Assembly (NCBI RefSeq): GCF_009909155.2
Contig: NZ_JAAAPM020000004.1
Location: 124,001 to 188,000, forward strand
Direction: 5' to 3'
Length of the DNA stretch: 64,000 nt
Origin: Flavobacterium undicola
Lineage (GTDB): Bacteria > Bacteroidota > Bacteroidia > Flavobacteriales > Flavobacteriaceae
Positions 1 through 64,000 of this stretch are shown in pieces. The position numbers and the translations under genes were made by a program. Below the pieces are notes generated by a model. That model was not told the DNA's origin. It saw nothing but the letters and a program-made list of their open reading frames with translations, and did not search any database. The stretch's first letter is position 1, and every line of letters starts with the position of its first letter.

Positions 1-1
1 T

Positions 2-748
2 TTTGATGCGAGTTTTGTAAATCCAATTATTTTTTATCGTTCGGTAGAGTTTGGCTCTTCTTCGAGATCAGGAAATGCGCTTTTGGGATTGACTTTTAAA
101 TACAAATGGGATAGCCAAATTAACTTTTACGGGCAGTTTCTGTTAGATGAATTTTCATTGGGAGATATTAAAGAAGGAGATAATAGTTGGAGAAATAAAT
201 ACGGATACCAATTAGGTGCGAAATATTACAATGCTTTTAATGTGTCCAATTTATTATTGCAACTGGAATACAACCGAGTACGACCTTATGTGTATTCGCA
301 TTCTGAGCCAATTACTAATTATGGACATAATAATCAAGGTATTGGTCATCAGTGGGGTAGTAATTTTGGTGAGTTTGTTGCTATTGCCCGCTATCACAAA
401 GATCGGTTTTTTGCCGATGTGAAATTAACAACTGCTACAAGAGGTTTTGATTTTGATACAACTGCCAATGATTTGAATTATGGTAGTAATATTTATAAGG
501 ATTATGATTTAAAGAGAGCTTCGAATAGCGGTGTGAAAGTAGGACAGGGAAATAAGACCAGTTTTTTCATGGCTGATATTCAAGGAGGTTATTTGATAAA
601 TCCATCAACTAATTTAAAACTTTTTGCCAGTTATATTTATAGAGATTTTAATCCAATGCAAAATACATCCACAGTATTTAAAGAAAGTGCCAATTGGTTT
701 TCTATAGGTGTACGATCGGATGTTTTTAATTGGTATTTTGATTATTGA
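2..748 (+). CDS. RemB-like outer-membrane protein, 3' part (5' end outside window)
   Basis: The frame is open from base 2 to a TGA at 746-748, so only the C-terminal 248 residues are present. The TTG at 83 is not a credible start because the frame continues upstream with barrel-like sequence (NPIIFYRSVEFGSS). The visible part alternates polar and aromatic residues with many Tyr, Phe and Asn and ends in an aromatic-rich strand (WYFDY), as outer-membrane beta-barrels do. It resembles the RemB/Wzi-like proteins of flavobacteria, where RemB is linked to gliding motility; this identity is from memory of the family and is moderately sure. It is on the same strand as the genes that follow but separated from them by about 100 bp. 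Confidence 0.55.
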   Translation, partial: FDASFVNPIIFYRSVEFGSSSRSGNALLGLTFKYKWDSQINFYGQFLLDEFSLGDIKEGDNSWRNKYGYQLGAKYYNAFNVSNLLLQLEYNRVRPYVYSHSEPITNYGHNNQGIGHQWGSNFGEFVAIARYHKDRFFADVKLTTATRGFDFDTTANDLNYGSNIYKDYDLKRASNSGVKVGQGNKTSFFMADIQGGYLINPSTNLKLFASYIYRDFNPMQNTSTVFKESANWFSIGVRSDVFNWYFDY

Positions 749-771
749 TAAATAAGGTATAATGGATTAAC

Positions 772-788
772 TAAATAAATTTTCAAGA
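772..788. repeat. 17-bp direct repeat, left copy
   Basis: The sequence TAAATAAATTTTCAAGA at 772-788 recurs exactly at 1445-1461. Similarity continues for about ten more bases (agttgctcta against tcttactctg). The two copies flank the toxin-antitoxin pair at 851-1370. Confidence 0.8.
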
Positions 789-850
789 AGTTGCTCTAAT
801 TAGTTTTGATGCAAAAATTGTATCTTTGAAGTAATAAAAGACAGATTGTT

Positions 851-1069
851 ATGAATTTACAGTTGACAAAAATGGAGCTGATAGAAATGCTTTTAAGTAC
901 TAAAAAAGCGACTGTGTTAAAGAAAGTAAAAGCTATTTTAGAAGAAGATCAAGCTCGATTAACAGAAGAGGATTATAAAATTATAGATTCGAGAAGAGAA
1001 GCCCATTTAAGAGGTGAAAGTAAATCTTTTTCATGGGAAGAAGCGAAACAGCAGATTCTTAAATCATAG
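851..1069 (+). CDS. Addiction-module antitoxin-like protein
   Basis: This 72-residue acidic and basic helical protein resembles the short addiction-module antitoxins that pair with RelE/ParE toxins. The C-terminal part carries the WEEAKQQI motif typical of that group. In the family the antitoxin binds and neutralises the toxin and usually represses its own promoter. A -7 box TATCTTTG lies at 821-828, but no well-spaced TTG is seen. The toxin-like gene starts 4 bp after the stop codon, as expected for a co-translated pair. The direct repeats on both sides suggest the pair was acquired as a cassette. Function is inferred from size, order and motif. Confidence 0.75.
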   Translation: MNLQLTKMELIEMLLSTKKATVLKKVKAILEEDQARLTEEDYKIIDSRREAHLRGESKSFSWEEAKQQILKS

Positions 1070-1073
1070 TTTT

Positions 1074-1370
1074 GTGAAATATACGCTAGAAATTAAAGAA
1101 GAAGCAGTTCTTGATATTAAAGAAGCCTATCTTTATTATGAAGAGCGGAAAATAGGTTTAGGGGATCGTTTTTTAGATACTTTGGAAATCTATTTAGAAA
1201 GAGTACAGCAGTATCCTGAACATTATCAAATCAGGCGAAAACCTTATAGAGAAGCTTTTATTAAAGATTTTCCGTATTTAATTATCTACGAAATAGAAGG
1301 GGCTAAAGTAATTGTTTATGCTGTTTTTAATACTTGGAAAAATCCAAATAAAAAACCGCTAAAGAAATAA
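1074..1370 (+). CDS. RelE/ParE-family toxin
   Basis: This 98-residue protein begins at GTG 1074 (VKYTLEIKEEAVLDI). A longer reading from ATG 1014 would overlap the antitoxin by 56 bases and add 20 residues that do not look like the family, so the GTG is preferred. The ParE/RelE fold is suggested by the N-terminal strand-helix (EEAVLDIKEAYLYYEE), the central arginine-rich RRKPYREAFIKDFPYLIIYEI and the C-terminal VIVYAVFNTWKNP. Members either cleave ribosome-bound mRNA or poison gyrase; the sequence alone does not decide which. It lies 4 bp after its presumed antitoxin. Confidence 0.8.
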   Translation: MKYTLEIKEEAVLDIKEAYLYYEERKIGLGDRFLDTLEIYLERVQQYPEHYQIRRKPYREAFIKDFPYLIIYEIEGAKVIVYAVFNTWKNPNKKPLKK

Positions 1371-1444
1371 TATAACATCTTCATTTGTTATTTTTACTAG
1401 TGGCTCGTTAGAAGATAAAACGTGGTTTTTACAGCATATTTAGA

Positions 1445-1461
1445 TAAATAAATTTTCAAGA
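1445..1461. repeat. 17-bp direct repeat, right copy
   Basis: An exact second copy of the repeat at 772-788, 673 bp away, lying between the toxin gene and the cyoE promoter. Confidence 0.8.
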
Positions 1462-1515
1462 TCTTACTCTGAAAAAGCTTAAATTTTTCTTCAACAATAT
1501 TTTATGATTTGTTTT

Positions 1516-1546
1516 TTGCCAAATCCCTTTCGATGAGTTACTTTTG
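1516..1546 (+). promoter_or_regulatory. Bacteroidota-type promoter of the oxidase operon
   Basis: A -33 element TTG at 1516-1518 and a -7 element TACTTTTG at 1539-1546 are separated by 20 bp, matching the Bacteroidota consensus. Initiation about 5-8 bases downstream would give a leader of roughly 15 bases before the ATG at 1568. It also rules out the TTG at 1544 as the start codon. Confidence 0.65.
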
Positions 1547-1567
1547 CAGCAGTTTTACAAAAACCTA

Positions 1568-2482
1568 ATGAAAACGGCATTGAGCACAACTACAAATACA
1601 TTTTCCCTTAAAGCGATTTTTACCGATTTTAAAGAAATCACCAAAGCTGGATTGGCTATTAGTGTGTTGTTTTCGTCTATTGCGGGATATCTTTTAGGTT
1701 TTAATGATGGGCAGCCTTTTCAATGGTCGGTTTTATTGATGCTTTGTGTAGGTGGTTATTGCATGGTAGGAGCTTCAAATGCCTATAATCAGGTAATTGA
1801 GAAGGATTTAGATGCTTTGATGGATCGAACTAAAAATCGCCCGGTTCCTTCAGGAAGAATGTCTTCAAATATGGCGTTGGTAGTGGCTAGTTTACTTACC
1901 TTAATTGGTCTTTCATTATTGTATATGATTAATCCTAAAACAGCGATGTTTGGGGCAATTTCAATATTTTTATACACCAGTGTGTATACACCGCTTAAAA
2001 CACTTACCTCTTTGTCTGTTTTTGTGGGGGCTTTTCCAGGTGCTATTCCTTTTATGTTGGGCTGGGTTGCTGCTACTGGCGATTTTGGAATAGAGGCAGG
2101 AACTTTGTTTTTAATTCAGTTTTTCTGGCAGTTTCCTCATTTTTGGGCTATTGGTTGGTTTTTGTATGAAGATTATGAAAAGGCAGGTTTTTTCATGTTA
2201 CCTACCGGTAAGAAAGATAAAGGGACAGCATTGCAGATTATTTTATATACTGTTTGGTTGATTGTTGCTTCGCTGTTGCCATCAATTGGATACACAGGTA
2301 AGTTATTTATTTCTCCAATAGCAGCAGGTGTTGTTTTTTTATTGGGGCTTTGGATGCTTTATTATGCGGTTCAGCTGTATAAGATTAAAACGGCAAAAGC
2401 GGCCAGAACTTTAATGTTAGTAAGTGTTTCTTATATTTCATTGTTACAATTGGTTTATATAATTGATAAATTTTTAAGATAG
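1568..2482 (+). CDS. cyoE: Heme O synthase (protoheme IX farnesyltransferase)
   Basis: This integral membrane prenyltransferase converts heme B to heme O by adding a farnesyl group, the first step towards heme A of aa3-type oxidases. The UbiA-family signature is clear at about residues 72-92 (ASNAYNQVIEKDLDALMDRT, the NxxxDxxxD motif), and several hydrophobic segments follow. Length (304 aa) is usual. The ATG at 1568 is chosen because the promoter -7 box covers the upstream TTG. It is the first gene of the oxidase assembly operon; a cytochrome oxidase subunit III gene starts 2 bp after its stop. Confidence 0.93.
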   Translation: MKTALSTTTNTFSLKAIFTDFKEITKAGLAISVLFSSIAGYLLGFNDGQPFQWSVLLMLCVGGYCMVGASNAYNQVIEKDLDALMDRTKNRPVPSGRMSSNMALVVASLLTLIGLSLLYMINPKTAMFGAISIFLYTSVYTPLKTLTSLSVFVGAFPGAIPFMLGWVAATGDFGIEAGTLFLIQFFWQFPHFWAIGWFLYEDYEKAGFFMLPTGKKDKGTALQIILYTVWLIVASLLPSIGYTGKLFISPIAAGVVFLLGLWMLYYAVQLYKIKTAKAARTLMLVSVSYISLLQLVYIIDKFLR

Positions 2483-2484
2483 TT

Positions 2485-3072
2485 ATGGGAGTTACAATGA
2501 CAGTAGATGAACATAAAGCAAGAACGGCAAGATCATACAAGTTGATATTGTTGTTTGCTATGGTTAGTATGACTATGATGTTTGCAGGGTTAACAAGTGC
2601 TTTTGTGGTAAGTAAGTCAAGAGTGGATTGGTTGAAAGATTTTCAATTGCCAACGGCTTTTTATATTAGTACAATTGTGATAATTGGATGCAGTGTGACT
2701 TTTCACCTGGCAAAAAAAGCAATTCAAAAAGACAATAAAAGCCTGACAACTAGCTTGCTTTTGACAACCTTGGCTTTGGGTGTTTTGTTTGTGATTTTAC
2801 AGTTTGTAGGTTTTGGTCAAATTGTAGAAAGTGGTTATTATTTTACAGGTGCAGAGAGTTCAATTACAACAACTTTCTTGTATATTGTTACTTTAATGCA
2901 CTTATTGCACTTGGCCGGAGGCTTAATTTCACTTTTAATTATAATTTATAATCATTTTAAACAAAAGTACAATTCGAGTCAAACTCTTGGAATAGAACTA
3001 GGTGCAATGTATTGGCACTTTCTAGATTTTCTATGGGTTTATTTATTTGTATTTTTATATTTCTTTAAATAA
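2485..3072 (+). CDS. Cytochrome oxidase subunit III (short form)
   Basis: This 195-residue membrane protein has five hydrophobic segments and the family's conserved C-terminal features: TLMHLLHLAGGLISLL, then GAMYWHFLDFLWVYLFVFLY. Subunit III is a core membrane subunit of heme-copper oxidases. It is close in length to bacterial five-helix subunits III. It sits 2 bp after cyoE and 42 bp before a second, longer subunit III gene, so the two are probably expressed together. Subunits I and II are not in this window. Confidence 0.88.
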   Translation: MGVTMTVDEHKARTARSYKLILLFAMVSMTMMFAGLTSAFVVSKSRVDWLKDFQLPTAFYISTIVIIGCSVTFHLAKKAIQKDNKSLTTSLLLTTLALGVLFVILQFVGFGQIVESGYYFTGAESSITTTFLYIVTLMHLLHLAGGLISLLIIIYNHFKQKYNSSQTLGIELGAMYWHFLDFLWVYLFVFLYFFK

Positions 3073-3114
3073 GAAAAAAACGTAAATTTGGGAACTTTTT
3101 AACGAATAACTTTT

Positions 3115-4089
3115 ATGGAAGCGACAGTTACTACTGCAAATAGTGAAGAAAAAACTTGGGGAGGCGGCAATGAGCCAATGGGAGCAAGTTATGGTAAAAT
3201 GATGATGTGGTTTTTTATCGTATCTGATGCCTTAACGTTCTCTGGATTTTTAGCAGCTTACGGTTTTTCTAGATTTAAATTTATTGAAACATGGCCTTTG
3301 CCTGATGAAGTGTTTACTCACTTCCCTTTTATGCATGGGGTTGCGGCACCTATGTACTATGTAGCATTTATGACTTTTATTTTGATTTTTTCATCTGTAA
3401 CAATGGTTTTGGCTGTTGATGCGGGTCATCAATTGAAAAAGAACAAAGTTGTTGTTTACATGTTTTTAACTATTATTGGAGGTTTAATTTTCGTTGGCTC
3501 TCAAGCTTGGGAGTGGAAAAACTTTATCAATGGTGAGTATGGAGCTATCGAAACAAAAGGAGGAAGTATTCTTCAGTTTGTTGGTAAAGATGGAAAACAA
3601 GTAGCGCTTGCTGATTTTGCAGCAACTTTACATGAAGAAAGAACTCAGTTGTCCAGGAGTCATGGATCTTGGTTTATGGAAGAGTCTACTCAGCCAACTT
3701 ATTCAGTAGCTGAAGTACAAGCTGGTTTCAAAGCACATCCTGATTTGTTGATTAGAACTGAAGTTATAAAAGATAAAAAGAAAACAATTCTTTCCAGAGC
3801 TGAATCTGAACTAAGATTAGGTCAAGCTGCTTTAGTAGTTGAAGGAGCAAACTTAGAGAGAAATGAGTATGGAAGTAAATTATTTGCTGATTTCTTCTTC
3901 TTTATTACTGGTTTCCACGGATTCCACGTTTTCTCTGGAGTAATTATCAATATCATTATATTCTTTAATGTATTGCTTGGAACTTATGAGAAAAGAAAAA
4001 GTTATGAAATGGTGGAGAAAGTTGGACTATACTGGCACTTTGTCGATTTAGTATGGGTATTTGTATTCACAGTTTTCTATCTAGTTTAA
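3115..4089 (+). CDS. Cytochrome oxidase subunit III with a large internal insertion
   Basis: A second subunit III, 324 residues. The N-terminal part has the conserved GGGNEPMGASYGKMMMWFF start and the C-terminal part the GFHGFHVFSGVI and GLYWHFVDLVWVFVFTVFY helices. Between helices, about residues 135-255, lies a hydrophilic insertion of roughly 110-120 residues (rich in Lys, Glu, Gln) that the preceding paralogue lacks. By topology the insertion would form an extramembrane domain. It is followed 19 bp later by subunit IV. Function as an oxidase subunit is established for the family; the role of the insertion is unknown to me. Confidence 0.88.
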   Translation: MEATVTTANSEEKTWGGGNEPMGASYGKMMMWFFIVSDALTFSGFLAAYGFSRFKFIETWPLPDEVFTHFPFMHGVAAPMYYVAFMTFILIFSSVTMVLAVDAGHQLKKNKVVVYMFLTIIGGLIFVGSQAWEWKNFINGEYGAIETKGGSILQFVGKDGKQVALADFAATLHEERTQLSRSHGSWFMEESTQPTYSVAEVQAGFKAHPDLLIRTEVIKDKKKTILSRAESELRLGQAALVVEGANLERNEYGSKLFADFFFFITGFHGFHVFSGVIINIIIFFNVLLGTYEKRKSYEMVEKVGLYWHFVDLVWVFVFTVFYLV

Positions 4090-4108
4090 TTTTTAAAGTT
4101 TATTTATT

Positions 4109-4459
4109 ATGTCACACGAATATGTATCAAACACAGCTAGAATCTGGAAAGTATTTGGGATTTTATCAGTAGTTACAATTATAGAGGTTTTTTTAGGTAT
4201 TTATAAGCCTGATGCTTTACATCTTAGTTATTTTCTTGGCTTAAGTTTGTTAAACTGGATTTTTTATGCACTTACTATTTTTAAGGCATATTTCATTGTA
4301 TGGGCTTTTATGCACATGGAAGGGGAGGAATCAAGCCTTAGATGGGCTGTAGTTTTACCAGTTATTTTTCTTGTCTTATACTTACTTTTCATTCTGTTGA
4401 CTGAAGGGCATTATATTTATGGGGTTTTTAAAGATTCAACCATTAAATGGAATTTTTAA
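4109..4459 (+). CDS. Cytochrome oxidase subunit IV (prokaryotic type)
   Basis: This 116-residue protein has three hydrophobic helices and the motif FKAYFIVWAFMHMEGEESSLR, characteristic of the small bacterial subunit IV (CaaD/CyoD-like). It stabilises the oxidase complex in the inner membrane. It follows the second subunit III by 19 bp and is followed by a strong intrinsic terminator, so it is probably the last gene of the first transcription unit. Confidence 0.85.
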   Translation: MSHEYVSNTARIWKVFGILSVVTIIEVFLGIYKPDALHLSYFLGLSLLNWIFYALTIFKAYFIVWAFMHMEGEESSLRWAVVLPVIFLVLYLLFILLTEGHYIYGVFKDSTIKWNF

Positions 4460-4474
4460 CACTATATTAATTCA

Positions 4475-4506
4475 AAAAAAGGGCACGCATTGCGTGCCTT
4501 TTTTTA
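4475..4506 (+). terminator. Intrinsic terminator after subunit IV
   Basis: A perfect stem GGCACGCA (4482-4489) / TGCGTGCC (4491-4498), extended by an A-run on the left and a T-run on the right, so it can work in both directions. Confidence 0.85.
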
Positions 4507-4535
4507 TTTTTGCATTTTAAAATTAATTTTCGATA

Positions 4536-5177
4536 ATGAAAAAAAATATAGTTCTTTTTATACTCTTCGTTTTGCCTATTGTAGCTTATCTTTTCTTTGC
4601 TTCAGGTGTTAATAGTTTTACTAAACTTCCCGTTATTACTCCTAAAGTTGCTGATTTAGGAAAATGGGAATCTTTAAAGGGAGAAAAGGTTAGTTTAGAT
4701 AATAAAATTACTATCCTTGGTTTTTCAGGAACTGAGATTTTAAAGAACAGAGGGAATCTTTTTAATTTAAATGAAAAGATCTATAAGCGATACCATACCT
4801 TTAATGATTTGCAGTTTGTGATGATTTGTCCATTAGGAACTGAAAAGGATATAAAAAATATTATGGATGCTTTTGATGACTTTACAGATGTTTCTCAATG
4901 GCATTTTGTTTTCACAACTCCTGAAGAAATTCAATCTTATTATAAACAATTGAAATTAGTCAAGCCATTAGATGCTAATGCCGGAACTTCTAATGTTTTT
5001 ATAGTAGACAAGGAAAGAAATTTGAGAGGAAGAAAAGATCAAAAAGAATATAAAGAAGGCTATGATAGTTTTCACCTTTCTGAGTTGAGTAATGAGATGT
5101 TAGATGATTTTAAGGTTATTCTTTATGAGTACCGCGCTGCTCTTAAAAAGAATCACAATGCTACCAAACAATTATAA
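4536..5177 (+). CDS. Membrane-anchored Sco-like protein lacking the copper-binding cysteines
   Basis: 213 residues with an N-terminal membrane anchor (about 5-23) and a thioredoxin-like layout similar to the next gene: GKWESLKGEKVSLDNKITILGF in place of the Sco core strand, then a helix, then LQFVMICPLGTEKD. The region that should hold CxxxC reads GTEILKNRGN; the only cysteine is Cys98, in a later strand. No histidine equivalent to the Sco copper ligand is evident. Twelve bp separate it from the true Sco gene. A structural or chaperone role in oxidase assembly is inference from position. Confidence 0.6.
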   Translation: MKKNIVLFILFVLPIVAYLFFASGVNSFTKLPVITPKVADLGKWESLKGEKVSLDNKITILGFSGTEILKNRGNLFNLNEKIYKRYHTFNDLQFVMICPLGTEKDIKNIMDAFDDFTDVSQWHFVFTTPEEIQSYYKQLKLVKPLDANAGTSNVFIVDKERNLRGRKDQKEYKEGYDSFHLSELSNEMLDDFKVILYEYRAALKKNHNATKQL

Positions 5178-5189
5178 ACACACCATTTT

Positions 5190-5876
5190 ATGTTGAAAAA
5201 TAAATCATATATCGGGATTTCGTTTATTGTTTTAATTTTCGGAATTTATGCAGTTCCAAAGATTATTTCACGTATTCAAAATGGAGATGTTGTTAAGGCC
5301 GATCGTTTAGATAAAGTGTCGTCTGGCAGTAATTCAGAAGAAAATTTGATAAAAATTGGTCCAGCGCCAAAATTCGAATTAACAAATCAAGACAATCAAA
5401 AGATAAGTAATGCAAGTTATAAAGGGAAAGTTTATGTTCTGGAATTTTTCTTTACTACCTGTCCTTCTATTTGTCCAAAAATGAATCAAAGTATGTTGGT
5501 TCTCGAAAAAAAATTCTTTGGGAATCCTAATTTCGGAATTGTTTCTATTACAATTGATCCTAAACATGATACTCCTGAGGTTTTGAAATCTCATGCTAAG
5601 CTGATAGGTGTTAAGTCTTCTAATTGGAATTTTTTAACCGGCGACAGGCAAACAATATTTGATTTGGCTAACAAAGGGTTTAATCTTTATGCAGGAGAAA
5701 ACAGCAAGGTAAATGGCGGATTTGAACATTCAGGGATGTTTGCTTTGATCGATAAAAATGGTAATATCCGTTGTAGAAAAGATGATTTTGGAAATCCAAT
5801 TTTGTATTATGATGGATTAGAAAAATCAGGAGTTAGAGATATTCAACAAGATATCAGTATTTTATTAGCAGAATAA
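5190..5876 (+). CDS. SCO1/SenC-family copper chaperone
   Basis: 228 residues with an N-terminal membrane anchor and a periplasmic thioredoxin fold. The copper-binding and redox motif TTCPSICPKMN places Cys91 and Cys95, and the partner histidine is His180 (GFEHSGMFALID). The strand-helix SITIDPKHDTPEVL at about 119-132 is also typical. Sco proteins deliver copper to, or reduce, the CuA site of cytochrome oxidase subunit II. The gene lies in the oxidase cluster, 3 bp before the DUF420 gene. Confidence 0.93.
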   Translation: MLKNKSYIGISFIVLIFGIYAVPKIISRIQNGDVVKADRLDKVSSGSNSEENLIKIGPAPKFELTNQDNQKISNASYKGKVYVLEFFFTTCPSICPKMNQSMLVLEKKFFGNPNFGIVSITIDPKHDTPEVLKSHAKLIGVKSSNWNFLTGDRQTIFDLANKGFNLYAGENSKVNGGFEHSGMFALIDKNGNIRCRKDDFGNPILYYDGLEKSGVRDIQQDISILLAE

Positions 5877-5879
5877 GTT

Positions 5880-6422
5880 ATGAAAGAGCAAAGTTTAGAA
5901 ACAAAATATAATAAGTGGATTGTGCTGTTGTCAGTTGCAATTCCGTTAGTGGTTGCAATCCTTTTTGGAGTTAATTTGAGAAAATTGGGTTATGATGTAC
6001 AACCACTTTCATTTTTACCTCCTATTTATGCTACTATAAATGGAATTACTGCAATTGTGTTGGTTTTGGCTGTATTGGCTATAAAAAAAGGAAATAGACA
6101 ATTACATGAAAACTTAATGAAAACGGCTATAGCTTGCTCTGTTGCCTTTTTAGCGATGTATGTAGCCTATCACATGACTTCCGATTCTACAAAATTTGGT
6201 GGAGAAGGAATTATAAAATATGTGTATTACTTTATATTGATAACTCATATTATTCTTTCGGTTGTTATTATTCCGCTAGTTTTAATCACTTATGTTCGTG
6301 CATTGGCACAAGTATTTGATAAGCATAAAAAGATTGCCAAAATTACTTTTCCTATTTGGCTGTACGTTGCAGTTACAGGTGTTATTGTGTATTTAATGAT
6401 TTCTCCTTATTATGTTTACTAA
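5880..6422 (+). CDS. DUF420 (YozB/CtaM-like) membrane protein
   Basis: 180 residues with five hydrophobic segments and the family's conserved polar positions: LPPIYATINGITA, LHENLMKTAI, AYHMTSDSTKFGG, YYFILITHIILS and FPIWLYVAVTGVIVY. The DUF420 family includes CtaM of Firmicutes, which is needed to mature aa3-type oxidases; several conserved His residues could contact heme or copper. Position directly after sco supports an oxidase assembly role. Family assignment is firm; exact biochemistry is inferred. Confidence 0.85.
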   Translation: MKEQSLETKYNKWIVLLSVAIPLVVAILFGVNLRKLGYDVQPLSFLPPIYATINGITAIVLVLAVLAIKKGNRQLHENLMKTAIACSVAFLAMYVAYHMTSDSTKFGGEGIIKYVYYFILITHIILSVVIIPLVLITYVRALAQVFDKHKKIAKITFPIWLYVAVTGVIVYLMISPYYVY

Positions 6423-6690
6423 AGTCAGAAGTCATAAGTTAGAAGTTAGAAGTGAAAATGGTAAAGTGAAAATTCTATTTTCTATTTTCTGTTTTCTATT
6501 TTCTATGTTTTTTTCTCTTACGACTAACGCTCAATGCGCTATGTGCAGAGCTGCCTTAGGTGGCGATGCTAACATAGAGAAAGCAAAGGCAGTCAATGAT
6601 GGAATTGTTTATTTGATGGTTATTCCTTATTTATTAGTAGCTGTAATTGGTTATTTTGTTTATCGAATGAGGAAAAATAAAACGAAGTAG
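6412..6690 (+). CDS. Small exported CxxC membrane protein
   Basis: The frame encodes up to 92 residues: a signal-like segment, the motif QCAMCRAALGG, then one C-terminal membrane helix (DGIVYLMVIPYLLVAVIGYFVY) and a basic tail. The CxxC just after the signal region suggests metal or redox chemistry in the periplasm, consistent with the oxidase neighbours. The start is uncertain: ATG 6412 overlaps the DUF420 gene and its first 30 residues are translated from a heptamer-repeat hairpin (6423-6507). ATG 6505 would leave too little signal peptide. I do not know a defined function. Confidence 0.65.
   Translation: MFTKVRSHKLEVRSENGKVKILFSIFCFLFSMFFSLTTNAQCAMCRAALGGDANIEKAKAVNDGIVYLMVIPYLLVAVIGYFVYRMRKNKTK
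6423..6507. repeat. Inverted repeat with arms of degenerate 7-bp units
   Basis: Five consecutive heptamers related to AGTTAGA occupy 6423-6457, and five related to TTCTATT occupy 6473-6507. The two arms are largely complementary (about five Watson-Crick pairs plus one wobble per seven). A similar arrangement lies between clpP and clpX at 47990-48052. Confidence 0.7.
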
Positions 6691-6692
6691 TT

Positions 6693-8099
6693 TTATTTGA
6701 AACCGTCAACGGTAATGTTGATTTCTCCATTTACTTTTACAAAAGCAATAATGGCATTTTGGCTCAGTTCTATTTTTTGAAATTGAATGTCGTCTATTTT
6801 TCCGTTTACAAATACACCCGTCATTGGCGAGTAATTGTTCAGGTAGTTTAGCATTGTTTTCTTTCCTTCTTCAAGATTGGGTTTAATCGAATAGCGGCAG
6901 TTTTCCTGAATTTTTCTTAAAATGATGCCTTGAGCAAGCCAGTTTGCGGTACGCATTAATTTGCTTTTGGTGTCTAAAGCATAATTCAATTCATCAAAAT
7001 AAATTTCTTTTTTCTCGGGATTGTATTTTGGAAATCCTGCTAAATATATCGTTCCATTTAGTGAACCGGTTAAATCTAAGGCAATGACCATTTTTCCGCT
7101 TTTGTGCCAGATGTTAACGTCTTCTACTTTTACCTTTCTTGAGCCAGAGGCAAATTCTTCTCCGGTAAAATTTTTCTTCATTATTCTGGAAGCGTCTGCA
7201 TAACTGGAAACAGCAGTAATATTTGCTGTAATTTGATTCGGAATTTTACTGACTGCTTTCAATGTGATTTGATTGGCATTGAATTTAGTTTCCGGAACCT
7301 GACCTATGATGGTTTCCATATTGCATTTCATGCCCATTTGCAATACAAACGATTCGTTTTTTAAATGAGCTGCTGTTGAATAAATTTCGACAGGAACAAT
7401 TCTAAGCCAACTTTCGTAAGCTTCATTCATTTGAAAAGGAGTGCAGATTTTTTGTAGAGCCGCCATGACATTGGGTTTAAAATCCGTTGATTTTTCGATA
7501 GCGTCATCAATCTTTTTTTCTATTTTGGATTTGAATAATTTTATAGAAGGATTGATTAAGTAAGTTACAGGCATGTTTTTACCAAAAACGCTCATAGTTG
7601 GACTTTCGTTCCAGTCTAAAGAACTCAATTCGGTTTGGGTTTTGAGTTTCCAGTTGTTTAAACTTACTGAGCTGTTGAGAGTGACAACTCCGTTTAAATT
7701 AAATTCTTTGGTGTTGTAAAGTGAAACTCCCATTGTTTTTGTTCCAATTCGGTATTTTATGATGGCTTTTAACGGTAATATGGTGGTGATTTTTTCAGAA
7801 CTGTCAATGCTACTATTTTTGATAGTAATAGGAGCGAGTTTCCAAATTTTCATTTCAATATCGTCGTCTTCTATGTTGCTATCGTCATAGATTAATCCGT
7901 TTAATGCAGTGTTGGTTTGGTTTTCAATGTCTTTTAGTTTGATGCTAATAGGTAAATTGATAAACGAAGGAACATTATTGTAAACAATCGGACTGGCATC
8001 ATCTGGCTCAGGTTTTAATGTGGCAATTCTTTGAGAAGTAGAACAACCTATAACAGCCAGCAGGCTAGTGAAAACAGTTAGAAAGATAATTTTTTTCAT
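6693..8099 (-). CDS. DUF4403-family lipoprotein
   Basis: 468 residues beginning with a lipoprotein signal (lipobox LAVIGCS, Cys19). The SPIVYNNVPSFINLPISIKL start and the later repeated halves with VNGKIDDIQF match the DUF4403 family, large predicted lipid-binding-like exported proteins common in Bacteroidota. The biochemical role is unknown. It converges on the oxidase cluster (3 bp from the end of the CxxC gene) and diverges from the TolC-like gene across 180 bp. Confidence 0.75.
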   Translation of the reverse strand: MKKIIFLTVFTSLLAVIGCSTSQRIATLKPEPDDASPIVYNNVPSFINLPISIKLKDIENQTNTALNGLIYDDSNIEDDDIEMKIWKLAPITIKNSSIDSSEKITTILPLKAIIKYRIGTKTMGVSLYNTKEFNLNGVVTLNSSVSLNNWKLKTQTELSSLDWNESPTMSVFGKNMPVTYLINPSIKLFKSKIEKKIDDAIEKSTDFKPNVMAALQKICTPFQMNEAYESWLRIVPVEIYSTAAHLKNESFVLQMGMKCNMETIIGQVPETKFNANQITLKAVSKIPNQITANITAVSSYADASRIMKKNFTGEEFASGSRKVKVEDVNIWHKSGKMVIALDLTGSLNGTIYLAGFPKYNPEKKEIYFDELNYALDTKSKLMRTANWLAQGIILRKIQENCRYSIKPNLEEGKKTMLNYLNNYSPMTGVFVNGKIDDIQFQKIELSQNAIIAFVKVNGEINITVDGFK

Positions 8100-8279
8100 T
8101 GGATTGATTTGAAGCTGTAAATTTAGAAAAAGCTTTTAATTCCTGTTAAAAAAAGAGAAAAGTAAATGATAAGGCTTTTATTTGTTTGATTTTTAAATGT
8201 TTTTGAAGGATGTGATTATTCTTAGCTAGAAAAACTTATTTTTGTGTAGTAACTTTACTTCATTTTAGTTCGAATAAAT

Positions 8280-9653
8280 ATGAATCCAAAAAAATATTTT
8301 AGTTTACTACTCTTTGTAATAATTAGTTTTTATTCGAATGCACAATCTCGTCAATGGTCTTTAGAAGATTGTGTAAAATATGCTTTAGATCATAATATTT
8401 CTATTAGACAATCAGAGTTAGATACTCAATCGGCAGGGATAGATAAGAATGATGCTTTTGGACGTTTTTTACCTACGGTATCGGCTAATGCTTCTCATTC
8501 CTGGAATATTGGTTTGAATCAGGACATTACTACCGGACTTTTAAAAAATCAAACTACTCAGTTTACTTCGGCAGGAGCTAGTGTAGGGATTGATATATAC
8601 AAAGGATTGCAAAATTTAAATACGCTGAGAAAAGCGAATCTTTCTATAGTGGCTGCAAAATACCAATTGCAAAAAATGAAAGAAGATATTGCTCTTAATG
8701 TTGCCAATGCTTATTTGCAGGTACTTTTTAATAAAGAAAACTTAAAGGTGCAAAACAATCAATTGACTATCGATACCAAACAATTGAATAGAACTCAGGA
8801 ATTAGTCAATGCAGGGACTTTGCCTAAAGGCGATTTATTAGATGTTAAAGCTACTATTGCTGCCGATAATCAAAAAGTAATTAATGCTGAAAATGCTTTG
8901 CTGATTGCTAAGTTAAGTTTGACTCAGTTGTTGCAACTGGATAGTTTTGAAAATTTTGATGTTACTGAATCTAATGAATTTGAAATGAATCAAGCTATTT
9001 TATCCCAAACACCAACAGCAATTTATGACAAAGCAAAGCAAGAGCGCGTGGAGTTGAAAATTGCTCAGACCAATCTGGAAATTGCCCAGAAAAATGTAAT
9101 CATTGCTAAAGGTGCTTACCAACCTACATTGAGAGGTTTTTATAATTTTAATAGCCGTGTTTCTTATGCCGATATTGCTTTAAGAGACAGTAATACAGGA
9201 GCTATTATTGGTACTCAATCAGCACCAAAATTTATGGATCAGTTTAGTGATAATAAAGGACAATCGTTCGGAGCTCAGTTGAGTATTCCTATTTTTAATG
9301 GTTTTTCTGTTCGTAATAATGTCGAGCGAAACAAGGTGAGTTTCGAAAAGTCTAAAATAGCTTTAGAAAAACAGGAATTAGATTTGCAACGCAATGTGTA
9401 CACTGCTTTTACCGATGCAAAAGGAGCTTTGAAAGCTTATGAATCGGCAGTTCAAGCCTTAGATGCGAGGTCAGAATCCTATAATTATTCGAAAGAAAAA
9501 TTTGAAGTTGGTTTGATGAATTCATTCGATTTAAGTCAGTCTCAAACCTTGTTATCTGCGGCACAATCAGAAGTGTTGAGAACTAAATACGATTATATTT
9601 TTAAAACTAAAATATTGGAATTGTATTTTGGAATTCCAATCATAAAAAATTAG
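8280..9653 (+). CDS. TolC-family outer-membrane efflux protein
   Basis: 457 residues with a signal peptide (ends YSNAQS). The mature start SRQWSLEDCVKYALDHNISIRQSELD is the classical first helix of TolC-like proteins, and two internally repeated halves of long alpha-helix follow (EEIALNVANAYLQVLFNKENL-type at about 140; LQRNVYTAFTDAKGALKAYE at about 370). It forms the outer-membrane exit duct of a tripartite pump. The membrane-fusion partner starts 7 bp downstream; no ABC or RND pump gene follows here, so the pump subunit is elsewhere. A -7 box TATTTTTG is at 8237-8244. Confidence 0.9.
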   Translation: MNPKKYFSLLLFVIISFYSNAQSRQWSLEDCVKYALDHNISIRQSELDTQSAGIDKNDAFGRFLPTVSANASHSWNIGLNQDITTGLLKNQTTQFTSAGASVGIDIYKGLQNLNTLRKANLSIVAAKYQLQKMKEDIALNVANAYLQVLFNKENLKVQNNQLTIDTKQLNRTQELVNAGTLPKGDLLDVKATIAADNQKVINAENALLIAKLSLTQLLQLDSFENFDVTESNEFEMNQAILSQTPTAIYDKAKQERVELKIAQTNLEIAQKNVIIAKGAYQPTLRGFYNFNSRVSYADIALRDSNTGAIIGTQSAPKFMDQFSDNKGQSFGAQLSIPIFNGFSVRNNVERNKVSFEKSKIALEKQELDLQRNVYTAFTDAKGALKAYESAVQALDARSESYNYSKEKFEVGLMNSFDLSQSQTLLSAAQSEVLRTKYDYIFKTKILELYFGIPIIKN

Positions 9654-9660
9654 ATAAGTT

Positions 9661-10956
9661 ATGTCAAAAAGAAATATTTATATCCTTGTTGCTGTTTTTA
9701 TAGTAGTAATAACTTCTTTGATAATATTAGGAAAAAAAGGAGTTTTTGGAAATAAAGCCGATGTTAAAGAGATAGAAATTGCTAAGATTGTTCCTATGAC
9801 CATTGTTGAAACAGTTTCGGCAACGGGAAAAATCCAACCAGAAATTGAAGTTAAAATAGCTTCGATGGTTTCGGGCGAAATTATTGATTTGCCTGTAAAA
9901 GAAGGGCAAGTAGTTAAAAAAGGAGATTTGTTAGTAAAGATAAACCCTGATTTGTATTTGTCCAGTTTGAATAGAACTGTTGCGGGTTTGTCTGGTTCTA
10001 AAGCGGGACTGACACAAAGTGAAGCACAATTTAAAGAAGCTAAAGCCAGTTATGATCGAAATAAAGTTTTATTTGAAAAAGGTATTATTTCTAAATCAGA
10101 TTGGGATAAATCAGTTGCTTCGTTTGATGTTGCTAAAGCGGCAAAACAATCGGCTTATTTCAGTGTTCAAAGTGCTTCGGCATCGGTTAATGAGGCTAAA
10201 GATAATTTAGGGCGAACAATTATTTACGCTCCAGCTGATGGAACTATTTCGATGCTAAATGTTGAATTAGGAGAAAGAGTATTGGGAACACAGCAAATGA
10301 CCGGAACGGAAATTTTGAGAGTGGCCAATTTGAATAATATGGAAGTGGAAGTGGATGTCAATGAAAATGATATTGTAAAAATTAAAGTAGGCGACTTGGC
10401 TAATGTTGAAGTAGATGCCTATTTGAAAAAACAATTCAAAGGAATTGTGACCAGTATTTCTAATTCGGCCAGTTCGACTTTGACAGCCGATCAGGTAACG
10501 AATTTCAAAGTTAAGGTTCGAATTTTAAAAGAATCTTATGAAGATTTATTAGTTGGAAAACCGGTGACTTATTCGCCATTCAGACCGGGAATGACTGCCA
10601 CGGTAGATATTATTACTAAAACGAAGAGAAATGTTTTGGCTGTGCCAATTAGTGCCGTTGTGGTAAAATCGGATACGACTGCTGTAGCTATTTCAGATAA
10701 GGAAATACCGGATCCTAAAGAAGATAAAAAGGAAGCGCCTAAAAGTGATAAAAAATTAGAGTGTTTGTTTTTAAAAGTTGGCGAAAAAGCTAAAATTAAG
10801 ATTGTGAAAACAGGAATTCAGGACGATACTAATATTGAGATTTTAAGCGGAGTTAAAAAAGGCGATGAAGTAATAACCGGACCTTATACCATAGTGAGTA
10901 AAGAATTGAATTCGGGAGATAAAGTCAGTATTAAATCGGAAAACAAAAAGAAATAA
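9661..10956 (+). CDS. MacA/HlyD-type periplasmic adaptor subunit
   Basis: 431 residues: an N-terminal membrane anchor (about 5-24), a lipoyl-like strand (VSATGKIQPEIEVKIASMVSGE), a coiled-coil hairpin (about 115-180), the second lipoyl half (GRTIIYAPADGTISMLNVELGERV), a beta-barrel and a membrane-proximal C-terminus (GVKKGDEVITGPYTIV). The layout is that of MacA-like adaptors joining an inner-membrane pump to TolC. An unusual Lys/Asp/Glu-rich stretch at about 345-365 interrupts the C-terminal part. It is in an operon with the TolC gene. Confidence 0.9.
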   Translation: MSKRNIYILVAVFIVVITSLIILGKKGVFGNKADVKEIEIAKIVPMTIVETVSATGKIQPEIEVKIASMVSGEIIDLPVKEGQVVKKGDLLVKINPDLYLSSLNRTVAGLSGSKAGLTQSEAQFKEAKASYDRNKVLFEKGIISKSDWDKSVASFDVAKAAKQSAYFSVQSASASVNEAKDNLGRTIIYAPADGTISMLNVELGERVLGTQQMTGTEILRVANLNNMEVEVDVNENDIVKIKVGDLANVEVDAYLKKQFKGIVTSISNSASSTLTADQVTNFKVKVRILKESYEDLLVGKPVTYSPFRPGMTATVDIITKTKRNVLAVPISAVVVKSDTTAVAISDKEIPDPKEDKKEAPKSDKKLECLFLKVGEKAKIKIVKTGIQDDTNIEILSGVKKGDEVITGPYTIVSKELNSGDKVSIKSENKKK

Positions 10957-11017
10957 GCCGTTTTCTTTTGGCTGTTGATTTAAATTTTTTTAGACCTTTG
11001 CAAAAAGAAAAAAGACA

Positions 11018-11686
11018 TTGAATTATATACTTAACATAGAAACCGCAACAAAAAATTGTTCCGTTTCCATTGCCAAAGATGGCAAAACTCTGGTTTGTAA
11101 CGAAATTGCCGAAGAAGGCTATTCGCATGCCGAACGTTTGCATGTGTTTATAGAGGAAAGTATAAAAGAAGTGGGTATCACTTATAAGGATTTAGTTGCT
11201 ATTGCAGTGAGTCAGGGGCCAGGTTCTTATACTGGACTTAGAATAGGTGTTTCGGCGGCAAAAGGATTGTGTTTTGCTTTAGGAATTCCATTAATTGCTG
11301 TAGATACGCTACAATCATTAGCGGCTCAGGCCAAGATTGAATCTGGTTTTGTAGTACCAATGTTAGATGCGAGAAGAATGGAGGTTTACAGCGCTGTTTT
11401 TTCGGCTAAATTAGAGTTAAAAAGAGCAATTCTTGCCGAGGTTATCACCGAAGATTCTTTTCAGGAATTTGAAGAAACATTGTATTTTGTTGGCGATTGT
11501 GCCGAGAAATGTCAGACTGTTTTAAGCAAATCTAATTTTGTCTTTTTAGAAACTATAAAATACCCTTCGGCTAACGAAATGAGTGCTTTGAGTTATGCCA
11601 AATTTTTAAAAAACGATACAGTAGACGTTGCTTATTTTGAGCCTTATTATTTGAAGGATTTCATGATAACGACTTCAAAAAAGTAG
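11018..11686 (+). CDS. tsaB: tRNA threonylcarbamoyladenosine biosynthesis protein TsaB
   Basis: 222 residues, normal for TsaB. The N-terminal ILNIETATKNCSVSIAKDGK and the AVSQGPGSYTGLRIGVSAAKGL motif are diagnostic for the ASKHA-fold TsaB, the partner of TsaD in making t6A37 on tRNAs reading ANN codons. The start is a TTG at 11018, since no ATG lies between the preceding stop and the first conserved strand. It is 61 bp from the adaptor gene. A palindrome CCTCTAGAGG followed by T's at 11713-11727 may be a weak terminator. Confidence 0.92.
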   Translation: MNYILNIETATKNCSVSIAKDGKTLVCNEIAEEGYSHAERLHVFIEESIKEVGITYKDLVAIAVSQGPGSYTGLRIGVSAAKGLCFALGIPLIAVDTLQSLAAQAKIESGFVVPMLDARRMEVYSAVFSAKLELKRAILAEVITEDSFQEFEETLYFVGDCAEKCQTVLSKSNFVFLETIKYPSANEMSALSYAKFLKNDTVDVAYFEPYYLKDFMITTSKK

Positions 11687-11757
11687 TAAGTTTTTAGAAT
11701 TTTATATATAAGCCTCTAGAGGTTTTTATTAAGTACATTTATTAAAAAGGAAATTCT

Positions 11758-12153
11758 ATGGAAAGTTTAATAGGTATAACAGGTTTGTTTATAGCATGGT
11801 TAACATATCATAAAACGTTTAATGGTAAACCTACTGAGGAAAGAAATAATTTATTAGGTGTTTTTATAGCTACGCAAAAGCTTCACTTAGAAGTTCAATC
11901 AATAATTCAAAAATATATTGATGAAAATGATGGGGCAAGCCACTTATTATATCCCGATATTACTTTTCAACAATATCTCGATTTAGCTAAACAAGAATTT
12001 GAAAAAGGACTCTCTGATAAGGTTTATGATGATTTAAAAAATAATAAGGATTACACTAAAAGTAATATTGCAACTTTTCAAAATATGATTGATATACAAC
12101 ATAATGCCTTAATGCAGTTTAGAACTCAATTATTTTTTTTGAGTAAAACTTAA
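11758..12153 (+). CDS. Membrane-anchored protein of unknown function
   Basis: 131 residues. The N-terminus has one hydrophobic stretch (ESLIGITGLFIAWLTYHKTF), then a soluble, helical, charged domain with no motif I recognise. It stands alone between tsaB and a strong bidirectional terminator, 71 bp after tsaB. A short N-terminal anchor followed by a small cytosolic helical domain is seen in several accessory and effector proteins, but nothing here supports a specific function. Confidence 0.7.
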   Translation: MESLIGITGLFIAWLTYHKTFNGKPTEERNNLLGVFIATQKLHLEVQSIIQKYIDENDGASHLLYPDITFQQYLDLAKQEFEKGLSDKVYDDLKNNKDYTKSNIATFQNMIDIQHNALMQFRTQLFFLSKT

Positions 12154-12180
12154 TGTGAACTAGGTATGCATAAAAATAAA

Positions 12181-12216
12181 AAAAGAAAGCGTTTCAATTG
12201 AAACGCTTTCTTTTTT
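12181..12216. terminator. Bidirectional terminator between convergent genes
   Basis: A perfect 15-bp stem (12181-12195 / 12200-12214) with an AATT loop, A-rich left flank and T-run on the right. It ends the plus-strand unknown gene and the minus-strand nfu gene. Confidence 0.9.
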
Positions 12217-12231
12217 ATAAGTGAGTTTGTA

Positions 12232-13131
12232 TTAAGCATTAATCGCTTCCACTTGAATTTTTTCATCATTTAACATGCTTTTCAACATGTTTTCGATTCC
12301 TGATTTTAAAGTAAAAGTAGAAGATGGACAACCGCTGCAAGCTCCTTGAAGAATTACTTTTACAATTTTGCTTTCTTCATCATAAGATTCAAAAGCAATG
12401 TTTCCACCATCGGCTGCTACTGCAGGTTTTACATATTCTTCCAGGATGTTGATGATTTGTTGCGAAGTAACATCCAGTTTGTCGAACTCTTCGGTTTTGA
12501 TTTGCTCTTGTTTTTCGGCATTGATTACTACGCTGTCGTCAAGAACAATTCCGCCATTCTCGATGTATTCTTTGATGAATGTTCTTAACTCTAAGGTAAT
12601 TTCATCCCAGCTGTTCAATTCGTATTTTGTTACCGAAATATAGTTTTCGTCAATAAAAATTTCTTTTACATAAGGAAATTTAAATAATTCTTTTGCTAAA
12701 GGCGAAGAAGCAGTTTGATCGATGTTTTTGTATTCAACTGCATTTTTTGTCAGCATTCTGCTCACCACAAATTTCAAGGCCGAAGGATTAGGAGTCGTTT
12801 CTCCATAAACCGTAATAGGCTGTTTTTTTGGTTTGTTTTCATCAATATTTATGATGATTCCACCATTGTTTACAAAGCTTTCAATTTGTTCAGCAACAGC
12901 GTCTTTAACATCGTCCCATTCAACAATACTAAATCTTTCAACTGCAATGAAATTACCTGAGATATAAACGGTTTTTACAAATGGTAAATAAAACAATTGT
13001 TGTGCAAGAGGAGAGGATTTAGCCTCGTCTATATTTTTGAATTCAAAACTTTCGTTTTTAGTGATAAAATCTTCAAATTCAAACTTTAATATAGTAGGGT
13101 TTTGTGTTTCTTTAATGGATACTTTTGTCAT
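12232..13131 (-). CDS. Nfu-type iron-sulfur carrier with two N-terminal Nfu_N domains
   Basis: 299 residues. Two successive Nfu_N domains are visible: residues about 9-95 (TQNPTILKFEF... NIDEAKSSPLAQQLFYLPFV) and about 111-195 (TPNPSALKFVVSRM... SSPLAKELFKFPYV). A C-terminal NifU-like domain (about 218-299) carries CSGC at Cys265-Cys268, the cluster-binding pair. Nfu proteins transfer Fe-S clusters to apo-proteins. The duplicated N-terminal domain is unusual against the one-copy bacterial and mitochondrial form. It is monocistronic as far as can be seen. Confidence 0.9.
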   Translation of the reverse strand: MTKVSIKETQNPTILKFEFEDFITKNESFEFKNIDEAKSSPLAQQLFYLPFVKTVYISGNFIAVERFSIVEWDDVKDAVAEQIESFVNNGGIIINIDENKPKKQPITVYGETTPNPSALKFVVSRMLTKNAVEYKNIDQTASSPLAKELFKFPYVKEIFIDENYISVTKYELNSWDEITLELRTFIKEYIENGGIVLDDSVVINAEKQEQIKTEEFDKLDVTSQQIINILEEYVKPAVAADGGNIAFESYDEESKIVKVILQGACSGCPSSTFTLKSGIENMLKSMLNDEKIQVEAINA

Positions 13132-13275
13132 AATTTTTGTAAATTTTTACAAATTTAGTAAAGTTATTTTCTATGAATAACTATATTTGAATTATTAACG
13201 AATAAATTAACTTAACTTTAGTTTTTGGGTTAAGTTTTTTTTGCTTTTTCACTTATCCTGATTAATATTTTTTAA

Positions 13276-14274
13276 ATGTATACCAAAATTAAATATTTTA
13301 TAATCTGCTTTTTTATCGGCTTGTACTCTTATTCTCAAGAAGGAATTCCTGTTTATTCAGATTACCTTTCTGATAATTATTATCTGTTACATCCGTCGAT
13401 GGCCGGTGCTTCTAATTGTGCCAAATTACGTGTTACTTCCCGTAAACAATGGTTTGGTCAGGAGGATGCTCCATCACTTCAAACAGCGAGTTTTCATGGT
13501 AGAATAGGAGAGAAAGCGGGAGCTGGAATTATTCTTTTTAATGACAAAAATGGCTATCATTCTCAAAAAGGAGTGAAGTTAACTTATGCCTATCATTTGA
13601 TGTTTTCAAGAGATGAAATCGATTTGAATCAGTTGTCTTTTGGTATTAGTGGAGGTTTAATTCAAAGTCAGTTAGACGAAACATCTTTTATGCAATCTGG
13701 AGATTATGATCCCATAATTGATGGTACGATAGTTCAAAAAGATTCTTATTTTAATGTCGATTTAGGAATGTCTTACAACTTTCTGGATTTTTATGTACAC
13801 GGAACTGTTAAAAATGCAATTGAAACCAGACGTGAAATTTATTCAGGATACGAAAGTGATAATCTGAGAAAACTTATTTTAAGCACAGGTTATGTATTTG
13901 GGGATAAAGATAGAATTTTATGGGAACCTTCAATACTATTTCAATACACTGAGTTAACTACAGAAAAGACTATTGATTTTAATTTGAAGGCTTATAAAAC
14001 TATGGATTTTGGTACCTTGTGGGGTGGTTTGTCTTATAGAAGCAGTTTTGATGGAGCAGAATTTAATAATGGAAATGGAATTTCAAGACAAAGATACCAA
14101 GCCATTACGCCAATAGTTGGAGTCAATTTTAATAATTTTATGTTTGCCTATACTTATTCTCATTTAGGAGGAGAAGTTAAGTATACAACAGGAGGTTTTC
14201 ACCAAATTACTTTAGGACTTAATTTGTTCTGTAAACGTGAGAAGTACGAGTGTAACTGTCCTGCAATCAACTAA
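13276..14274 (+). CDS. PorP/SprF-family type IX secretion outer-membrane protein
   Basis: 332 residues with a signal peptide (ends YSYSQ). The mature start EGIPVYSDYLSDNYYLLHPSMAGAS and the following RKQWFG motif are hallmarks of PorP/SprF proteins, outer-membrane barrels associated with type IX secretion, often with a paired giant adhesin. Here no adhesin gene is adjacent; the next gene is a carbonic anhydrase 18 bp downstream. Which substrate it serves cannot be read from the window. Confidence 0.9.
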   Translation: MYTKIKYFIICFFIGLYSYSQEGIPVYSDYLSDNYYLLHPSMAGASNCAKLRVTSRKQWFGQEDAPSLQTASFHGRIGEKAGAGIILFNDKNGYHSQKGVKLTYAYHLMFSRDEIDLNQLSFGISGGLIQSQLDETSFMQSGDYDPIIDGTIVQKDSYFNVDLGMSYNFLDFYVHGTVKNAIETRREIYSGYESDNLRKLILSTGYVFGDKDRILWEPSILFQYTELTTEKTIDFNLKAYKTMDFGTLWGGLSYRSSFDGAEFNNGNGISRQRYQAITPIVGVNFNNFMFAYTYSHLGGEVKYTTGGFHQITLGLNLFCKREKYECNCPAIN

Positions 14275-14292
14275 ATTAATTTACATTTAGAA

Positions 14293-14811
14293 ATGGTAAT
14301 AAAAACTGTTAATGGGATATCGCCTAATATTCCAGAAGATTGTTATGTAGCCGAAAATGCTACTATTGTTGGCGATGTTAGTTTTGGCGCTTCTTGTAGT
14401 GTTTGGTTTAACGCGGTTCTTAGAGGCGATGTCAATTATATAAAAATTGGCAACAAAGTCAATATCCAAGATGGAGCTGTTGTTCATTGTACTTATAAAA
14501 AATATCCAACGATTATAGGGAATAATGTTTCTATTGGGCACAATGCTATTGTACACGGTTGTGTGATTCACGACAATGTTTTGATAGGAATGGGAGCTAT
14601 AGTGATGGATAATTGTACTGTTGAAAGCAATTCTATTATTGCAGCAGGTGCAGTGATTACTCAAAACACTGTAGTTACTTCAGGTTCTATATGGGCTGGA
14701 GTTCCTGCTAAGAAAGTAAAAGATTTAGATCAATCCAGTTTTGCCGGAGAAATTGAACGTATTGCCGAAAATTATTTATTGTATTCCAGCTGGTATAAAG
14801 AAGAGGAATAG
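14293..14811 (+). CDS. Gamma-class carbonic anhydrase-like hexapeptide protein
   Basis: 172 residues with left-handed beta-helix hexapeptide repeats through about residue 140 and a C-terminal helix. The zinc ligands of the gamma-carbonic anhydrase family are present at His65, His83 and His88 (DGAVVHC; IGHNAIVHGC), and RGDVNYIKIG at 44-53 is the conserved Arg-Gly-Asp strand. The family (YrdA/PaaY-like) catalyses or once catalysed CO2 hydration; activity varies. It follows the PorP/SprF gene closely and converges on the LytTR regulator 3 bp away. Confidence 0.9.
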   Translation: MVIKTVNGISPNIPEDCYVAENATIVGDVSFGASCSVWFNAVLRGDVNYIKIGNKVNIQDGAVVHCTYKKYPTIIGNNVSIGHNAIVHGCVIHDNVLIGMGAIVMDNCTVESNSIIAAGAVITQNTVVTSGSIWAGVPAKKVKDLDQSSFAGEIERIAENYLLYSSWYKEEE

Positions 14812-14814
14812 AGT

Positions 14815-15534
14815 TTATAAATTAATTTTTTCGAAGAAAGAAGTCTTATAGCTTTCGCTGATAGGAATGCGTTTGTCTGCAATTAATACCTTATTTTTTT
14901 GGATGGATTTCACGTATTTGATATTGATAATATACGAACGGTGAATTCGGGCAAAACCTTTAGATGAAAGTAAATTTTCGAGTTTAATCAAACTGATTAA
15001 GGTTAGCGTAAATTTATTGTCGGTAGTGTATATTTTGACATAATCTTTCAAACCTTCGATAAATAAAATATCCGAAAAATTGATTTTTACATTTTCATAT
15101 TCTGAACGAACAAACATAAAATCGGGTTCGATTTCCGGGGCAACTACTTTTGGAGCAGCAGCAGCTGGAGCAAGATTTTGGGAATTAAATGTTTGTTGGG
15201 CACGCATCACCGATTTCAGGAAACGATGAAAAGGAATTGGTTTTACTAAATAATCGACCGCTCCAAGATTAAATCCTTCTACGGCATAATCCGAATAAGC
15301 TGTGGTGAAAATGACTAATGGTTTTTTGTCAATCGCATTTAGAAAATCAATACCTGAAAAATGAGGCATTTCGATATCTAAAAATATCAAATCAACACTA
15401 GACGTATTGATCATTGCAATGGCGTCAATAGCATTGTTGAAGGTGCTAATGAGTTCAAGACTTTCTATTTTGCTAACAAATTCTTTGATTAAATCAACCG
15501 CTAAAGGTTCGTCATCTATAATTACACACTTCAT
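14815..15534 (-). CDS. LytTR-family response regulator
   Basis: 239 residues. The receiver domain (1-120) has the acidic pair in CVIIDDEP, phospho-acceptor Asp53 (FLDIEMPHFSG) and the conserved lysine in YLVKP. An Ala/Pro-rich linker follows (about 136-152), then a LytTR DNA-binding domain (FVRSEYENVKI, IEGLKDYVKI, FARIHRSYIINI). It overlaps the cognate histidine kinase gene by 4 bp (ATGA), so the two are translationally coupled. Targets are not known; the co-transcribed exported proteins upstream are candidates. Confidence 0.93.
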   Translation of the reverse strand: MKCVIIDDEPLAVDLIKEFVSKIESLELISTFNNAIDAIAMINTSSVDLIFLDIEMPHFSGIDFLNAIDKKPLVIFTTAYSDYAVEGFNLGAVDYLVKPIPFHRFLKSVMRAQQTFNSQNLAPAAAAPKVVAPEIEPDFMFVRSEYENVKINFSDILFIEGLKDYVKIYTTDNKFTLTLISLIKLENLLSSKGFARIHRSYIINIKYVKSIQKNKVLIADKRIPISESYKTSFFEKINL

Positions 15535-16619
15535 TTTGTTTCGTTTTCCAATGGTTCTAGTTTCAAATTCAAATGAACGCAGTATTTGTTATCCGTTTGA
15601 TTAATGGTTAATTGGTGTGCATTTGGATACAGAATATTCAATCTGTTTTTAATGTTTGTTAGTCCAATTCCAGAGTTGTTAGGGTCTTTTATTTGGTTTT
15701 CAATTCTATTTTCAATCCAAAAATCTAAGTTGTTATCTTCTATGCTAATTTTAATTTTTACATAGGTAGTTCCTTTATAATCGGTTCCGTATTTAAAAGC
15801 ATTTTCGATAAACGAAATCAGCAACATGGGTTCAATAGACTTGTTTCTGGTGTCGCCATGAATATTGATAAAAATATTTTCAATATTGTTTAATCGCAAC
15901 TTTTGTAAATCAATATAGTTTTTGATATAGTTGATTTCCTTTTCTAAAGATACCGCTTTATTGTCAGTTTCATAAAGCATGTAGCGCATCATTTCTGATA
16001 AGGTAACAATAGCATCTGGTACAAGGTCCGATTTTTTATAGGCCAAAGAATAAATGCTATTTAAAGCATTGAATAAAAAATGCGGATTAGTTTGTTTTCT
16101 TAAATAGTTTAATTCGGTTGCTGTTTTGCGCGTTTCAGAAATTAATTTGTTTTGTTGATTGGTGTAAAATTCTGAAAGTGTTTTAATTATTGTACTTATC
16201 GTAACGATAAATAAATAAAAAAGGGATGGGAAAAACTTGAAAAAAAAGGGTGGTTTTTTTAGAAATTTTTTCTCGGGGATGAATTCTTTTCCTGTTGCAT
16301 CAAATAGTTTTTGATGTGGGAAATTGTGAAATTCAGGAGTAAAATAAAAATTTTTAAGGCAGGTAAAAAAGGCAACTATAGAAAATATAATTCCCAGATA
16401 AGCGGCATATTTTTTTTGCAAAAGCAAATTGGGTACAAAATAAAAATAATTAGCATAAAATAATAAGATGCCGCCTGACCATTGTACGTAAAATTCGGCA
16501 TCTATACTGGTGAAATTTTGGTAAAATGGCAATAAGGAGGCAATTATTAAAAAGCACCAAATGATACTGTGTATCAGTATTTTGTTTGTATTGTTGTTTG
16601 TAATTCCCTCTAAGTTCAT
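15531..16619 (-). CDS. LytS/YehU-type sensor histidine kinase
   Basis: 362 residues: four hydrophobic N-terminal segments, two about 20-62, one about 72-92 and one about 128-150; then the His_kinase region with LRKQTNPHFLFNALNSIYS (phospho-acceptor His in NPHF) and a HATPase domain (MLLISFIENAFKYG, SGIGLTNIKNRL). This architecture pairs with LytTR regulators, as here. It begins immediately after the stop of the DUF4907 gene. No extracytoplasmic sensor domain is obvious, so it may sense through the membrane domain or through the co-encoded exported proteins. Confidence 0.92.
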   Translation of the reverse strand: MNLEGITNNNTNKILIHSIIWCFLIIASLLPFYQNFTSIDAEFYVQWSGGILLFYANYFYFVPNLLLQKKYAAYLGIIFSIVAFFTCLKNFYFTPEFHNFPHQKLFDATGKEFIPEKKFLKKPPFFFKFFPSLFYLFIVTISTIIKTLSEFYTNQQNKLISETRKTATELNYLRKQTNPHFLFNALNSIYSLAYKKSDLVPDAIVTLSEMMRYMLYETDNKAVSLEKEINYIKNYIDLQKLRLNNIENIFINIHGDTRNKSIEPMLLISFIENAFKYGTDYKGTTYVKIKISIEDNNLDFWIENRIENQIKDPNNSGIGLTNIKNRLNILYPNAHQLTINQTDNKYCVHLNLKLEPLENETK

Positions 16620-16985
16620 CTAGATTTTAATTGACAATAAAATTAAATCTTTTTTTGTAATAGTAGGCGATGTTTTGTGTTTCAATTTGTCTAAAACTAA
16701 TTTGCCTACTTTTAGTGCTTCCTCTTCGCTTTCAAATGATTTTTGATTCGGAATTACCGGTATTATAGATTGTTTTATAATGATTTTGTCATCGTTTTTA
16801 ATCGTATATCCCCAGCCAGTTGGTGTTTTTATAGATTCTAAATTGAAGTCCTGCTTCTTGTTGCAAGAAAAAATAAGCCATAGAAAACTGAGTAATAACA
16901 GTTTTTTTGTAGTGCTTAATAAAAAATTCTTCTGGATGTTAGTCCAGAAGAATAAATTAGGTTTTGTATTAATTGTCATCGTCAT
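16620..16985 (-). CDS. DUF4907-family lipoprotein
   Basis: 121 residues as drawn. The DUF4907 features are GWGYTIKNDDKIIIKQSIIPVIP and FESEEEALKVGKLVLDKL. A lipobox (LIFSCNK, Cys41) follows a signal peptide that starts only at about residue 27, so the first 25 residues are unusual. They are encoded across a hairpin with a T-run (16921-16953) that looks like a terminator of the kelch gene. No ATG exists between the hairpin and the signal peptide. The family is exported and of unknown role, commonly linked to two-component genes in Bacteroidota. Confidence 0.7.
   Translation of the reverse strand: MTMTINTKPNLFFWTNIQKNFLLSTTKKLLLLSFLWLIFSCNKKQDFNLESIKTPTGWGYTIKNDDKIIIKQSIIPVIPNQKSFESEEEALKVGKLVLDKLKHKTSPTITKKDLILLSIKI
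16921..16953 (-). terminator. Terminator-like hairpin after the kelch gene, inside the DUF4907 5' end
   Basis: An 11-bp perfect stem (16926-16936 / 16943-16953) with a 6-base loop is followed, in the minus direction, by a run of T's at 16926-16921. It lies 16 bp after the kelch stop codon and within the 5' coding part of the DUF4907 gene as annotated. It may attenuate expression of the downstream kinase and regulator. Confidence 0.65.
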
Positions 16986-17973
16986 TTTGTTCTTCTAATG
17001 GTTTAAATTCCCAAGCATCATCATAATAGGAAGAGCCTGATCTGCCGAGTAATACAAATCCTCTTTGGTTGATTGAAAAACCTATAGCATCTGTTCTTCC
17101 TGAACCTTCCAGAGCTGTTTTTTCTTTCCAAACATCGGTAGTAGGATTGTATTCCCAAATGGTTTTAGAGCTTTCTCCACAAGCAACATATCCTAATCCA
17201 TTTATTGAAAATGCTGATGCATTAGAACGAGTAATTGCATAATCGTCATTGTAAGTGTCATCGTCATCATCGTCTTGATCAATATCACGTTTTTTGATCC
17301 AGGTATCAGTACTTGGGTCAAACATCCAAAAATCAACCTGATAAGCTCCATTATTGACACCTGTTCCTAAGTAGGCTTTGTCATCAATAATAAAAACGGT
17401 AGCGTTGCGTCTTTTGTTTCCGCTAAAACCATTTACTTGTGACCAGGAATTTGAGTTAGCATTATATTGGTAAAAATCCTTTAGATAATTCCCATCGTAT
17501 CCTGTACCAAAATAAGCTTTTCCACCCACTTGAAATCCAACAGCCGAATAGCGTGCAGTACCGGTAAAATCAGCTTTTTGAGACCAGCTGTTTGTGTTTG
17601 GATTGTATTGGTAAAAATCCTTTAGTTTATTGGTTCCATCATATCCTAAACCGATGTATCCTTTTCCGTCTAATTCAAATCCGGATGCCGAACTTCTGGC
17701 AACACCTGTAAAATCAGCTTTTTGTTCCCAATAATCGCCATCTGAATTGTAAGCCCAAAGGTCTTTTAGATATTCGTCTCCTGTATATCCTGTAGCAACA
17801 TAAGCGTACGAACCAATCACGAAACTTGTTGCGCTTGATCTTGCAGGGCCGTCAAATGAAGATTTTTTAATCCAGTTACCTAACAACTCCTCATCGTCGT
17901 CATTGCTGCACCCCACAAATACTAATCCCATTAATAGCATGGTAATTATCGTTCTTCCTTTTAAAATAGTCAT
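16969..17973 (-). CDS. Kelch-repeat lipoprotein
   Basis: 334 residues with a lipoprotein signal (LVFVGCS, Cys22). Six or so kelch-like blades are visible as repeats of ARSSA..F..G..GY.G.GYDG...L.DFYQYNP.T..W.Q, for example at about 42-95, 92-145 and 140-195. An Asp-rich loop (DQDDDDDDTYNDDYA) lies at about 230-244. It probably forms a surface or periplasmic beta-propeller, substrate unknown. It overlaps the DUF4907 gene by 17 bp, and a barrel-protein gene precedes it by 15 bp. Confidence 0.8.
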   Translation of the reverse strand: MTILKGRTIITMLLMGLVFVGCSNDDDEELLGNWIKKSSFDGPARSSATSFVIGSYAYVATGYTGDEYLKDLWAYNSDGDYWEQKADFTGVARSSASGFELDGKGYIGLGYDGTNKLKDFYQYNPNTNSWSQKADFTGTARYSAVGFQVGGKAYFGTGYDGNYLKDFYQYNANSNSWSQVNGFSGNKRRNATVFIIDDKAYLGTGVNNGAYQVDFWMFDPSTDTWIKKRDIDQDDDDDDTYNDDYAITRSNASAFSINGLGYVACGESSKTIWEYNPTTDVWKEKTALEGSGRTDAIGFSINQRGFVLLGRSGSSYYDDAWEFKPLEEQNDDDN

Positions 17974-17988
17974 AATTTATTTTATTTG

Positions 17989-18837
17989 TTACTGTTTGTA
18001 TTTTATGCCAATGTTAAAGAGGTAACCATCATTAGCGTTGAAATTAAATTTTGTTGTTCCTCTATCGTTTGTTAATGTGTATTTTTTGTTAAAATCATAT
18101 CCTCCCTGAAAACTCATGAACCAGTTGCGATCAATATTTCTTTCATATTCTAATGCGGTTGTCATTTGAGAAAAACTCATTTTGGAAGCACTTAGATTCG
18201 TATTGATTGCCTTTGCCTGATCGAGATTGTAATATTCTCCACTGAAAGTATTTGTCAATCGGAAAGCGTTTCGTTCGTTATTTGAATAGCTAATGCTCGA
18301 ATTTGGGAATCCTATTTCAATTGCGGTACTAGTGTTTAGTTTACTATAAAAGGCAACTGTAGGAAGTACTTCTGCTTTCCCGAAAACGGTCATCCTTTTT
18401 ACTCCCAGACGAATAGTGTTGTTCTCGTTAAAGGCATATTTAATTCCGGTTCCACCAAGGATTGTAACGTCAGAAAATCCCAAACTCTTTTCAAAAGTAG
18501 CTACTGTTTTAAATTCGAAATCCAAATCCATTTTGTTATTGATTTGATGTACGAGTCCGAAGTTGTTTTCTATTCGATTGTATTTATTGTTGTTGTTCTC
18601 GGAATAATAATTTTTCAGGTTATAATTTAAACTTGTGTTTTTATAGCTAAGGCTATTGGTGATTTTGTTTTTCGAATCTAAATTTTCATCAAAAGAAAAG
18701 CCTATTCCGGTTTCGTTTTTGGTTATTTCTTTTGTCGGAATCGTTTTTAGATTCAATTCTAACGAATAGCTACTTTGAGCAGATATTTTAAGAATTGAAA
18801 TCATGAAAATTAGAGTTGTAAAATATTTTAACTTCAT
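17989..18837 (-). CDS. Predicted outer-membrane barrel protein
   Basis: 282 residues with a signal peptide (ends KISAQS). The mature part is built of alternating short amphipathic strands rich in Asn, Tyr, Thr and Lys (for example TNSLSYKNTSLNYNLKNYYS) and ends in LFNIGIKYK, fitting a small outer-membrane barrel. No specific family is recognised. It is the first gene of a minus-strand unit that continues through kelch, DUF4907, kinase and regulator genes. Confidence 0.65.
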   Translation of the reverse strand: MKLKYFTTLIFMISILKISAQSSYSLELNLKTIPTKEITKNETGIGFSFDENLDSKNKITNSLSYKNTSLNYNLKNYYSENNNNKYNRIENNFGLVHQINNKMDLDFEFKTVATFEKSLGFSDVTILGGTGIKYAFNENNTIRLGVKRMTVFGKAEVLPTVAFYSKLNTSTAIEIGFPNSSISYSNNERNAFRLTNTFSGEYYNLDQAKAINTNLSASKMSFSQMTTALEYERNIDRNWFMSFQGGYDFNKKYTLTNDRGTTKFNFNANDGYLFNIGIKYKQ

Positions 18838-19045
18838 TTATTTTTTTATTGCTTCAAAAGTAGACTCAATATCTATTTTAAAAAAAGAAGATATATAGAT
18901 GGCTGTTTTTAATAGACAAATCGGGATTTTCTTGGGTCGAATCAATTATAACAACACGGATTGATTCTGTAGCTTAAAAATGGTCTTTTATAGATGTAAA
19001 ATCCTTGGTTGTATATGTTGTTAGGCTTTGTGGATAGTGCTCTGC

Positions 19046-19053
19046 TATATTTG
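19046..19053 (+). promoter_or_regulatory. -7 promoter box before the DUF4270 gene
   Basis: TATATTTG matches the Bacteroidota -7 consensus exactly. The nearest TTG (19028-19030) is only 15 bp upstream, a little short. Initiation here would place the start codon at 19067 and exclude the upstream TTG at 19028. Confidence 0.5.
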
Positions 19054-19066
19054 TTCAAAAATTTTT

Positions 19067-20392
19067 ATGTATAGATTATTTATAGTATTGTTTTTTGGAG
19101 TTATGCTTACTTCGTGTAACTCTGATGTAGATGCAGGAGAATTTGTAGTAGGTTCTGATAATTTATCGGTGACTAATAAAGTAATACTAATCGATACTGC
19201 CACTGTTGAAGTTTCAACTATAAACTTTGATTCATTGGTTACTTCCGGGCAAAGTCGAATTCTTTTAGGGAATTATGAGGATCCTATTTTTGGGAAGGTA
19301 AATTCAGATAGTTATTTTCAGCTTTCGTCTTCTGGTTATAATTTGCAAACAACGAGTTCAGATACTGAGGGAGCTAATTATGTTTTTGACTCTATTCGAA
19401 TGGTTTTGGTACCGGATAGATATTATTATGGTGATACTACAAAAGTGCAATCGATAAGTATTCATCGTCTGTTGCAAAAGGTAAAATCAGATTCTGAAGA
19501 TGATACTAATTTTTATAACAATTCGAAATTTACCTATGATCCAGCAGCTTTAGGGACAGCTTCATTTGCACCTAAACCATTTACTCAGGATACTGTTTTT
19601 GTAGCAATAGATAATACGTTTGGAGAAGCCCTTTTTCAGAAATTAAAAAAGAGAGAAATAACTACTGAGGATGAATTTATAGAATATTTTAAAGGTTTGG
19701 TTATTCGATCTACTTCGGCAAATTCATCATGTGTTATGGGTTTTAATACAGCAGCAACATTGCAATTGTATTATTCGAAAAAAGTAACCGATTCTAAAAC
19801 ATCAATTTTAAAAGAGTTTACAATTACTGATGCCAGCAAGCAATTTAATAGAATTTCTTTAGATCGAACGGGAACAATACTGAAGGATTTACCTGGAACA
19901 ACCGAACGCTTATCGAGCAATTTAACCGAGAACAAATCTTTTATTCAATCCGGAACGGGATTAGCCTGTAGGATTGATTTTCCTAATATCAAACAATTGA
20001 AATACATTACTGAAAAAGGAGCTATTGTGGATGCTCAGTTAATTATTAGGCCTGTAAATAATAGCTATTCTAAAAGCTATCCTTTAGCCGATTCCTTGAG
20101 TGTGTATGTTGCTGATAAGTTAAACAGGTTGAGTGGTACGCTCAATTCGGCTTCGGGATCTCCTATTTATGCGGTGCTGAATAAGGATAATGACGAGTTT
20201 GATGAAAACATTGGTTACAGCATTCCATTAGGAACTTTTATACAAAAAGAAATGGTTAAAACCTCAGATTCTAAATCGGCGTTGATTTTAACGATTCCGA
20301 ATATTTCTAAAGCAGTTGATCGTTTGGTTTTGGGTAACCAGAAAAATGTGGGAAATAAAATTCAATTGAAAATTTACTATATCTCTTATTAG
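19067..20392 (+). CDS. DUF4270-family lipoprotein
   Basis: 441 residues from ATG 19067 (MYRLFIVLFFGVMLTSCNSD), a clear lipoprotein signal with lipobox LTSC. A longer reading from TTG 19028 would start inside the promoter. The IDTATVEVSTINFDSLVTSG and LLGNYEDPIFGKVNSDSYFQ segments are characteristic of DUF4270, large surface lipoproteins of Bacteroidota with no proven activity. The stop codon is directly followed by the ATG of the next barrel gene, so the two are probably co-translated. Confidence 0.85.
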   Translation: MYRLFIVLFFGVMLTSCNSDVDAGEFVVGSDNLSVTNKVILIDTATVEVSTINFDSLVTSGQSRILLGNYEDPIFGKVNSDSYFQLSSSGYNLQTTSSDTEGANYVFDSIRMVLVPDRYYYGDTTKVQSISIHRLLQKVKSDSEDDTNFYNNSKFTYDPAALGTASFAPKPFTQDTVFVAIDNTFGEALFQKLKKREITTEDEFIEYFKGLVIRSTSANSSCVMGFNTAATLQLYYSKKVTDSKTSILKEFTITDASKQFNRISLDRTGTILKDLPGTTERLSSNLTENKSFIQSGTGLACRIDFPNIKQLKYITEKGAIVDAQLIIRPVNNSYSKSYPLADSLSVYVADKLNRLSGTLNSASGSPIYAVLNKDNDEFDENIGYSIPLGTFIQKEMVKTSDSKSALILTIPNISKAVDRLVLGNQKNVGNKIQLKIYYISY

Positions 20393-21634
20393 ATGAAAAA
20401 TACAATCGCATTACTATTCTTTTTGATTTTAGTTTCTTTTAGCTCTTTTTCACAAAGTTTGTCCAGTTCTCCTTATTCTATATATGGTTTAGGAAGTTTA
20501 TATGATTCTGATTTTGGATCCCTTTCGGCTATTGGTTCTTCGGGAGTTGCCTTGCCGTCTAACCGATTTATAAATAATTTGAATCCTGCTTCTTTAGGAT
20601 TCATGTATCAAAATCACTTTTTGTTTGATGTAGGAGGAAAGGCTATTCAAACCTCATATCAGGATGTGTCGAAGAAAGAAAGTCGGAATAACGTACAGTT
20701 TTCGCATATAGCATTTGCTTTTCCATTAAGTACTAAATCGGCAGTTAGTGTTGCATTAAAGCCTTATTCAAGTGCCGGATTTAAAATATCAGATTACAAA
20801 TTACCTATTCAGGATAGTAATGAAGAGTATACTTTAAGTGCTACAGGCACTGGAGGTTTAAATAATTTTGATATTTCTTATGGTTATCGAATTGGAAAAA
20901 AAGTAGCATTAGGATTGACATCTTCGATTCTTTTTGGAAGTACGACTGACAATAGAGAATATGTTATTGCAAATTCAGTCACTACTATTGATAAAGAATC
21001 AAATTACAATGGAGTCCGACTTAATTTAGGTGGTCAATTTAAAGTAGATTCTACTTTTACTATTGGTGCCAATTTTAAATCGCCATCCAAAGTCAATGCT
21101 GCTAAAGTGCAATCGGTGATTACTTATAATGCCAATTTAGATGCTTCTAATACTATAGAGTCTCAAGCGAGTTCGGATGTTGATGATTATTTTTTACCAT
21201 TTGAATTTGCTGTTGGTATTAATAAGCAGTTTAAGAATAATTTGAGTGTGAGTATGGACTATGAAAAAGCTTTTTGGAAAAACACTGATCAGGCTGATAT
21301 GTATGGGAATTATTTGAATCAGGATAAATTTAAATTAGGTTTTTCGTATCGAAAGGAGAAAGATTTAAGAAGTTATTTTGATCGCATTCAGTTCTCCACG
21401 GGAATTAATTATGATACTGGTTTTCTTGAAATAGACAACAAAAGAATTGCAAATAAGGCGGTTTCTTTTGGGATTTCTTTGCCTATTGAAAATACTTTTT
21501 CAGCACTTAATATTTCCTATTCTTATGGACAAAAAGGGAGAATAAGTAATGGTTTGATAAAGGAAAATTATCACAAGATCTCTGTTAATTTGTCTTTAGA
21601 CGGGATTTGGTTTGTCAAAAGAAAATTCGAGTAA
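20393..21634 (+). CDS. Outer-membrane beta-barrel protein, FadL/OmpP1-like
   Basis: 413 residues with a signal peptide (ends SSFSQ). The N-terminus SPYSIYGLGSLYDSDFGSLSAIGSSGVALPS followed by NPASLGF, and the barrel strands through SYSYGQKGRISNG, resemble the flavobacterial OmpP1/FadL-like or PorV-like proteins. It starts at the base after the DUF4270 stop. The pairing is common in Flavobacteria, which suggests the barrel and the lipoprotein act together at the outer membrane; that link is inference. Confidence 0.75.
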   Translation: MKNTIALLFFLILVSFSSFSQSLSSSPYSIYGLGSLYDSDFGSLSAIGSSGVALPSNRFINNLNPASLGFMYQNHFLFDVGGKAIQTSYQDVSKKESRNNVQFSHIAFAFPLSTKSAVSVALKPYSSAGFKISDYKLPIQDSNEEYTLSATGTGGLNNFDISYGYRIGKKVALGLTSSILFGSTTDNREYVIANSVTTIDKESNYNGVRLNLGGQFKVDSTFTIGANFKSPSKVNAAKVQSVITYNANLDASNTIESQASSDVDDYFLPFEFAVGINKQFKNNLSVSMDYEKAFWKNTDQADMYGNYLNQDKFKLGFSYRKEKDLRSYFDRIQFSTGINYDTGFLEIDNKRIANKAVSFGISLPIENTFSALNISYSYGQKGRISNGLIKENYHKISVNLSLDGIWFVKRKFE

Positions 21635-22408
21635 TTAAAAATCTTTTTCTTGTACAACATAATCATTCCCTATAATGTTTTGTAAAACACCAGGGTTTGT
21701 ATTTGTGTAAAAAATGGGCTTGTTGTTATTATCTTGATTAAAGCCGATTTCATGTAATATGTTTTGCGTTTGTCTTGCCACGGCCAAACCAGAATCGATT
21801 ATCTGAATATGATCGGGGATGATTTTTCTTATTTGAGGGATAAGATACGGATAATGACTGCAGCCCAGTACAAGAAAATCAATGTTGGCTTCAATCATAG
21901 GCTTCAAATAGGAGTGAAGCAATTGCGTCATTTCCGCTGATTCGATTTGACCATTTTCAATTAATTCAACTAATCCGTAGCCTATTTGTTCTATGATTTT
22001 AGTGTGATAGAACATTTCGGTAGTTTTGTTAAACAGCTCGCTATTCAAGGTTCCTTTAGTAGCCAGAATGCCTATAACTTGTGTTTTTGAGTGTATTGCG
22101 GCGGGTTTTATGGCTGGTTCAATTCCTATGAAGGGAACGTCATATTTCGCCCTCAATTCTCTTATGGCATTGGTAGTTGCCGTGTTGCATGCCACGACAA
22201 TGAGTTTGCAATTCATGTTAAGTAGAAAATCAGTGTTTTTCATACTTAATCGAATGATCTCTTCTTTGGATTTTTCACCATAGGGAGCATTTTTACTATC
22301 AGCTAAATAAATGGTTTTTTCGTTGGGTAAGAGATTGTGAATCTCTTTCCAAATTGAAGTTCCTCCTATACCAGAGTCAAAAACACCTATGGGTTGCTTG
22401 TTATCCAT
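21635..22408 (-). CDS. murI: Glutamate racemase
   Basis: 257 residues. It makes D-glutamate for peptidoglycan. The two catalytic cysteines are Cys74 (VVACNTATTNA) and Cys183 (VLGCSHYPYL), and the N-terminal GVFDSGIGG and LADSKNAPYG motifs are intact. It sits downstream of the ompH/bamA block on the same strand but is separated from it by a strong terminator, so it is probably transcribed alone. Confidence 0.95.
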   Translation of the reverse strand: MDNKQPIGVFDSGIGGTSIWKEIHNLLPNEKTIYLADSKNAPYGEKSKEEIIRLSMKNTDFLLNMNCKLIVVACNTATTNAIRELRAKYDVPFIGIEPAIKPAAIHSKTQVIGILATKGTLNSELFNKTTEMFYHTKIIEQIGYGLVELIENGQIESAEMTQLLHSYLKPMIEANIDFLVLGCSHYPYLIPQIRKIIPDHIQIIDSGLAVARQTQNILHEIGFNQDNNNKPIFYTNTNPGVLQNIIGNDYVVQEKDF

Positions 22409-22456
22409 TGAAACAAATTTAAGGGGTATGGATTAATTTTCCTAAAAATAAGATAT

Positions 22457-22500
22457 AAAAAAACCGCTCGATTCTGTGTAGAAAAAAGAGCGGTTTTTTT
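22457..22500 (-). terminator. Terminator of the ompH/bamA operon
   Basis: A 13-base arm (22457-22469) pairs perfectly with 22488-22500; in the minus direction the stem GAGCGG ends in a run of seven T's. It separates ompH from murI. Confidence 0.9.
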
Positions 22501-22518
22501 GGTTTTATGAGTTTAGAA

Positions 22519-23019
22519 TTAGAATCCTAAGTCTTTTTTAACGTCAGCAGTTATGTTTGGACCATCAGCTAATAAAAGAGAAGAACCATCTAATACGTAT
22601 TGGAAACCTTTAGCTTTACCTACTTTTTGAATAGAAGCTCTTACTTTTTCCATTAATGGTTTTACGATATCAGATTCTTTTTGTTGTAATTCTTTTTGAG
22701 CGTTATCTCTAAAGTCAACAATTCTTTTTTGCATGTCTTGAACTTCTTTACCGCGTTCTCCATTTACAGCATCAGTTACTGTAGCTGATTCTCCTTCGTA
22801 TTTTTTCAATTTAGCTTGGTATTCTTCTACCATTTTTTTGTAATCTGCATCGTATGTTCCGCTTAATTTTTCTAATTGACTTTGAGCTTCTAGCATAGCA
22901 GGCATTTTTGCCATTATTTCACTTACATCTACATGGGCTGTCTTTGCTTGTGCATTGATAGTTTGATTTGCTCCTATAACGAATAGAGCGGCAATTAATA
23001 AAGTTTTAATTTGTTTCAT
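22519..23019 (-). CDS. OmpH/Skp periplasmic chaperone
   Basis: 166 residues with a signal peptide (ends TINAQ). The mature start KTAHVDVSEIMAKMPAMLEAQSQLEKL and the coiled-coil middle (about 45-125) with the final YVLDGSSLLLADG match the OmpH/Skp family, trimeric jellyfish-like holdases that carry outer-membrane proteins to BamA. It is the shorter of two adjacent paralogues and lies 26 bp after the longer one, downstream of bamA. Function by family is firm. Confidence 0.92.
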   Translation of the reverse strand: MKQIKTLLIAALFVIGANQTINAQAKTAHVDVSEIMAKMPAMLEAQSQLEKLSGTYDADYKKMVEEYQAKLKKYEGESATVTDAVNGERGKEVQDMQKRIVDFRDNAQKELQQKESDIVKPLMEKVRASIQKVGKAKGFQYVLDGSSLLLADGPNITADVKKDLGF

Positions 23020-23045
23020 TGGTTTTAAAATATTAAGTAATTAAT

Positions 23046-24263
23046 TTATTGTTTAAGTTTTTCTTCTTTAGCTCTTTTGATAGAGTCTCTTTGTTGAATA
23101 ATTTTTAATCTTCTTTGTTCTAATTCTTTTTTACGATCTTCAATAACCTTTTTTCTGTCTTCCAGCGTTTTTGCTTTTGCATCGGCTGCTTTTTGTTTGG
23201 CTAATTCCACTTCGGCTTGAGTGTCTGGAGTTGCCGCTTTTTGAACTTCTGTTTTAGCGGTATTTATACTCTCTGTTTTCTTAGCTGTTTCAGGAACAGT
23301 CTCATTTTTTTTAGCGGCTCTGTCATTAAGAATTTGTTGTCTTCTTTCTTCTAATGCTTTTTTACGATCTTCAATAATTTTGTTCCTGTCTTCAAGAGCT
23401 TTTGCTTTTGCATCGACTGCTTTTTGTCTTGCTAATTCTGCTTCTGTTTGAGTGTCTGGTGTTGCAACTTTTTGAACCTCTGTTTTAGTTGTTCCAGAAA
23501 CCGTGCCATTTTTTTTAGCAGCTCTATCGTCTAGAATTTTTTGTCTTCTTTCTTCGTATTCTTTTTTCTTTTGCTCTTGAGCCAGTTTTCGGTCTTCTAT
23601 TATTTTGTCTCTAGCCGCTTTTCTTTCGTCTAATGCTTTTTGCCTTTGTGCAAGCTCCGGATTGCTATCTATTGCATCTTCTTTGCTTTCTTTTTGCTGT
23701 TCCGCTGCCAATTCTTTTTTGCTCAGCTGTTCTCTTTTTTCTGTGCGATTAATTACTCTTAAAACCTGATCGCTAATATCAAATCGTTTATCAGCAAACA
23801 GCAAGGTTAAATCAGAGGATTTGTCAAAAATAAAATCGTATTTTTTTGCTTCGGCTATATCTTGAACTGCTGTGAATACTTGATCTTGTATTGGTTTTAC
23901 TAATAATGCTTTTTGACTCATTAGTAAACCATTTGGGCCAAATCTCTTTTGTTGTAAATCTAATAATTCGTTTTCAAGAAAGGTAATTTCGCTTTCTCGT
24001 TCTTCAATTAACGATTTTGTTAACAATGGTTTTTCGGCAGTAAGAGCCTCCTTAACTTTATTAATCTCTAATTTTTTTGTTTCTATTTCCTGTTTCCAGT
24101 TTTCTGCTTTCTGTTCTAGCAGAGTATTAGATTCGTTATAACTGGTTACATTTTGTAAAATGTACTCCATGTCAATATAACCTACTCTGTTTCCTCGAGC
24201 TTGCGAATGAAGGCTATTTACAGCTATCGTGGCTAAAAATAGAAATAAAAAATGTTTTCTCAT
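23046..24263 (-). CDS. OmpH/Skp-like protein with a long repetitive C-terminal extension
   Basis: 405 residues. Residues 1-175 form an ordinary signal peptide plus OmpH/Skp domain (RVGYIDMEYILQNV ... YDFIFDKSSDLTLLFAD). Residues about 195-405 are a highly charged, coiled-coil-like tail with three imperfect copies of KxxEDRxKxIEDRKKxxEERRQxILxDRAAKK, separated by Thr/Ala/Pro-containing linkers (TEVQK.ATPDTQ). This tail is absent from the usual 160-200-residue family members. It lies between bamA and the short ompH in one operon. The extension may lengthen the chaperone or bind peptidoglycan; that is speculation. Confidence 0.88.
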   Translation of the reverse strand: MRKHFLFLFLATIAVNSLHSQARGNRVGYIDMEYILQNVTSYNESNTLLEQKAENWKQEIETKKLEINKVKEALTAEKPLLTKSLIEERESEITFLENELLDLQQKRFGPNGLLMSQKALLVKPIQDQVFTAVQDIAEAKKYDFIFDKSSDLTLLFADKRFDISDQVLRVINRTEKREQLSKKELAAEQQKESKEDAIDSNPELAQRQKALDERKAARDKIIEDRKLAQEQKKKEYEERRQKILDDRAAKKNGTVSGTTKTEVQKVATPDTQTEAELARQKAVDAKAKALEDRNKIIEDRKKALEERRQQILNDRAAKKNETVPETAKKTESINTAKTEVQKAATPDTQAEVELAKQKAADAKAKTLEDRKKVIEDRKKELEQRRLKIIQQRDSIKRAKEEKLKQ

Positions 24264-24298
24264 AACTTATAGTATTAGAAAATCAGAGACCAATTTTT

Positions 24299-27001
24299 TT
24301 AGAATTGTTGTCCAATAATGAAATGAGTTTCCCATCCATTTGGTTTTGATGTTCCTGGCAAGGCGTCAAACCCATGAGCAAAATCAATTCCTAACAATCC
24401 AAATGCTGGCATAAATACTCTTAAACCAACTCCCGCCGAACGTTTAATGTCAAACGGATTGTAGCTTTTGAAATCTTTAAAAGAATTACCTGCTTCTAAA
24501 AAGGCTAATGCATAAATTGATGCTGCTGCTTTTAATGTTATAGGATAACGCAATTCCATAGAGAATTTATTGTACACTGTAGCTCCAATTTGTTGACCTG
24601 CTGCATTTATAGGTGTCAAAGAATTGTTTGGATAACCTCTCAACTGTACGGTTTCTCTACCGTCCATAGAGTAGTTTGCCATTCCGTCTCCACCTACATA
24701 AAATCTTTCAAATGGTACTAAACCTCTGTCCTGGTTGTATGCGCCAAGGAATCCAAATTCAGTTAATGTTCTTAAAACAAATTTACCATAAACTTTGGTA
24801 TACCAATCGGCTTTGAATTTAATTTTATAATATTCTAACCAATTGTATTTCTTTTGATCCACTTTAGAAACATCTTCTGTCGCATCTGCTGCTGAGTTTG
24901 CTCTTATATAAGTTCCAGTACTGGTCTTTTTTAAATAATCACTTGTAGTAGGGATCCCGTTACTGTTATCAATAGTTAATCCATCAGCTGGATCATATTT
25001 TAATTTGTATGCCTCTTGATTTTTTAAATTGGCATAGTCTGTACCATTGAATAAAGAATATGGTGGAGTAACTTTTGCAGAAATACTAAATTCAGAACCA
25101 TAAGTTGGGAAAATTGGATTCACCCCTTTATTACTTCTTGAAAGTCCTACGGTATAAGCAAAGTTTCTTGAAGCTCCGTCTCCAAAAGTAAATAAGCCCG
25201 TGTTATAGTTATTCAAATCATAATGTTGGTAACTGATAGATTGCGATAATACAAAGAAATCATCAGGAACAGTCAATCGTTTTGCAAGACCTACAGATAA
25301 AGTCAAGATGTTAAAGCTTTTAGTTTTATCTACTTTATAAGTTACGTAATTGTTTAAGAATTGTTTACTATACGAAATAGAAGAGCTAAATTGAACTGGT
25401 TTCTTTTGTCCAAACCAAGGCTCAGAAAACGATACACTATAAGTTTGGAAATAAGTACTTCCTTGTAAACGTAAAGATACTTTTTGACCGTCTCCCATCG
25501 GCAATGGTTTGTAAGCCGATTTGTTCATAATGTTTCTTGCCGAGAAGTTATTGAACGAAAGCCCTAATGTTCCAATGAAACCACCTCCGCCGTAACCACC
25601 TTGAAGTTCAATTTGGCTAGAACCTTTCTCTACAAGGTTGTATTCAATATCTACTGTACCGGCTGCGCCATCTACATTTTTAAATTTTGGATCAATAGCT
25701 TCCGGGTCAAAATAACCTAATTGTCCAATTTCACGAACGGTTCTTACCAATTCTGCTTTGCTGTATTTTTCGCCCGGTTTTGTTCTTAATTCTCTGTAGA
25801 TTACACGGTCATTTGTTTTGTCGTTTCCTACTACAGTAATATGATTAAAATAGGCCAAAGGTCCTTCGGTTACTCTAATTTCGAAATCAATAGTGTCATT
25901 GGCTGTTTTTACTTCAACCGCATTGATATTAGAGAATAAATATCCATTGTCTTGGTATAAATTCGTAATGTCTTCACTGTCAGGTTTTGATTTGTCAGCG
26001 ATTCTTTTTTCAAGTAAAACACCATTGTAAGTTTCTCCTTTTTTAATACCTATCATTCTATTCAAGAATTGATCAGGATAAACAGAATTACCTAAGAATT
26101 TGATGTTTCCAAAATAGTATTTGTTTCCTTCTTCAACATTAACCTTAATAGCTAAAGTGTTTTTGTCTTCATTATAGGCTACCGTGTCCGAAACAATTCG
26201 GGCATCTCTGTATCCTTTTTCTTTGTAAGATTCAATTACTTTTTCTAAATCGGCTTTGTATTTGTCTTTAACAAATTTAGATGCTTTTAATACGCGAATA
26301 GGATTTTTTTGTTTCGTATCCTTCATCGCTTTTCGCAAAGTTTTGTCTGAAAGTTTAGTATTGCCTACAAAATCGATGCTGCTAATTTTTATTTTATCTC
26401 CTTTGTCTACGCTTACTACCATGTTTACTTGGTTGATAGCGGCAGTATCTTTTACGGTATTAATGTTTACTTTGGTATTAAAGTAACCATCTTTTTTGTA
26501 TTTGTTTTCGATGTAGTTTTTAGTCGTAGTTATTAAGTTTTCGTTTACTACTTTACCTTTAGTTAGACTATTATCTTTTATTAAAGCTTCGGTTTTACTT
26601 TTCTTAACTCCAACAAATTTAACGTCGTTTAGTTTAGGAAGTTCTTTGATATCTAAATCAAGATAAATACTATCGTTTTGGATATGATTGATATAAAAAG
26701 CAATCTCATCAAAAAGGCCTAGTTTTCCTAGCTTTTTGATGGCAGAACTAATTTCTTCACCGGGTACTGTGATTTCTTGACCTTTTTGTAGTCCGGCAAA
26801 GGTTACTACAGTTTGGTCGTTAAAACTGATTTTGTTGGTTAATTCAACCTTGGCTAATATGTATTTTTTACCTTGATCGAATGGTACTCTGTCTTGTGCC
26901 TTAATTTGTGAAAAACTTCCCAAAAATACTAGGGTAAGTAATGCTTTTATACTTTTATTCAACACTAAAAAATTATTTAATTTGTTCACTTGTTTTTCCA
27001 A
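24299..27001 (-). CDS. bamA: Outer membrane protein assembly factor BamA
   Basis: 900 residues, long but normal for Bacteroidota. A signal region (LLTLVFLGSFSQIKAQ) is followed by POTRA domains over about residues 45-430 (ISSIDFVGNTKLSDKTL, GNIKFLGNSVYP, NHITVVGNDKTNDRVIYREL) and a C-terminal 16-strand barrel. BamA inserts barrels into the outer membrane. The start at 27001 overlaps the uppS coding sequence by 29 bp; there is no later ATG before the signal peptide. Long extracellular loops at about 660-730 are rich in Asp, Asn and Thr. Confidence 0.95.
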   Translation of the reverse strand: MEKQVNKLNNFLVLNKSIKALLTLVFLGSFSQIKAQDRVPFDQGKKYILAKVELTNKISFNDQTVVTFAGLQKGQEITVPGEEISSAIKKLGKLGLFDEIAFYINHIQNDSIYLDLDIKELPKLNDVKFVGVKKSKTEALIKDNSLTKGKVVNENLITTTKNYIENKYKKDGYFNTKVNINTVKDTAAINQVNMVVSVDKGDKIKISSIDFVGNTKLSDKTLRKAMKDTKQKNPIRVLKASKFVKDKYKADLEKVIESYKEKGYRDARIVSDTVAYNEDKNTLAIKVNVEEGNKYYFGNIKFLGNSVYPDQFLNRMIGIKKGETYNGVLLEKRIADKSKPDSEDITNLYQDNGYLFSNINAVEVKTANDTIDFEIRVTEGPLAYFNHITVVGNDKTNDRVIYRELRTKPGEKYSKAELVRTVREIGQLGYFDPEAIDPKFKNVDGAAGTVDIEYNLVEKGSSQIELQGGYGGGGFIGTLGLSFNNFSARNIMNKSAYKPLPMGDGQKVSLRLQGSTYFQTYSVSFSEPWFGQKKPVQFSSSISYSKQFLNNYVTYKVDKTKSFNILTLSVGLAKRLTVPDDFFVLSQSISYQHYDLNNYNTGLFTFGDGASRNFAYTVGLSRSNKGVNPIFPTYGSEFSISAKVTPPYSLFNGTDYANLKNQEAYKLKYDPADGLTIDNSNGIPTTSDYLKKTSTGTYIRANSAADATEDVSKVDQKKYNWLEYYKIKFKADWYTKVYGKFVLRTLTEFGFLGAYNQDRGLVPFERFYVGGDGMANYSMDGRETVQLRGYPNNSLTPINAAGQQIGATVYNKFSMELRYPITLKAAASIYALAFLEAGNSFKDFKSYNPFDIKRSAGVGLRVFMPAFGLLGIDFAHGFDALPGTSKPNGWETHFIIGQQF

Positions 27002-27713
27002 ATCTACGTTCTCTTTTTTGATAACTCATGAGTGCCTCATAGAGGTGCTCTTCTCTGAAGTCAGGCCACATAACTTCAGAAAAAAATAATTCAGCATAAG
27101 CAATCTGCCATAGTAAGAAATTGCTTATCCTGTGTTCTCCACTTGTTCTGATTAATAAATCTACATCGGGAAGATTTTGCGTGTAAAGATGCTCATTTAT
27201 AATTGAATCGTCAATAGAGTCTATTGAAATTATATTATTTTTAACTTTATCAGAAATCTTCTTTACCGCATTTACTATTTCTTCTCTTGAACCATAACTG
27301 AGGGCTAGTGTTAAGGTCATTCGAGTGTTGTTTTTTGTTACCTCTATTACCTCAAGGAGCTTTTTTCGAGCCGATTTTGGCATCATGTCTAAGTTTCCTA
27401 TGGCATTGAGTTTGATGTTGTTTTCTTGAAAAGTAGGTAATTCTTTTTGCAGTGACTTTGTTAATATTTTCATTAAGGTGTCTACTTCCAGTTTTGGTCT
27501 ATTCCAGTTTTCGGTCGAAAAAGCATATAATGTTAGGTTTTCGATTCCTAATTTAACACAGTTTTCGATTGTAATTTTTACTGATTTTGTACCGTTTTCA
27601 TGACCTATTGTTCTTAAAAAGCCTTGTTGTTTTGCCCAACGACCATTGCCGTCCATGATGATGGCTAGGTGTTTTGGCAGATTGTTTTTATTTAAAGTAT
27701 CTAGTACGCTCAT
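26973..27713 (-). CDS. uppS: Isoprenyl transferase (undecaprenyl diphosphate synthase)
   Basis: 246 residues. The catalytic Asp21 lies in AIIMDGNGRWAKQQG, and the conserved LTLYAFSTENW and LIRTSGEHRISNFLLWQIAYAEL motifs are intact. It condenses isopentenyl diphosphate units on farnesyl diphosphate to make the lipid carrier for cell-wall synthesis. It overlaps bamA by 29 bp and follows the DUF6089 gene by 3 bp, so envelope lipid and outer-membrane assembly genes are co-expressed. Confidence 0.95.
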   Translation of the reverse strand: MSVLDTLNKNNLPKHLAIIMDGNGRWAKQQGFLRTIGHENGTKSVKITIENCVKLGIENLTLYAFSTENWNRPKLEVDTLMKILTKSLQKELPTFQENNIKLNAIGNLDMMPKSARKKLLEVIEVTKNNTRMTLTLALSYGSREEIVNAVKKISDKVKNNIISIDSIDDSIINEHLYTQNLPDVDLLIRTSGEHRISNFLLWQIAYAELFFSEVMWPDFREEHLYEALMSYQKRERRFGKTSEQIK

Positions 27714-27716
27714 TTT

Positions 27717-28406
27717 TTATTGTGGACAGTAACAGGGCTTTTCTCCAAAGGTATACGTTAATGTAAACCCTGAAAAAACATACCAATCATTATTATTTAA
27801 ATTTCCAAACCGTAATGCACTTAAACTTTCCTCTTTAGGGTTACTACCGTCAAGATTGTCAGTAAATGTATAGCGGGCTCCAACTTCAGCTCCTAAGATA
27901 AGACTCCTTGAGATTTTTGATTTTATTCCTATAATTATAGGAATCGCAATCGAGTTCTGTCTCTTATTTGTCTTCGTTTCTCCTGATTGAATATACAAAT
28001 TATCATACCTAAAAAGATTAATTCCAGAGGCCACATAGGGCGTAGTTTTGTTATCTAAAGTATGAAGATCGAAATCAAAAAAGTTGAATTCAAGGCCTAA
28101 AGATAGTTCTTTTATGCTATTTTCAAAATGATAGCCTCTCAGACTTCTACTTGCTTCTTTAGAATCGAGGTCATCGGCACTAATAGTAGACTGAGAATAG
28201 GAAACTCTCCAGGAATGTCTGGGGCTTTTGTTCCATTTGTATAAAATACCAAAAGCAGGCTCATTTGGAGCAATATAGGTCGTTGAACCTACATCGCCAA
28301 TATAGTTACTTCCTCCAAGAAAAATACCTATTTCGTGTATTTGTGCCTGTAAGCTTACGCCAAGAAATAAACCGACTATTGTGCTTAAAATTTTTTTCAT
28401 TTTCAT
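27717..28406 (-). CDS. DUF6089-family outer-membrane protein
   Basis: 229 residues from ATG 28406 (MKMKKILSTIVGLFLGVSLQAQ), with a signal peptide. ATG 28400 is an equally good start. The upstream ATG at 28448 overlaps the promoter and is rejected. The mature start IHEIGIFLGGSNYIGDVGST and the barrel-like ending WYVFSGFTLTYTFGEKPCYCPQ fit the DUF6089 family, typically encoded just before uppS-bamA in Flavobacteria. The cysteine pair at the C-terminus (CYC) is notable. Function unknown; an accessory role in outer-membrane assembly is inferred from context. Confidence 0.85.
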   Translation of the reverse strand: MKMKKILSTIVGLFLGVSLQAQIHEIGIFLGGSNYIGDVGSTTYIAPNEPAFGILYKWNKSPRHSWRVSYSQSTISADDLDSKEASRSLRGYHFENSIKELSLGLEFNFFDFDLHTLDNKTTPYVASGINLFRYDNLYIQSGETKTNKRQNSIAIPIIIGIKSKISRSLILGAEVGARYTFTDNLDGSNPKEESLSALRFGNLNNNDWYVFSGFTLTYTFGEKPCYCPQ

Positions 28407-28419
28407 AGAAAATCGCTTG

Positions 28420-28448
28420 CAAATATAATAATTATCAATACGAATCAA
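28420..28448 (-). promoter_or_regulatory. Promoter of the DUF6089-uppS-bamA-ompH operon
   Basis: On the minus strand a TTG (28448-28446) and the -7 box TATATTTG (28427-28420) are separated by 18 bp, a full match to the Bacteroidota consensus. The start codons at 28406 or 28400 lie 14-20 bases downstream. Confidence 0.75.
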
Positions 28449-28567
28449 TGCCCATTAAAATAAATGTACTTTTTTTTGAAAAAAATAATTTATTCTAATA
28501 GGAATTCGTTTTTGTTATACTAAAACGATAATTTTTGACTGTATTGTATAAATTAGGAGATAAAAGA

Positions 28568-29452
28568 TTAATTTCTTTTGTCTTCTCCCCAAAGCAATTT
28601 GCTTCTTAATGTTTTTAAGAAGGTTTCGTTAGGTATTTCGACCATATTAATTTGAAAAGGAGTTTTCTTGATGGTCAATATCGATTCGTTTCCAACGGAA
28701 GTAATTCTTGAATCTAATGAAACTAAGTAATTTTCTTCTCTTCCGGAAACTTTTAGCATAATCTCTGTTTCGTCAGGGATTACCAGTGGTCTTGCGTTAA
28801 GATTGTGTGGGGCAATAGGTGTTATTACTAAACTTTTTACATCAGGCGTTAAAATTGGGCCACCACAGCTTAAGGAATATCCTGTAGAACCGGTAGGTGT
28901 CGAAATGATAAGTCCGTCAGCCCAATAAGAATTTAGGATTTCTCCGTTCAGATAGGTTTCTATGGTTATCATCGAAGTGGTATCTTTTCGACTAACAGAA
29001 ACTTCGTTCATGGCAAAATTGATGTCATTTAAAGCTTCGTTTTCTGGGGTAGAAGTTAGACTTAACAGCGTTCTTTTAGAAAGAGTGTATTTTTTGTCAA
29101 TGACAATTTGTAAAAACTTATCAATGTTTTCTTTTTGAACTGTAGCAAGAAAGCCTAGTCTTCCGGCATTGATTCCTAAAATAGGAATACCCGAATCGCG
29201 AACTAGGGTTGCAGCTCTTAATATAGTTCCGTCTCCTCCAATGCTTAAAAGCATATCAAAGCTGGAGTTTAATTCGGTGTGGGAACAAAAGGTTTTGTAT
29301 TCCTTTTCGATTATTTTTTTTTCTTGAATTAAAGCTAAGAATTTGGATTCGATAACTATTTCTATATTATTTCTATTAAAAAACGTAAAAATGTCTTTTA
29401 TGATTGGTTCTGTGCTATTTTGATAATATTGACCGTAAATGGCTATTTTCAT
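28568..29452 (-). CDS. nadK: NAD kinase
   Basis: 294 residues. It phosphorylates NAD to NADP. The diagnostic GGDGT at 72-76 (LLSIGGDGTILRAATL), the NAGRLGFLA loop and the glycine-rich PTGSTGYSLSCGGP motif are all present. It is 5 bp downstream of the CBS-domain gene, with which it is probably co-transcribed, and 120 bp upstream of the DUF6089 promoter region. Confidence 0.95.
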   Translation of the reverse strand: MKIAIYGQYYQNSTEPIIKDIFTFFNRNNIEIVIESKFLALIQEKKIIEKEYKTFCSHTELNSSFDMLLSIGGDGTILRAATLVRDSGIPILGINAGRLGFLATVQKENIDKFLQIVIDKKYTLSKRTLLSLTSTPENEALNDINFAMNEVSVSRKDTTSMITIETYLNGEILNSYWADGLIISTPTGSTGYSLSCGGPILTPDVKSLVITPIAPHNLNARPLVIPDETEIMLKVSGREENYLVSLDSRITSVGNESILTIKKTPFQINMVEIPNETFLKTLRSKLLWGEDKRN

Positions 29453-29457
29453 TGGTA

Positions 29458-30114
29458 TTACATGTTAAGATATTTGTCTAAATAGTCTGAACGTTCTTTT
29501 AAGTTAGTGATATAAGAGTCTTCGTGATGTTCTGAAATAATTTCGTAATTGTATCTTCTGAAAGTTTGGATAATTTCATTGATGGCTCCAGAGCTAATTT
29601 TTATGGTAACTTCAACGCTATCAATATCAGCTTCCGAAATAAATAATCCTAAGAGTTTACCGTTGTTGCTCTCCACAATCTGGGTAATTTGACTCATCGA
29701 ATAATCTAAAATGCCTTTTCTTATTTTTACGATGGCTCCCTGCTCTTTTATGAAAGGAGTTTGATGGAAAAAATTGATGATGTCTTCCATTTCATAATAG
29801 CCAACATATTTATTGTTTTCGTCTAAAACAGGAATCAAATTAGAATGGTTTTTAGCAAAAACTTCTAAAACTTCTAACCAAATAGCATTGGTTCTGATAA
29901 AAAAAGTTTCCAGACTGTATTTGTAATCCGATATTTTTTTTTGTTCTTCAAAAGTTTCAAGATCTTCAGCCGAAATACTTCCTATATAGATGCCTTCTTC
30001 AACAATAGGAAAATGAGAAAAATTGAAATCGACCAAAAAATCCCTAACAGTTCCAATAGTTTCTTGGCTGTCAATAGGTTTGAAATCAGTAGTGATGTAG
30101 TTTGTAATTTCCAT
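29458..30114 (-). CDS. CBS-domain protein
   Basis: 218 residues with two CBS motifs: about 8-60 (FKPIDSQETIGTVRDFLVDFNFSHFPIVEEG.YIGSISAEDL) and about 75-125 (WLEVLEVFAKNHSNLIPVLDENNKYVGYYEMEDI). A C-terminal ACT-like strand-helix region follows (SVEVTIKISSGAINEIIQTFRRYNYEI). CBS pairs bind adenosine nucleotides, so a regulatory link to NAD kinase, which starts 5 bp downstream, is attractive but unproven. It diverges from pdxJ across 115 bp. Confidence 0.85.
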   Translation of the reverse strand: MEITNYITTDFKPIDSQETIGTVRDFLVDFNFSHFPIVEEGIYIGSISAEDLETFEEQKKISDYKYSLETFFIRTNAIWLEVLEVFAKNHSNLIPVLDENNKYVGYYEMEDIINFFHQTPFIKEQGAIVKIRKGILDYSMSQITQIVESNNGKLLGLFISEADIDSVEVTIKISSGAINEIIQTFRRYNYEIISEHHEDSYITNLKERSDYLDKYLNM

Positions 30115-30229
30115 TTTGTGTGAGTCCTCAATTTTTATGCAAAATAATCAAAAAAAGGCAAAATCGCCTAGCTTTTACTTTGTATTTTTGTAACCAAATT
30201 ATAGTTTTTCGTAATCAAAAAGTGTTCCA

Positions 30230-30943
30230 ATGACAAAATTAAGTGTAAACATCAATAAAATAGCTACTTTACGTAATGCCCGTGGAGGGAATGTTCCTGA
30301 TTTATTAAAAGTAGCCACCGATATTCAAAAATTTGGAGGACAAGGAATCACCATTCATCCGCGTCCTGATGAGCGTCACATTCGTTATCAGGATGCCCGC
30401 GATTTGAAATCAATTGTTTACACCGAATTCAATATCGAAGGCAATCCGCAACATAATTTTATCGATTTAGTTCTCGAATGCAAACCGGAGCAAGTTACTT
30501 TAGTTCCTGACGCTATTGGAGCTATAACTTCTTCTGCAGGTTGGGATACAATAAAAAACCAAGCCTATTTAACGGAGATGATTCAGGAATTTCAACGCAA
30601 CGGAATTAGAACTTCTATTTTCGTAGATCCTGCATTAGAAATGATTGAAGGTGCTAAGAAAACAGGAACGGACAGGATCGAATTGTACACCGAAGCTTTT
30701 GCACATCAATACAGCCTGGGAAATGAAAAAGGAATTACTCCTTATGTGGCATCCGCGGTTTTGGCTAACGAATTGGGTTTAGGAATCAACGCAGGACACG
30801 ATTTGAGTTTAGATAATATTCAGTTTTTCAAACAAAATATCCCAGGATTATTAGAGGTTTCTATCGGTCACGCTTTAATTGCCGAAGCTTTGTACCTTGG
30901 GTTAGAAAACGTAGTGAATATGTATCTGCTAAAATTAAAATAA
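30230..30943 (+). CDS. pdxJ: Pyridoxine 5'-phosphate synthase
   Basis: 237 residues with a TIM-barrel core. [18 protein letters not shown] at the N-terminus, [13 protein letters not shown] and the C-terminal [16 protein letters not shown] are standard PdxJ motifs. It condenses 1-deoxyxylulose 5-phosphate with 3-amino-2-oxopropyl phosphate, the last step of the DXP-dependent vitamin B6 route. An alpha/beta hydrolase gene follows 43 bp downstream and a terminator follows that gene. Confidence 0.95.
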
Positions 30944-30986
30944 TCGAGAAGTACTTTTAACTAATAACGTATAACCAATAACTTTT

Positions 30987-31748
30987 ATGTTGTATTCAAA
31001 AATAGAAGGAGAAGGAAAACCTTTTTTAATCATACACGGATTTCTTGGAATGTCAGACAATTGGAAAACCTTAGGGCAACAATTTGCTGGCGAAGGTTTT
31101 CAGGTTCACATGATTGATATGCGCAATCACGGAAGAAGTTTTCAATCCTCAGCATTTAGTTATGAATTAATGGTTCAGGATGTTTTTGACTATTGTCAGG
31201 CTCATGCTTTGCAAGCCATCAACATTCTTGGACATTCGATGGGAGGAAAAATAGCGATGCTTTTTGCAACCCGATATCCAGAATTGGTTGAAAAATTAAT
31301 TGTTGCCGATATTGGTCCTAAGTTCTATGCTCCACATCATCAAACCATTTTGGCAGGATTAAATGCTGTAGATTTTTCGGTTAAACCAAGTCGCGCTGAT
31401 GTTGAAGCAACTTTAGGTGAATACATCACCGATTTTGGAACCAAGCAATTTTTATTGAAAAATTTGTATTGGCTAGAGCCAGGACAATTGGCTTTCAGAT
31501 TTAATTTGGCTGTTTTGACTAAAGAAGTTGGAGAAATAGGAGTGCCTTTGCCATCCGAATTGGTTTTTGAAAAATCAACACTTTTTATCCGTGGCGGTAA
31601 TTCTAATTATATTTTAGACTCAGATGTTGAAAATATAGCGGTTCATTTTCCATTAATGAAACTGGAAACGATTCCAAATACAGGACATTGGCTTCATGCC
31701 GAAAATCCAGCTTTGTTTTATCAAATGGCCATTTCATTTTTAAATTAG
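30987..31748 (+). CDS. Alpha/beta-fold hydrolase, YbfF-like esterase
   Basis: 253 residues. The nucleophile Ser84 lies in LGHSMGGK, the oxyanion region in IIHGFLGMSDNW, and MIDMRNHGRS is typical of the YbfF group. The catalytic His is in NTGHWLHAENP near the C-terminus. The substrate is not determined; family members hydrolyse short acyl esters or thioesters. It follows pdxJ by 43 bp and is closed by a terminator, so the two probably form one unit. Confidence 0.88.
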   Translation: MLYSKIEGEGKPFLIIHGFLGMSDNWKTLGQQFAGEGFQVHMIDMRNHGRSFQSSAFSYELMVQDVFDYCQAHALQAINILGHSMGGKIAMLFATRYPELVEKLIVADIGPKFYAPHHQTILAGLNAVDFSVKPSRADVEATLGEYITDFGTKQFLLKNLYWLEPGQLAFRFNLAVLTKEVGEIGVPLPSELVFEKSTLFIRGGNSNYILDSDVENIAVHFPLMKLETIPNTGHWLHAENPALFYQMAISFLN

Positions 31749-31780
31749 TTATAAAATATCATATTTTGAAATAGTACAGA

Positions 31781-31811
31781 ACAGCAACTTTCGAGTTGCT
31801 GTTTTTTTTTA
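31781..31811 (+). terminator. Terminator of the pdxJ-hydrolase unit
   Basis: A perfect 9-bp stem ACAGCAACT / AGTTGCTGT with a TTCG loop, followed by about nine T's. Confidence 0.9.
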
Positions 31812-31906
31812 TGAAAAAAATTAAAAATTATAATTTTGATAAATGTGATAAAAACACTTATTTTGCTTTGCTTATAAAATCAACTATTTTTATAAATGGT
31901 TAAACT

Positions 31907-33016
31907 ATGATAAAAATGAAAACAGCTATTCGCTTTTTAGCAAAAAATAGTAATGTAAAAAGGTTTGCATTATTTTTTATGGTCATTGCACTTGTATCTG
32001 CTTGTAATTCCTTGAAGAATAAGGATTCAAAAGAGAAAATGAATGCTTATTTAATGACTTATTTCAAAGATGATACTCACGGATTGTATTTTGCATTAAG
32101 TAATGATGGTTATACTTTTACTGATGTTAACGCTGGAAAACCAGTTATAGCTGGTGATACTATTGCTGAGCAAAAAGGAATTCGCGATCCATATATTATG
32201 CGTGGTAACGATGGTTATTTTTATTTAGCAATGACCGACTTACATATTTATGGTAAACAAAAAGGCTACCGAGATACAGAATGGGAACGTCCGCAAGAAT
32301 TATACGATTGGGGAAACAACAGAGATTTAGTCTTGATGAAATCAAAAGATTTGATTCATTGGTCACATTCTATTTTGGATATCAGTAAGGCATATCCTGA
32401 ACTGAATGCGGGTTGTGTTTGGGCACCCGAATTGATTTATGATGAGGTAAAAGGTAAAATCATGATTTATTTCACGATGCGTCAGGGTAAAGGACGTACT
32501 AAATTGTATTATGGGTATATGAATGATGCATTTACGGCTCTTGAAACTGTTCCGGAAATTCTTTTTGAATATCCGGATAGTACAAAACAGATTTTAGATG
32601 CTGATATTACAAAACTGCCAGATGGAAGATTCTGTATGATGTATGTAGCACAGGAAAATCCGGGAGGTATTAAAATGGCATTTTCGGATAAAGTAAATAG
32701 TGGTTATGTTTATCAGCCAGACCAAATTGATTTCGAAAAAAAATCATGTGAAGCTCCAAATGTATTTAAACGTATAGGTGAAGATAAATGGGTGTTGATG
32801 TACGATATTTTTAGTGTAACCCCACACAATTTTGGATTTGCAGAAACCACCGATTTTAAAACATTTACTAATCTTGGTCATTTTGATCAAGGAGTGATGA
32901 AACGAACTAATTTTTCGGTTCAGAAACACGGTTCAGTAATCCATTTGACTAAAAAAGAAGCGCTCAGTTTAGCGAAACATTGGAATACGAATTTCTCATT
33001 TGATACTAAAAAATAA
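31907..33016 (+). CDS. Glycoside hydrolase family 43-like lipoprotein
   Basis: 369 residues with a lipoprotein signal (ALVSACNS, Cys33). A five-bladed GH43-like propeller is suggested by the catalytic base Asp94 in GIRDPYIMRG, by a middle Asp in DADITKLPDGRFCMMYV and by the general acid Glu in KSCEAPNVFKRIG. GH43 enzymes act on arabinose- or xylose-containing side chains. It starts 158 bp after the preceding hydrolase, beyond a terminator, and is 2 bp before a second GH43-like gene. No SusC/SusD genes are adjacent. Substrate not assigned. Confidence 0.82.
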   Translation: MIKMKTAIRFLAKNSNVKRFALFFMVIALVSACNSLKNKDSKEKMNAYLMTYFKDDTHGLYFALSNDGYTFTDVNAGKPVIAGDTIAEQKGIRDPYIMRGNDGYFYLAMTDLHIYGKQKGYRDTEWERPQELYDWGNNRDLVLMKSKDLIHWSHSILDISKAYPELNAGCVWAPELIYDEVKGKIMIYFTMRQGKGRTKLYYGYMNDAFTALETVPEILFEYPDSTKQILDADITKLPDGRFCMMYVAQENPGGIKMAFSDKVNSGYVYQPDQIDFEKKSCEAPNVFKRIGEDKWVLMYDIFSVTPHNFGFAETTDFKTFTNLGHFDQGVMKRTNFSVQKHGSVIHLTKKEALSLAKHWNTNFSFDTKK

Positions 33017-33018
33017 AT

Positions 33019-34092
33019 ATGAAGTCAATATTTAAAATAGCATTATACAGCATTTTGTGTGTATACAATTTAAGTGCTCAAAAGAAAGATTTAAAAGGTT
33101 ATCTTTTTGCCTATTTTGAAGGCAAAGGTCCTGCCGAAAAGCAAGAACAATTGCGTTTTGCAGTAAGCGATGATGCAGTGAATTGGAAAGCGCTAAACAA
33201 TAATGAACCAGTAGTACCATCTAAAGAGATTTCTAATACTGGTGGTATTCGAGATCCGCATATTCTGAGAGGTGCAGATGGAAACAGTTTTTATATTGTT
33301 GCTACCGATATGAATACTAAGAAAAATGGATGGGATTACAATCCGGGAATTGTTTTGATGCATTCCAATACTCTTTTGGATTGGAAATCATCGGTAATTG
33401 ATTTAGAAAAATTATACCCTAAGAAATTTAAAAACATAAAATGGGTTTGGGCTCCACAGACTTTTTATGATGCCAAAGTAAAAAAGTATTTGGTTTATTT
33501 TACAGTTCGTTACAAGGATAATTTAAAATTAGATTTTTATTCGGCTTATGCTAATAAAGATTTTACTGGTTTCGAACAAGAGCCAAAACTAATGTTTAGT
33601 CCAAAAGATGGTGCTATTGATGGCGATATTATTTATAAAGATGGTATTTATCATTTCTTCTACAAAGGAAATACAAAAGACGAAAACGGAAAGGAAATCA
33701 AAAACGGTATCAAACAGGCTACAAGTAAAAAGCTGCAAGGACCTTGGGAAGAAAGTTTCGAATATTTAGACTCTTATGCTAATACAAACACAAATGTAGA
33801 AGGTTCTTCAGTTTTTAAATTGAATAACAGCGACGAATATATCTTAATGTATGATTTGTATTCCAGCGGAAGATATGAATTTCAACGTTCTAAAGATTTA
33901 TATCATTTTACAGAAAAAACCGAATCGTTTACTAAAGATTTCTTTCCAAGACACGGAAGCGTTTTAGGAATTACAGCAGAAGAAGCAATAAGATTACAGG
34001 AAAAATGGGGTGGCGTTCCTCAAAGTTTATTGACTGCTAAAGATGGAACTATAAAACGAGTAATAATGACTACCGAAGGAGTTGCAAAATAA
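33019..34092 (+). CDS. Second glycoside hydrolase family 43-like protein
   Basis: 357 residues with a signal peptide (ends NLSAQ). It parallels the preceding gene: base Asp79 in GGIRDPHILRG, the mid-propeller Asp in DGDIIYKDGIYHFFYKG, and the acid Glu in NVEGSSVFKLNNSDEYILMYD. The two proteins share motif order and start (AYFEGKG / TYFKDDT) but differ strongly elsewhere, so they are an old tandem pair rather than a recent copy. Only 2 bp separates the genes, so they are co-translated. Probably periplasmic or secreted arabino- or xylosidases; substrate not assigned. Confidence 0.82.
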   Translation: MKSIFKIALYSILCVYNLSAQKKDLKGYLFAYFEGKGPAEKQEQLRFAVSDDAVNWKALNNNEPVVPSKEISNTGGIRDPHILRGADGNSFYIVATDMNTKKNGWDYNPGIVLMHSNTLLDWKSSVIDLEKLYPKKFKNIKWVWAPQTFYDAKVKKYLVYFTVRYKDNLKLDFYSAYANKDFTGFEQEPKLMFSPKDGAIDGDIIYKDGIYHFFYKGNTKDENGKEIKNGIKQATSKKLQGPWEESFEYLDSYANTNTNVEGSSVFKLNNSDEYILMYDLYSSGRYEFQRSKDLYHFTEKTESFTKDFFPRHGSVLGITAEEAIRLQEKWGGVPQSLLTAKDGTIKRVIMTTEGVAK

Positions 34093-34195
34093 GTTTCGAA
34101 TATTGGTTTTTTTAGGACTTGAAATAATTTCTTTCTTTAAACTAATGGCTATAAATTAAAATAATAGTATTTTTGAAACAACAAATACAAAGCAA

Positions 34196-34537
34196 ATGAA
34201 ATTAATTATTAGAGTTTTAGTCACTGCTATTTTAGTCCTACTGATTTCACATTTTATGACAGGTGTGCATGTGGCCAGTTTTACTACATCGCTTTTTGTT
34301 GCTATTGTTTTAGGATTGCTTAATATTTTTATTAAACCAATTTTGGTTTTGTTCACTTTGCCTATTACTTTTTTTACGCTGGGATTATTTTTATTAGTCA
34401 TCAATGCTTTGATTATTATACTATGCGATAATATTGTGGGTGGTTTTGATGTGGATACTTTTTTCACGGCTTTGATATTTAGTATTATACTGTCGGTATC
34501 ACAATCTATTGTGAATCTGTTTTTGGGAGACAAATAG
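34196..34537 (+). CDS. Four-helix membrane protein, phage-holin IV/YvlD-like
   Basis: 113 residues with four hydrophobic segments. The pattern GLLNIFIKPILVLFTLPITFFTLGLF is characteristic of the YvlD-like family labelled mycobacterial-type phage holin IV. These are mostly chromosomal house proteins, not phage genes, and no phage genes are nearby. Role unknown; YvlD in Bacillus belongs to a cell-envelope stress group. Single gene, followed by about 90 bp before the metal cluster. Confidence 0.8.
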   Translation: MKLIIRVLVTAILVLLISHFMTGVHVASFTTSLFVAIVLGLLNIFIKPILVLFTLPITFFTLGLFLLVINALIIILCDNIVGGFDVDTFFTALIFSIILSVSQSIVNLFLGDK

Positions 34538-34629
34538 TTGCAGGAATCTATAAAAAAATCATAAATACAAATTGATTTCTCTTTTGACGGAGTAAAATCA
34601 TTAATTTTGTATTCAATAAGGATTTAAAA

Positions 34630-34998
34630 ATGAATAAAATCTACATCATAGTATTTTTGTTACTGGGCTTCTTCTTGATGCCGGGTGCAACTTATGCATG
34701 TGGGTCTGGTTCAGGCAATCATTCCTGTAAAATGGAAATGTCTTCCAAAACAAAGATGAAAGATTGCTGTAGTAAAAAATCAAATTCTAAAGATTCAAAA
34801 GACAAAGGTTGTTCCGGGAAATGCGGACAATCTATGTGTAGTGTTTCTTCGGTAAATATTGGAATCACTTCTTCGATTCAATACGAAATTCTGAATACAG
34901 CTTTTAGCTTTTCAGAAAAAAAACAAAATTTCTCTCATGCTATATCCTTCCCTTCTGATGGATATGTCAGCCTTTGGCTTATTCCTAAAATAGGCTAA
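34630..34998 (+). CDS. Small exported cysteine-rich protein, probable metal binder
   Basis: 122 residues with a signal peptide (ends GATYACG). The mature part contains nine cysteines, including CCSKK, CSGKCG and SMC, and His33, Met and Lys-rich segments, then a Cys-free tail. The composition suggests binding of soft metal ions in the periplasm, but I recognise no named family. It opens a run of six exported metal-binding-like proteins. A -7 box TAATTTTG lies at 34602-34609. Confidence 0.7.
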   Translation: MNKIYIIVFLLLGFFLMPGATYACGSGSGNHSCKMEMSSKTKMKDCCSKKSNSKDSKDKGCSGKCGQSMCSVSSVNIGITSSIQYEILNTAFSFSEKKQNFSHAISFPSDGYVSLWLIPKIG

Positions 34999-35033
34999 TA
35001 TCTTCTCTTGATAGCCATTGGTGTATCAAATTC

Positions 35034-35049
35034 AAAGCAAATTTGCTTT
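35034..35049. promoter_or_regulatory. 16-bp perfect palindrome
   Basis: AAAGCAAATTTGCTTT, perfectly self-complementary, 36 bp after the Cys-rich gene. It is either a weak transcript end or a dimeric regulator site; there is no T-run. Confidence 0.4.
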
Positions 35050-35159
35050 ACAATCATCTTAACTAATTATAATTAAATTATAGCAACTTGTTGTTATTCG
35101 GTTATGTTTTAGTTATTCAATCAAAGATTATTCAATTAAAAATCAAACAGTAAATTTAC

Positions 35160-35180
35160 TTAATCGATAATTTCGATTAA
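35160..35180. promoter_or_regulatory. Inverted repeat, possible operator
   Basis: TTAATCG (35160-35166) and CGATTAA (35174-35180) are separated by 7 bp, 32 bp upstream of the next start codon. The position fits a regulator site, but no protein can be named. Confidence 0.35.
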
Positions 35181-35211
35181 TTATGTTTCTGTTACATAAA
35201 ATGAAATCAAA

Positions 35212-35817
35212 ATGAAAAATATAGTTATCGTATTAAGCATATTCTTTGCAATGTCTAATACAGTTGTAGCACAAAAAGCTACAACAAAGGAAGAATCTAA
35301 AGTAATTTATGTTTGTCCTACGCATGCTGATATGCAGAATTCAAAATCTGGAAAATGTCCGAAATGTGGAATGGAGTTGACAAAAATCACTGAAAAAGTT
35401 GATCTTCATCCTTTAAAAGGAAGCCAGCCTACAAGTAAAGTTGTAGTAAAATATGTTTGTCCAATGGACGGATCTACTTCTGATACCGAAGGGAAATGTT
35501 CTAAATGTGGAATGGAATTGAAAAAAGTCACTGAAAAAATTGATCTCCATCCTTTAAAAGGAAGCCAACCAAAAAGTAAAGTTGTAACAGGATATGTTTG
35601 CCCAATGGATGGTTCTACTTCTGCAATTGGTGGAAAATGTTCTAAATGTGGAACGGGAATGGTGAAAATTACTGAAAAAATTGATCTCCATCCTTTAAAA
35701 GGAAGTCAGCCAAAAAGTAAAGTCGTAACAAAATATGTTTGTCCAATGGATGGATCTGTTTCTGATATCAAAGGTCAATGTCCTAAGTGTGGAATGGAAA
35801 TGACTGAAAAAAAGTAA
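35212..35817 (+). CDS. Heavy-metal-binding protein with four tandem CPMD/KCGM modules
   Basis: 201 residues: a signal peptide (about 1-21), then four tandem modules beginning at Tyr33, Tyr81, Tyr128 and Tyr175 (spacing 48, 47, 47). Each has YVCP, then about 14 residues later CxKCGM, as in heavy-metal-binding (HMBD/YHS-like) domains of copper efflux proteins. Modules 1-3 end in a near-identical linker KIDLHPLKGSQPKSKVV with His and Pro. Module 3 has CGTGM in place of CGM. The DNA of modules 2-4 is almost identical in the linkers, so duplication is recent. Periplasmic metal buffering is inferred. Confidence 0.8.
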   Translation: MKNIVIVLSIFFAMSNTVVAQKATTKEESKVIYVCPTHADMQNSKSGKCPKCGMELTKITEKVDLHPLKGSQPTSKVVVKYVCPMDGSTSDTEGKCSKCGMELKKVTEKIDLHPLKGSQPKSKVVTGYVCPMDGSTSAIGGKCSKCGTGMVKITEKIDLHPLKGSQPKSKVVTKYVCPMDGSVSDIKGQCPKCGMEMTEKK

Positions 35818-35883
35818 AAATCTAACCGCGAATTTTATGAGTTATTATGAACTAATGAAATTCCATAATTTAAAATAAAAAAA

Positions 35884-36264
35884 ATGAAACTACTTATAAA
35901 TTCTGTGATGACAATTGCCTTATTGTTTTCAATAACTTTTGCTAGTGCGCAAATTAAAAACAAAAAAACAGAGACTGTAAAAATTTCAGGTAACTGTGAG
36001 ATGTGTAAAAAGAACATTGAAAAAGCAGGAAATCTTAAAAAAGTAGCTTTAGTAGAATGGGATGTCGATTCTAAAATGGCAAAAATAACTTATGATTCAG
36101 CTAAAACAAATCCGGATGAAATTTTGAGCAGAATTGCCCAAGCTGGTTATGATAGTGAGAAGTTCTCAGCTACCGAAGAGCAATACAAAAAACTCCATAC
36201 TTGTTGTCAATATGATAGAGATAGTGCTGGGACTATTGAAAAGGAAGATAAAAAGCATCACTAA
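35884..36264 (+). CDS. Exported HMA-domain protein (CopZ-like fold)
   Basis: 126 residues with a signal peptide (ends FASAQ). A heavy-metal-associated domain spans about 30-95: strand ETVKISGNCEMCKKNIEKAG (CxxC at Cys40/Cys43 gives the copper site) and EWDVDSKMAKITYDS. A tail adds HTCCQYD and a terminal HH, which may bind a second metal. Cytoplasmic CopZ homologues lack the signal peptide. It is 66 bp after the four-module gene. Metal delivery in the periplasm is inferred. Confidence 0.85.
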   Translation: MKLLINSVMTIALLFSITFASAQIKNKKTETVKISGNCEMCKKNIEKAGNLKKVALVEWDVDSKMAKITYDSAKTNPDEILSRIAQAGYDSEKFSATEEQYKKLHTCCQYDRDSAGTIEKEDKKHH

Positions 36265-36276
36265 TTAGTCAATTAA

Positions 36277-36327
36277 TTTGCTACAGTCTTTAGGTCATTT
36301 TTTATATTCCAAAAAGACTGTAGCAAA
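36277..36327. repeat. 15-bp perfect inverted repeat
   Basis: TTTGCTACAGTCTTT (36277-36291) and its exact complement at 36313-36327 are separated by 21 bases. There is no T-run after the right arm, so an ordinary terminator is doubtful; it may be an mRNA hairpin between two HMA-domain genes. Confidence 0.65.
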
Positions 36328-36353
36328 TAAATGAATATCAAAATTCAAAAGAG

Positions 36354-36878
36354 ATGAAAACAGATATAATAAAAAAACGATTGATTGTCTTAGTAATGTT
36401 ACTGGGCATGATAAATTCGTATGCCCAAATTTCAAAAGCCGAAATCATAGCTACAGGTTTAACCTGTTCGATGTGTTCCAATGCCATTAACAAACAACTT
36501 AAGGCAATGCCAGAGGTTGAAAAAGTAATGATTGATTTGAATAACAATACTTTTGTGGTTAACATTAAGAAAAACAGTGTGATAACTCCGCAACAATTAA
36601 AAGCCAATATTGAAAAAACAGGTTTCTTTGTGGGTTCCATGATTTTGACAATAGATGTAGATAATTTACAACTAAAGGACAATACTAGCTTTAAAAATGA
36701 AAGCGGTACTTATGTTTTTGTAGATGCCAAAGAAAAAATAGCTAATGGAACACTTAGACTGAAAGTATTGAATAGCGGTTTTGTAACTAAAAAAGAGTAC
36801 AAACAATCGGCTAAGATGTTGTCGAAATATTTAGCCTTAGATGCTCAGGAAGGAACTTATTTTGTAAAAACAATATAG
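36354..36878 (+). CDS. Exported two-part protein with an N-terminal HMA domain
   Basis: 174 residues with a signal peptide (ends NSYAQ). An HMA domain spans about 25-95, with CxxC in ATGLTCSMCSNAINKQL. The second half (about 97-174) is a small beta-rich domain (GTYVFVDAKEKIANGTLRLKVLNSGFVTKKEYK) that I do not recognise. The HMA part should bind Cu(I) or a similar ion. The next gene begins at the end of this one (ATG 3 bp after the stop). Confidence 0.8.
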   Translation: MKTDIIKKRLIVLVMLLGMINSYAQISKAEIIATGLTCSMCSNAINKQLKAMPEVEKVMIDLNNNTFVVNIKKNSVITPQQLKANIEKTGFFVGSMILTIDVDNLQLKDNTSFKNESGTYVFVDAKEKIANGTLRLKVLNSGFVTKKEYKQSAKMLSKYLALDAQEGTYFVKTI

Positions 36879-36880
36879 TG

Positions 36881-37684
36881 ATGCGATATTTAATAATCTT
36901 GATGCTGAGTTTATTGTCATTGCAAATTAATGCCCAAGAGTTGTTTGTAATGACCGAACCGGCCAGTAATATGCCTACAGGCTCAATAGGAGTAAGGGAT
37001 ATGAGTCACTTTGCGTTTAAAAAGACTGCGGATTACAATTACCACAATATGCCAGAGTTGATGTGGGGTGTTAACAAAGATTGGATGCTTCATGCTTCGG
37101 CTTTTTTTAGTAATAAACAGGGTAATTTGGTCTTAGAAGGTGGAAGTCTATATGCTAAGTACCGTTTTTTTTCTAGTGATGATCTTCATAGTCATTTTAG
37201 ACTGGCGGCTTATGGAAGAATAAGCACTAATAATGCTTCGATTAATCAGGAAGACATAGAAACGATGGGAATGAATTCAGGTTATGAAATAGGAACTGTT
37301 GCTACCAAATTGATTAATAAAACAGCTTTGAGTGCTAGTGTTAGTTACGAAAGGGCGTTGAATAATCAGGATTATGCTTTTCCAGATGCATTTAGTAATA
37401 GCGCGATGAATTATACTTTTTCGATAGGGCAATTGATGTATCCTAAAAAGTACACTAATTTTAAACAAACAAACATCAATGGAATGTTAGAGTTTTTAGG
37501 GCAACGATTGAACCAAAATGGGAAATCTTATCTAGATGTTGTACCTTCGATTCAGTTTATTTTAAACAGTCAGGCTCGAATAGATTTAGCTTATCGACGC
37601 CAGATATATAGCAATATGGAACGCACAAGTACCAGTGGTATTTTGCTGAAATTTGAGTATACTTTTTTTAATGTAACCAATTAG
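36881..37684 (+). CDS. Outer-membrane barrel protein of the metal cluster
   Basis: 267 residues from ATG 36881; the GTG at 36878 overlaps the previous stop. A signal peptide ends INAQ. The body is beta-strand-rich (LYAKYRFFSSDDLHSHFRLAAYGRIS, LNNQDYAFPDAFSN, SIQFILNSQARIDLAYRRQIY) and ends in an aromatic strand (LLKFEYTFFNV), as in outer-membrane barrels. It is nearly contiguous with the HMA-domain gene and 24 bp before the DUF3347 gene, so it is likely to serve the same metal system. No family name assigned. Confidence 0.7.
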   Translation: MRYLIILMLSLLSLQINAQELFVMTEPASNMPTGSIGVRDMSHFAFKKTADYNYHNMPELMWGVNKDWMLHASAFFSNKQGNLVLEGGSLYAKYRFFSSDDLHSHFRLAAYGRISTNNASINQEDIETMGMNSGYEIGTVATKLINKTALSASVSYERALNNQDYAFPDAFSNSAMNYTFSIGQLMYPKKYTNFKQTNINGMLEFLGQRLNQNGKSYLDVVPSIQFILNSQARIDLAYRRQIYSNMERTSTSGILLKFEYTFFNVTN

Positions 37685-37707
37685 TTTTAATTCTTTTAAA
37701 TTTAAAA

Positions 37708-38409
37708 ATGAAAAAAATAATTCTTTCTTCTGTCTTATTAGCACTTGTGGTGCTAAGTTGTAACCAAAAAAATAAAGAAACAGGAAGCGAAAATGAGCAA
37801 ACGATAGCGCAAAGCGACGAAAAATACAGCTGTCCTATGCATCCTGAAGAAACAGGAAAAAAAGGAGATAGCTGCAAAAAATGCGGAATGGATTTAGAGC
37901 CGGTAAAAGAAGCTCAAGAAGCTCCTGAAGAAAAGATAGAAGAAATTGTCCCGGTAAGCGATGCCGTTAAAGCATCCGTTTCAACCGAAGCGATTATCAA
38001 TGCCTATTTGAAAATTAAAAATGCTTTGGCAAAAGATAATGGTAAAGATGCAGCCGCAGCTTCAACGGATTTTATTAAGGCAGTTTCGGCTACTAATGCT
38101 GATAAAATTGATAAAAAATTAGCGGAAAAGTATTTAAATGTTACTGAAGACGCTAAAAAACAAGCTGGATTGATTGTTTCTAATTCAGGAAAAATTGACC
38201 AGCAAAGAATTTATTTTGCGGTTTTAAGTAAGGATATAACCAGCTTGATTGCCACTTTTGGAAGTAAACAAAAATTGTATCAGGACTATTGCCCAATGTA
38301 TAATGAAGGCAAAAATGGCTACTGGATAAGTGAATTTAAAGTAATCAAGAATCCGTATTATGGTTCAGAAATGCTGGAATGTGGAGGAATGATAAAAGAA
38401 ATTAAATAG
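37708..38409 (+). CDS. DUF3347 lipoprotein with an N-terminal heavy-metal-binding module
   Basis: 233 residues. A lipoprotein signal (LVVLSCNQ, Cys18), then a metal-binding module YSCPMHPEETGKKGDSCKKCGMDLEPV at about 47-75 as in CusB/CusF-type proteins, then a helical DUF3347 domain (about 95-233) ending in the diagnostic YCPMYNEGKNGYWISE and NPYYGSEMLECGG. DUF3347 is often fused to RND membrane-fusion proteins for copper export. No pump is encoded here, so it may deliver or sequester metal. Last gene of the cluster. Confidence 0.88.
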   Translation: MKKIILSSVLLALVVLSCNQKNKETGSENEQTIAQSDEKYSCPMHPEETGKKGDSCKKCGMDLEPVKEAQEAPEEKIEEIVPVSDAVKASVSTEAIINAYLKIKNALAKDNGKDAAAASTDFIKAVSATNADKIDKKLAEKYLNVTEDAKKQAGLIVSNSGKIDQQRIYFAVLSKDITSLIATFGSKQKLYQDYCPMYNEGKNGYWISEFKVIKNPYYGSEMLECGGMIKEIK

Positions 38410-38437
38410 TTTTTTTAAGTATAATATTTTAAAATTT

Positions 38438-38500
38438 AACCATTAAGGTAGTTAAGAAATTAAGCAAAAAACTTAATGACTCTTAGCTGTCTTAATGGTT
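38438..38500. repeat. Inverted repeat with TTAAG-based degenerate units
   Basis: AACCATTAAG (38438-38447) is perfectly complementary to CTTAATGGTT (38491-38500). Between them each arm repeats the unit nTTAAG / CTTAAn every 8-9 bases. It lies 29 bp after the DUF3347 gene. Confidence 0.65.
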
Positions 38501-38551
38501 TTAAAAGATTTAGATGTTTATAGTTTTTTATTATTTTTGAAAAAGATTTAG

Positions 38552-39376
38552 ATGTTGCAACTTTCAGAAATTTGGATTTATCCTGTAAAATCACTGGCAG
38601 GTATTCGTTTAGAGGAATCCCGGGTAACCCAAAGAGGATTGGAATACGACAGACGCTGGATGTTAGTGGATGAGGAAGGTGTTTTTATCAGTCAAAGAAC
38701 ACATCCCAAATTAGCTTTATTTCAGCCAAAAATAGAGAAGGATATTTTTCATATTTCGCATGCTGATTTGTCCAAAGGCAGTGTGTCTTTTTCTCTTTCT
38801 CAGCAAAATAACAATGCACTGTCAGATGTTATGGTTTGGGAAGATTGTGTAGCAGCCGTTGAAGTGGATGCCGAAATTTCGGCTTGGTTTTCGGAAATTC
38901 TGGGCTTTAGCGTTCGATTGGTCTATATGCCTGATGAAAGTCAGCGAAAAGTAGATCCTGATTTTGCCATTTCTCCAACTGATATTACGTCGTTTTCGGA
39001 TGGATTCCCTTTCTTAATTATTGGTCAGTCGTCGTTGGATGATTTGAATTCGCGATTGGCAGAAAATTTGAGTATTCGTCGTTTCCGACCTAATTTTGTT
39101 TTTAGCGGAGGACAAGCCTACGAAGAAGAAAGCTGGAAGGAATTTACTATTGGTACATTGCTATTTTATGGAGTGAAACCCTGTGGGCGCTGTATTATGA
39201 CAACCGTTAATCCCGAAAAAGGAGTTTTCTCGGGTAAGGATCCTTTGTTTACCTTGTCAAAATACAAGAAAGTAGGTGAGAAAGTGATTTTTGGGCAGAA
39301 TGCAATTGCAAAACAGGACGGAAATTTAAAAGTTAGTGATGTTGTTACAGTTGTGAAACACAGTGACTCAAAATAG
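38552..39376 (+). CDS. MOSC-domain protein (YcbX/mARC-like)
   Basis: 274 residues. An N-terminal beta-barrel (LSEIWIYPVKSLAGIRLEE, GLEYDRRWMLVDEEGVFISQR) is followed by a MOSC core with FPFLIIGQSSLDDLNSRL, RRFRPNFVFSGGQAYEEE and the cofactor-ligand cysteine in VKPCGRCIMTTVNPEKG. The family binds molybdenum cofactor and reduces N-hydroxylated compounds. Size is close to YcbX without its ferredoxin domain. Single gene. Confidence 0.9.
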   Translation: MLQLSEIWIYPVKSLAGIRLEESRVTQRGLEYDRRWMLVDEEGVFISQRTHPKLALFQPKIEKDIFHISHADLSKGSVSFSLSQQNNNALSDVMVWEDCVAAVEVDAEISAWFSEILGFSVRLVYMPDESQRKVDPDFAISPTDITSFSDGFPFLIIGQSSLDDLNSRLAENLSIRRFRPNFVFSGGQAYEEESWKEFTIGTLLFYGVKPCGRCIMTTVNPEKGVFSGKDPLFTLSKYKKVGEKVIFGQNAIAKQDGNLKVSDVVTVVKHSDSK

Positions 39377-39461
39377 TTTTGTTTCTTGAGAAAGGCCAGT
39401 TATTTCCAATGAGGATGTTTAAAAAGAAAAAGTAGTATTGTTTTTAATAACGGATGTAATA

Positions 39462-41873
39462 TCAATTTTCTTCATATTCTAAATATATTTTAAAAGTAGA
39501 GCCAATATTTATTTCGCTGTTGACTTCAATTTTACCATTCATGGATTCAATTTGGTTTTTGGTAATAAATAACCCAATCCCCCTGGAATCAGCATGATTA
39601 TGAAACGTTTTATACATTCCAAAAAGCTTCTTTTCGTGTTTTTTTAAATCGATTCCTAAGCCGTTGTCAATAAATTTTAAAATAATGTATTTATCGGTTT
39701 TTTTCGCTTGTATTTTTAAGTAACTATTTCTTTCTTCAGAGCTGTATTTAATAGCATTCGAAATTAGATTCATAATGATGCTATCTAAGTAAGCTGGAAG
39801 TGCTTTGACAGTAGTGTCTTGATTGACTTCGTTTGTAATAGTTATGTTTTGTTTATGAGCCTGAATCATTAGACTGCTAATATTATTTTCAATAACAGGC
39901 TTTAACAAAATGGTTTCCAGTTTTGCTTTAGCAGATAAATTAATTTGAACTACATCGGTTAGATGTTTTATCGTTTCAGAAAGGTTGATAGAGGATTTTT
40001 TTAAATAATCAAAATAGTCAGTTTGGCTAAAATCCGGAAATTCTGATGCAATCAATTCAATTAGAGAGCTGATACCTCCGGAATGTGAGCGTAAATTATG
40101 CGAAACGATATATGCAAAGTTTTTTAGTCTTTTATTTTGAGATTCGGCAATTTCAAGTAGTGTTAGGATTTCTCGTTCTACTTGTTTCATTTGGGTAATA
40201 TCAGTGGCTATTCCAAGAAATCCGGTAATTTCACCTTTTTGCTTAATGGCTGACATAGAAAGTAAAACAGGAAAAGTACTGCCGTCTTTTCGCTTATAAG
40301 TCCATTCTTTGGTTTCTGATTTTCCTTTTCGTACGTTATTTACAAAGATGTTAAGCCCTTCTATTTGTTCGCCTGTTTCCTCAAAATGTTTTTGACCGGC
40401 CTTTATCATTTCCTCGGGAAGGTGAATGAATTGAGGTGTTTCTTTATCAATAAGGTCGTTAGCATTATATCCTAGCAATAGTTCGGCACCTTCATTAAAA
40501 GTTTTAATGATTCCTCTGGTATCCGTCCCAATAATGGCCACTTGCGTGCTGGCATTCATTATGGCTTCATTATAAGCAATCGTATTTTCTAATTGGATTT
40601 CGGTGTTCTTCAGGGATGTAATATCTACAAATTGGGAGATAAAATAGAGGATTTCTCCCTTATTATTTTTAACAATGGAAACCGCAAGAATGATATAAAC
40701 TAATTGTCCGTTTTTATGAAAATATCGTTTTTCGGTAGTATAACTATCTTGTTTACCTTGAATTAGTCTTTTTAGTAAATATAAATCAGTTGTTACATCC
40801 TTAGGATGGGTTATTTTTTTAAAGGTAAGATTCAAAAAATCTTTTTCTTCATATCCTAAAATGGAACAAAGTTTTTTGTTTACTTTAAGCCATTCTCCTT
40901 TATGGTTCAATAACGCCATACCGACAGCTGCATTTTCAAAATTTCCTCTGAAAGCTTCTTCATTTATGCGAAGTTGTTCTTCGATTTTTTTCTTTTCTGT
41001 AATATCTTGGAAAGTTCCTATGAGTTTGATGATTTTATCATTTTCTACCCATGCTTTTCCAGAAGAACGCACCCATTTGAAGTTATTTTTTGCGGTAATA
41101 AAACGACATTCGACATCAAAATCTTCTCCTGTTGCTATGGTGTTTTCAATGGCATTTGTAATGATATGTCTATCATCAGGATGGTAAAATTCAATTGCTT
41201 TTGATTTGTCGTAAATTAAATTATTAGGTACTTCATGAATGTAGTACACTTGGTCTGTCCAAAAGGTGTTACCCGTTATTAAGTCTAATTCCCAGGCGCC
41301 AATATTATTTATTTTTTGACTTTCATTGAATAATGCTGAAATTTTCTTCAAGCTGTTATTTTGTTCTTTTAGCTCAAATGTTTTTTTACGAAGTTCCAAA
41401 AGGTTGATCACTTGACTGGCTAGCATCTTTAAAGACGTAATTTGTTTTTTAGTTAGTGTTTTTGGGGAATCATCTATTACACAAATTGTCCCTAGCGGAA
41501 AACCATTTTCTGTTACCAAAGGCATTCCTGCATAAAAGCTTACTTTTGGATGTCCTGTTACTAAAGGATTGTCATGAAAACGTTCGTCTATAGTCGCGTC
41601 TTCAATAATGAAAATGTCTTTTGGGTGATTGATAGTGTGTGCACAAAAAGCTATTTCTTTGGGAGTTTCACGTTCTTCTAAGCCATGATGTGATAAAAAC
41701 CATTGTTTATCATTCGTAACTAAGCTGATTAAAGAGATTTTGGTATCGCAAATTTGTGCCGCCATTTGAGTCAAAAAATCATAATCTTCCCTTTCTAGCT
41801 CTCCTATTATTTTATAAGAATCCAGTTCTGCAAGTCTTTCTTTTTCATTTTCGGGTATGATTGGCGTTTTCAT
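39462..41873 (-). CDS. Hybrid-free sensor histidine kinase with GAF and three PAS domains
   Basis: 803 residues from ATG 41873 (MKTPIIPENEKERLAELDSY); a longer form from 41930 adds 19 unlikely residues. Domains: GAF about 25-155 (AFCAHTINHPKDIFIIEDA, YAGMPLVTENGFPLGTICVID), PAS about 195-310, PAS about 320-440, PAS about 445-565, then a histidine kinase core with acceptor region FAYIVSHNLRSHSGG and HATPase motifs LISNAIKYSS, DNGLGIDL and RGIGLFITK. It has no membrane segment, so it senses cytosolic or redox signals. No response regulator gene is adjacent. Confidence 0.9.
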   Translation of the reverse strand: MKTPIIPENEKERLAELDSYKIIGELEREDYDFLTQMAAQICDTKISLISLVTNDKQWFLSHHGLEERETPKEIAFCAHTINHPKDIFIIEDATIDERFHDNPLVTGHPKVSFYAGMPLVTENGFPLGTICVIDDSPKTLTKKQITSLKMLASQVINLLELRKKTFELKEQNNSLKKISALFNESQKINNIGAWELDLITGNTFWTDQVYYIHEVPNNLIYDKSKAIEFYHPDDRHIITNAIENTIATGEDFDVECRFITAKNNFKWVRSSGKAWVENDKIIKLIGTFQDITEKKKIEEQLRINEEAFRGNFENAAVGMALLNHKGEWLKVNKKLCSILGYEEKDFLNLTFKKITHPKDVTTDLYLLKRLIQGKQDSYTTEKRYFHKNGQLVYIILAVSIVKNNKGEILYFISQFVDITSLKNTEIQLENTIAYNEAIMNASTQVAIIGTDTRGIIKTFNEGAELLLGYNANDLIDKETPQFIHLPEEMIKAGQKHFEETGEQIEGLNIFVNNVRKGKSETKEWTYKRKDGSTFPVLLSMSAIKQKGEITGFLGIATDITQMKQVEREILTLLEIAESQNKRLKNFAYIVSHNLRSHSGGISSLIELIASEFPDFSQTDYFDYLKKSSINLSETIKHLTDVVQINLSAKAKLETILLKPVIENNISSLMIQAHKQNITITNEVNQDTTVKALPAYLDSIIMNLISNAIKYSSEERNSYLKIQAKKTDKYIILKFIDNGLGIDLKKHEKKLFGMYKTFHNHADSRGIGLFITKNQIESMNGKIEVNSEINIGSTFKIYLEYEEN

Positions 41874-42418
41874 TTTTGTAAATCGGTTAGAATGTGGTTT
41901 GGTTGTGTAAAAGCGAAGACTACATGTCAAGTAGGTTTTTATTTATAAATATATAATTTAATAATAAGAAAGTAAAATTTATTTTGATGATACAGATGAA
42001 ATAAATGTAATACAGAATTGATATGATTGGTAGATTTTTAAAAATAAATCAGCTCGCATACAGAAGTTAAACGAGCCGATTGTAATTTTAGTATTGTTTT
42101 GAATAAGAAAACGTTAGTTTGTAAGTTGATTCTTTTTTCAGGTTTCAATAGGATACTTGGGGCAATTCTATTCTAAACATTAATGGCTATGGTTGTCATA
42201 ATGATTTGAGTAATTTGGTTTTTGTAAAAAAAGAGAATTGTTGTTTATGTGTTTATTCATACGAATTAGGGTCGTGAATTTAAAGTAACTTCTTGTTATC
42301 GATAGTATTACTTTTTTAATTCGATATTTTCATAAAAGGCCTGTTCCAATTGATGCTAAATAAAGGTTTTAAAAAGCATTTAATTCGTTTTCACTGAACG
42401 AGATTAAGCTTCTGCTTT
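41874..42418. other. Gene-free interval between kinase and VOC protein
   Basis: About 545 bp without a credible gene. The only structure I see is an imperfect inverted repeat AATCAGCTCG / CGAGCCGATT at 42047-42056 and 42072-42081, one mismatch. The minus-strand kinase promoter probably lies in the first 80 bp, but no full consensus was found. Confidence 0.5.
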
Positions 42419-42775
42419 TTATAATGTTTGCCCAAAGGTCAGCAAGTTATTATCAGGGTCAAGCAATGAGAATTCTTTTTGTCCCCATGGTTTTAATGCT
42501 AAATGTCCGTTTGGATGGATGGGTACTTTGTTGTCTAATAAGGATTGGTACAATTGTTCAATAGCATCCGTTCGGATGTAAACTTGTCCGTAGTTTTCTT
42601 TTGGGTCAAGTTCTTTAAACTCAAAAAAATGAATTTGAATACGGTCTTTTTGAACCATAAGGTAACCGTCAAAATCAGCGCTGCCAAATTCCTGAAAGCC
42701 TAGTTTATTGATGTAATAATCCCGGGTTACAACTTTATCCCGCATCGGCAACTTTGGATGAATGGCTGTGAGCAT
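42419..42775 (-). CDS. VOC-family (bleomycin-resistance-like) protein
   Basis: 118 residues with the paired beta-alpha-beta-beta-beta units of the vicinal oxygen chelate fold: AIHPKLPMRDKVVTRDYYINKLGF at the start, IQIHFFEFKELDPKENYGQVYIRTD in the middle and PWGQKEFSLLDPDNNLLTFGQ at the end. This resembles drug-binding bleomycin-resistance proteins, which bind rather than modify their ligand. Ligand unknown. Possibly single gene, 61 bp downstream of the secreted hydrolase on the same strand. Confidence 0.85.
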   Translation of the reverse strand: MLTAIHPKLPMRDKVVTRDYYINKLGFQEFGSADFDGYLMVQKDRIQIHFFEFKELDPKENYGQVYIRTDAIEQLYQSLLDNKVPIHPNGHLALKPWGQKEFSLLDPDNNLLTFGQTL

Positions 42776-42836
42776 GTTTTTAAATTTTATTTTAATACTA
42801 TTCTCGTTTTTAAGGAATACTTAGGACAGTTGGTTT

Positions 42837-44237
42837 TTAATTAGTCTGAGTTTTTATCCACTTTAGAATTTCTGTTAAAGCAGTAGGAGAAAAAGTTTGT
42901 TCTATTGTTGCGTATTCTTGCGGTGAACCCGTTTTGCATTCTTGAAATAGATGATTTAAGTTGGGTAGTTCTTTTGCAGTTACTTTTTTATTTCCAGCTT
43001 TTGATAATGCTTCTTTTATTGCGCCTAAATTTTCTTTTGGAGGTACTTGCAAATCTTTTTCACCATTAAGAGCTAATACGGCGCATTTGACTTTTTCTAA
43101 TGTAGGTGCAGGATTGTACTTGATGAAATAGTGCATCCAAGGAGTTGCGATTTGTTGAACCTGTAGTTTTACAAAATCATCATCACTCATTCCTGCTGGT
43201 TTTTCATTGTTAGGATTGTCTTTTAACGTTTGTTTGATGTAGTTTGTTAAATTGATATGCAATTGCTCCGTGTTTGTAGATTTGTTTACAATATCAAATA
43301 TTTTTCTATTGGCCAATTTGTTTTTTTGTAAATTCTCATCACTAACTCCTGATGCTTTTCCTATTAATTGTTGTTGCAATAAAAGCAATTGGTCACCTTG
43401 GATTCCTGTTCCCGCCAATAAAACAATAAAAGCAACATCTTTTGATTTACTGGCAACCATTGGTGCAATTATTCCACCTTCACTGTGACCGATTAAACCA
43501 ATTTTACTTTTATTAATTTCCTTTCTAGTTTTTAAATATTCAATTCCAGCTTCAACGTCTGTGGAGAAATCCAGACTTGTAGCGGTTTTGAAATTGCCTT
43601 TGGATGCTGCTACTCCTCTGTCGTCATAGCGCAAAACGGCAATTCCATTTTTTGTTAAATAGTCTGACAAAACAAGGAATGGTTTATGGCCTAATAGTTC
43701 CTCATTTCTGTTTTGAGGTCCGCTACCACTAATTAAAATTACTGCTGGGAAAACGCCGTCTTTTTTAGGTAATGTTAGCGTACCAGCTAAAGTAATTCCT
43801 GCTTTTTTATTCTCGAAAATAATGTCTTCTGAATAATAGGAATACGGTTTTGTAGGTTCTTGTGGTCGAATAAGTATTTCTTTTTCCACTTTTTCTTTTG
43901 ATAAGTTCATTGGAAAACTTTGCCCGGCTTGTTTAAAATCACCAACAATTATGTTGTCTTTTCCTAATGTTCCTTCGTATTCAATTTTTAAGTTTGCTAC
44001 GGTGATTTTTAAAGCCGAATTTTCAAAACTGCTTGTGCTTACCGGAATTCCTTTAGCTCCTTGATCAGGACTGTCCATTGTAGCACTGATACCATTTGCT
44101 GTTTTTTGGATATCAAATACAAGTCTTAATTGTGCTCCCGGAACCTTTAAAATTCCATTCCATTGTCCTACAATTTCTTGTCCAAAAAATGTTAGAGAAA
44201 TTAAACTGGTTAATATTGTGAAGATTATTTTTTTCAT
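42837..44237 (-). CDS. Secreted alpha/beta hydrolase with an N-terminal beta domain
   Basis: 466 residues with a signal peptide (ends LTFFGQ). Residues about 20-120 form a beta-rich N-domain (IVGQWNGILKVPGAQLRLVFDIQ), and about 145-466 an alpha/beta hydrolase with oxyanion motif LISGSGPQNRNEE, nucleophile Ser252 in LIGHSEGGI and a late His in LPNLNHLFQECKTG. This matches exported dienelactone-hydrolase or prolyl-oligopeptidase-like esterases of Bacteroidota. It overlaps the upstream gene by 4 bp (ATGA), so translation is coupled. Substrate unknown. Confidence 0.88.
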   Translation of the reverse strand: MKKIIFTILTSLISLTFFGQEIVGQWNGILKVPGAQLRLVFDIQKTANGISATMDSPDQGAKGIPVSTSSFENSALKITVANLKIEYEGTLGKDNIIVGDFKQAGQSFPMNLSKEKVEKEILIRPQEPTKPYSYYSEDIIFENKKAGITLAGTLTLPKKDGVFPAVILISGSGPQNRNEELLGHKPFLVLSDYLTKNGIAVLRYDDRGVAASKGNFKTATSLDFSTDVEAGIEYLKTRKEINKSKIGLIGHSEGGIIAPMVASKSKDVAFIVLLAGTGIQGDQLLLLQQQLIGKASGVSDENLQKNKLANRKIFDIVNKSTNTEQLHINLTNYIKQTLKDNPNNEKPAGMSDDDFVKLQVQQIATPWMHYFIKYNPAPTLEKVKCAVLALNGEKDLQVPPKENLGAIKEALSKAGNKKVTAKELPNLNHLFQECKTGSPQEYATIEQTFSPTALTEILKWIKTQTN

Positions 44238-45256
44238 TGGTTGTTTATGTTAAATTTAATTCCATCAATTTTGATCATATTGTTTTCTTGATAAATTAAT
44301 ACTGTTTCTTTTTTTAAGAAATCACTATGTGTCCCTAACCATTTAATAACTTTTTCTGCACCTTCTTTAATATTGGGGTGTCCATCTGTTTTTTTACTAG
44401 TGAAATATTGTTCTACTGAACCTGCTACTAAATCAGTAATACTTAATAAATCCATTGTATAAACATCTTCAGTTTTAAAGGGAATTGCTCCGTATATTAA
44501 ATCATATTTATTGTCAGTGTAAATTTTTAAAACATTTTGTAATAATTTGTATGTGTTCTTAAACATTTCTTTATTTGCAACAATAGAGTCTTCGTCAGTC
44601 ATCCAAAATATTTTTTGATCTGAATCAGAAATTAGTGGTAAGATATATGATATTATATGTAAAATTCTCATGAGTTTTTCGGCATTTTTAATTTTCCAAT
44701 GTCCCAATCCTGCATCTTCAATTTCTTTTAATAAATGTTTATTAGTATTTCCAAGAAATAATGGATTTATTTCTTTTTCAACAAGAACTGTTAATAGAAA
44801 TCCAAAAACATTTTTATTTATTGCCATTAGATAATCTTCTAGAGCTCTATTTATCGGTCCGTAATTTAAATCTTTAAAAGATATTTCTTTTTTGTTCAAA
44901 CTGTGTTTAATTCTAATTTTTTCAAATTCTTCTCTTGCATACCAACTATGATCCCATCCACAAAACAAAAAAGAATATGAGTAGTATTTGCTTGTTGTAT
45001 GTTCTCCTCCATAATCTGAGAAGATTGAAATTGATTGGTTTCCTAGAGTCTTTAATTCAGGAAGGATAAAGTCTTTGCTTTTATATAATTCTTGAAAGTG
45101 AGAATCAATTAATTTAATCAAAATGGAGTTTTTGTTAAATTCATCTCTTTTAATTGATTTAAAATCAATGTTTTTCATAGTCATGGAATTGATGAATTCT
45201 TCCCAAGTGTTTGGTATTTGGAATTTTTGTCCGTTATGTTCTATGGATTTCGACAT
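44234..45256 (-). CDS. Unknown protein, possibly DUF3800-like RNase H fold
   Basis: 340 residues, no signal peptide or membrane segment. I do not recognise it by overall sequence. Three short features resemble DUF3800 proteins: an early strand with acidic residue (SISIFSDYGGEHTTSKYYSYSFLF, Asp81), an acidic motif in mid-protein (IFWMTDEDS, Asp221 and Asp223) and a late TDLVAGSVEQYF (about 275-285) like their LADLIAGA helix. DUF3800 proteins are accessory genes often near mobile or defence loci. It overlaps the start of the secreted hydrolase by 4 bp. Base composition is lower in GC than the neighbours by eye. Confidence 0.5.
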   Translation of the reverse strand: MSKSIEHNGQKFQIPNTWEEFINSMTMKNIDFKSIKRDEFNKNSILIKLIDSHFQELYKSKDFILPELKTLGNQSISIFSDYGGEHTTSKYYSYSFLFCGWDHSWYAREEFEKIRIKHSLNKKEISFKDLNYGPINRALEDYLMAINKNVFGFLLTVLVEKEINPLFLGNTNKHLLKEIEDAGLGHWKIKNAEKLMRILHIISYILPLISDSDQKIFWMTDEDSIVANKEMFKNTYKLLQNVLKIYTDNKYDLIYGAIPFKTEDVYTMDLLSITDLVAGSVEQYFTSKKTDGHPNIKEGAEKVIKWLGTHSDFLKKETVLIYQENNMIKIDGIKFNINNQ

Positions 45257-45393
45257 GTTTTTTATGAATATATTTTAAGGCTAGTTTAATAAAAATAGGG
45301 CTTTTTGACTTCTGGTGTTATCCAAAAGTAATAAATAAAATATTACAAAAATAATTTGAGGGTACTTGATGTATTCTCTTTTACTAGATTTCT

Positions 45394-45512
45394 GCGTGAA
45401 GGATGGCAGTGGAAATCCTTTTATGGAGCGCAGCGAAATAAAAGATTGTAACGAACAGCCTGACCCGTAGTTGCGAGGAGGAACGACGAAGCAATCTCGG
45501 AGGGACACGCCC
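45394..45512 (-). ncRNA. Structured intergenic element, copy 1
   Basis: A GC-richer island in an AT-rich gap. Terminal bases GCGTG (45394-45398) and CACGC (45506-45510) pair, and internal pairs include AAGGAT/ATCCTT (45399-45404/45415-45420), CTTTTAT/ATAAAAG (45418-45424/45438-45444) and AGATTG/CAATCT (45443-45448/45492-45497); some are mutually exclusive. Read on the minus strand, its GGCTGTTCGTTACAA and CCACTGCCATC segments match the second element at 47074-47220 in order. Two overlapping minus-strand ORFs across it are judged spurious. Confidence 0.55.
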
Positions 45513-45581
45513 AAATAAATAGTTGGAAATAAGTTGGACTTTAGGATCTTGAACTCCTTGAAATTCAATAAATAAAAAAGC

Positions 45582-45612
45582 TTGGTTGGCTTGTGAAAAT
45601 TTTATAATTTTG
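45582..45612 (+). promoter_or_regulatory. Promoter of trigger factor
   Basis: TTG at 45582-45584 and the -7 box TAATTTTG at 45605-45612 are separated by 20 bp, a full match to the Bacteroidota consensus, giving a leader of about 30 bases. Confidence 0.7.
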
Positions 45613-45646
45613 CCAGCCAATTTTATTATGTAAATTAAAGAAGAAG

Positions 45647-46972
45647 ATGGATATTAAAAGAGTAGCAATTGATGCTGTAACTGAAACCATTGTAATGACT
45701 GTGGTACACATGGATTACAAAGGACAAGTAGCCAAAAGAATCAACGAAAAAATGCCTTTAGCGCAAGTAAAAGGATTTAGAAAAGGGGCTGTGCCTAAAG
45801 ATTTAGTTGAAAAACAATACGGAAGAGAAATTAAGCAAGAAGAGATTAAGAAAGTAGTTGACTTGGCTTTAGAGCGTTATATTCAAACTGAAAGATTAAA
45901 TCTTCTTGGAACTCCACTTCCTAAAGTGAGTGAAAACTTGGATTGGTCTGCTGAAGAATTGACTTTTGAATTCGAAATTGGTTTAGTGCCAAACTTCGAA
46001 TTAGACTTAGATGCTAAAAACGATATCGTAAAATATGTAGTTACTGCTGATGATAAATTAATCGACGGTCAAGTAGCTCGTATCCAAAAACAATTTGGTA
46101 CTGCAATTCCTCAGGAAGCTGTTGAAGCTACTTCTGACATCAAAGGAATCTTTACTAACGAAGCGGAAGGAATTGGTAACACAACTACTATCACTTTAGA
46201 TATTTTCAAAGACAAAGCTACTGCTGATAAATTCATCGGTAAAAAAGTTGGGGATGTAGTTACTGTAAACACTAGCGGTTTATTTGAAGACGATCACCAA
46301 TTGATGGATTACTTAAAAGTAGGTCATGATAACGTTCACGGTTTAGCTGTTGATGTAGATTTCACTATCGAAGCAATTACTGTTTCTGAGCCAGCGGAAT
46401 TGAACCAGGAATTGTTCGACAAATTGTTCGGAGAAGGAAAAGTAGCTTCATTGGAAGATTTGAAAGGAAAAATCAAAGAAGATGCTGAAACTCAATTTGC
46501 TCAACAAGCAGACCAAAAATTATTAGGTGACGTTACTGAGTTTTTAATCGAAAACACAAAATTCGACTTGCCTTCTGAATTTCTTAAAAAATGGTTGCAA
46601 ACTGTAGGAGAGAAAAAATTAACTCCAGAAGAAGCTGAAGTAGAATATGCACGTTCTGAAAAAGGATTGCGTTTCCAATTAATCGAAGGAAAAGCATTGG
46701 CTCAAAATGATATCAAAATCACTTTTGAAGACTTAAAAACTTTTACAGCTAAAAATATCCGTCAGCAAATGGCACAATTCGGTCAAACAAATCCTTCGGA
46801 CGAAGAAGTTCAAGGAATTGTAGCTAGAGTTTTGTCTAACCAAGACGAAGTAAAAAGACTTTCTGATCAGGTAGTTGCTGAAAAATTATTGGAATTGTTC
46901 AAAGAAAAAGCAAATCCAACAACTAAAGAAGTGACTTACGAAGAATTTATTGCTGCTTCTTACGGAGAATAA
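45647..46972 (+). CDS. tig: Trigger factor
   Basis: 441 residues. The ribosome-binding signature GFRKGAVPKDLVEKQYG at about 44-60 is diagnostic, followed by a middle domain and a long helical C-terminal chaperone domain (about 260-441). Trigger factor binds at the ribosomal exit and assists folding of nascent chains. The middle domain is present, but the catalytic PPIase signature is weak by eye, as in Bacteroidota generally. It has its own promoter and terminator and precedes clpP-clpX, a conserved order. Confidence 0.94.
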   Translation: MDIKRVAIDAVTETIVMTVVHMDYKGQVAKRINEKMPLAQVKGFRKGAVPKDLVEKQYGREIKQEEIKKVVDLALERYIQTERLNLLGTPLPKVSENLDWSAEELTFEFEIGLVPNFELDLDAKNDIVKYVVTADDKLIDGQVARIQKQFGTAIPQEAVEATSDIKGIFTNEAEGIGNTTTITLDIFKDKATADKFIGKKVGDVVTVNTSGLFEDDHQLMDYLKVGHDNVHGLAVDVDFTIEAITVSEPAELNQELFDKLFGEGKVASLEDLKGKIKEDAETQFAQQADQKLLGDVTEFLIENTKFDLPSEFLKKWLQTVGEKKLTPEEAEVEYARSEKGLRFQLIEGKALAQNDIKITFEDLKTFTAKNIRQQMAQFGQTNPSDEEVQGIVARVLSNQDEVKRLSDQVVAEKLLELFKEKANPTTKEVTYEEFIAASYGE

Positions 46973-47028
46973 ATAATTTCGGGAATAGCTGTAGGCATTA
47001 GCCAAAAGTTAAAAAAATAGTTATATTT

Positions 47029-47065
47029 GAGCGTCAGAAGTTTTTTTTGACGCTCTTTTGTTTTT
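47029..47065 (+). terminator. Terminator of tig
   Basis: Stem GAGCGTCA (47029-47036) / TGACGCTC (47048-47055) with an 11-base loop, followed by a T-rich tract. Confidence 0.85.
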
Positions 47066-47073
47066 AATTGTTT

Positions 47074-47220
47074 CAGGAGCAAAATCCAGCTATACGCTAC
47101 AAGTTTTTTTATCCGTTTCAGTTTTTTAAAATTCTTGAAAAAGCTTCCTTCGGTCGCTTTGCAAGAATAAAAAAACTAAAAAACGGATTTCAAAAAGCTT
47201 TTCGCTGCTATCTGGGCTAA
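47074..47220 (+). repeat. Structured intergenic element, copy 2
   Basis: Between tig and clpP. Two arms of 27 bases (47111-47137 and 47162-47188) form a long hairpin with an apical TTCCTTCGGTCG-type loop. Outside it, CCAGCTATACGCTACAAG (47086-47103) and the segment ending CGCTGCTATCTGGGCT (47203-47218) match the conserved ends of the element at 45394-45512 read on the minus strand (11 of 14 on each side), while the inner hairpins differ. Confidence 0.6.
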
Positions 47221-47314
47221 AAAACAAGACATAATGGCACTATTTGTAAAGAGGTATAACCTTTGTACAAGTAGAACAGAACGAGATATAACGTAAAACT
47301 TAGAACAAATAAAT

Positions 47315-47986
47315 ATGAACTACGGTAAAGAATTTAAAAAGTTTGCTACAAAGCACCAAGGAGTAAACGCCATGTATTACGATAAAATCGTTGCGGCAAT
47401 GAATCCTACTAATATGACTCCATATATTATTGAAGAACGTCAGTTGAATATTTCACAATTAGACGTTTTCTCAAGGTTGATGATGGATAGAATCATTTTC
47501 TTAGGTACAGGAATTGATGATCAAATTGCAAACATCGTTCAAGCGCAATTGCTTTTCTTAGAAAGTGCTGATGCTTCTAAGGATATTCAAATTTATTTGA
47601 ACTCTCCAGGAGGAAGTGTTTACGCAGGATTAGGAATTTATGACACCATGCAATACATCAAACCTGATGTAGCAACAATTTGTACAGGAATGGCAGCTTC
47701 TATGGGAGCAGTATTGTTGTGTGCAGGTGCAGCAGGAAAACGTTCGGCTTTACCACATTCAAGAGTAATGATTCACCAGCCATCAGGAGGAGCACAAGGA
47801 GTTGCAACTGATATGGAAATCAACTTACGCGAAATGTTGAAACTGAAAGATGAGTTATATAAAATTATCTCTCACCATTCAGGACAAACTTTTGAGAAAG
47901 TACACAATGATAGTGAGCGTGACTACTGGATGATTGCCGAAGAAGCAAAAGAATACGGAATGATTGATGAGGTTTTAAAGAGATAA
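47315..47986 (+). CDS. clpP: ATP-dependent Clp protease proteolytic subunit
   Basis: 223 residues. The catalytic triad is Ser129 (TGMAASMGA), His154 (MIHQPSGG) and Asp203 (SERDYWM), with spacing of 25 and 49 residues as in the Escherichia coli enzyme. The N-terminal extension of about 30 residues before the first core strand may be a propeptide. It forms a barrel protease with ClpX, encoded 80 bp downstream. The gap contains a heptamer-armed hairpin. Confidence 0.96.
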   Translation: MNYGKEFKKFATKHQGVNAMYYDKIVAAMNPTNMTPYIIEERQLNISQLDVFSRLMMDRIIFLGTGIDDQIANIVQAQLLFLESADASKDIQIYLNSPGGSVYAGLGIYDTMQYIKPDVATICTGMAASMGAVLLCAGAAGKRSALPHSRVMIHQPSGGAQGVATDMEINLREMLKLKDELYKIISHHSGQTFEKVHNDSERDYWMIAEEAKEYGMIDEVLKR

Positions 47987-47989
47987 TTT

Positions 47990-48052
47990 AGATGGAAGTC
48001 AGAAGCTGGAAGCTGGGAAAAACTCCTAACTTCCAACTTCCAACCTCCATCT
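47990..48052. repeat. Inverted repeat with arms of 7-bp units between clpP and clpX
   Basis: The left arm reads GGAAGTC-AGAAGCT-GGAAGCT and the right arm AACTTCC-AACTTCC-AACCTCC; the outer ends AGATGGA and TCCATCT pair exactly. With wobble pairs nearly the whole arm can fold, with a loop near 48017-48025. No T-run follows, so read-through into clpX is expected. Confidence 0.7.
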
Positions 48053-48066
48053 TCGAACTATAAAAG

Positions 48067-49299
48067 ATGGCAAAAGAAGTATTAGAATGTTCGTTTTGTG
48101 GAAGGAAAAAGCCAGAAACCAATTTATTGATTGCTGGAATAAATGCGCACATTTGCGATAAGTGTATCGAACAAGCTCACGGAATTGTTCTTGAAGAATT
48201 GAAATCAAGCGGAAGTTCAAAATTAGTTGGTGATTTGATTTTGCAAAAACCAAAAGAAATTAGAGCTTTCCTGGATCAATATGTAATTGGACAAGACCAA
48301 ACTAAAAAAGTAATGTCGGTGGCGGTGTACAATCACTACAAGCGTTTGATGCAACAGCAACTGGACGATGAGGTAGAGATTGAAAAAAGTAACATCATCA
48401 TGGTGGGACAAACAGGAACTGGAAAAACATTAGTAGCAAAAACTATTGCTAAAATGTTAGATGTTCCTTTGGCTATCGTAGATGCTACGGTACTTACTGA
48501 AGCGGGTTATGTAGGAGAAGATGTTGAAACTATTTTAACACGTCTTTTACAGGCTGCTGATTATGATGTGGCTAAAGCTGAACGCGGAATTGTATTTATT
48601 GACGAGATAGATAAAATTGCCCGTAAAAGCGATAATCCATCAATCACTCGTGATGTTTCAGGAGAAGGTGTGCAACAAGCCTTATTGAAATTATTAGAAG
48701 GAACGGTTGTAAACGTACCACCAAAAGGAGGACGTAAGCATCCAGACCAAAAATTTGTGGAAGTAAACACCCAAAACATTTTGTTTATTGCTGGTGGTGC
48801 TTTTGATGGAGTAGAAAGAATTATTTCTAAGCGTTTGAATCGTCAAGCGGTTGGGTATTCTACTTCAAAAAATGTGGATAATATTGACAAGGAAAACTTA
48901 TTGCAATACATTATCCCAAAAGATATCAAGGATTTTGGATTGATTCCGGAAATCATTGGTCGTTTACCAGTGTTGACTCACATGGATCCTTTAGATAGAG
49001 AAACATTAAGAGCTATTTTAACGCAGCCTAAAAATGCGTTAATCAAACAATACCAAAAGTTGTTCTTAATGGATGATGTGGAATTCACTATCACCAATGA
49101 TGCTTTGGATTTTATTGTGGATAAAGCATTAGAATACAAATTAGGAGCTCGTGGATTGCGTTCGCTTTGTGAGGCTATCTTAACTGATGCAATGTATGAA
49201 TTACCAAGTTCTGATGATAAAATATTAGAAATTGATGTAGATTATGCTAAGGAAACTTTGAATAAAAATTTATTGAAGCGTTTAGAAATTGCTTCTTAG
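48067..49299 (+). CDS. clpX: ATP-dependent Clp protease ATP-binding subunit ClpX
   Basis: 410 residues. The zinc-binding domain has Cys8, Cys11, Cys30 and Cys33. Walker A is GQTGTGKT at 114-121, Walker B VFIDEID at 176-182, and the pore motif GYVGEDVE and RKH loop (GGRKHPDQ, about 221-228) are present. The ClpP-docking loop, IGF in most species, reads VGY at 262-264. It unfolds tagged substrates and feeds them to ClpP, encoded upstream. A terminator follows. Confidence 0.96.
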
Positions 49300-49325
49300 T
49301 TAAATTTCAAGATCAAATCAAAATA

Positions 49326-49366
49326 AAACAAAGCTCAAAAACATTCGTTTTTGGGCTTTGTTTGTT
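49326..49366 (+). terminator. Terminator of clpX
   Basis: A 16-bp stem (about 49327-49342 / 49347-49362) with one G-T pair and an ATTC loop, ending in a T-rich run. Confidence 0.85.
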
Positions 49367-49446
49367 TATGTCAATGATTTAAATGTGGATAAGAAAAGTT
49401 TTATATATTTGAAAGGTGTTTCAATTCATTATAATTAAGAAAATTT

Positions 49447-51351
49447 ATGATAAAAAAAATCTCAGTCTCTATAGTAATCCTTGTTATCGCAAGTTGTTCA
49501 TCTGTCAAAAAGAACACACAAGCCAACACAACAAACAAAATAAATCTTATTGAAAAAGTATCAGGAAATAATATAAAACCATCGAGGTCAACTCAAATTA
49601 TAAATTACTCTGGGATATATGGAATTAACGATGCCTCTTTTAACGTTGCATCAAGTGCTATTAATTATAAAGGGAGCATATTACTAACCGACACAAATAA
49701 TAATCTAATTAGGCAGATTAAAGACAATAAGATTACAACTTATGTTGGGAACGGTCAAAAAGAGAATATAGCAGGACAATATACTAAAGCTTCATTAAAT
49801 AATCCAGAAAATATTACTGTTGACAGTAAAAAAAATATTTACGTTTCGGTAAATTATAATCAAATAAAAAAAATTGACAATTTTGGAAATGTTACACATT
49901 TTGCTGGGAAATATTCTCCAGGTTGGATTGATGGTGGAGTAGATAGCGCCAAAGAAACGGCATCATTTAAATTTATTTCAAGTTTAGTTGTAAATAAAAA
50001 TGATGAAATATATGTGGCAGATAAAAATAAAATCAGAAAAATTGGTCTTGATGGAAAAGTAACAACTATTGCTGGAGGTGATCAAGGTGGAGATAAGCAA
50101 GGAAAAGCACTTGAATCTCTTTTTAATCAAATTTCTGATATAGAATTAAATAATGAACAAGAACTTTATATTGTAGATCAAGTAAATGGAAAAATAAAAA
50201 AATTAGGCACTGACGGATTGATTACAACTTTTATTCCCAAAGGAATAATTAAATGGCCTTCATCAATTGCCGTAAGTAATAAAGGATTTGTTTTAGTATT
50301 TGATAGTTCTGATAAAATACTGTATGTGTTTGATAAACAAGGAAAATTAATAAAAACATTAAAAAGTAATATCTTGGCTTCACAAGATTATTCTTTTCAA
50401 ATGAAAATTACAGTTGATGAATATGACAATGTAATAATTCCTTCAAAAGATTTTATAAATATTATAAATAAAGATTCTCAAATAACCAAAATAGGTGAAA
50501 AAAATGGAAATTGTAGAAATGGAATTATAAATGAGGCCACGTTCAATTATCCATATGATGGTGTTTTTGATACGAATGGTAATCTCTATGTTATAGAGAA
50601 AGGAAATAGAGTCATTCGAAAAATTTCAGAAAAAGGTTTAGTAAGTACTTTTTCGGGAAATGGTAAATATGGTAGGACAGTTGGTGTAGCACAAAATACA
50701 AGTTTTATTAATACAGAAGCAGTAGCAATTGATAGTTTTGGAAATCTGTATGTTGTAGATGGAGACTGGAAAGAAGTATGTGTTAAAAAAATAGATGCTA
50801 ATGGTACGTCTTCTGTCTTTATAGATCCTAAAAGTAAAAATTTAGAAATCGGAAGGTGGAACGATTTGGTTTTTGATTCTCAAAATAATCTATATGTTTC
50901 TGATAATGTTAAGAATAAGGTGTTTAGGTTTGATTCATTAGGAAACATAATTGAGTTTAATTTATCGGTAAAACTTAATGGACCAGCTGGACTTGCTATG
51001 GATAAAAATGATAATTTATTTATTTGTGACTCTAATAATAATAGAATTGTAAAAGTATCAAAGGATAATAAAACAGAAATAATTGTTGCTAATAATTATA
51101 TTTTCTTTGATGAGCCAGAGAATATAACTATTGATAATTTAGGAAATCTGTATGTTACCGATAGAAATAGAACTAGAATAATCAAAATGGATTTGAATTT
51201 GGATTCAGAAATTTTTCTTGAGGAATCTTCTTTGGGGAAAAACAAGAATCATAATTTTAGTGAATATACTAATACATTAAAAATTGAAGCTTTCAAGAAT
51301 GAGATTTATGTTTTTGACAAGTATGATAACCAGATATCTAAATTAAAATGA
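49447..51351 (+). CDS. NHL-repeat beta-propeller lipoprotein
   Basis: 634 residues with a lipoprotein signal (LVIASCSS, Cys17). At least ten NHL-type repeats can be followed (LNNPENITVDSKKNIYVSVNYNQIKKID, GLAMDKNDNLFICDSNNNRIVKV, NITIDNLGNLYVTDRNRTRIIKM), so two propellers are possible. NHL propellers bind proteins or carbohydrate or carry lyase activity; no catalytic residues are evident here. The gene is much richer in AT and Lys/Asn than its neighbours. A -7 box TATATTTG lies at 49404-49411. Confidence 0.85.
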   Translation: MIKKISVSIVILVIASCSSVKKNTQANTTNKINLIEKVSGNNIKPSRSTQIINYSGIYGINDASFNVASSAINYKGSILLTDTNNNLIRQIKDNKITTYVGNGQKENIAGQYTKASLNNPENITVDSKKNIYVSVNYNQIKKIDNFGNVTHFAGKYSPGWIDGGVDSAKETASFKFISSLVVNKNDEIYVADKNKIRKIGLDGKVTTIAGGDQGGDKQGKALESLFNQISDIELNNEQELYIVDQVNGKIKKLGTDGLITTFIPKGIIKWPSSIAVSNKGFVLVFDSSDKILYVFDKQGKLIKTLKSNILASQDYSFQMKITVDEYDNVIIPSKDFINIINKDSQITKIGEKNGNCRNGIINEATFNYPYDGVFDTNGNLYVIEKGNRVIRKISEKGLVSTFSGNGKYGRTVGVAQNTSFINTEAVAIDSFGNLYVVDGDWKEVCVKKIDANGTSSVFIDPKSKNLEIGRWNDLVFDSQNNLYVSDNVKNKVFRFDSLGNIIEFNLSVKLNGPAGLAMDKNDNLFICDSNNNRIVKVSKDNKTEIIVANNYIFFDEPENITIDNLGNLYVTDRNRTRIIKMDLNLDSEIFLEESSLGKNKNHNFSEYTNTLKIEAFKNEIYVFDKYDNQISKLK

Positions 51352-51570
51352 TGTTGAGTTTTTCTTGTTTTGATAGACAAAACCTTAGTTTTGGAATTAT
51401 TGATAAGAGAGATAATTTTGAAGAAATATGTCTTTTGAAGATTTTAAATAAATAGATTTTTTAGAATTAAATAAAAGAAGGTTATCTCTTTGTAAAAAAC
51501 ACAAAATCTGTTTTTTTATACGCAATATATTGTCGATTTTTGTCGCTTCTAAAATCAATATAGATTAAAA

Positions 51571-52809
51571 ATGGCAATTGAGGATAAAGAGATTATTTTA
51601 TTAAAAGTTTCTGGTCAGGATAAACCAGGGGTAACTGCTGGTTTAACATCAGTGTTGGCAACGTATAATGCCATTGTTTTAGACATTGGACAAGCTGATA
51701 TTCACGATACACTTTCGTTAGGGATTTTGTTCGAAATCGAAGCAGGTTCTTCTTCAGCACCTGTTTTAAAAGACTTGTTGTTTAAAGCGTATGAATTAGG
51801 GATTAAAGTAAAATTTATTCCAATTACTATTGCTGATTACGAAAAATGGGTAAAAGCCCAATCTAAACAACGCTATATCATTAATATTTTAGGGGAAACA
51901 TTGGCTGCGGTACAACTGGCTGCTGTGACTAAAATAATGTCCGACCAAAATTTAAATATTGATTCCATAAAAAGATTAACTGGAAGAACTTCGATTGTTG
52001 AAACAGAAGTATATCCTCGTTCTTGCGTGCAATTGTCCGTTTCCGGAGAAATTGTAGATAAGACTGTTATGACGGCTAGTTTTATGGAAATTTCCAGAAC
52101 CTTAGACGTTGATATCTCTTTCCAGGAAGATAACATTTATAGAAGAAACCGTCGTTTAGTCTGTTTCGATATGGATTCTACATTGATTCAAACCGAAGTA
52201 ATTGATGAATTAGCCGAATTGGCAGGTGTTGGTGAGCAAGTAAGAGCCATCACTGAATCGGCGATGAATGGTGAGATTGATTTTAGCGAAAGCTTTAAGA
52301 AACGTATGGCTTTGTTAGAAGGTTTAAGTGAAGATGTGTTGCACAATGTGGCTATCAATTTGCCAATAACAAAAGGAGCGCACCGATTGATGAAAGCCTT
52401 GAAATATTACGGTTATAAAACCGCTATTTTATCAGGAGGATTTACTTATTTTGGAAATTATTTGCAAAAAGAATTAGGTATTGATTATGTTCATGCCAAT
52501 GAATTGGAAATTAAAGACGGTAAGTTAACAGGTAAATATATTGGCGAAATTGTTGATGGTCAAAAGAAAGCCGAATATTTGAAAGCTATTGCCGAAAAAG
52601 AAGGCATTCACATCAATCAAACTATTGCTGTGGGTGATGGAGCGAACGATTTACCAATGATTAATTTAGCTGGATTAGGAATTGCTTTTCATGCTAAACC
52701 TACGGTAAAAGAAAGCGCAGCTACTTCTATTTCGAGTTTGGGTCTTGATGGTGTTTTATACTTATTAGGCTACCACGACAGGCACATCGATATGATGGAC
52801 GAAATTTAA
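51571..52809 (+). CDS. serB: Phosphoserine phosphatase with N-terminal ACT domains
   Basis: 412 residues. Two ACT-like domains occupy about 1-90 and 98-185 (LLKVSGQDKPGVTAGLTSVL at the start). The HAD catalytic domain begins DMDSTLIQTE, with nucleophile Asp200 and acid Asp202, and has GDGANDLPMI near the end. It performs the last step of serine synthesis; ACT domains suggest allosteric control by an amino acid. It has its own terminator and a 219-bp upstream gap with no clear promoter. Confidence 0.94.
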   Translation: MAIEDKEIILLKVSGQDKPGVTAGLTSVLATYNAIVLDIGQADIHDTLSLGILFEIEAGSSSAPVLKDLLFKAYELGIKVKFIPITIADYEKWVKAQSKQRYIINILGETLAAVQLAAVTKIMSDQNLNIDSIKRLTGRTSIVETEVYPRSCVQLSVSGEIVDKTVMTASFMEISRTLDVDISFQEDNIYRRNRRLVCFDMDSTLIQTEVIDELAELAGVGEQVRAITESAMNGEIDFSESFKKRMALLEGLSEDVLHNVAINLPITKGAHRLMKALKYYGYKTAILSGGFTYFGNYLQKELGIDYVHANELEIKDGKLTGKYIGEIVDGQKKAEYLKAIAEKEGIHINQTIAVGDGANDLPMINLAGLGIAFHAKPTVKESAATSISSLGLDGVLYLLGYHDRHIDMMDEI

Positions 52810-52832
52810 ACAACATAATAATAACATTTAAG

Positions 52833-52870
52833 AAACCTTAGTTCTGATTTTGAACTAAGGTTTTTTTATG
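52833..52870 (+). terminator. Terminator of serB
   Basis: Perfect 12-bp stem AAACCTTAGTTC / GAACTAAGGTTT with a 7-base loop and a following T-run. Confidence 0.92.
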
Positions 52871-52920
52871 GCGTTTAATTTAAAATCGTATTTTTATAAT
52901 ACGGACTTAAATAGAGCACA

Positions 52921-53322
52921 ATGATAACAGTACAAACTAAAATTCAAGCTCCCATAGAAAAGGTTTGGAGTTTGTGGACATCGCCTGAGCATATTACAAG
53001 CTGGAATGCAGCTTCAGAAGATTGGCATACACCTTATGCAGAGAATGATTTGAAAGTAGGAGGGAAATTCAAATACACTATGGCTTCCAAAGATGGAACA
53101 ATGAGTTTTGACTTTGTAGGTACTTATTCGGCTATTCTAGACAAAAAATTAATTGCTTATAGTATCGAAGACGGCAGGATGGTCATTGTTGTTTTTGAGG
53201 AGCAGGAAGATGGATTTGAAATAAGGGAATATTTTGAGCCGGAATCAGTAAATTCAGAAGAGTTACAACATCAGGGATGGCAGGCTATATTAGATAATTT
53301 CAAAAAGTACGTTGAAAACTAA
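52921..53322 (+). CDS. SRPBCC/AHSA1-family protein
   Basis: 133 residues with the START-like fold typical of AHSA1 proteins: TKIQAPIEKVWSLWTSPEHITSWNAAS at the N-terminus, VGGKFKYTMASKDGTMSFDF in the middle and GWQAILDNFKKYVEN at the C-terminus. Such proteins form a hydrophobic ligand cavity; the ligand is unknown. It is the first of a group of SRPBCC and VOC genes, 21 bp before the next VOC gene. Confidence 0.87.
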   Translation: MITVQTKIQAPIEKVWSLWTSPEHITSWNAASEDWHTPYAENDLKVGGKFKYTMASKDGTMSFDFVGTYSAILDKKLIAYSIEDGRMVIVVFEEQEDGFEIREYFEPESVNSEELQHQGWQAILDNFKKYVEN

Positions 53323-53343
53323 TCCGATATAAATTCAATAAAG

Positions 53344-53751
53344 ATGACTAAACAAATATGGCTTAATCTTCCGGTAAAAGATATTAAGCAATCCAAGATG
53401 TTTTTTTCTAAACTTGGTTTTTCTTTTAACGAGGAACATGATACAGAATATTCTACCTGTATGTTGGTTGGGGGAAATAATTTTGTCATCATGCTTTTTG
53501 AACAAACAACCTTTCAGGAGTTTATAAAAAATAAAATAACCGATACACAGCAAAGTTCAGAAATGTTAATTTCGATAGATGCTGAAAGTTGGGAAGAAGT
53601 AGATGCAATCGCCTATAAGGTTGAGGAAGCTGGAGGAACAGTCTTTTCAAAACCGGCTTTGAGTCAGGGCTGGATGTATGGTTGTGGTTTTGCTGATTTA
53701 GATGGGCATCGTTGGGGTGTGCTGTATATGGATTTTAGTAAATTGTCTTAA
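53344..53751 (+). CDS. VOC-family protein
   Basis: 135 residues with the glyoxalase/extradiol fold: IWLNLPVKDIKQSKMFFSKLGFSFNEEHD, VIMLFEQTTFQEF and CGFADLDGHRWGVLYMD, which holds the last metal-site position. This matches the flavobacterial glyoxalase-like VOC proteins of unknown substrate. It lies 21 bp after the SRPBCC gene and 11 bp before the apparent gene scar at 53763. Confidence 0.87.
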   Translation: MTKQIWLNLPVKDIKQSKMFFSKLGFSFNEEHDTEYSTCMLVGGNNFVIMLFEQTTFQEFIKNKITDTQQSSEMLISIDAESWEEVDAIAYKVEEAGGTVFSKPALSQGWMYGCGFADLDGHRWGVLYMDFSKLS

Positions 53752-53762
53752 TTCATACGGAT

Positions 53763-53821
53763 ATGAAAACACTACATTTTTAAAGGCATTAGCGATAGTA
53801 AAGGAACTTTCAGAAGAATAA
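53763..53821 (+). pseudogene. Possible deletion scar of an SRPBCC gene
   Basis: ATG at 53763 opens MKTLHF and stops at once, while the adjacent +1 frame reads FLKALAIVKELSEE and ends in a TAA at 53819-53821. The start resembles the first strand of AHSA1-type proteins and the end their last helix. The simplest reading is that the middle of a gene has been deleted. The match is short and from memory, so it is tentative. Confidence 0.35.
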
Positions 53822-53848
53822 ATAAATCAATAATTTAAAATTAGAATT

Positions 53849-54283
53849 ATGGCAACAATCAACCCTTATTTAATTTTTAACGGTAACTGCGAAGAAGCCT
53901 TTTTGTTTTACAAATCAGTTTTTGGTGGCGAATTTCCATACATTGGAAAGTTTAAAGACATGCCTGCGGGAGACAATACTCCTGAATTATCCGAAGAGGA
54001 GGGGAATAGAATCATGCACGTTTGTTTGCCTATTGGCCACGCTGTTTTGATGGGAAGTGATAGTAATTCGGCTAGTGGCGATGTGGTTTTTGGTGGAAAT
54101 GTATCTATTTCTATTAATGTGGAAAGTAAAGACGAAGCCGATCGAATTTTTAACGGATTGTCAGTAGGAGGAAATGCTTATATGCCGATGGCTGATACTT
54201 TTTGGGGTGCTTATTTTGGAATGTTTACCGATAAATTTGGGATAAACTGGATGGTGAATTTTGATAAAAACGAAAAACAATAA
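53849..54283 (+). CDS. PhnB-type VOC-family protein
   Basis: 144 residues. INPYLIFNGNCEEAFLFYKSVFGGEF and the ending YFGMFTDKFGINWMVNFD are diagnostic for PhnB/3-demethylubiquinone methyltransferase-like glyoxalase proteins, which bind a ligand through a VOC fold. The middle (IMHVCLPIGHAVLMGSDS) holds the first metal-site histidines. Substrate unknown. The next gene, SRPBCC, starts 2 bp after the stop. Confidence 0.9.
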   Translation: MATINPYLIFNGNCEEAFLFYKSVFGGEFPYIGKFKDMPAGDNTPELSEEEGNRIMHVCLPIGHAVLMGSDSNSASGDVVFGGNVSISINVESKDEADRIFNGLSVGGNAYMPMADTFWGAYFGMFTDKFGINWMVNFDKNEKQ

Positions 54284-54285
54284 GT

Positions 54286-54816
54286 ATGAGAATCATTAAA
54301 AAAATAGTATTTGGAATTTTAGCCTTAGTAGCTTTGCTTTTACTAGTAGCTTTATTTATCCCAAATGATTATACGGTTTCGGTTTCAACCACTATTAATA
54401 AGCCAAAAGCCGAGGTTTTTGATTATGTGAAAAATATTAAAAATCAGGAAAAGTACAGTGTTTGGGTAATGCAAGATCCTAATGTGGTTATGGATTACCA
54501 AGGGACAGACGGTACAACAGGTTTTAAGGCTTCATGGAATAGTAAGGATGATAATGTGGGCGAAGGATCACAACAAATTGTAGCTATTTCTGATGGACGA
54601 ATTGATGTTGATTTGCATTTTGAACGACCAATGAAAGGCGATGATAAAGCCGCTACAATTGTAGAGGCAGTTTCAGAAAATCAAACAAAAGTTACAGCTG
54701 AATTTTATGGTCATGCCGCTTATCCAATGAATTTAATGTCACTGATAGGGAAGAAATTTATAACAGATGCACAGACGCAAAATTTGGCTAATTTGAAGAA
54801 GATTTTAGAAGAATAA
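54286..54816 (+). CDS. Membrane-anchored SRPBCC/polyketide-cyclase-like protein
   Basis: 176 residues. An N-terminal hydrophobic anchor (IVFGILALVALLLLVALFIP, about 8-27) precedes a START-like domain (VSVSTTINKPKAEVFDYVKNIKNQEKYSVW ... VDLHFERPMKGDDKAATIVEAV). The family binds hydrophobic ligands or lipids; the anchor would place it in the membrane or periplasm. It is 2 bp after the PhnB-type gene and ends before a hairpin shared with the convergent gene. Confidence 0.87.
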   Translation: MRIIKKIVFGILALVALLLLVALFIPNDYTVSVSTTINKPKAEVFDYVKNIKNQEKYSVWVMQDPNVVMDYQGTDGTTGFKASWNSKDDNVGEGSQQIVAISDGRIDVDLHFERPMKGDDKAATIVEAVSENQTKVTAEFYGHAAYPMNLMSLIGKKFITDAQTQNLANLKKILEE

Positions 54817-54856
54817 TTCTGTTTCAGTTTAGATAATTGAATAAAAATATAGAGTT

Positions 54857-54892
54857 ACACACGAGTGCGATAATCTTATCGTACTTGTGTGT
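54857..54892. terminator. Hairpin between convergent genes
   Basis: A 16-bp stem (54857-54872 / 54877-54892) with two G-T pairs and an ATCT loop lies between convergent genes. The flanking T-run is weak on both sides. Confidence 0.65.
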
Positions 54893-54899
54893 TTATGAT

Positions 54900-55382
54900 T
54901 TAAATAAGTTTTTTTTCCATGTATGCTGTGCCTTCCAAAGCTACGGGCTGATATGGTTCAATTGAATAGAATCCGAACGAATAGTAGAGTTCTTTAGCTC
55001 TTGTTAAAGTAGGGATTACTTCCAAACGCAGGTAATGAAATTGTAATTGTTTTGCATTTTCTACAGCTGTTTCTAAAAGTCTCGCTCCAACTTTAAATTT
55101 TCGAAATTCAGGCTTGACATAGAATCTTTTTAATTCAGCAGTTTCTTGTTGTGTTTTTTTAACTGCTACACAACCAATCGCTTCATTGTTTTTATAAGCT
55201 AATAGTAGACATCCATTTGGTGCAGAATAGTGAATACTCAAAGATGTTAGTTCTTCATTGAAATTTTTAAATCCAGCATCAAAATTAATAGCTTTTGCAT
55301 ATTCTTTAAATAATTCAATCGCATCGTCAAATTCTTGTTGTGAGCCAGCAAGTCGAATTATAATATTGTCTGTATGGTTCAT
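54900..55382 (-). CDS. GNAT-family acetyltransferase
   Basis: 160 residues with a complete GNAT fold: IIIRLAGSQQEFDDAIELFKEYA, then LLAYKNNEAIGCVAVKKT, then the acetyl-CoA motif LKRFYVKPEFRKFKVGARLLETAVENAK, and YYSFGFYSIEPY near the end. Substrate not predictable. It lies 47 bp downstream of a methyltransferase gene on the same strand. Confidence 0.9.
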   Translation of the reverse strand: MNHTDNIIIRLAGSQQEFDDAIELFKEYAKAINFDAGFKNFNEELTSLSIHYSAPNGCLLLAYKNNEAIGCVAVKKTQQETAELKRFYVKPEFRKFKVGARLLETAVENAKQLQFHYLRLEVIPTLTRAKELYYSFGFYSIEPYQPVALEGTAYMEKKLI

Positions 55383-55429
55383 TACTTTTGTTTAATGTGA
55401 ATTTTCAGTTGAGTCAAAAAAAGTAATTT

Positions 55430-56056
55430 CTATTTCTTTATGAAAGTATATGTTTTTAACGATTTTTTGTTTGGTAATATATTTTCCTCGAAGTCAATTT
55501 TACAAAATCCGAATTTTTTAGCACTTGATAATAAATCACTTTCAGAAATTAGCTTAAATATTTGTCCTGCTGATTTAATTGTTTCTATTCCTGTCTGACT
55601 GACAGAACTTACTCCATTATTTTCCTGAATAGTTATAATTAACTGTCCGTTTTCTGAAATGTTACTATTGATAAATTCAAAGCAAGTATCTGTTTCAACA
55701 TATTCAAAAATTAATGCTGCCCAAATTAAATTGGCTTTAGTTATTTTTTCATTTTTGCTTGAAGATATGTCAATGTTAATCAGATTTAGATTTGGAATTT
55801 GGTCTTTGAATCGCTTTTTCGTTTCGTTGAGATAGTTTTGATTTATGTCGATTCCAAAAACTTGATTAGTAACACTATTGTCAATATACTCCAATCCATT
55901 TCCTCCTGCAATTCCTAAAAAAAGGACTGTTTTGGGACATAGTTTTTCCAAATATTTTTTAGTTAAATTGCTGAGTAAGTGTAATTGTCCAACAGATTTA
56001 TGTTGCATATGAAGTTCATAATCTTCAAGAGGTATTTTATTCCAAACATTTTCCAT
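55430..56056 (-). CDS. Class I SAM-dependent methyltransferase
   Basis: 208 residues with a Rossmann-like core: motif I VLFLGIAGGNGLEYID, motif II acidic QVFGIDINQNYL, then LNLINIDISS and ANLIWAALIFEYVE. No substrate-specific motif is seen. The N-terminal MENVWNKIPLEDYELHM suggests small-molecule methyltransferases of the UbiE type. It begins 16 bp after the end of the GH3-like gene, so the two may be co-transcribed. Start at ATG 56056 is the only good one. Confidence 0.85.
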   Translation of the reverse strand: MENVWNKIPLEDYELHMQHKSVGQLHLLSNLTKKYLEKLCPKTVLFLGIAGGNGLEYIDNSVTNQVFGIDINQNYLNETKKRFKDQIPNLNLINIDISSSKNEKITKANLIWAALIFEYVETDTCFEFINSNISENGQLIITIQENNGVSSVSQTGIETIKSAGQIFKLISESDLLSSAKKFGFCKIDFEENILPNKKSLKTYTFIKK

Positions 56057-56072
56057 TATGATATGGTTTTTT

Positions 56073-57596
56073 TTATTGATGCACTAGTTGCATATTTTTC
56101 AACTGTTCTAGATAATCTCTTTCATTTGATAATCTCGGAATTTTATGTTGACCGCCTAATTTATTGTTGTCTTTTAGCCAATCATAAAATAAATTTTCTC
56201 TGGCCACATTGATAACCAAAGGGTTTAGCGTCATGTTGTTGTAACGTTTGGCTTCGTAGTCGGAATTTAATGATTGTAGAGTTTCGTCCAATGCTTTTTG
56301 GAAAACTATCATATCGGCAGGCTTTTTCTTGAACTCAATCATCCATTCGTGTGCTCCTTTTTCTTTTTCTTTCATGAAAATTGGGGCTACCGTATAATCG
56401 ACTATTTCGGCATGAGTGATTTGACAGGCTTTAGCTAAGGCTTGATCGGTGTTTTCGACCATTAATTCTTCACCAAAAACATTGATGTGGTGTTTGGTTC
56501 TTCCGGTAACTCTAATTCGGAATGGATTTAGCGAAGTAAAACGCACTGTATCTCCTACTAAATAGCGAAATAAACCCGAATTAGTAGTAATTACAACGGC
56601 ATAATTTTTATTCAATTCTACATCGGCCAGGCGGATAGTTTTTTGATTCATTGTCCCAAAAGTATCCATTGGTATGAATTCATAGAAAATTCCGTAGTCC
56701 AGCATCAACAATAAATCACTGGAATGATTTAAATCCTGAATGGCAAAAAAGCCTTCGGAGGCATTGTATATTTCGTAATATTTAAATTCTTTTTTAGGAA
56801 GTAAGTTTTGGTATTGTTCGCGGTACGGATTGAAACTCACACCACCATGGAAATACACTTCCAGGTTTGGCCAAATTTCGAATAAATTCCCTTTGCCTGT
56901 TTCTTCGAGCATTTTGTTCATTAAAACCAACATCCAGGAAGGAACACCGGCAAAACTGGTTACATTTTCTCTTTTGGTTTCGTTGATAATGGCAGCCATT
57001 TTAGATTCCCATTCGCTCATTAACGAAATTCTATTGCTGGGAGTACTGCTGAATTCGGCCCAAATAGGCATATTCTCAATCAATATTGCCGATAAATCAC
57101 CAAAAAAACTGTTGTTGTCTTCATAGATTTGGGAACTTCCTCCCAAACGTAAACTTTTGCCTGTAAAAAGCTCAGAGTTTTCATTGTTGCTTAGGTACAA
57201 ACACAATAAATCTTTGCTGCCTTTGTAATGACAATCTTCGAGCGCTTCATTGCTTACTGGAATAAATTTGCTTTTCGCATTGGTAGTACCGCTTGATTTT
57301 GCAAACCATTTGATAGGCGACTCCCAAAAAACATTCTGTTCTCCTTGGCGGGTTCTTTCAATTAAAGGTTGTAATTCTTCGTAAGTAGAAATCGGAATTC
57401 TTTCTGCAAAAGTAGTATAGGAATTTATGGAAGCATAATCATATTTTTTACCCAATACCGTGTTTTTTGCAGCAGCAATCAAATTCATAAGTAGCTCTTC
57501 CTGAACCTCATTTGGGTATTTCAAGAAAAGTTCAATCTGATGGATTCGTTGTTTTAAAACCCAGGAAGCAAATGTATTGATGAGCTGTGTTGGCAT
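56073..57596 (-). CDS. GH3 auxin-responsive-promoter family acyl-adenylate enzyme
   Basis: 507 residues. It has the GH3 signature FAKSSGTTNAKSKFIPVS (about 109-125, ATP-binding P-loop-like motif), AGVPSWMLVLMNKM, YNASEGFFA and GTMNQKTI. Plant GH3 proteins adenylate acyl acids and conjugate amino acids to them; bacterial members are widespread in Bacteroidota but their substrates are not established. It diverges from the DUF2797 gene across 96 bp. Confidence 0.92.
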   Translation of the reverse strand: MPTQLINTFASWVLKQRIHQIELFLKYPNEVQEELLMNLIAAAKNTVLGKKYDYASINSYTTFAERIPISTYEELQPLIERTRQGEQNVFWESPIKWFAKSSGTTNAKSKFIPVSNEALEDCHYKGSKDLLCLYLSNNENSELFTGKSLRLGGSSQIYEDNNSFFGDLSAILIENMPIWAEFSSTPSNRISLMSEWESKMAAIINETKRENVTSFAGVPSWMLVLMNKMLEETGKGNLFEIWPNLEVYFHGGVSFNPYREQYQNLLPKKEFKYYEIYNASEGFFAIQDLNHSSDLLLMLDYGIFYEFIPMDTFGTMNQKTIRLADVELNKNYAVVITTNSGLFRYLVGDTVRFTSLNPFRIRVTGRTKHHINVFGEELMVENTDQALAKACQITHAEIVDYTVAPIFMKEKEKGAHEWMIEFKKKPADMIVFQKALDETLQSLNSDYEAKRYNNMTLNPLVINVARENLFYDWLKDNNKLGGQHKIPRLSNERDYLEQLKNMQLVHQ

Positions 57597-57692
57597 TTTT
57601 AAAAAATAGGGTTATGAAATTTACCTTAGGAATAATAACTTTACCAAAAATAGGAAAATTTACGAAACATCAAACTTTAAAAACTAATCTTA

Positions 57693-58487
57693 ATGCAATA
57701 CGAAGGAGTACTTACTAAAATGGAAACCGAATACGGAAACCCGATTCAATACTACTTGGTTTTTGAGAGTAGTTTTTTGAATGTAAACCAGCTGTTAGAT
57801 AAAAACATTGCCATTAATTTTGTAGGTTTCCAATGTTTGAATTGTAGAAAAAAGAAAAAAATATTCAGACAGGGTTTTTGTTATGATTGCTTTTATTCCA
57901 GTGCTGCTGTGGGCGATTGGATTATGAAACCTGAGTTGAGTACGGCACATTTAGGGATTGCAGATAGAGATTTGGCTTATGAAGAAAAAGTCCAATTGCA
58001 ACCTCATATTGTTTATCTCGCCTTGTCGAGTGAGATAAAAGTGGGTGTGACCAGAAAAACACAAGTCCCTACACGATGGATTGATCAAGGTGCTAATGAG
58101 GCGATAGCTATTGTGGAAGTTCCTAATCGTTATTTGGCGGGGATTACCGAGGTGGCTTTGAAGAATCATTATGCTGATAAAACCAATTGGCGTAAAATGT
58201 TAACGAATGATATAGAAGCAGTAGATTTGGTTGCCGAACGATTGAAGTTGCAGGATTTAATTCCGGCTGAAGTTCAGGAATATTTTTATTCGGATAAAAA
58301 TGATTTGTACCAAATGGAATATCCCGTTTTACAATATCCAGCTAAAGTAAAAAGTCTGAGTTTAGATAAAACACCTCATTTCGAAGGAAAATTAACTGGG
58401 ATAAAAGGGCAGTATTTGTTGTTTGAAGATGGCACTGTTTTTAATATCCGAGGTTCGGAAGGTTATGTGGTGAGTATTGAGGTTTAA
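57693..58487 (+). CDS. DUF2797-family protein with a zinc site
   Basis: 264 residues. A four-cysteine zinc-like site is present (FQCLNCRKKKKIF ... GFCYDCFYS, about residues 48-67). HIVYLALSSEIKVGVTRKTQVPTRWIDQGA at about 106-135 resembles the GIY-YIG-like core that DUF2797 shares with T5orf172 nucleases. A C-terminal beta domain (YPAKVKSLSLDKTPHFEGKL) follows. Activity is unproven; nucleic-acid binding is suggested. It stands alone, diverging from the GH3-like gene. Confidence 0.9.
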   Translation: MQYEGVLTKMETEYGNPIQYYLVFESSFLNVNQLLDKNIAINFVGFQCLNCRKKKKIFRQGFCYDCFYSSAAVGDWIMKPELSTAHLGIADRDLAYEEKVQLQPHIVYLALSSEIKVGVTRKTQVPTRWIDQGANEAIAIVEVPNRYLAGITEVALKNHYADKTNWRKMLTNDIEAVDLVAERLKLQDLIPAEVQEYFYSDKNDLYQMEYPVLQYPAKVKSLSLDKTPHFEGKLTGIKGQYLLFEDGTVFNIRGSEGYVVSIEV

Positions 58488-58597
58488 GAGGATTTAAAAA
58501 AGAATTTATTGTAGTTATCTTTTCCTCATAAATTAATTAAAAACGCAGTTTAGTTTTTGTTTATACGAACTGATATTGGGGCTAATTTGTTGATTTC

Positions 58598-58631
58598 TTG
58601 ATTATCAAAAAGCTAAACTTTCGTATATTTG
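58598..58631 (+). promoter_or_regulatory. Promoter of the MntA/HepT pair
   Basis: TTG at 58598-58600 and TATATTTG at 58624-58631 are separated by 23 bp, the upper end of the Bacteroidota range. Initiation just downstream would give a leader of only about 8 bases before ATG 58645. Confidence 0.6.
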
Positions 58632-58644
58632 AAAAAAGTTTCAA

Positions 58645-58941
58645 ATGACAACTAAAGAAAATATATTAAAAACGCTAAAATTGAATAAGCTAAAATTTTC
58701 GAAATTAGGTATTCGAAATATTGGTTTATTTGGTTCATACATTCGTAATGAACAATCGAGCGAGAGTGATATTGATTTGTTGATAGATTTTGAACCTGAA
58801 AAGGAAAACTTTGATAACTATATGGCAGCTTACGATTTGTTTGAAAAAATATTCAAAAACGAAAAAATCGAAGTTGTTACTAAAAATGGTTTGAGTGCAT
58901 ATATTGGGCCTAAAATCCTAAATGAAGTTCAATATGTCTAA
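58645..58941 (+). CDS. MntA-type nucleotidyltransferase antitoxin
   Basis: 98 residues. The nucleotidyltransferase signature is complete: GSYIRNEQSSESDIDLL, with Gly30-Ser31 and Asp42/Asp44, the GSx10DxD motif. In characterised pairs the enzyme transfers AMP to a Tyr of the HEPN toxin and so neutralises it. It overlaps the HepT-like gene by 20 bp. Small size (98 aa) is normal for this group. The pair is accessory and may act in toxin-antitoxin or phage-defence roles; that is knowledge of the family, not shown here. Confidence 0.9.
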   Translation: MTTKENILKTLKLNKLKFSKLGIRNIGLFGSYIRNEQSSESDIDLLIDFEPEKENFDNYMAAYDLFEKIFKNEKIEVVTKNGLSAYIGPKILNEVQYV

Positions 58942-59272
58942 AGATCCAGAAGAATATCTTAGACATATTCTGGATGAATGTTCATACATTCTTTCTGTTA
59001 GCGAAAACTTATTGTTTGAAGATTTCGTGGAAGATGAAACTTTGAAAAGAGCTGTAGTAAGGAGTTTAGAAATTATTGGAGAAGCTACAAAGAAAATTTC
59101 AGCCGACTTTAAAGAAAAATGGAATTCCATCCAATGGAAAAATATGGCAGGAATGCGAGACAGGTTAATCCATGATTATATGGGAGTAAATTATACAATA
59201 GTTTGGGATGTTATGAAAAACAAAATTCCTGATATGCATAAACAAATTTCTAAATTTCTAACAAAAGGATAA
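58922..59272 (+). CDS. HepT-like HEPN ribonuclease toxin
   Basis: 116 residues as drawn from ATG 58922; ATG 58934 would remove four residues and is also plausible. The HEPN catalytic motif Rx4HxY is intact: Arg79, His84 and Tyr86 in MRDRLIHDYMG. Tyr86 is the expected AMPylation site. HEPN toxins cleave RNA as dimers. It overlaps the MntA gene by 20 bp, ensuring linked expression, and a strong terminator follows. Confidence 0.9.
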   Translation: MKFNMSKDPEEYLRHILDECSYILSVSENLLFEDFVEDETLKRAVVRSLEIIGEATKKISADFKEKWNSIQWKNMAGMRDRLIHDYMGVNYTIVWDVMKNKIPDMHKQISKFLTKG

Positions 59273-59325
59273 AGACTAACGTTAGTAATTATAACTGTCA
59301 TCTTTAACTTGTATTGGATAAAAAT

Positions 59326-59370
59326 AAACAAGTCGTCTCAAAGTGAAATTTGAGACGGCTTGTTTGTTTA
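59326..59370. terminator. Bidirectional terminator between HepT and AsmA genes
   Basis: A 17-bp stem (59326-59342 / 59349-59365) with one G-T pair, AAAC flank on the left and TTGTTT on the right. It serves both convergent genes. Confidence 0.9.
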
Positions 59371-59383
59371 AAAAAGATTATTG

Positions 59384-62044
59384 CTAATTCGTTTTAGTGG
59401 TATCGACAACTTTTTTCTTTTTGTTAAATAAACCATTTAATAAGTCAGAAGCTTTCGCTTTTACCTGTTCTTTGGCTTTTTCTTGTGCTTCTGCCTTGGT
59501 TGCAGGAATAGTTGTTTTAGTAGTATCTCCTGCTTTTTTGTTTTTATTGATAATATCCGTTAAGGCTGAGGTTCCTTTGTTAACTAATTTAGTTTTTTGT
59601 TGTTGAATCAATTGATTGGTTAGATTCGTAGCCGCAGTTTTTAAATCGGTTGTGATTTTAGGTTTCGAAAAACTACCGGTTAAAATAGCATTAATAGGAA
59701 TGTTTTCCAGTTTTTGAGCATCGGCAGCAGATAATTTAGAAATTAAAGCATTGGCTTGGGTTCCAAGATATTTTGCGGGAACATTGAATTTAATATTGTA
59801 ATTCATACTTTGGTCAAAACCATGAGACCCACCAATGGTTGCTTGAATATCTTGGTATTTGATGTTGAAAGGTTTTACGTTTACTTTTCCGTCTTTGAAG
59901 GAAATAGCCGCTTTCAAATCGTTCAAATTAATTTTACTCATGTCTAAGAACTTGATGTTTGAAGTTAGCGCCGTTAATAGGGTCGAATTACTTGAATTGA
60001 TGGTAGTAGAAAGAAACTGACCTAATAAATCTCCTGTGATGGTTTTTAAATCGGGAGTGAGTTCGTTTGCATCCAGATTTCCATTCAATTTAATGGTAGA
60101 GTTAATTTTACCGTTAACAATTCCAGCAATAGGAGCTAATTTTTTAAGCATGTCCAGTTGGGTAAAAGACTGCGCAATGTCTACTTGAGTTAAGCCTAAG
60201 TCGATATTGAATGTTGGTGTTTTTTCTTTGGTAGAAACCGCACCATTTAATCCGATAGAACCGCCAAAAATAGAAGTTTTGATGTTTTCCATTGTTAGTT
60301 TTTCGTCTTTAACAATTAATTTTCCGGAAACATTTTTCAGTATTAAATTGTCGTATAAAACCGTATTGGCTTTTGCCGTAAGCGTACAATCCAAGAAAGC
60401 GGGGATTTTCATTGCCTCTGTTTTCTTCGTTTTTGTATTGTCGGTTGTTGTATTTGTAGTTCCTGCTTTTGGTTTTTCCTCAGTAGTCACAAAATCATCT
60501 ACTGATAATTGATTTGAAGTCAAGTTGAAATTTCCTTGCAAGTTTTGATTTTTAAATATGAAGCCATAGAAATTTTCTAAAACTCCAGTAACGCTCAAAT
60601 CGCTTTTTCCGGTCGAAGCATTAAATTGTTTTAAGTTAACCCTTGACGGATTAAATACAATCGCAGCGTTGCTAATGTTCATCGATTTGCCATTTTCGTC
60701 GGTGTATTTAAATCCTGACAAGCTCATTGTACCCGCATTATTAATGTTTTGGTACTGGCTTTTTTCTACCGATTGCATGTCAAATTTAGTAGTCACGTCG
60801 GCTTTTAAAATTCCGCTTAGGGGTTTGTCCAATTTGATAGGGTAGGCTTTAGATAAATTACCTAAGTTAATAGTCCCTTTTAATGCGGCATCAACAATGG
60901 CGTTTTGAGTGACGTTTTTGATATTGGCTTTGGCATTAAAAACATCCTGATCAATGCGGAAGGAAAGCTTGTCTAAGTTGACATAAGTATCATTTAAAAT
61001 GCCAGTTTGATTGATGATTTTAGTGTCTATTATAATATTTTGTACTGATTTTGGCAAATTAGGATATTGAAAAGAGGCATTGTTAGATGCGATTTCGATA
61101 TTAAATTTAGGTACTGTGGTGTCCGAATACAATCCTTTGGCAAAACCAGCTACTGTAAAATCACCAGTGGTTTTGACATTGTTTAAATTGGCAGCATAAG
61201 TAGCGGGAATAACACCTAAGAAGTTTTTAAAGGAAGAAGTAGGCGTTTTAAATTTCAAGTCGTATTCTTGACCAGCATCGACTAATTGAATAAAACCGTC
61301 AAATTCTAATGGTAATTGATTGATTAAAGCCTTGTTCTCTTTGAAGGTGTATTTGCTTTTTTCTAAATCTATTCCTAAAACGGCATCCAATGTCAAGGCT
61401 ACATTTTTCATGTAATTGACCTTGTCCATATCCAGAGTTATTTTAGCTGTTGATTTGGTGTCCAAATCTAATTTGGAAGCCGCAAAATCTCCAGTTCCTT
61501 CATGGTTTAGACTGTCGATAAGCATTTTTATTTTCGAACTTTCGTCAAAATATCTAAACTGAAAATTTTCAAGTTTGTAATTCTGAATATTAAGTGCAAG
61601 CGGTTTGCTTTTAGACTCATCAGTAGAGGTTTTGTCGTCTTTTATGGCAATATCATAATTCCCAATTCCATCTTTGTTGAAAATAATATTGATTAAACCA
61701 TTCTTAGAGCTAATCCCGTCAATATTTATGGGTTCATTATCTCCTTTAAAAAGTTCTTTAATTGACATTTTTAAATTGAGTTCGCCTAGTGAAAGCAAAG
61801 TATCTCCTTCAAAAGGCGCTTTGTTGATAATGGCTAATTTTTCGATGGTAACATTAGCATTAGGGAAGTTTTTAAACAAACTTAAATCGGCATCTGCAAA
61901 ACTGACTTTGGCATCCACTTTTTGATTGATAGCGGCAATGATTTTAGCTTTTATTTGATCCTTGAAAAAATAAGGAATTGCAAATAAAGATCCTGCAAAT
62001 AAGAGGATGATAGCAGCTGTGATTAGTATTATTTTTTTTAACAT
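59384..62044 (-). CDS. AsmA-family large exported protein
   Basis: 886 residues. A single N-terminal membrane anchor (IILITAAIILLFAGSLFAIPYFF) is followed by an AsmA N-domain (IKAKIIAAINQKVDAKVSFADADLSLFKNFPNANVTIEKLAI) and a long beta-rich repeat body. AsmA-like proteins are bridge-like lipid transporters between membranes. The AsmA_2-like C-terminal part (about 600-800, FGGSIGLNGAVSTKEKTPTFNIDLG) is clear. A Lys/Thr-rich tail (about 830-886) is likely disordered. Single gene on this strand. Confidence 0.88.
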   Translation of the reverse strand: MLKKIILITAAIILLFAGSLFAIPYFFKDQIKAKIIAAINQKVDAKVSFADADLSLFKNFPNANVTIEKLAIINKAPFEGDTLLSLGELNLKMSIKELFKGDNEPINIDGISSKNGLINIIFNKDGIGNYDIAIKDDKTSTDESKSKPLALNIQNYKLENFQFRYFDESSKIKMLIDSLNHEGTGDFAASKLDLDTKSTAKITLDMDKVNYMKNVALTLDAVLGIDLEKSKYTFKENKALINQLPLEFDGFIQLVDAGQEYDLKFKTPTSSFKNFLGVIPATYAANLNNVKTTGDFTVAGFAKGLYSDTTVPKFNIEIASNNASFQYPNLPKSVQNIIIDTKIINQTGILNDTYVNLDKLSFRIDQDVFNAKANIKNVTQNAIVDAALKGTINLGNLSKAYPIKLDKPLSGILKADVTTKFDMQSVEKSQYQNINNAGTMSLSGFKYTDENGKSMNISNAAIVFNPSRVNLKQFNASTGKSDLSVTGVLENFYGFIFKNQNLQGNFNLTSNQLSVDDFVTTEEKPKAGTTNTTTDNTKTKKTEAMKIPAFLDCTLTAKANTVLYDNLILKNVSGKLIVKDEKLTMENIKTSIFGGSIGLNGAVSTKEKTPTFNIDLGLTQVDIAQSFTQLDMLKKLAPIAGIVNGKINSTIKLNGNLDANELTPDLKTITGDLLGQFLSTTINSSNSTLLTALTSNIKFLDMSKINLNDLKAAISFKDGKVNVKPFNIKYQDIQATIGGSHGFDQSMNYNIKFNVPAKYLGTQANALISKLSAADAQKLENIPINAILTGSFSKPKITTDLKTAATNLTNQLIQQQKTKLVNKGTSALTDIINKNKKAGDTTKTTIPATKAEAQEKAKEQVKAKASDLLNGLFNKKKKVVDTTKTN

Positions 62045-62188
62045 GGCTATGGAATGTTTATTTTATATAAAGAAGGTATGCTGTGAGCATACTCTATTAC
62101 AAAAATAGGAGATTAGCTCATAGGAAAATTACAATATTTTCATAATATCTTACAATTTTTCAATTCCTTTGAATTTGTAAAAAGGGAT

Positions 62189-62220
62189 AAAAAAACCGTT
62201 TAAGAATAACTTAAACGGTT
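62189..62220 (-). terminator. Terminator of sppA
   Basis: An 11-bp perfect stem (62194-62204 / 62210-62220); in the minus direction it ends in a run of T's at 62195-62189, 11 bp after the sppA stop. Confidence 0.9.
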
Positions 62221-62230
62221 GATGGAGTTT

Positions 62231-63991
62231 TTAGTAAATCGAAATTTCAAATGGCATCATTGCCTGAATTCCTTTTCGGGATTGGAATTTCTTTACTTGC
62301 TGTAATAGCTGGTAATTTTCGAGACCAATTTCTTCTTTTATGATGTTTTGCTTTGTGCTGGCAAAAGGAAATTTAGCGAATATTTCATCAAAATCTTTTT
62401 CGTATTCAGGGTAGTTTTGAGTGGTGTAATTTGAGGTTTTAGATAAACGAGCTGCTTCGACAATAGCAGCATTTAATCCGCCAATTTTATCTACAAGACC
62501 TATTTTTAATGCTTCTGAACCGGACCAAACTCTTCCTTGTGCTATAGAATCTACAGCAGCAAATTTCATTTTTCGTCCTTCGGCAACGTGACTTACAAAG
62601 GTTTTATAGATATGCTCAATGCTTTCCAGTGTAACGGCTTTGAAATTTTCGTCCATTGGAACAAAAGGACTGTAAAGAGCTGCATTACTATGTGTTTTTA
62701 CCTGTTCGATGTTGATTCCTATCTTTTTTGTCAATTGACTAAAATTAGGTAAAATCCCAAAAACACCTATAGAGCCCGTAATGGTGTTGTTTTGCGCAAA
62801 AATAGTATTGGCATTACAAGCCATATAATAACCTCCTGAAGCGGCATAATTCCCCATAGAAACTACTACAGGTTTTACTTTTTTAGTTAATTCAATTTCT
62901 CTCCAAATTAAATCAGAAGTTAATGCGTTTCCTCCAGGGCTGTCGATTCTAAGTACAATAGCTTTTACTTTTTTGTCTTTTCTGGCATCTTGTAAAGAAC
63001 GACGCATAGAGCCTTCGCCAATAGTATTTACATCGCCTTCACCGCTTTGAATTTCGCCTTGAGCAAAAATAATGGCAATCTTGTCATCACTTTCAGAAAT
63101 CACTGAAGTGGTGGTCATTTTATGCGTATAATCGCTAATCGGTATTTTGTTGTAGTCTTTGTCAGGGCTAACTTTTAATGCTTTTTTGATGTCATTATGA
63201 TATACATCTTCATAAGCGATATAGTCGATTAATTTTTGTTTTTTAGCCATTTCAGGAGTTCTGGCAAGCAAGCCGTTTGCAATTTCGTTTAATTTGCTAG
63301 TTGAAATTGCTCTGCTTTTTGAAATGTCAGCGCAAACTGAATTCCAAATGGATTGTAGTAATGCCGTTGTTTGTTCTCTATTGGCATCGCTCATTTTATT
63401 TTCTAAGAAAGGTTCAACGGCACTTTTATATTTTCCATGTCGAATAACTTCCATTTTTACGCCAGTTTTCTCCTGTAAATCTTTGTAAAACATGATTTCA
63501 GAAGATAATCCTTTAAAGTCTAATTCGCCCACAGGATTTAAATAAATATGATTGGCTACCGAATTCAGATAGTATTCTTTTTGCGAATAGCTATTGGCGT
63601 AAGCCATTACAAATTTGCCCGATTTTTTGAAATTTTCTAAAGCGTTTCTTAAGTCTTTGCTTTGCGCCATTCCTAATTCGGAATTGTTGTTTAAAATAGA
63701 GATTCCTTTGATTTTGTCGTCTATTGAAGCAACATCAATTGCATTGATAACGTCAGAAAGACCGATGTTTTTTTCATCAGAAAAAAAACTCATCCAAGGG
63801 TCTTTGTATTTTCCGGCATAATCAAATTTTACATCTTCAAGATTTAATTCGATTACAGAATCATTTTTAAGAGCTTCTGTTTCCGATTCTCCACCAAAAA
63901 TAGCGGCGATAAAAAAGACTCCGAAAAAAAACAGCATTAGAAACACAAATAAACCTACAACAGTAGCGATAACATTGCTTAAAAACTTCAT
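62231..63991 (-). CDS. sppA: Signal peptide peptidase SppA, 67K type
   Basis: 586 residues with one N-terminal membrane anchor (about 5-32) and two tandem S49-type domains. The catalytic dyad is Lys189 in the N-terminal domain (HGKYKSAVEPF) and Ser385 in the C-terminal domain (GNYAASGGYYMA), as in the Escherichia coli enzyme. It degrades signal peptides after cleavage. Complete within the window: the start ATG is at 63991-63989, 9 bp from the edge. Confidence 0.95.
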   Translation of the reverse strand: MKFLSNVIATVVGLFVFLMLFFFGVFFIAAIFGGESETEALKNDSVIELNLEDVKFDYAGKYKDPWMSFFSDEKNIGLSDVINAIDVASIDDKIKGISILNNNSELGMAQSKDLRNALENFKKSGKFVMAYANSYSQKEYYLNSVANHIYLNPVGELDFKGLSSEIMFYKDLQEKTGVKMEVIRHGKYKSAVEPFLENKMSDANREQTTALLQSIWNSVCADISKSRAISTSKLNEIANGLLARTPEMAKKQKLIDYIAYEDVYHNDIKKALKVSPDKDYNKIPISDYTHKMTTTSVISESDDKIAIIFAQGEIQSGEGDVNTIGEGSMRRSLQDARKDKKVKAIVLRIDSPGGNALTSDLIWREIELTKKVKPVVVSMGNYAASGGYYMACNANTIFAQNNTITGSIGVFGILPNFSQLTKKIGINIEQVKTHSNAALYSPFVPMDENFKAVTLESIEHIYKTFVSHVAEGRKMKFAAVDSIAQGRVWSGSEALKIGLVDKIGGLNAAIVEAARLSKTSNYTTQNYPEYEKDFDEIFAKFPFASTKQNIIKEEIGLENYQLLQQVKKFQSRKGIQAMMPFEISIY

Positions 63992-64000
63992 AATAATATT

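Follow-up and report, generated by a model that had tools for sequence, protein, structure and literature searches.

MITEs such as Correia or BOX are short, non-coding, dispersed elements with a modular interior, and in the attC sites of integrons a variable palindromic core lies between conserved arms, and one strand folds. Flavo-1, the subject of this work, is alike to the former in these features and to the latter by analogy only. With the REP/BIME sequences associated with RAYT it shares the occurrence of many dispersed, mostly intergenic imperfect hairpins that are present or absent between relatives.

Flavo-1, a hairpin family of Bacteroidetes, is already known, being described in Rfam (RF01705, type 'Gene; sRNA'); it entered the literature in 2010 as a candidate structured RNA (PMC2864571). 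In F. psychrophilum, as far as the pertinent passages of PMC9723704 go, Flavo-1 matches occur indistinctly sense and antisense of transcribed regions, many of them outside such regions; several 5' transcribed regions coincide with matches, and the matches gave no real clue to function. The locus described here agrees with RF01705 in sequence, arms, secondary structure and host group, but one of its two copies has an unusually long nested tip and a changed arm pairing. The family itself, described as RNA, is read here as what is probably a dispersed DNA repeat with a replaceable tip.

The two Flavo-1 copies around tig

An Rfam scan of the window (the whole stretch of DNA analysed, 64 kb) returned two matches above the curated thresholds, both of them Flavo-1 and both exceeding the RF01705 gathering score of 42 bits. 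One lies on the minus strand at 47077–47224 (Rfam match 47079–47222, 55.2 bits, E 3e-9), in the gap between two plus-strand ORFs that we take, following an earlier note on this DNA, to be tig (trigger factor, 45647–46972, 441 aa) and clpP (47315–47986, 223 aa). The other lies on the plus strand at 45382–45469, upstream of tig (54.1 bits, E 6.2e-9), so that tig stands between both copies. The two are certainly members of Flavo-1, and in the Rfam alignment both have the conserved arms and the paired central step found family-wide.

Read on the minus strand, the tig–clpP copy begins with TTTTTAGCCC and ends with GCTCC. According to the Rfam alignment, its hairpin has the 5' arm GATAGCAGCGAAAAGC (47197–47212), by eye a variant of the usual GATnGnAGCGGAAATCC, and the 3' arm ACTTGTAGCGTATAGC (47089–47104); compared by eye with the usual arms, AAG/CTT takes the place of the ATC/GAT pairing. 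The variable tip, as parsed and as predicted by folding, is a nested hairpin of about 91 nt (47105–47196, minus strand), equal in length to the longest of the 135 tips that could be parsed. In the copy upstream of tig, the plus-strand arms GATGGCAGTGGAAATCC (45402–45418) and GATTGTAACGAACAGC (45444–45459), identified from the sequence and the Rfam alignment, enclose a short tip instead, and an extra palindrome, TTGCGAGGAGGAACGACGAAGCAAT (45471–45495, plus strand), follows on the 3' side; we take the latter to resemble a palindrome repeat widespread in bacteria. The short segments GCGTG (45394–45398) and CACGC (45506–45510) enclose the hairpin together with this palindrome, a layout that other species, by eye, keep at the orthologous site with different inner parts.

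The earlier note had proposed that two flanking segments of the tig–clpP element, GCTATACGCTACAA (47089) and TTTTCGCTGCTATC (47199), each match the element at 45394–45512 in 11 of 14 positions and in the same order. The matches are real, but they fall on the reverse complement of that element: the best same-strand match is 7 of 14, and the order holds only if one copy is read on the opposite strand. A best match of 11 was reached in 4 and in 1, respectively, of 2000 letter shuffles of the 45394–45512 element, and the shared membership in RF01705 puts the relation of the two elements far above chance. Because the 14-mer matches fall on the reverse complement, the two copies are mutually inverted; a reading in the same orientation is ruled out by these matches and by the Rfam strands (minus and plus).

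The position of the hairpin directly downstream of tig would suit an intrinsic terminator. However, the only terminator-like site found by a terminator scan in 46900–47400 is a separate one on the plus strand, the tig terminator at 47029–47055, just ahead of the tig–clpP copy, and that copy does not have the GC stem plus T run of a terminator; on the Flavo-1 strand of many copies, moreover, T precedes and A follows the hairpin (by eye). With an E value of 3e-9 telling against a chance match, we regard terminator and coincidence together as explanations that hardly deserve credence.

Trigger factor loci of relatives were scanned at E <= 0.01; in the upstream position, two matches fall below the gathering score. 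Of 30 loci, 8 have both copies, one the downstream copy only and one the upstream copy only (9/30 at each site); tig was thus found flanked on both sides, as had been suggested. At each of the two sites, the orientation relative to tig is constant across all loci carrying Flavo-1. The tig terminator, which served as a control beside the tig–clpP copy, is present in 30/30 loci; its stem is GAGCGTC/GACGCTC in 19 of them, and the other 11 have one G-T pair in it. No recognisable element was seen by eye in the tig–clpP gap of L115, L118, L119, L121 and L123, and G051, whose tig is the most similar among the relatives, is without the upstream copy. A third arm form, GGAGCTC / GCGGGAAC, occurs in the upstream copy of L127, L133 and L141 and, by eye, also of L135, L136 and L139; since no Rfam match was reported upstream of tig in L135 and L136 in spite of this form, the Rfam counts may be too low. 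Among eight tig–clpP copies extracted by script, the tip is similar in six; its middle part differs in L127 and L138, both of which retain the innermost GAGCGAC..GAAGCTC hairpin. The tig–clpP copy may be pictured as an old insertion that came to lie between the tig terminator and clpP in the orientation opposite to that of the copy upstream of tig.

Arms, tips and the folding strand

The common form of Flavo-1, as compiled by eye, is TTTTAGCCC[C/T]GAT-nGnA-YY-GG(C or AA)-ATCC-TTTT-tip-AAAA-GAT(A or TG)nA-YY-GGAnAGC-GGGA...GCTCC(T)AAA, where YY is a variable two-base central step. A second class in the genome of the window starts, by eye, with GCGTGAGGGAT and, like the copy upstream of tig, carries a further hairpin on its 3' side. 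Sheared G-A pairs may be possible within the internal loops, which are rich in purines.

For structural comparison, 144 copies were assembled (51 from the genome of the window and 93 from relatives; L046 was left out because of its coordinates), of which 135 were parsed and 9 were not. An earlier, looser parser handled 119 of the 144 and gave eight seemingly mixed arms, which by eye were parsing errors, and is superseded. Two arm types exist, with three or four bases separating the central step from ATCC/GAT: type 1 is found on both sides in 72/135 copies and type 2 on both sides in 63/135, and no copy is mixed. The central step is pairable, G-T allowed, in 133/135 copies, a figure somewhat inflated because the copies were found with a model containing the central pairs; in 2000 shuffles of the 3' steps, the count averaged 91.6 and never exceeded 103. 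Distant families show other central pairings, e.g. CT/AG (by eye).

A 20-bp palindrome, CCTGTCTGCCGACAGGCAGG, stands in full or near-full form at one fixed point of the 5' arm in several copies (L071, C45:148076; L189, L060, L065, L066, L073, L074 and L080), and at two sites it is cleanly present or absent between relatives. In genome G042, many hairpins (e.g. L299–L325) have a second conserved module, approximately TTCTTNTGAAAAC, on their left or right (by eye).

The apex is hypervariable, and yet most copies form a paired stem there. The 135 copies hold 114 distinct tips of 16 to 91 nt (median 27), with two dominant pentaloops, TCTTT (32 copies on 24 different stems) and GGGTT (29 copies on 17 different stems). 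Conserved ends with variable cores, from which a modular make-up had been surmised on the two window elements, are thus borne out across the family.

To follow tips at fixed positions, 19 sites of the window's genome were looked up in three relatives with a tig identity of 94–95% (for G031, over part of the gene); 18 of them were aligned. They gave 46 site-genome pairs, 23 of which had two parsed hairpins, the other 23 being left out as without the element or unparsed. Five of the 23 tip comparisons were identical, two were near (edit distance <=15% of length) and 16 were replaced (30–69%), and of the 46 flanks of these pairs, 42 align locally at 84–99% identity and the other four at 76–83%. 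At the level of sequence, these alignments show that close relatives keep flanks and recognisable arms at a shared site but often carry different tips. In four of the 23 comparisons, at three sites (L037, L042 and L052), both arms had switched type together; the least certain switch is L052 in G005, where the flank is repeated and the right flank aligned over 55 bases only. At the L071 site, the window's genome, G051 and G031 have three unrelated tips on nearly identical arms, and the G031 tip equals that at the L051 site of G031 (27/27). Among the 16 replaced tips, one has an exact match elsewhere in its genome of origin and one in another genome, and three more have a near match (within 7%), two of these matching each other in G051 at one base apart; it should be noted that T-rich tips can match by chance.

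Mispairs in the tips bear on the strand that folds. Of the 135 tips, 117 have a simple stem (>=75% Watson-Crick, >=6 pairs; the 18 below this were left out), and in these we counted 1294 Watson-Crick, 16 G-T, 3 A-C and 35 other pairs. Since G-T is commoner than A-C, these counts point to the Flavo-1 strand as the one selected to fold. The predicted energy is lower on this strand in 136/144 copies with DNA parameters and in 105/144 with RNA parameters. Folded as DNA, the tig–clpP copy beats 200/200 shuffles on the minus strand (z -4.10), with 5/200 shuffles as good on the plus strand (z -2.82); folded as RNA, it beats all 200 shuffles on either strand, and more strongly on the plus strand (z -5.09) than on the minus (z -3.40). 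The copy upstream of tig folds no better than its own shuffles on either strand, as DNA or as RNA.

Abundance and mobility

In the genome of the window (G000, 4.27 Mb, 90 contigs), 44 copies score above the cut-off; at E <= 10 the matches number 61. Matches occur in 58 of 61 congeneric genomes, from none to at least 64 per genome. In a sample of the class, 96/247 genomes have matches at E <= 0.001, 62 of them above the cut-off, with the best 18 matches per genome scored. None of 14 control genomes has a match above the cut-off, and 10 have weak matches at E <= 10. At least 119 stretches in named genome records match the half pattern of arm type 2, and the 80 listed come from Flavobacterium, Chryseobacterium, Halpernia, Kaistella, Epilithonimonas, a Sphingobacterium MAG, and MAGs named only Flavobacteriaceae or Bacteroidota. 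Neither this pattern nor that of the 3' half found any stretch in viral contigs, and an 88-base query, run without a positive control of its own, found nothing in plasmid and phage collections. Because none of the viral, plasmid and phage collections searched gave a match, Flavo-1 is, as far as tested, a chromosomal repeat.

In contig C1 of G042, inverted Flavo-1 pairs about 6 kb apart are found near 20546/26634, 495192/501221, 2350233/2356260 and 5290838/5297010; judging from their spacing, these pairs probably flank rRNA operons.

A link to RAYT genes, which the earlier note had put forward for checking, found no support. Dispersed intergenic imperfect palindromes are what a REP element moved by a RAYT/Y1 transposase would look like, and the genome of the window does contain a RAYT-like gene (L063:2637–3191, i.e. 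C6:85136–85690, 184 aa). However, the hairpins adjoining this single gene examined carry GTAG and are, by eye, unrelated to Flavo-1. Of 61 genomes, 20 gave no match to PF01797 (E <= 0.001; divergent RAYTs may be missed by this profile), and 12 of these 20 nevertheless have at least 30 Flavo-1 matches. The aligned 5' end of Flavo-1 is without GTAG or CGTC, the base table of 126/144 copies reading T-AGCC (the 3' end was inspected by eye). With no such tag, no Y1/RAYT link found and a tip that is not conserved between copies, Flavo-1 differs from REP/BIME sequences, and transposition by a RAYT is very unlikely.

A MITE, as left behind by a DDE transposon and bounded by terminal inverted repeats, would explain the short outer inverted repeats TTTTAGC / GCTCCTAAAA seen by eye, as well as the presence or absence of copies between relatives. 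Target-site duplications, which the earlier note had also proposed to look for, are not clear. In 125 copies, whose exact ends are uncertain, the best offset was compared with the maximum of 40 shuffled pairings: end repeats of 4 bases (19 copies) just equal the top of the shuffles (19), but those of 3 bases (27, maximum 31), 5 bases (5, maximum 8) and 6 bases (3, maximum 4) do not exceed it. In addition, conservation covers the whole structure and not the ends alone, and no parental transposon was seen in the loci read. The want of a clear target duplication and of a parental transposon in these loci sets Flavo-1 apart from Correia or BOX. We consider a MITE origin unlikely.

Ten stretches of relatives were chosen for a seemingly missing element or a disturbed site, and six of them are without Flavo-1 at E <= 0.1. 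Among the alignments listed, no clean insertion junction was seen at element-free sites, the junctions being ragged by eye, and no mobilising enzyme was found.

Two further candidates were rejected. Clusters at contig ends are not integron-like arrays, the two multi-copy ends examined holding ordinary genes, in which Flavo-1 differs from attC sites; and long inserts at orthologous sites are not autonomous elements, their contents being a restriction-modification-like gene and other genes. In one such stretch, L208 (G051:C1:1393300–1397800), the flanks of a Flavo-1 site enclose two genes where the genome of the window has none: one of 1021 aa, methylase-like and by eye restriction-modification-like, and one of 210 aa.

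Relation to genes and nature of the repeat

Gene calls came from a simple script that takes the longest ORF, and orientation was scored against tandem flanking genes. Antisense outnumbers sense 23:6 in the genome of the window (52 copies, p 0.002) and 14:6 in other congeners (29 copies); the ratio is 9:5 in G195 (20 copies), 5:2 in G051 (10 copies), 5:17 in G042 (37 copies, p 0.017) and 23:19 in named records (62 copies, leaving out copies <700 bases from a locus end and two inside long ORFs). L086 and L104, both tandem, are counted both in the 29-copy set and in the later per-genome counts. A general antisense bias is not borne out by G042 or by the named records. There is no common orientation rule to genes, in agreement with the remark on F. 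psychrophilum in the passages cited above (PMC9723704). Divergent sites exceed convergent ones 46:15, as compared with 40:31 for gaps in general (p 0.03; four copies by supposed rRNA operons left out), a hint of some link with 5' regions. A replication-strand bias was not found in G042 (30 co-directional and 34 anti-directional of 64 copies), taking the dnaA-like gene at base 1 and a terminus half-way.

These data bear on whether Flavo-1 is a real RNA element, small or cis-acting and folded within the transcript, which is what its Rfam type implies. Arm covariation and selection on one strand are what an RNA would display, the tig–clpP copy folds strongly as RNA, copies are slightly in excess near 5' ends, and the account of F. 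psychrophilum (PMC9723704) has Flavo-1 matches falling on several 5' transcribed regions. However, the orientation to genes reverses from genome to genome, and the same account places matches indistinctly sense and antisense, many of them outside transcribed regions. As regards the 'RNA element' of the earlier note, selection seems to act on the folding of one strand, but orientation to genes is not the same from genome to genome. We regard an RNA as possible, though this would not be our expectation.

We rather think it probable, from sequence comparison, that Flavo-1 is a chromosomal, dispersed REP-like DNA repeat, in which selection acts on the folding of one strand and the tip is subject to replacement, and not a gene-specific RNA. 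The form recognised would be a folded single strand, such as a cruciform or a replication or repair intermediate. Tips or whole hairpins might pass from copy to copy by conversion, or be rebuilt through template switching, which has been proposed to make and mend perfect stems (PMC8794818). Conversion between copies is invoked because template switching explains perfect pairing, but not wholesale tip replacement. Several observations weigh against a DNA repeat with tip exchange: only one of the 16 replaced tips matches exactly another locus of its genome, structural selection would fit an RNA equally, the antisense bias in the genome of the window is left without explanation, and neither the clean junction nor the mobilising enzyme mentioned above came to light. 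Should the DNA repeat with tip replacement nonetheless be the correct reading, the sRNA label of the family misleads.

A bolder version, which we offer as a speculation that is more probably wrong than right, is that Flavo-1 is a single-strand-folded DNA cassette across Bacteroidia and not an RNA family. A putative enzyme would recognise the stem and replace tips or whole hairpins in place, so that the sites would persist while the hairpins turn over between species. If true, the copies would be a natural record of palindrome replacement at fixed sites, and the coupling of the arms and the strand preference would be handles for finding a Flavo-1-binding protein.
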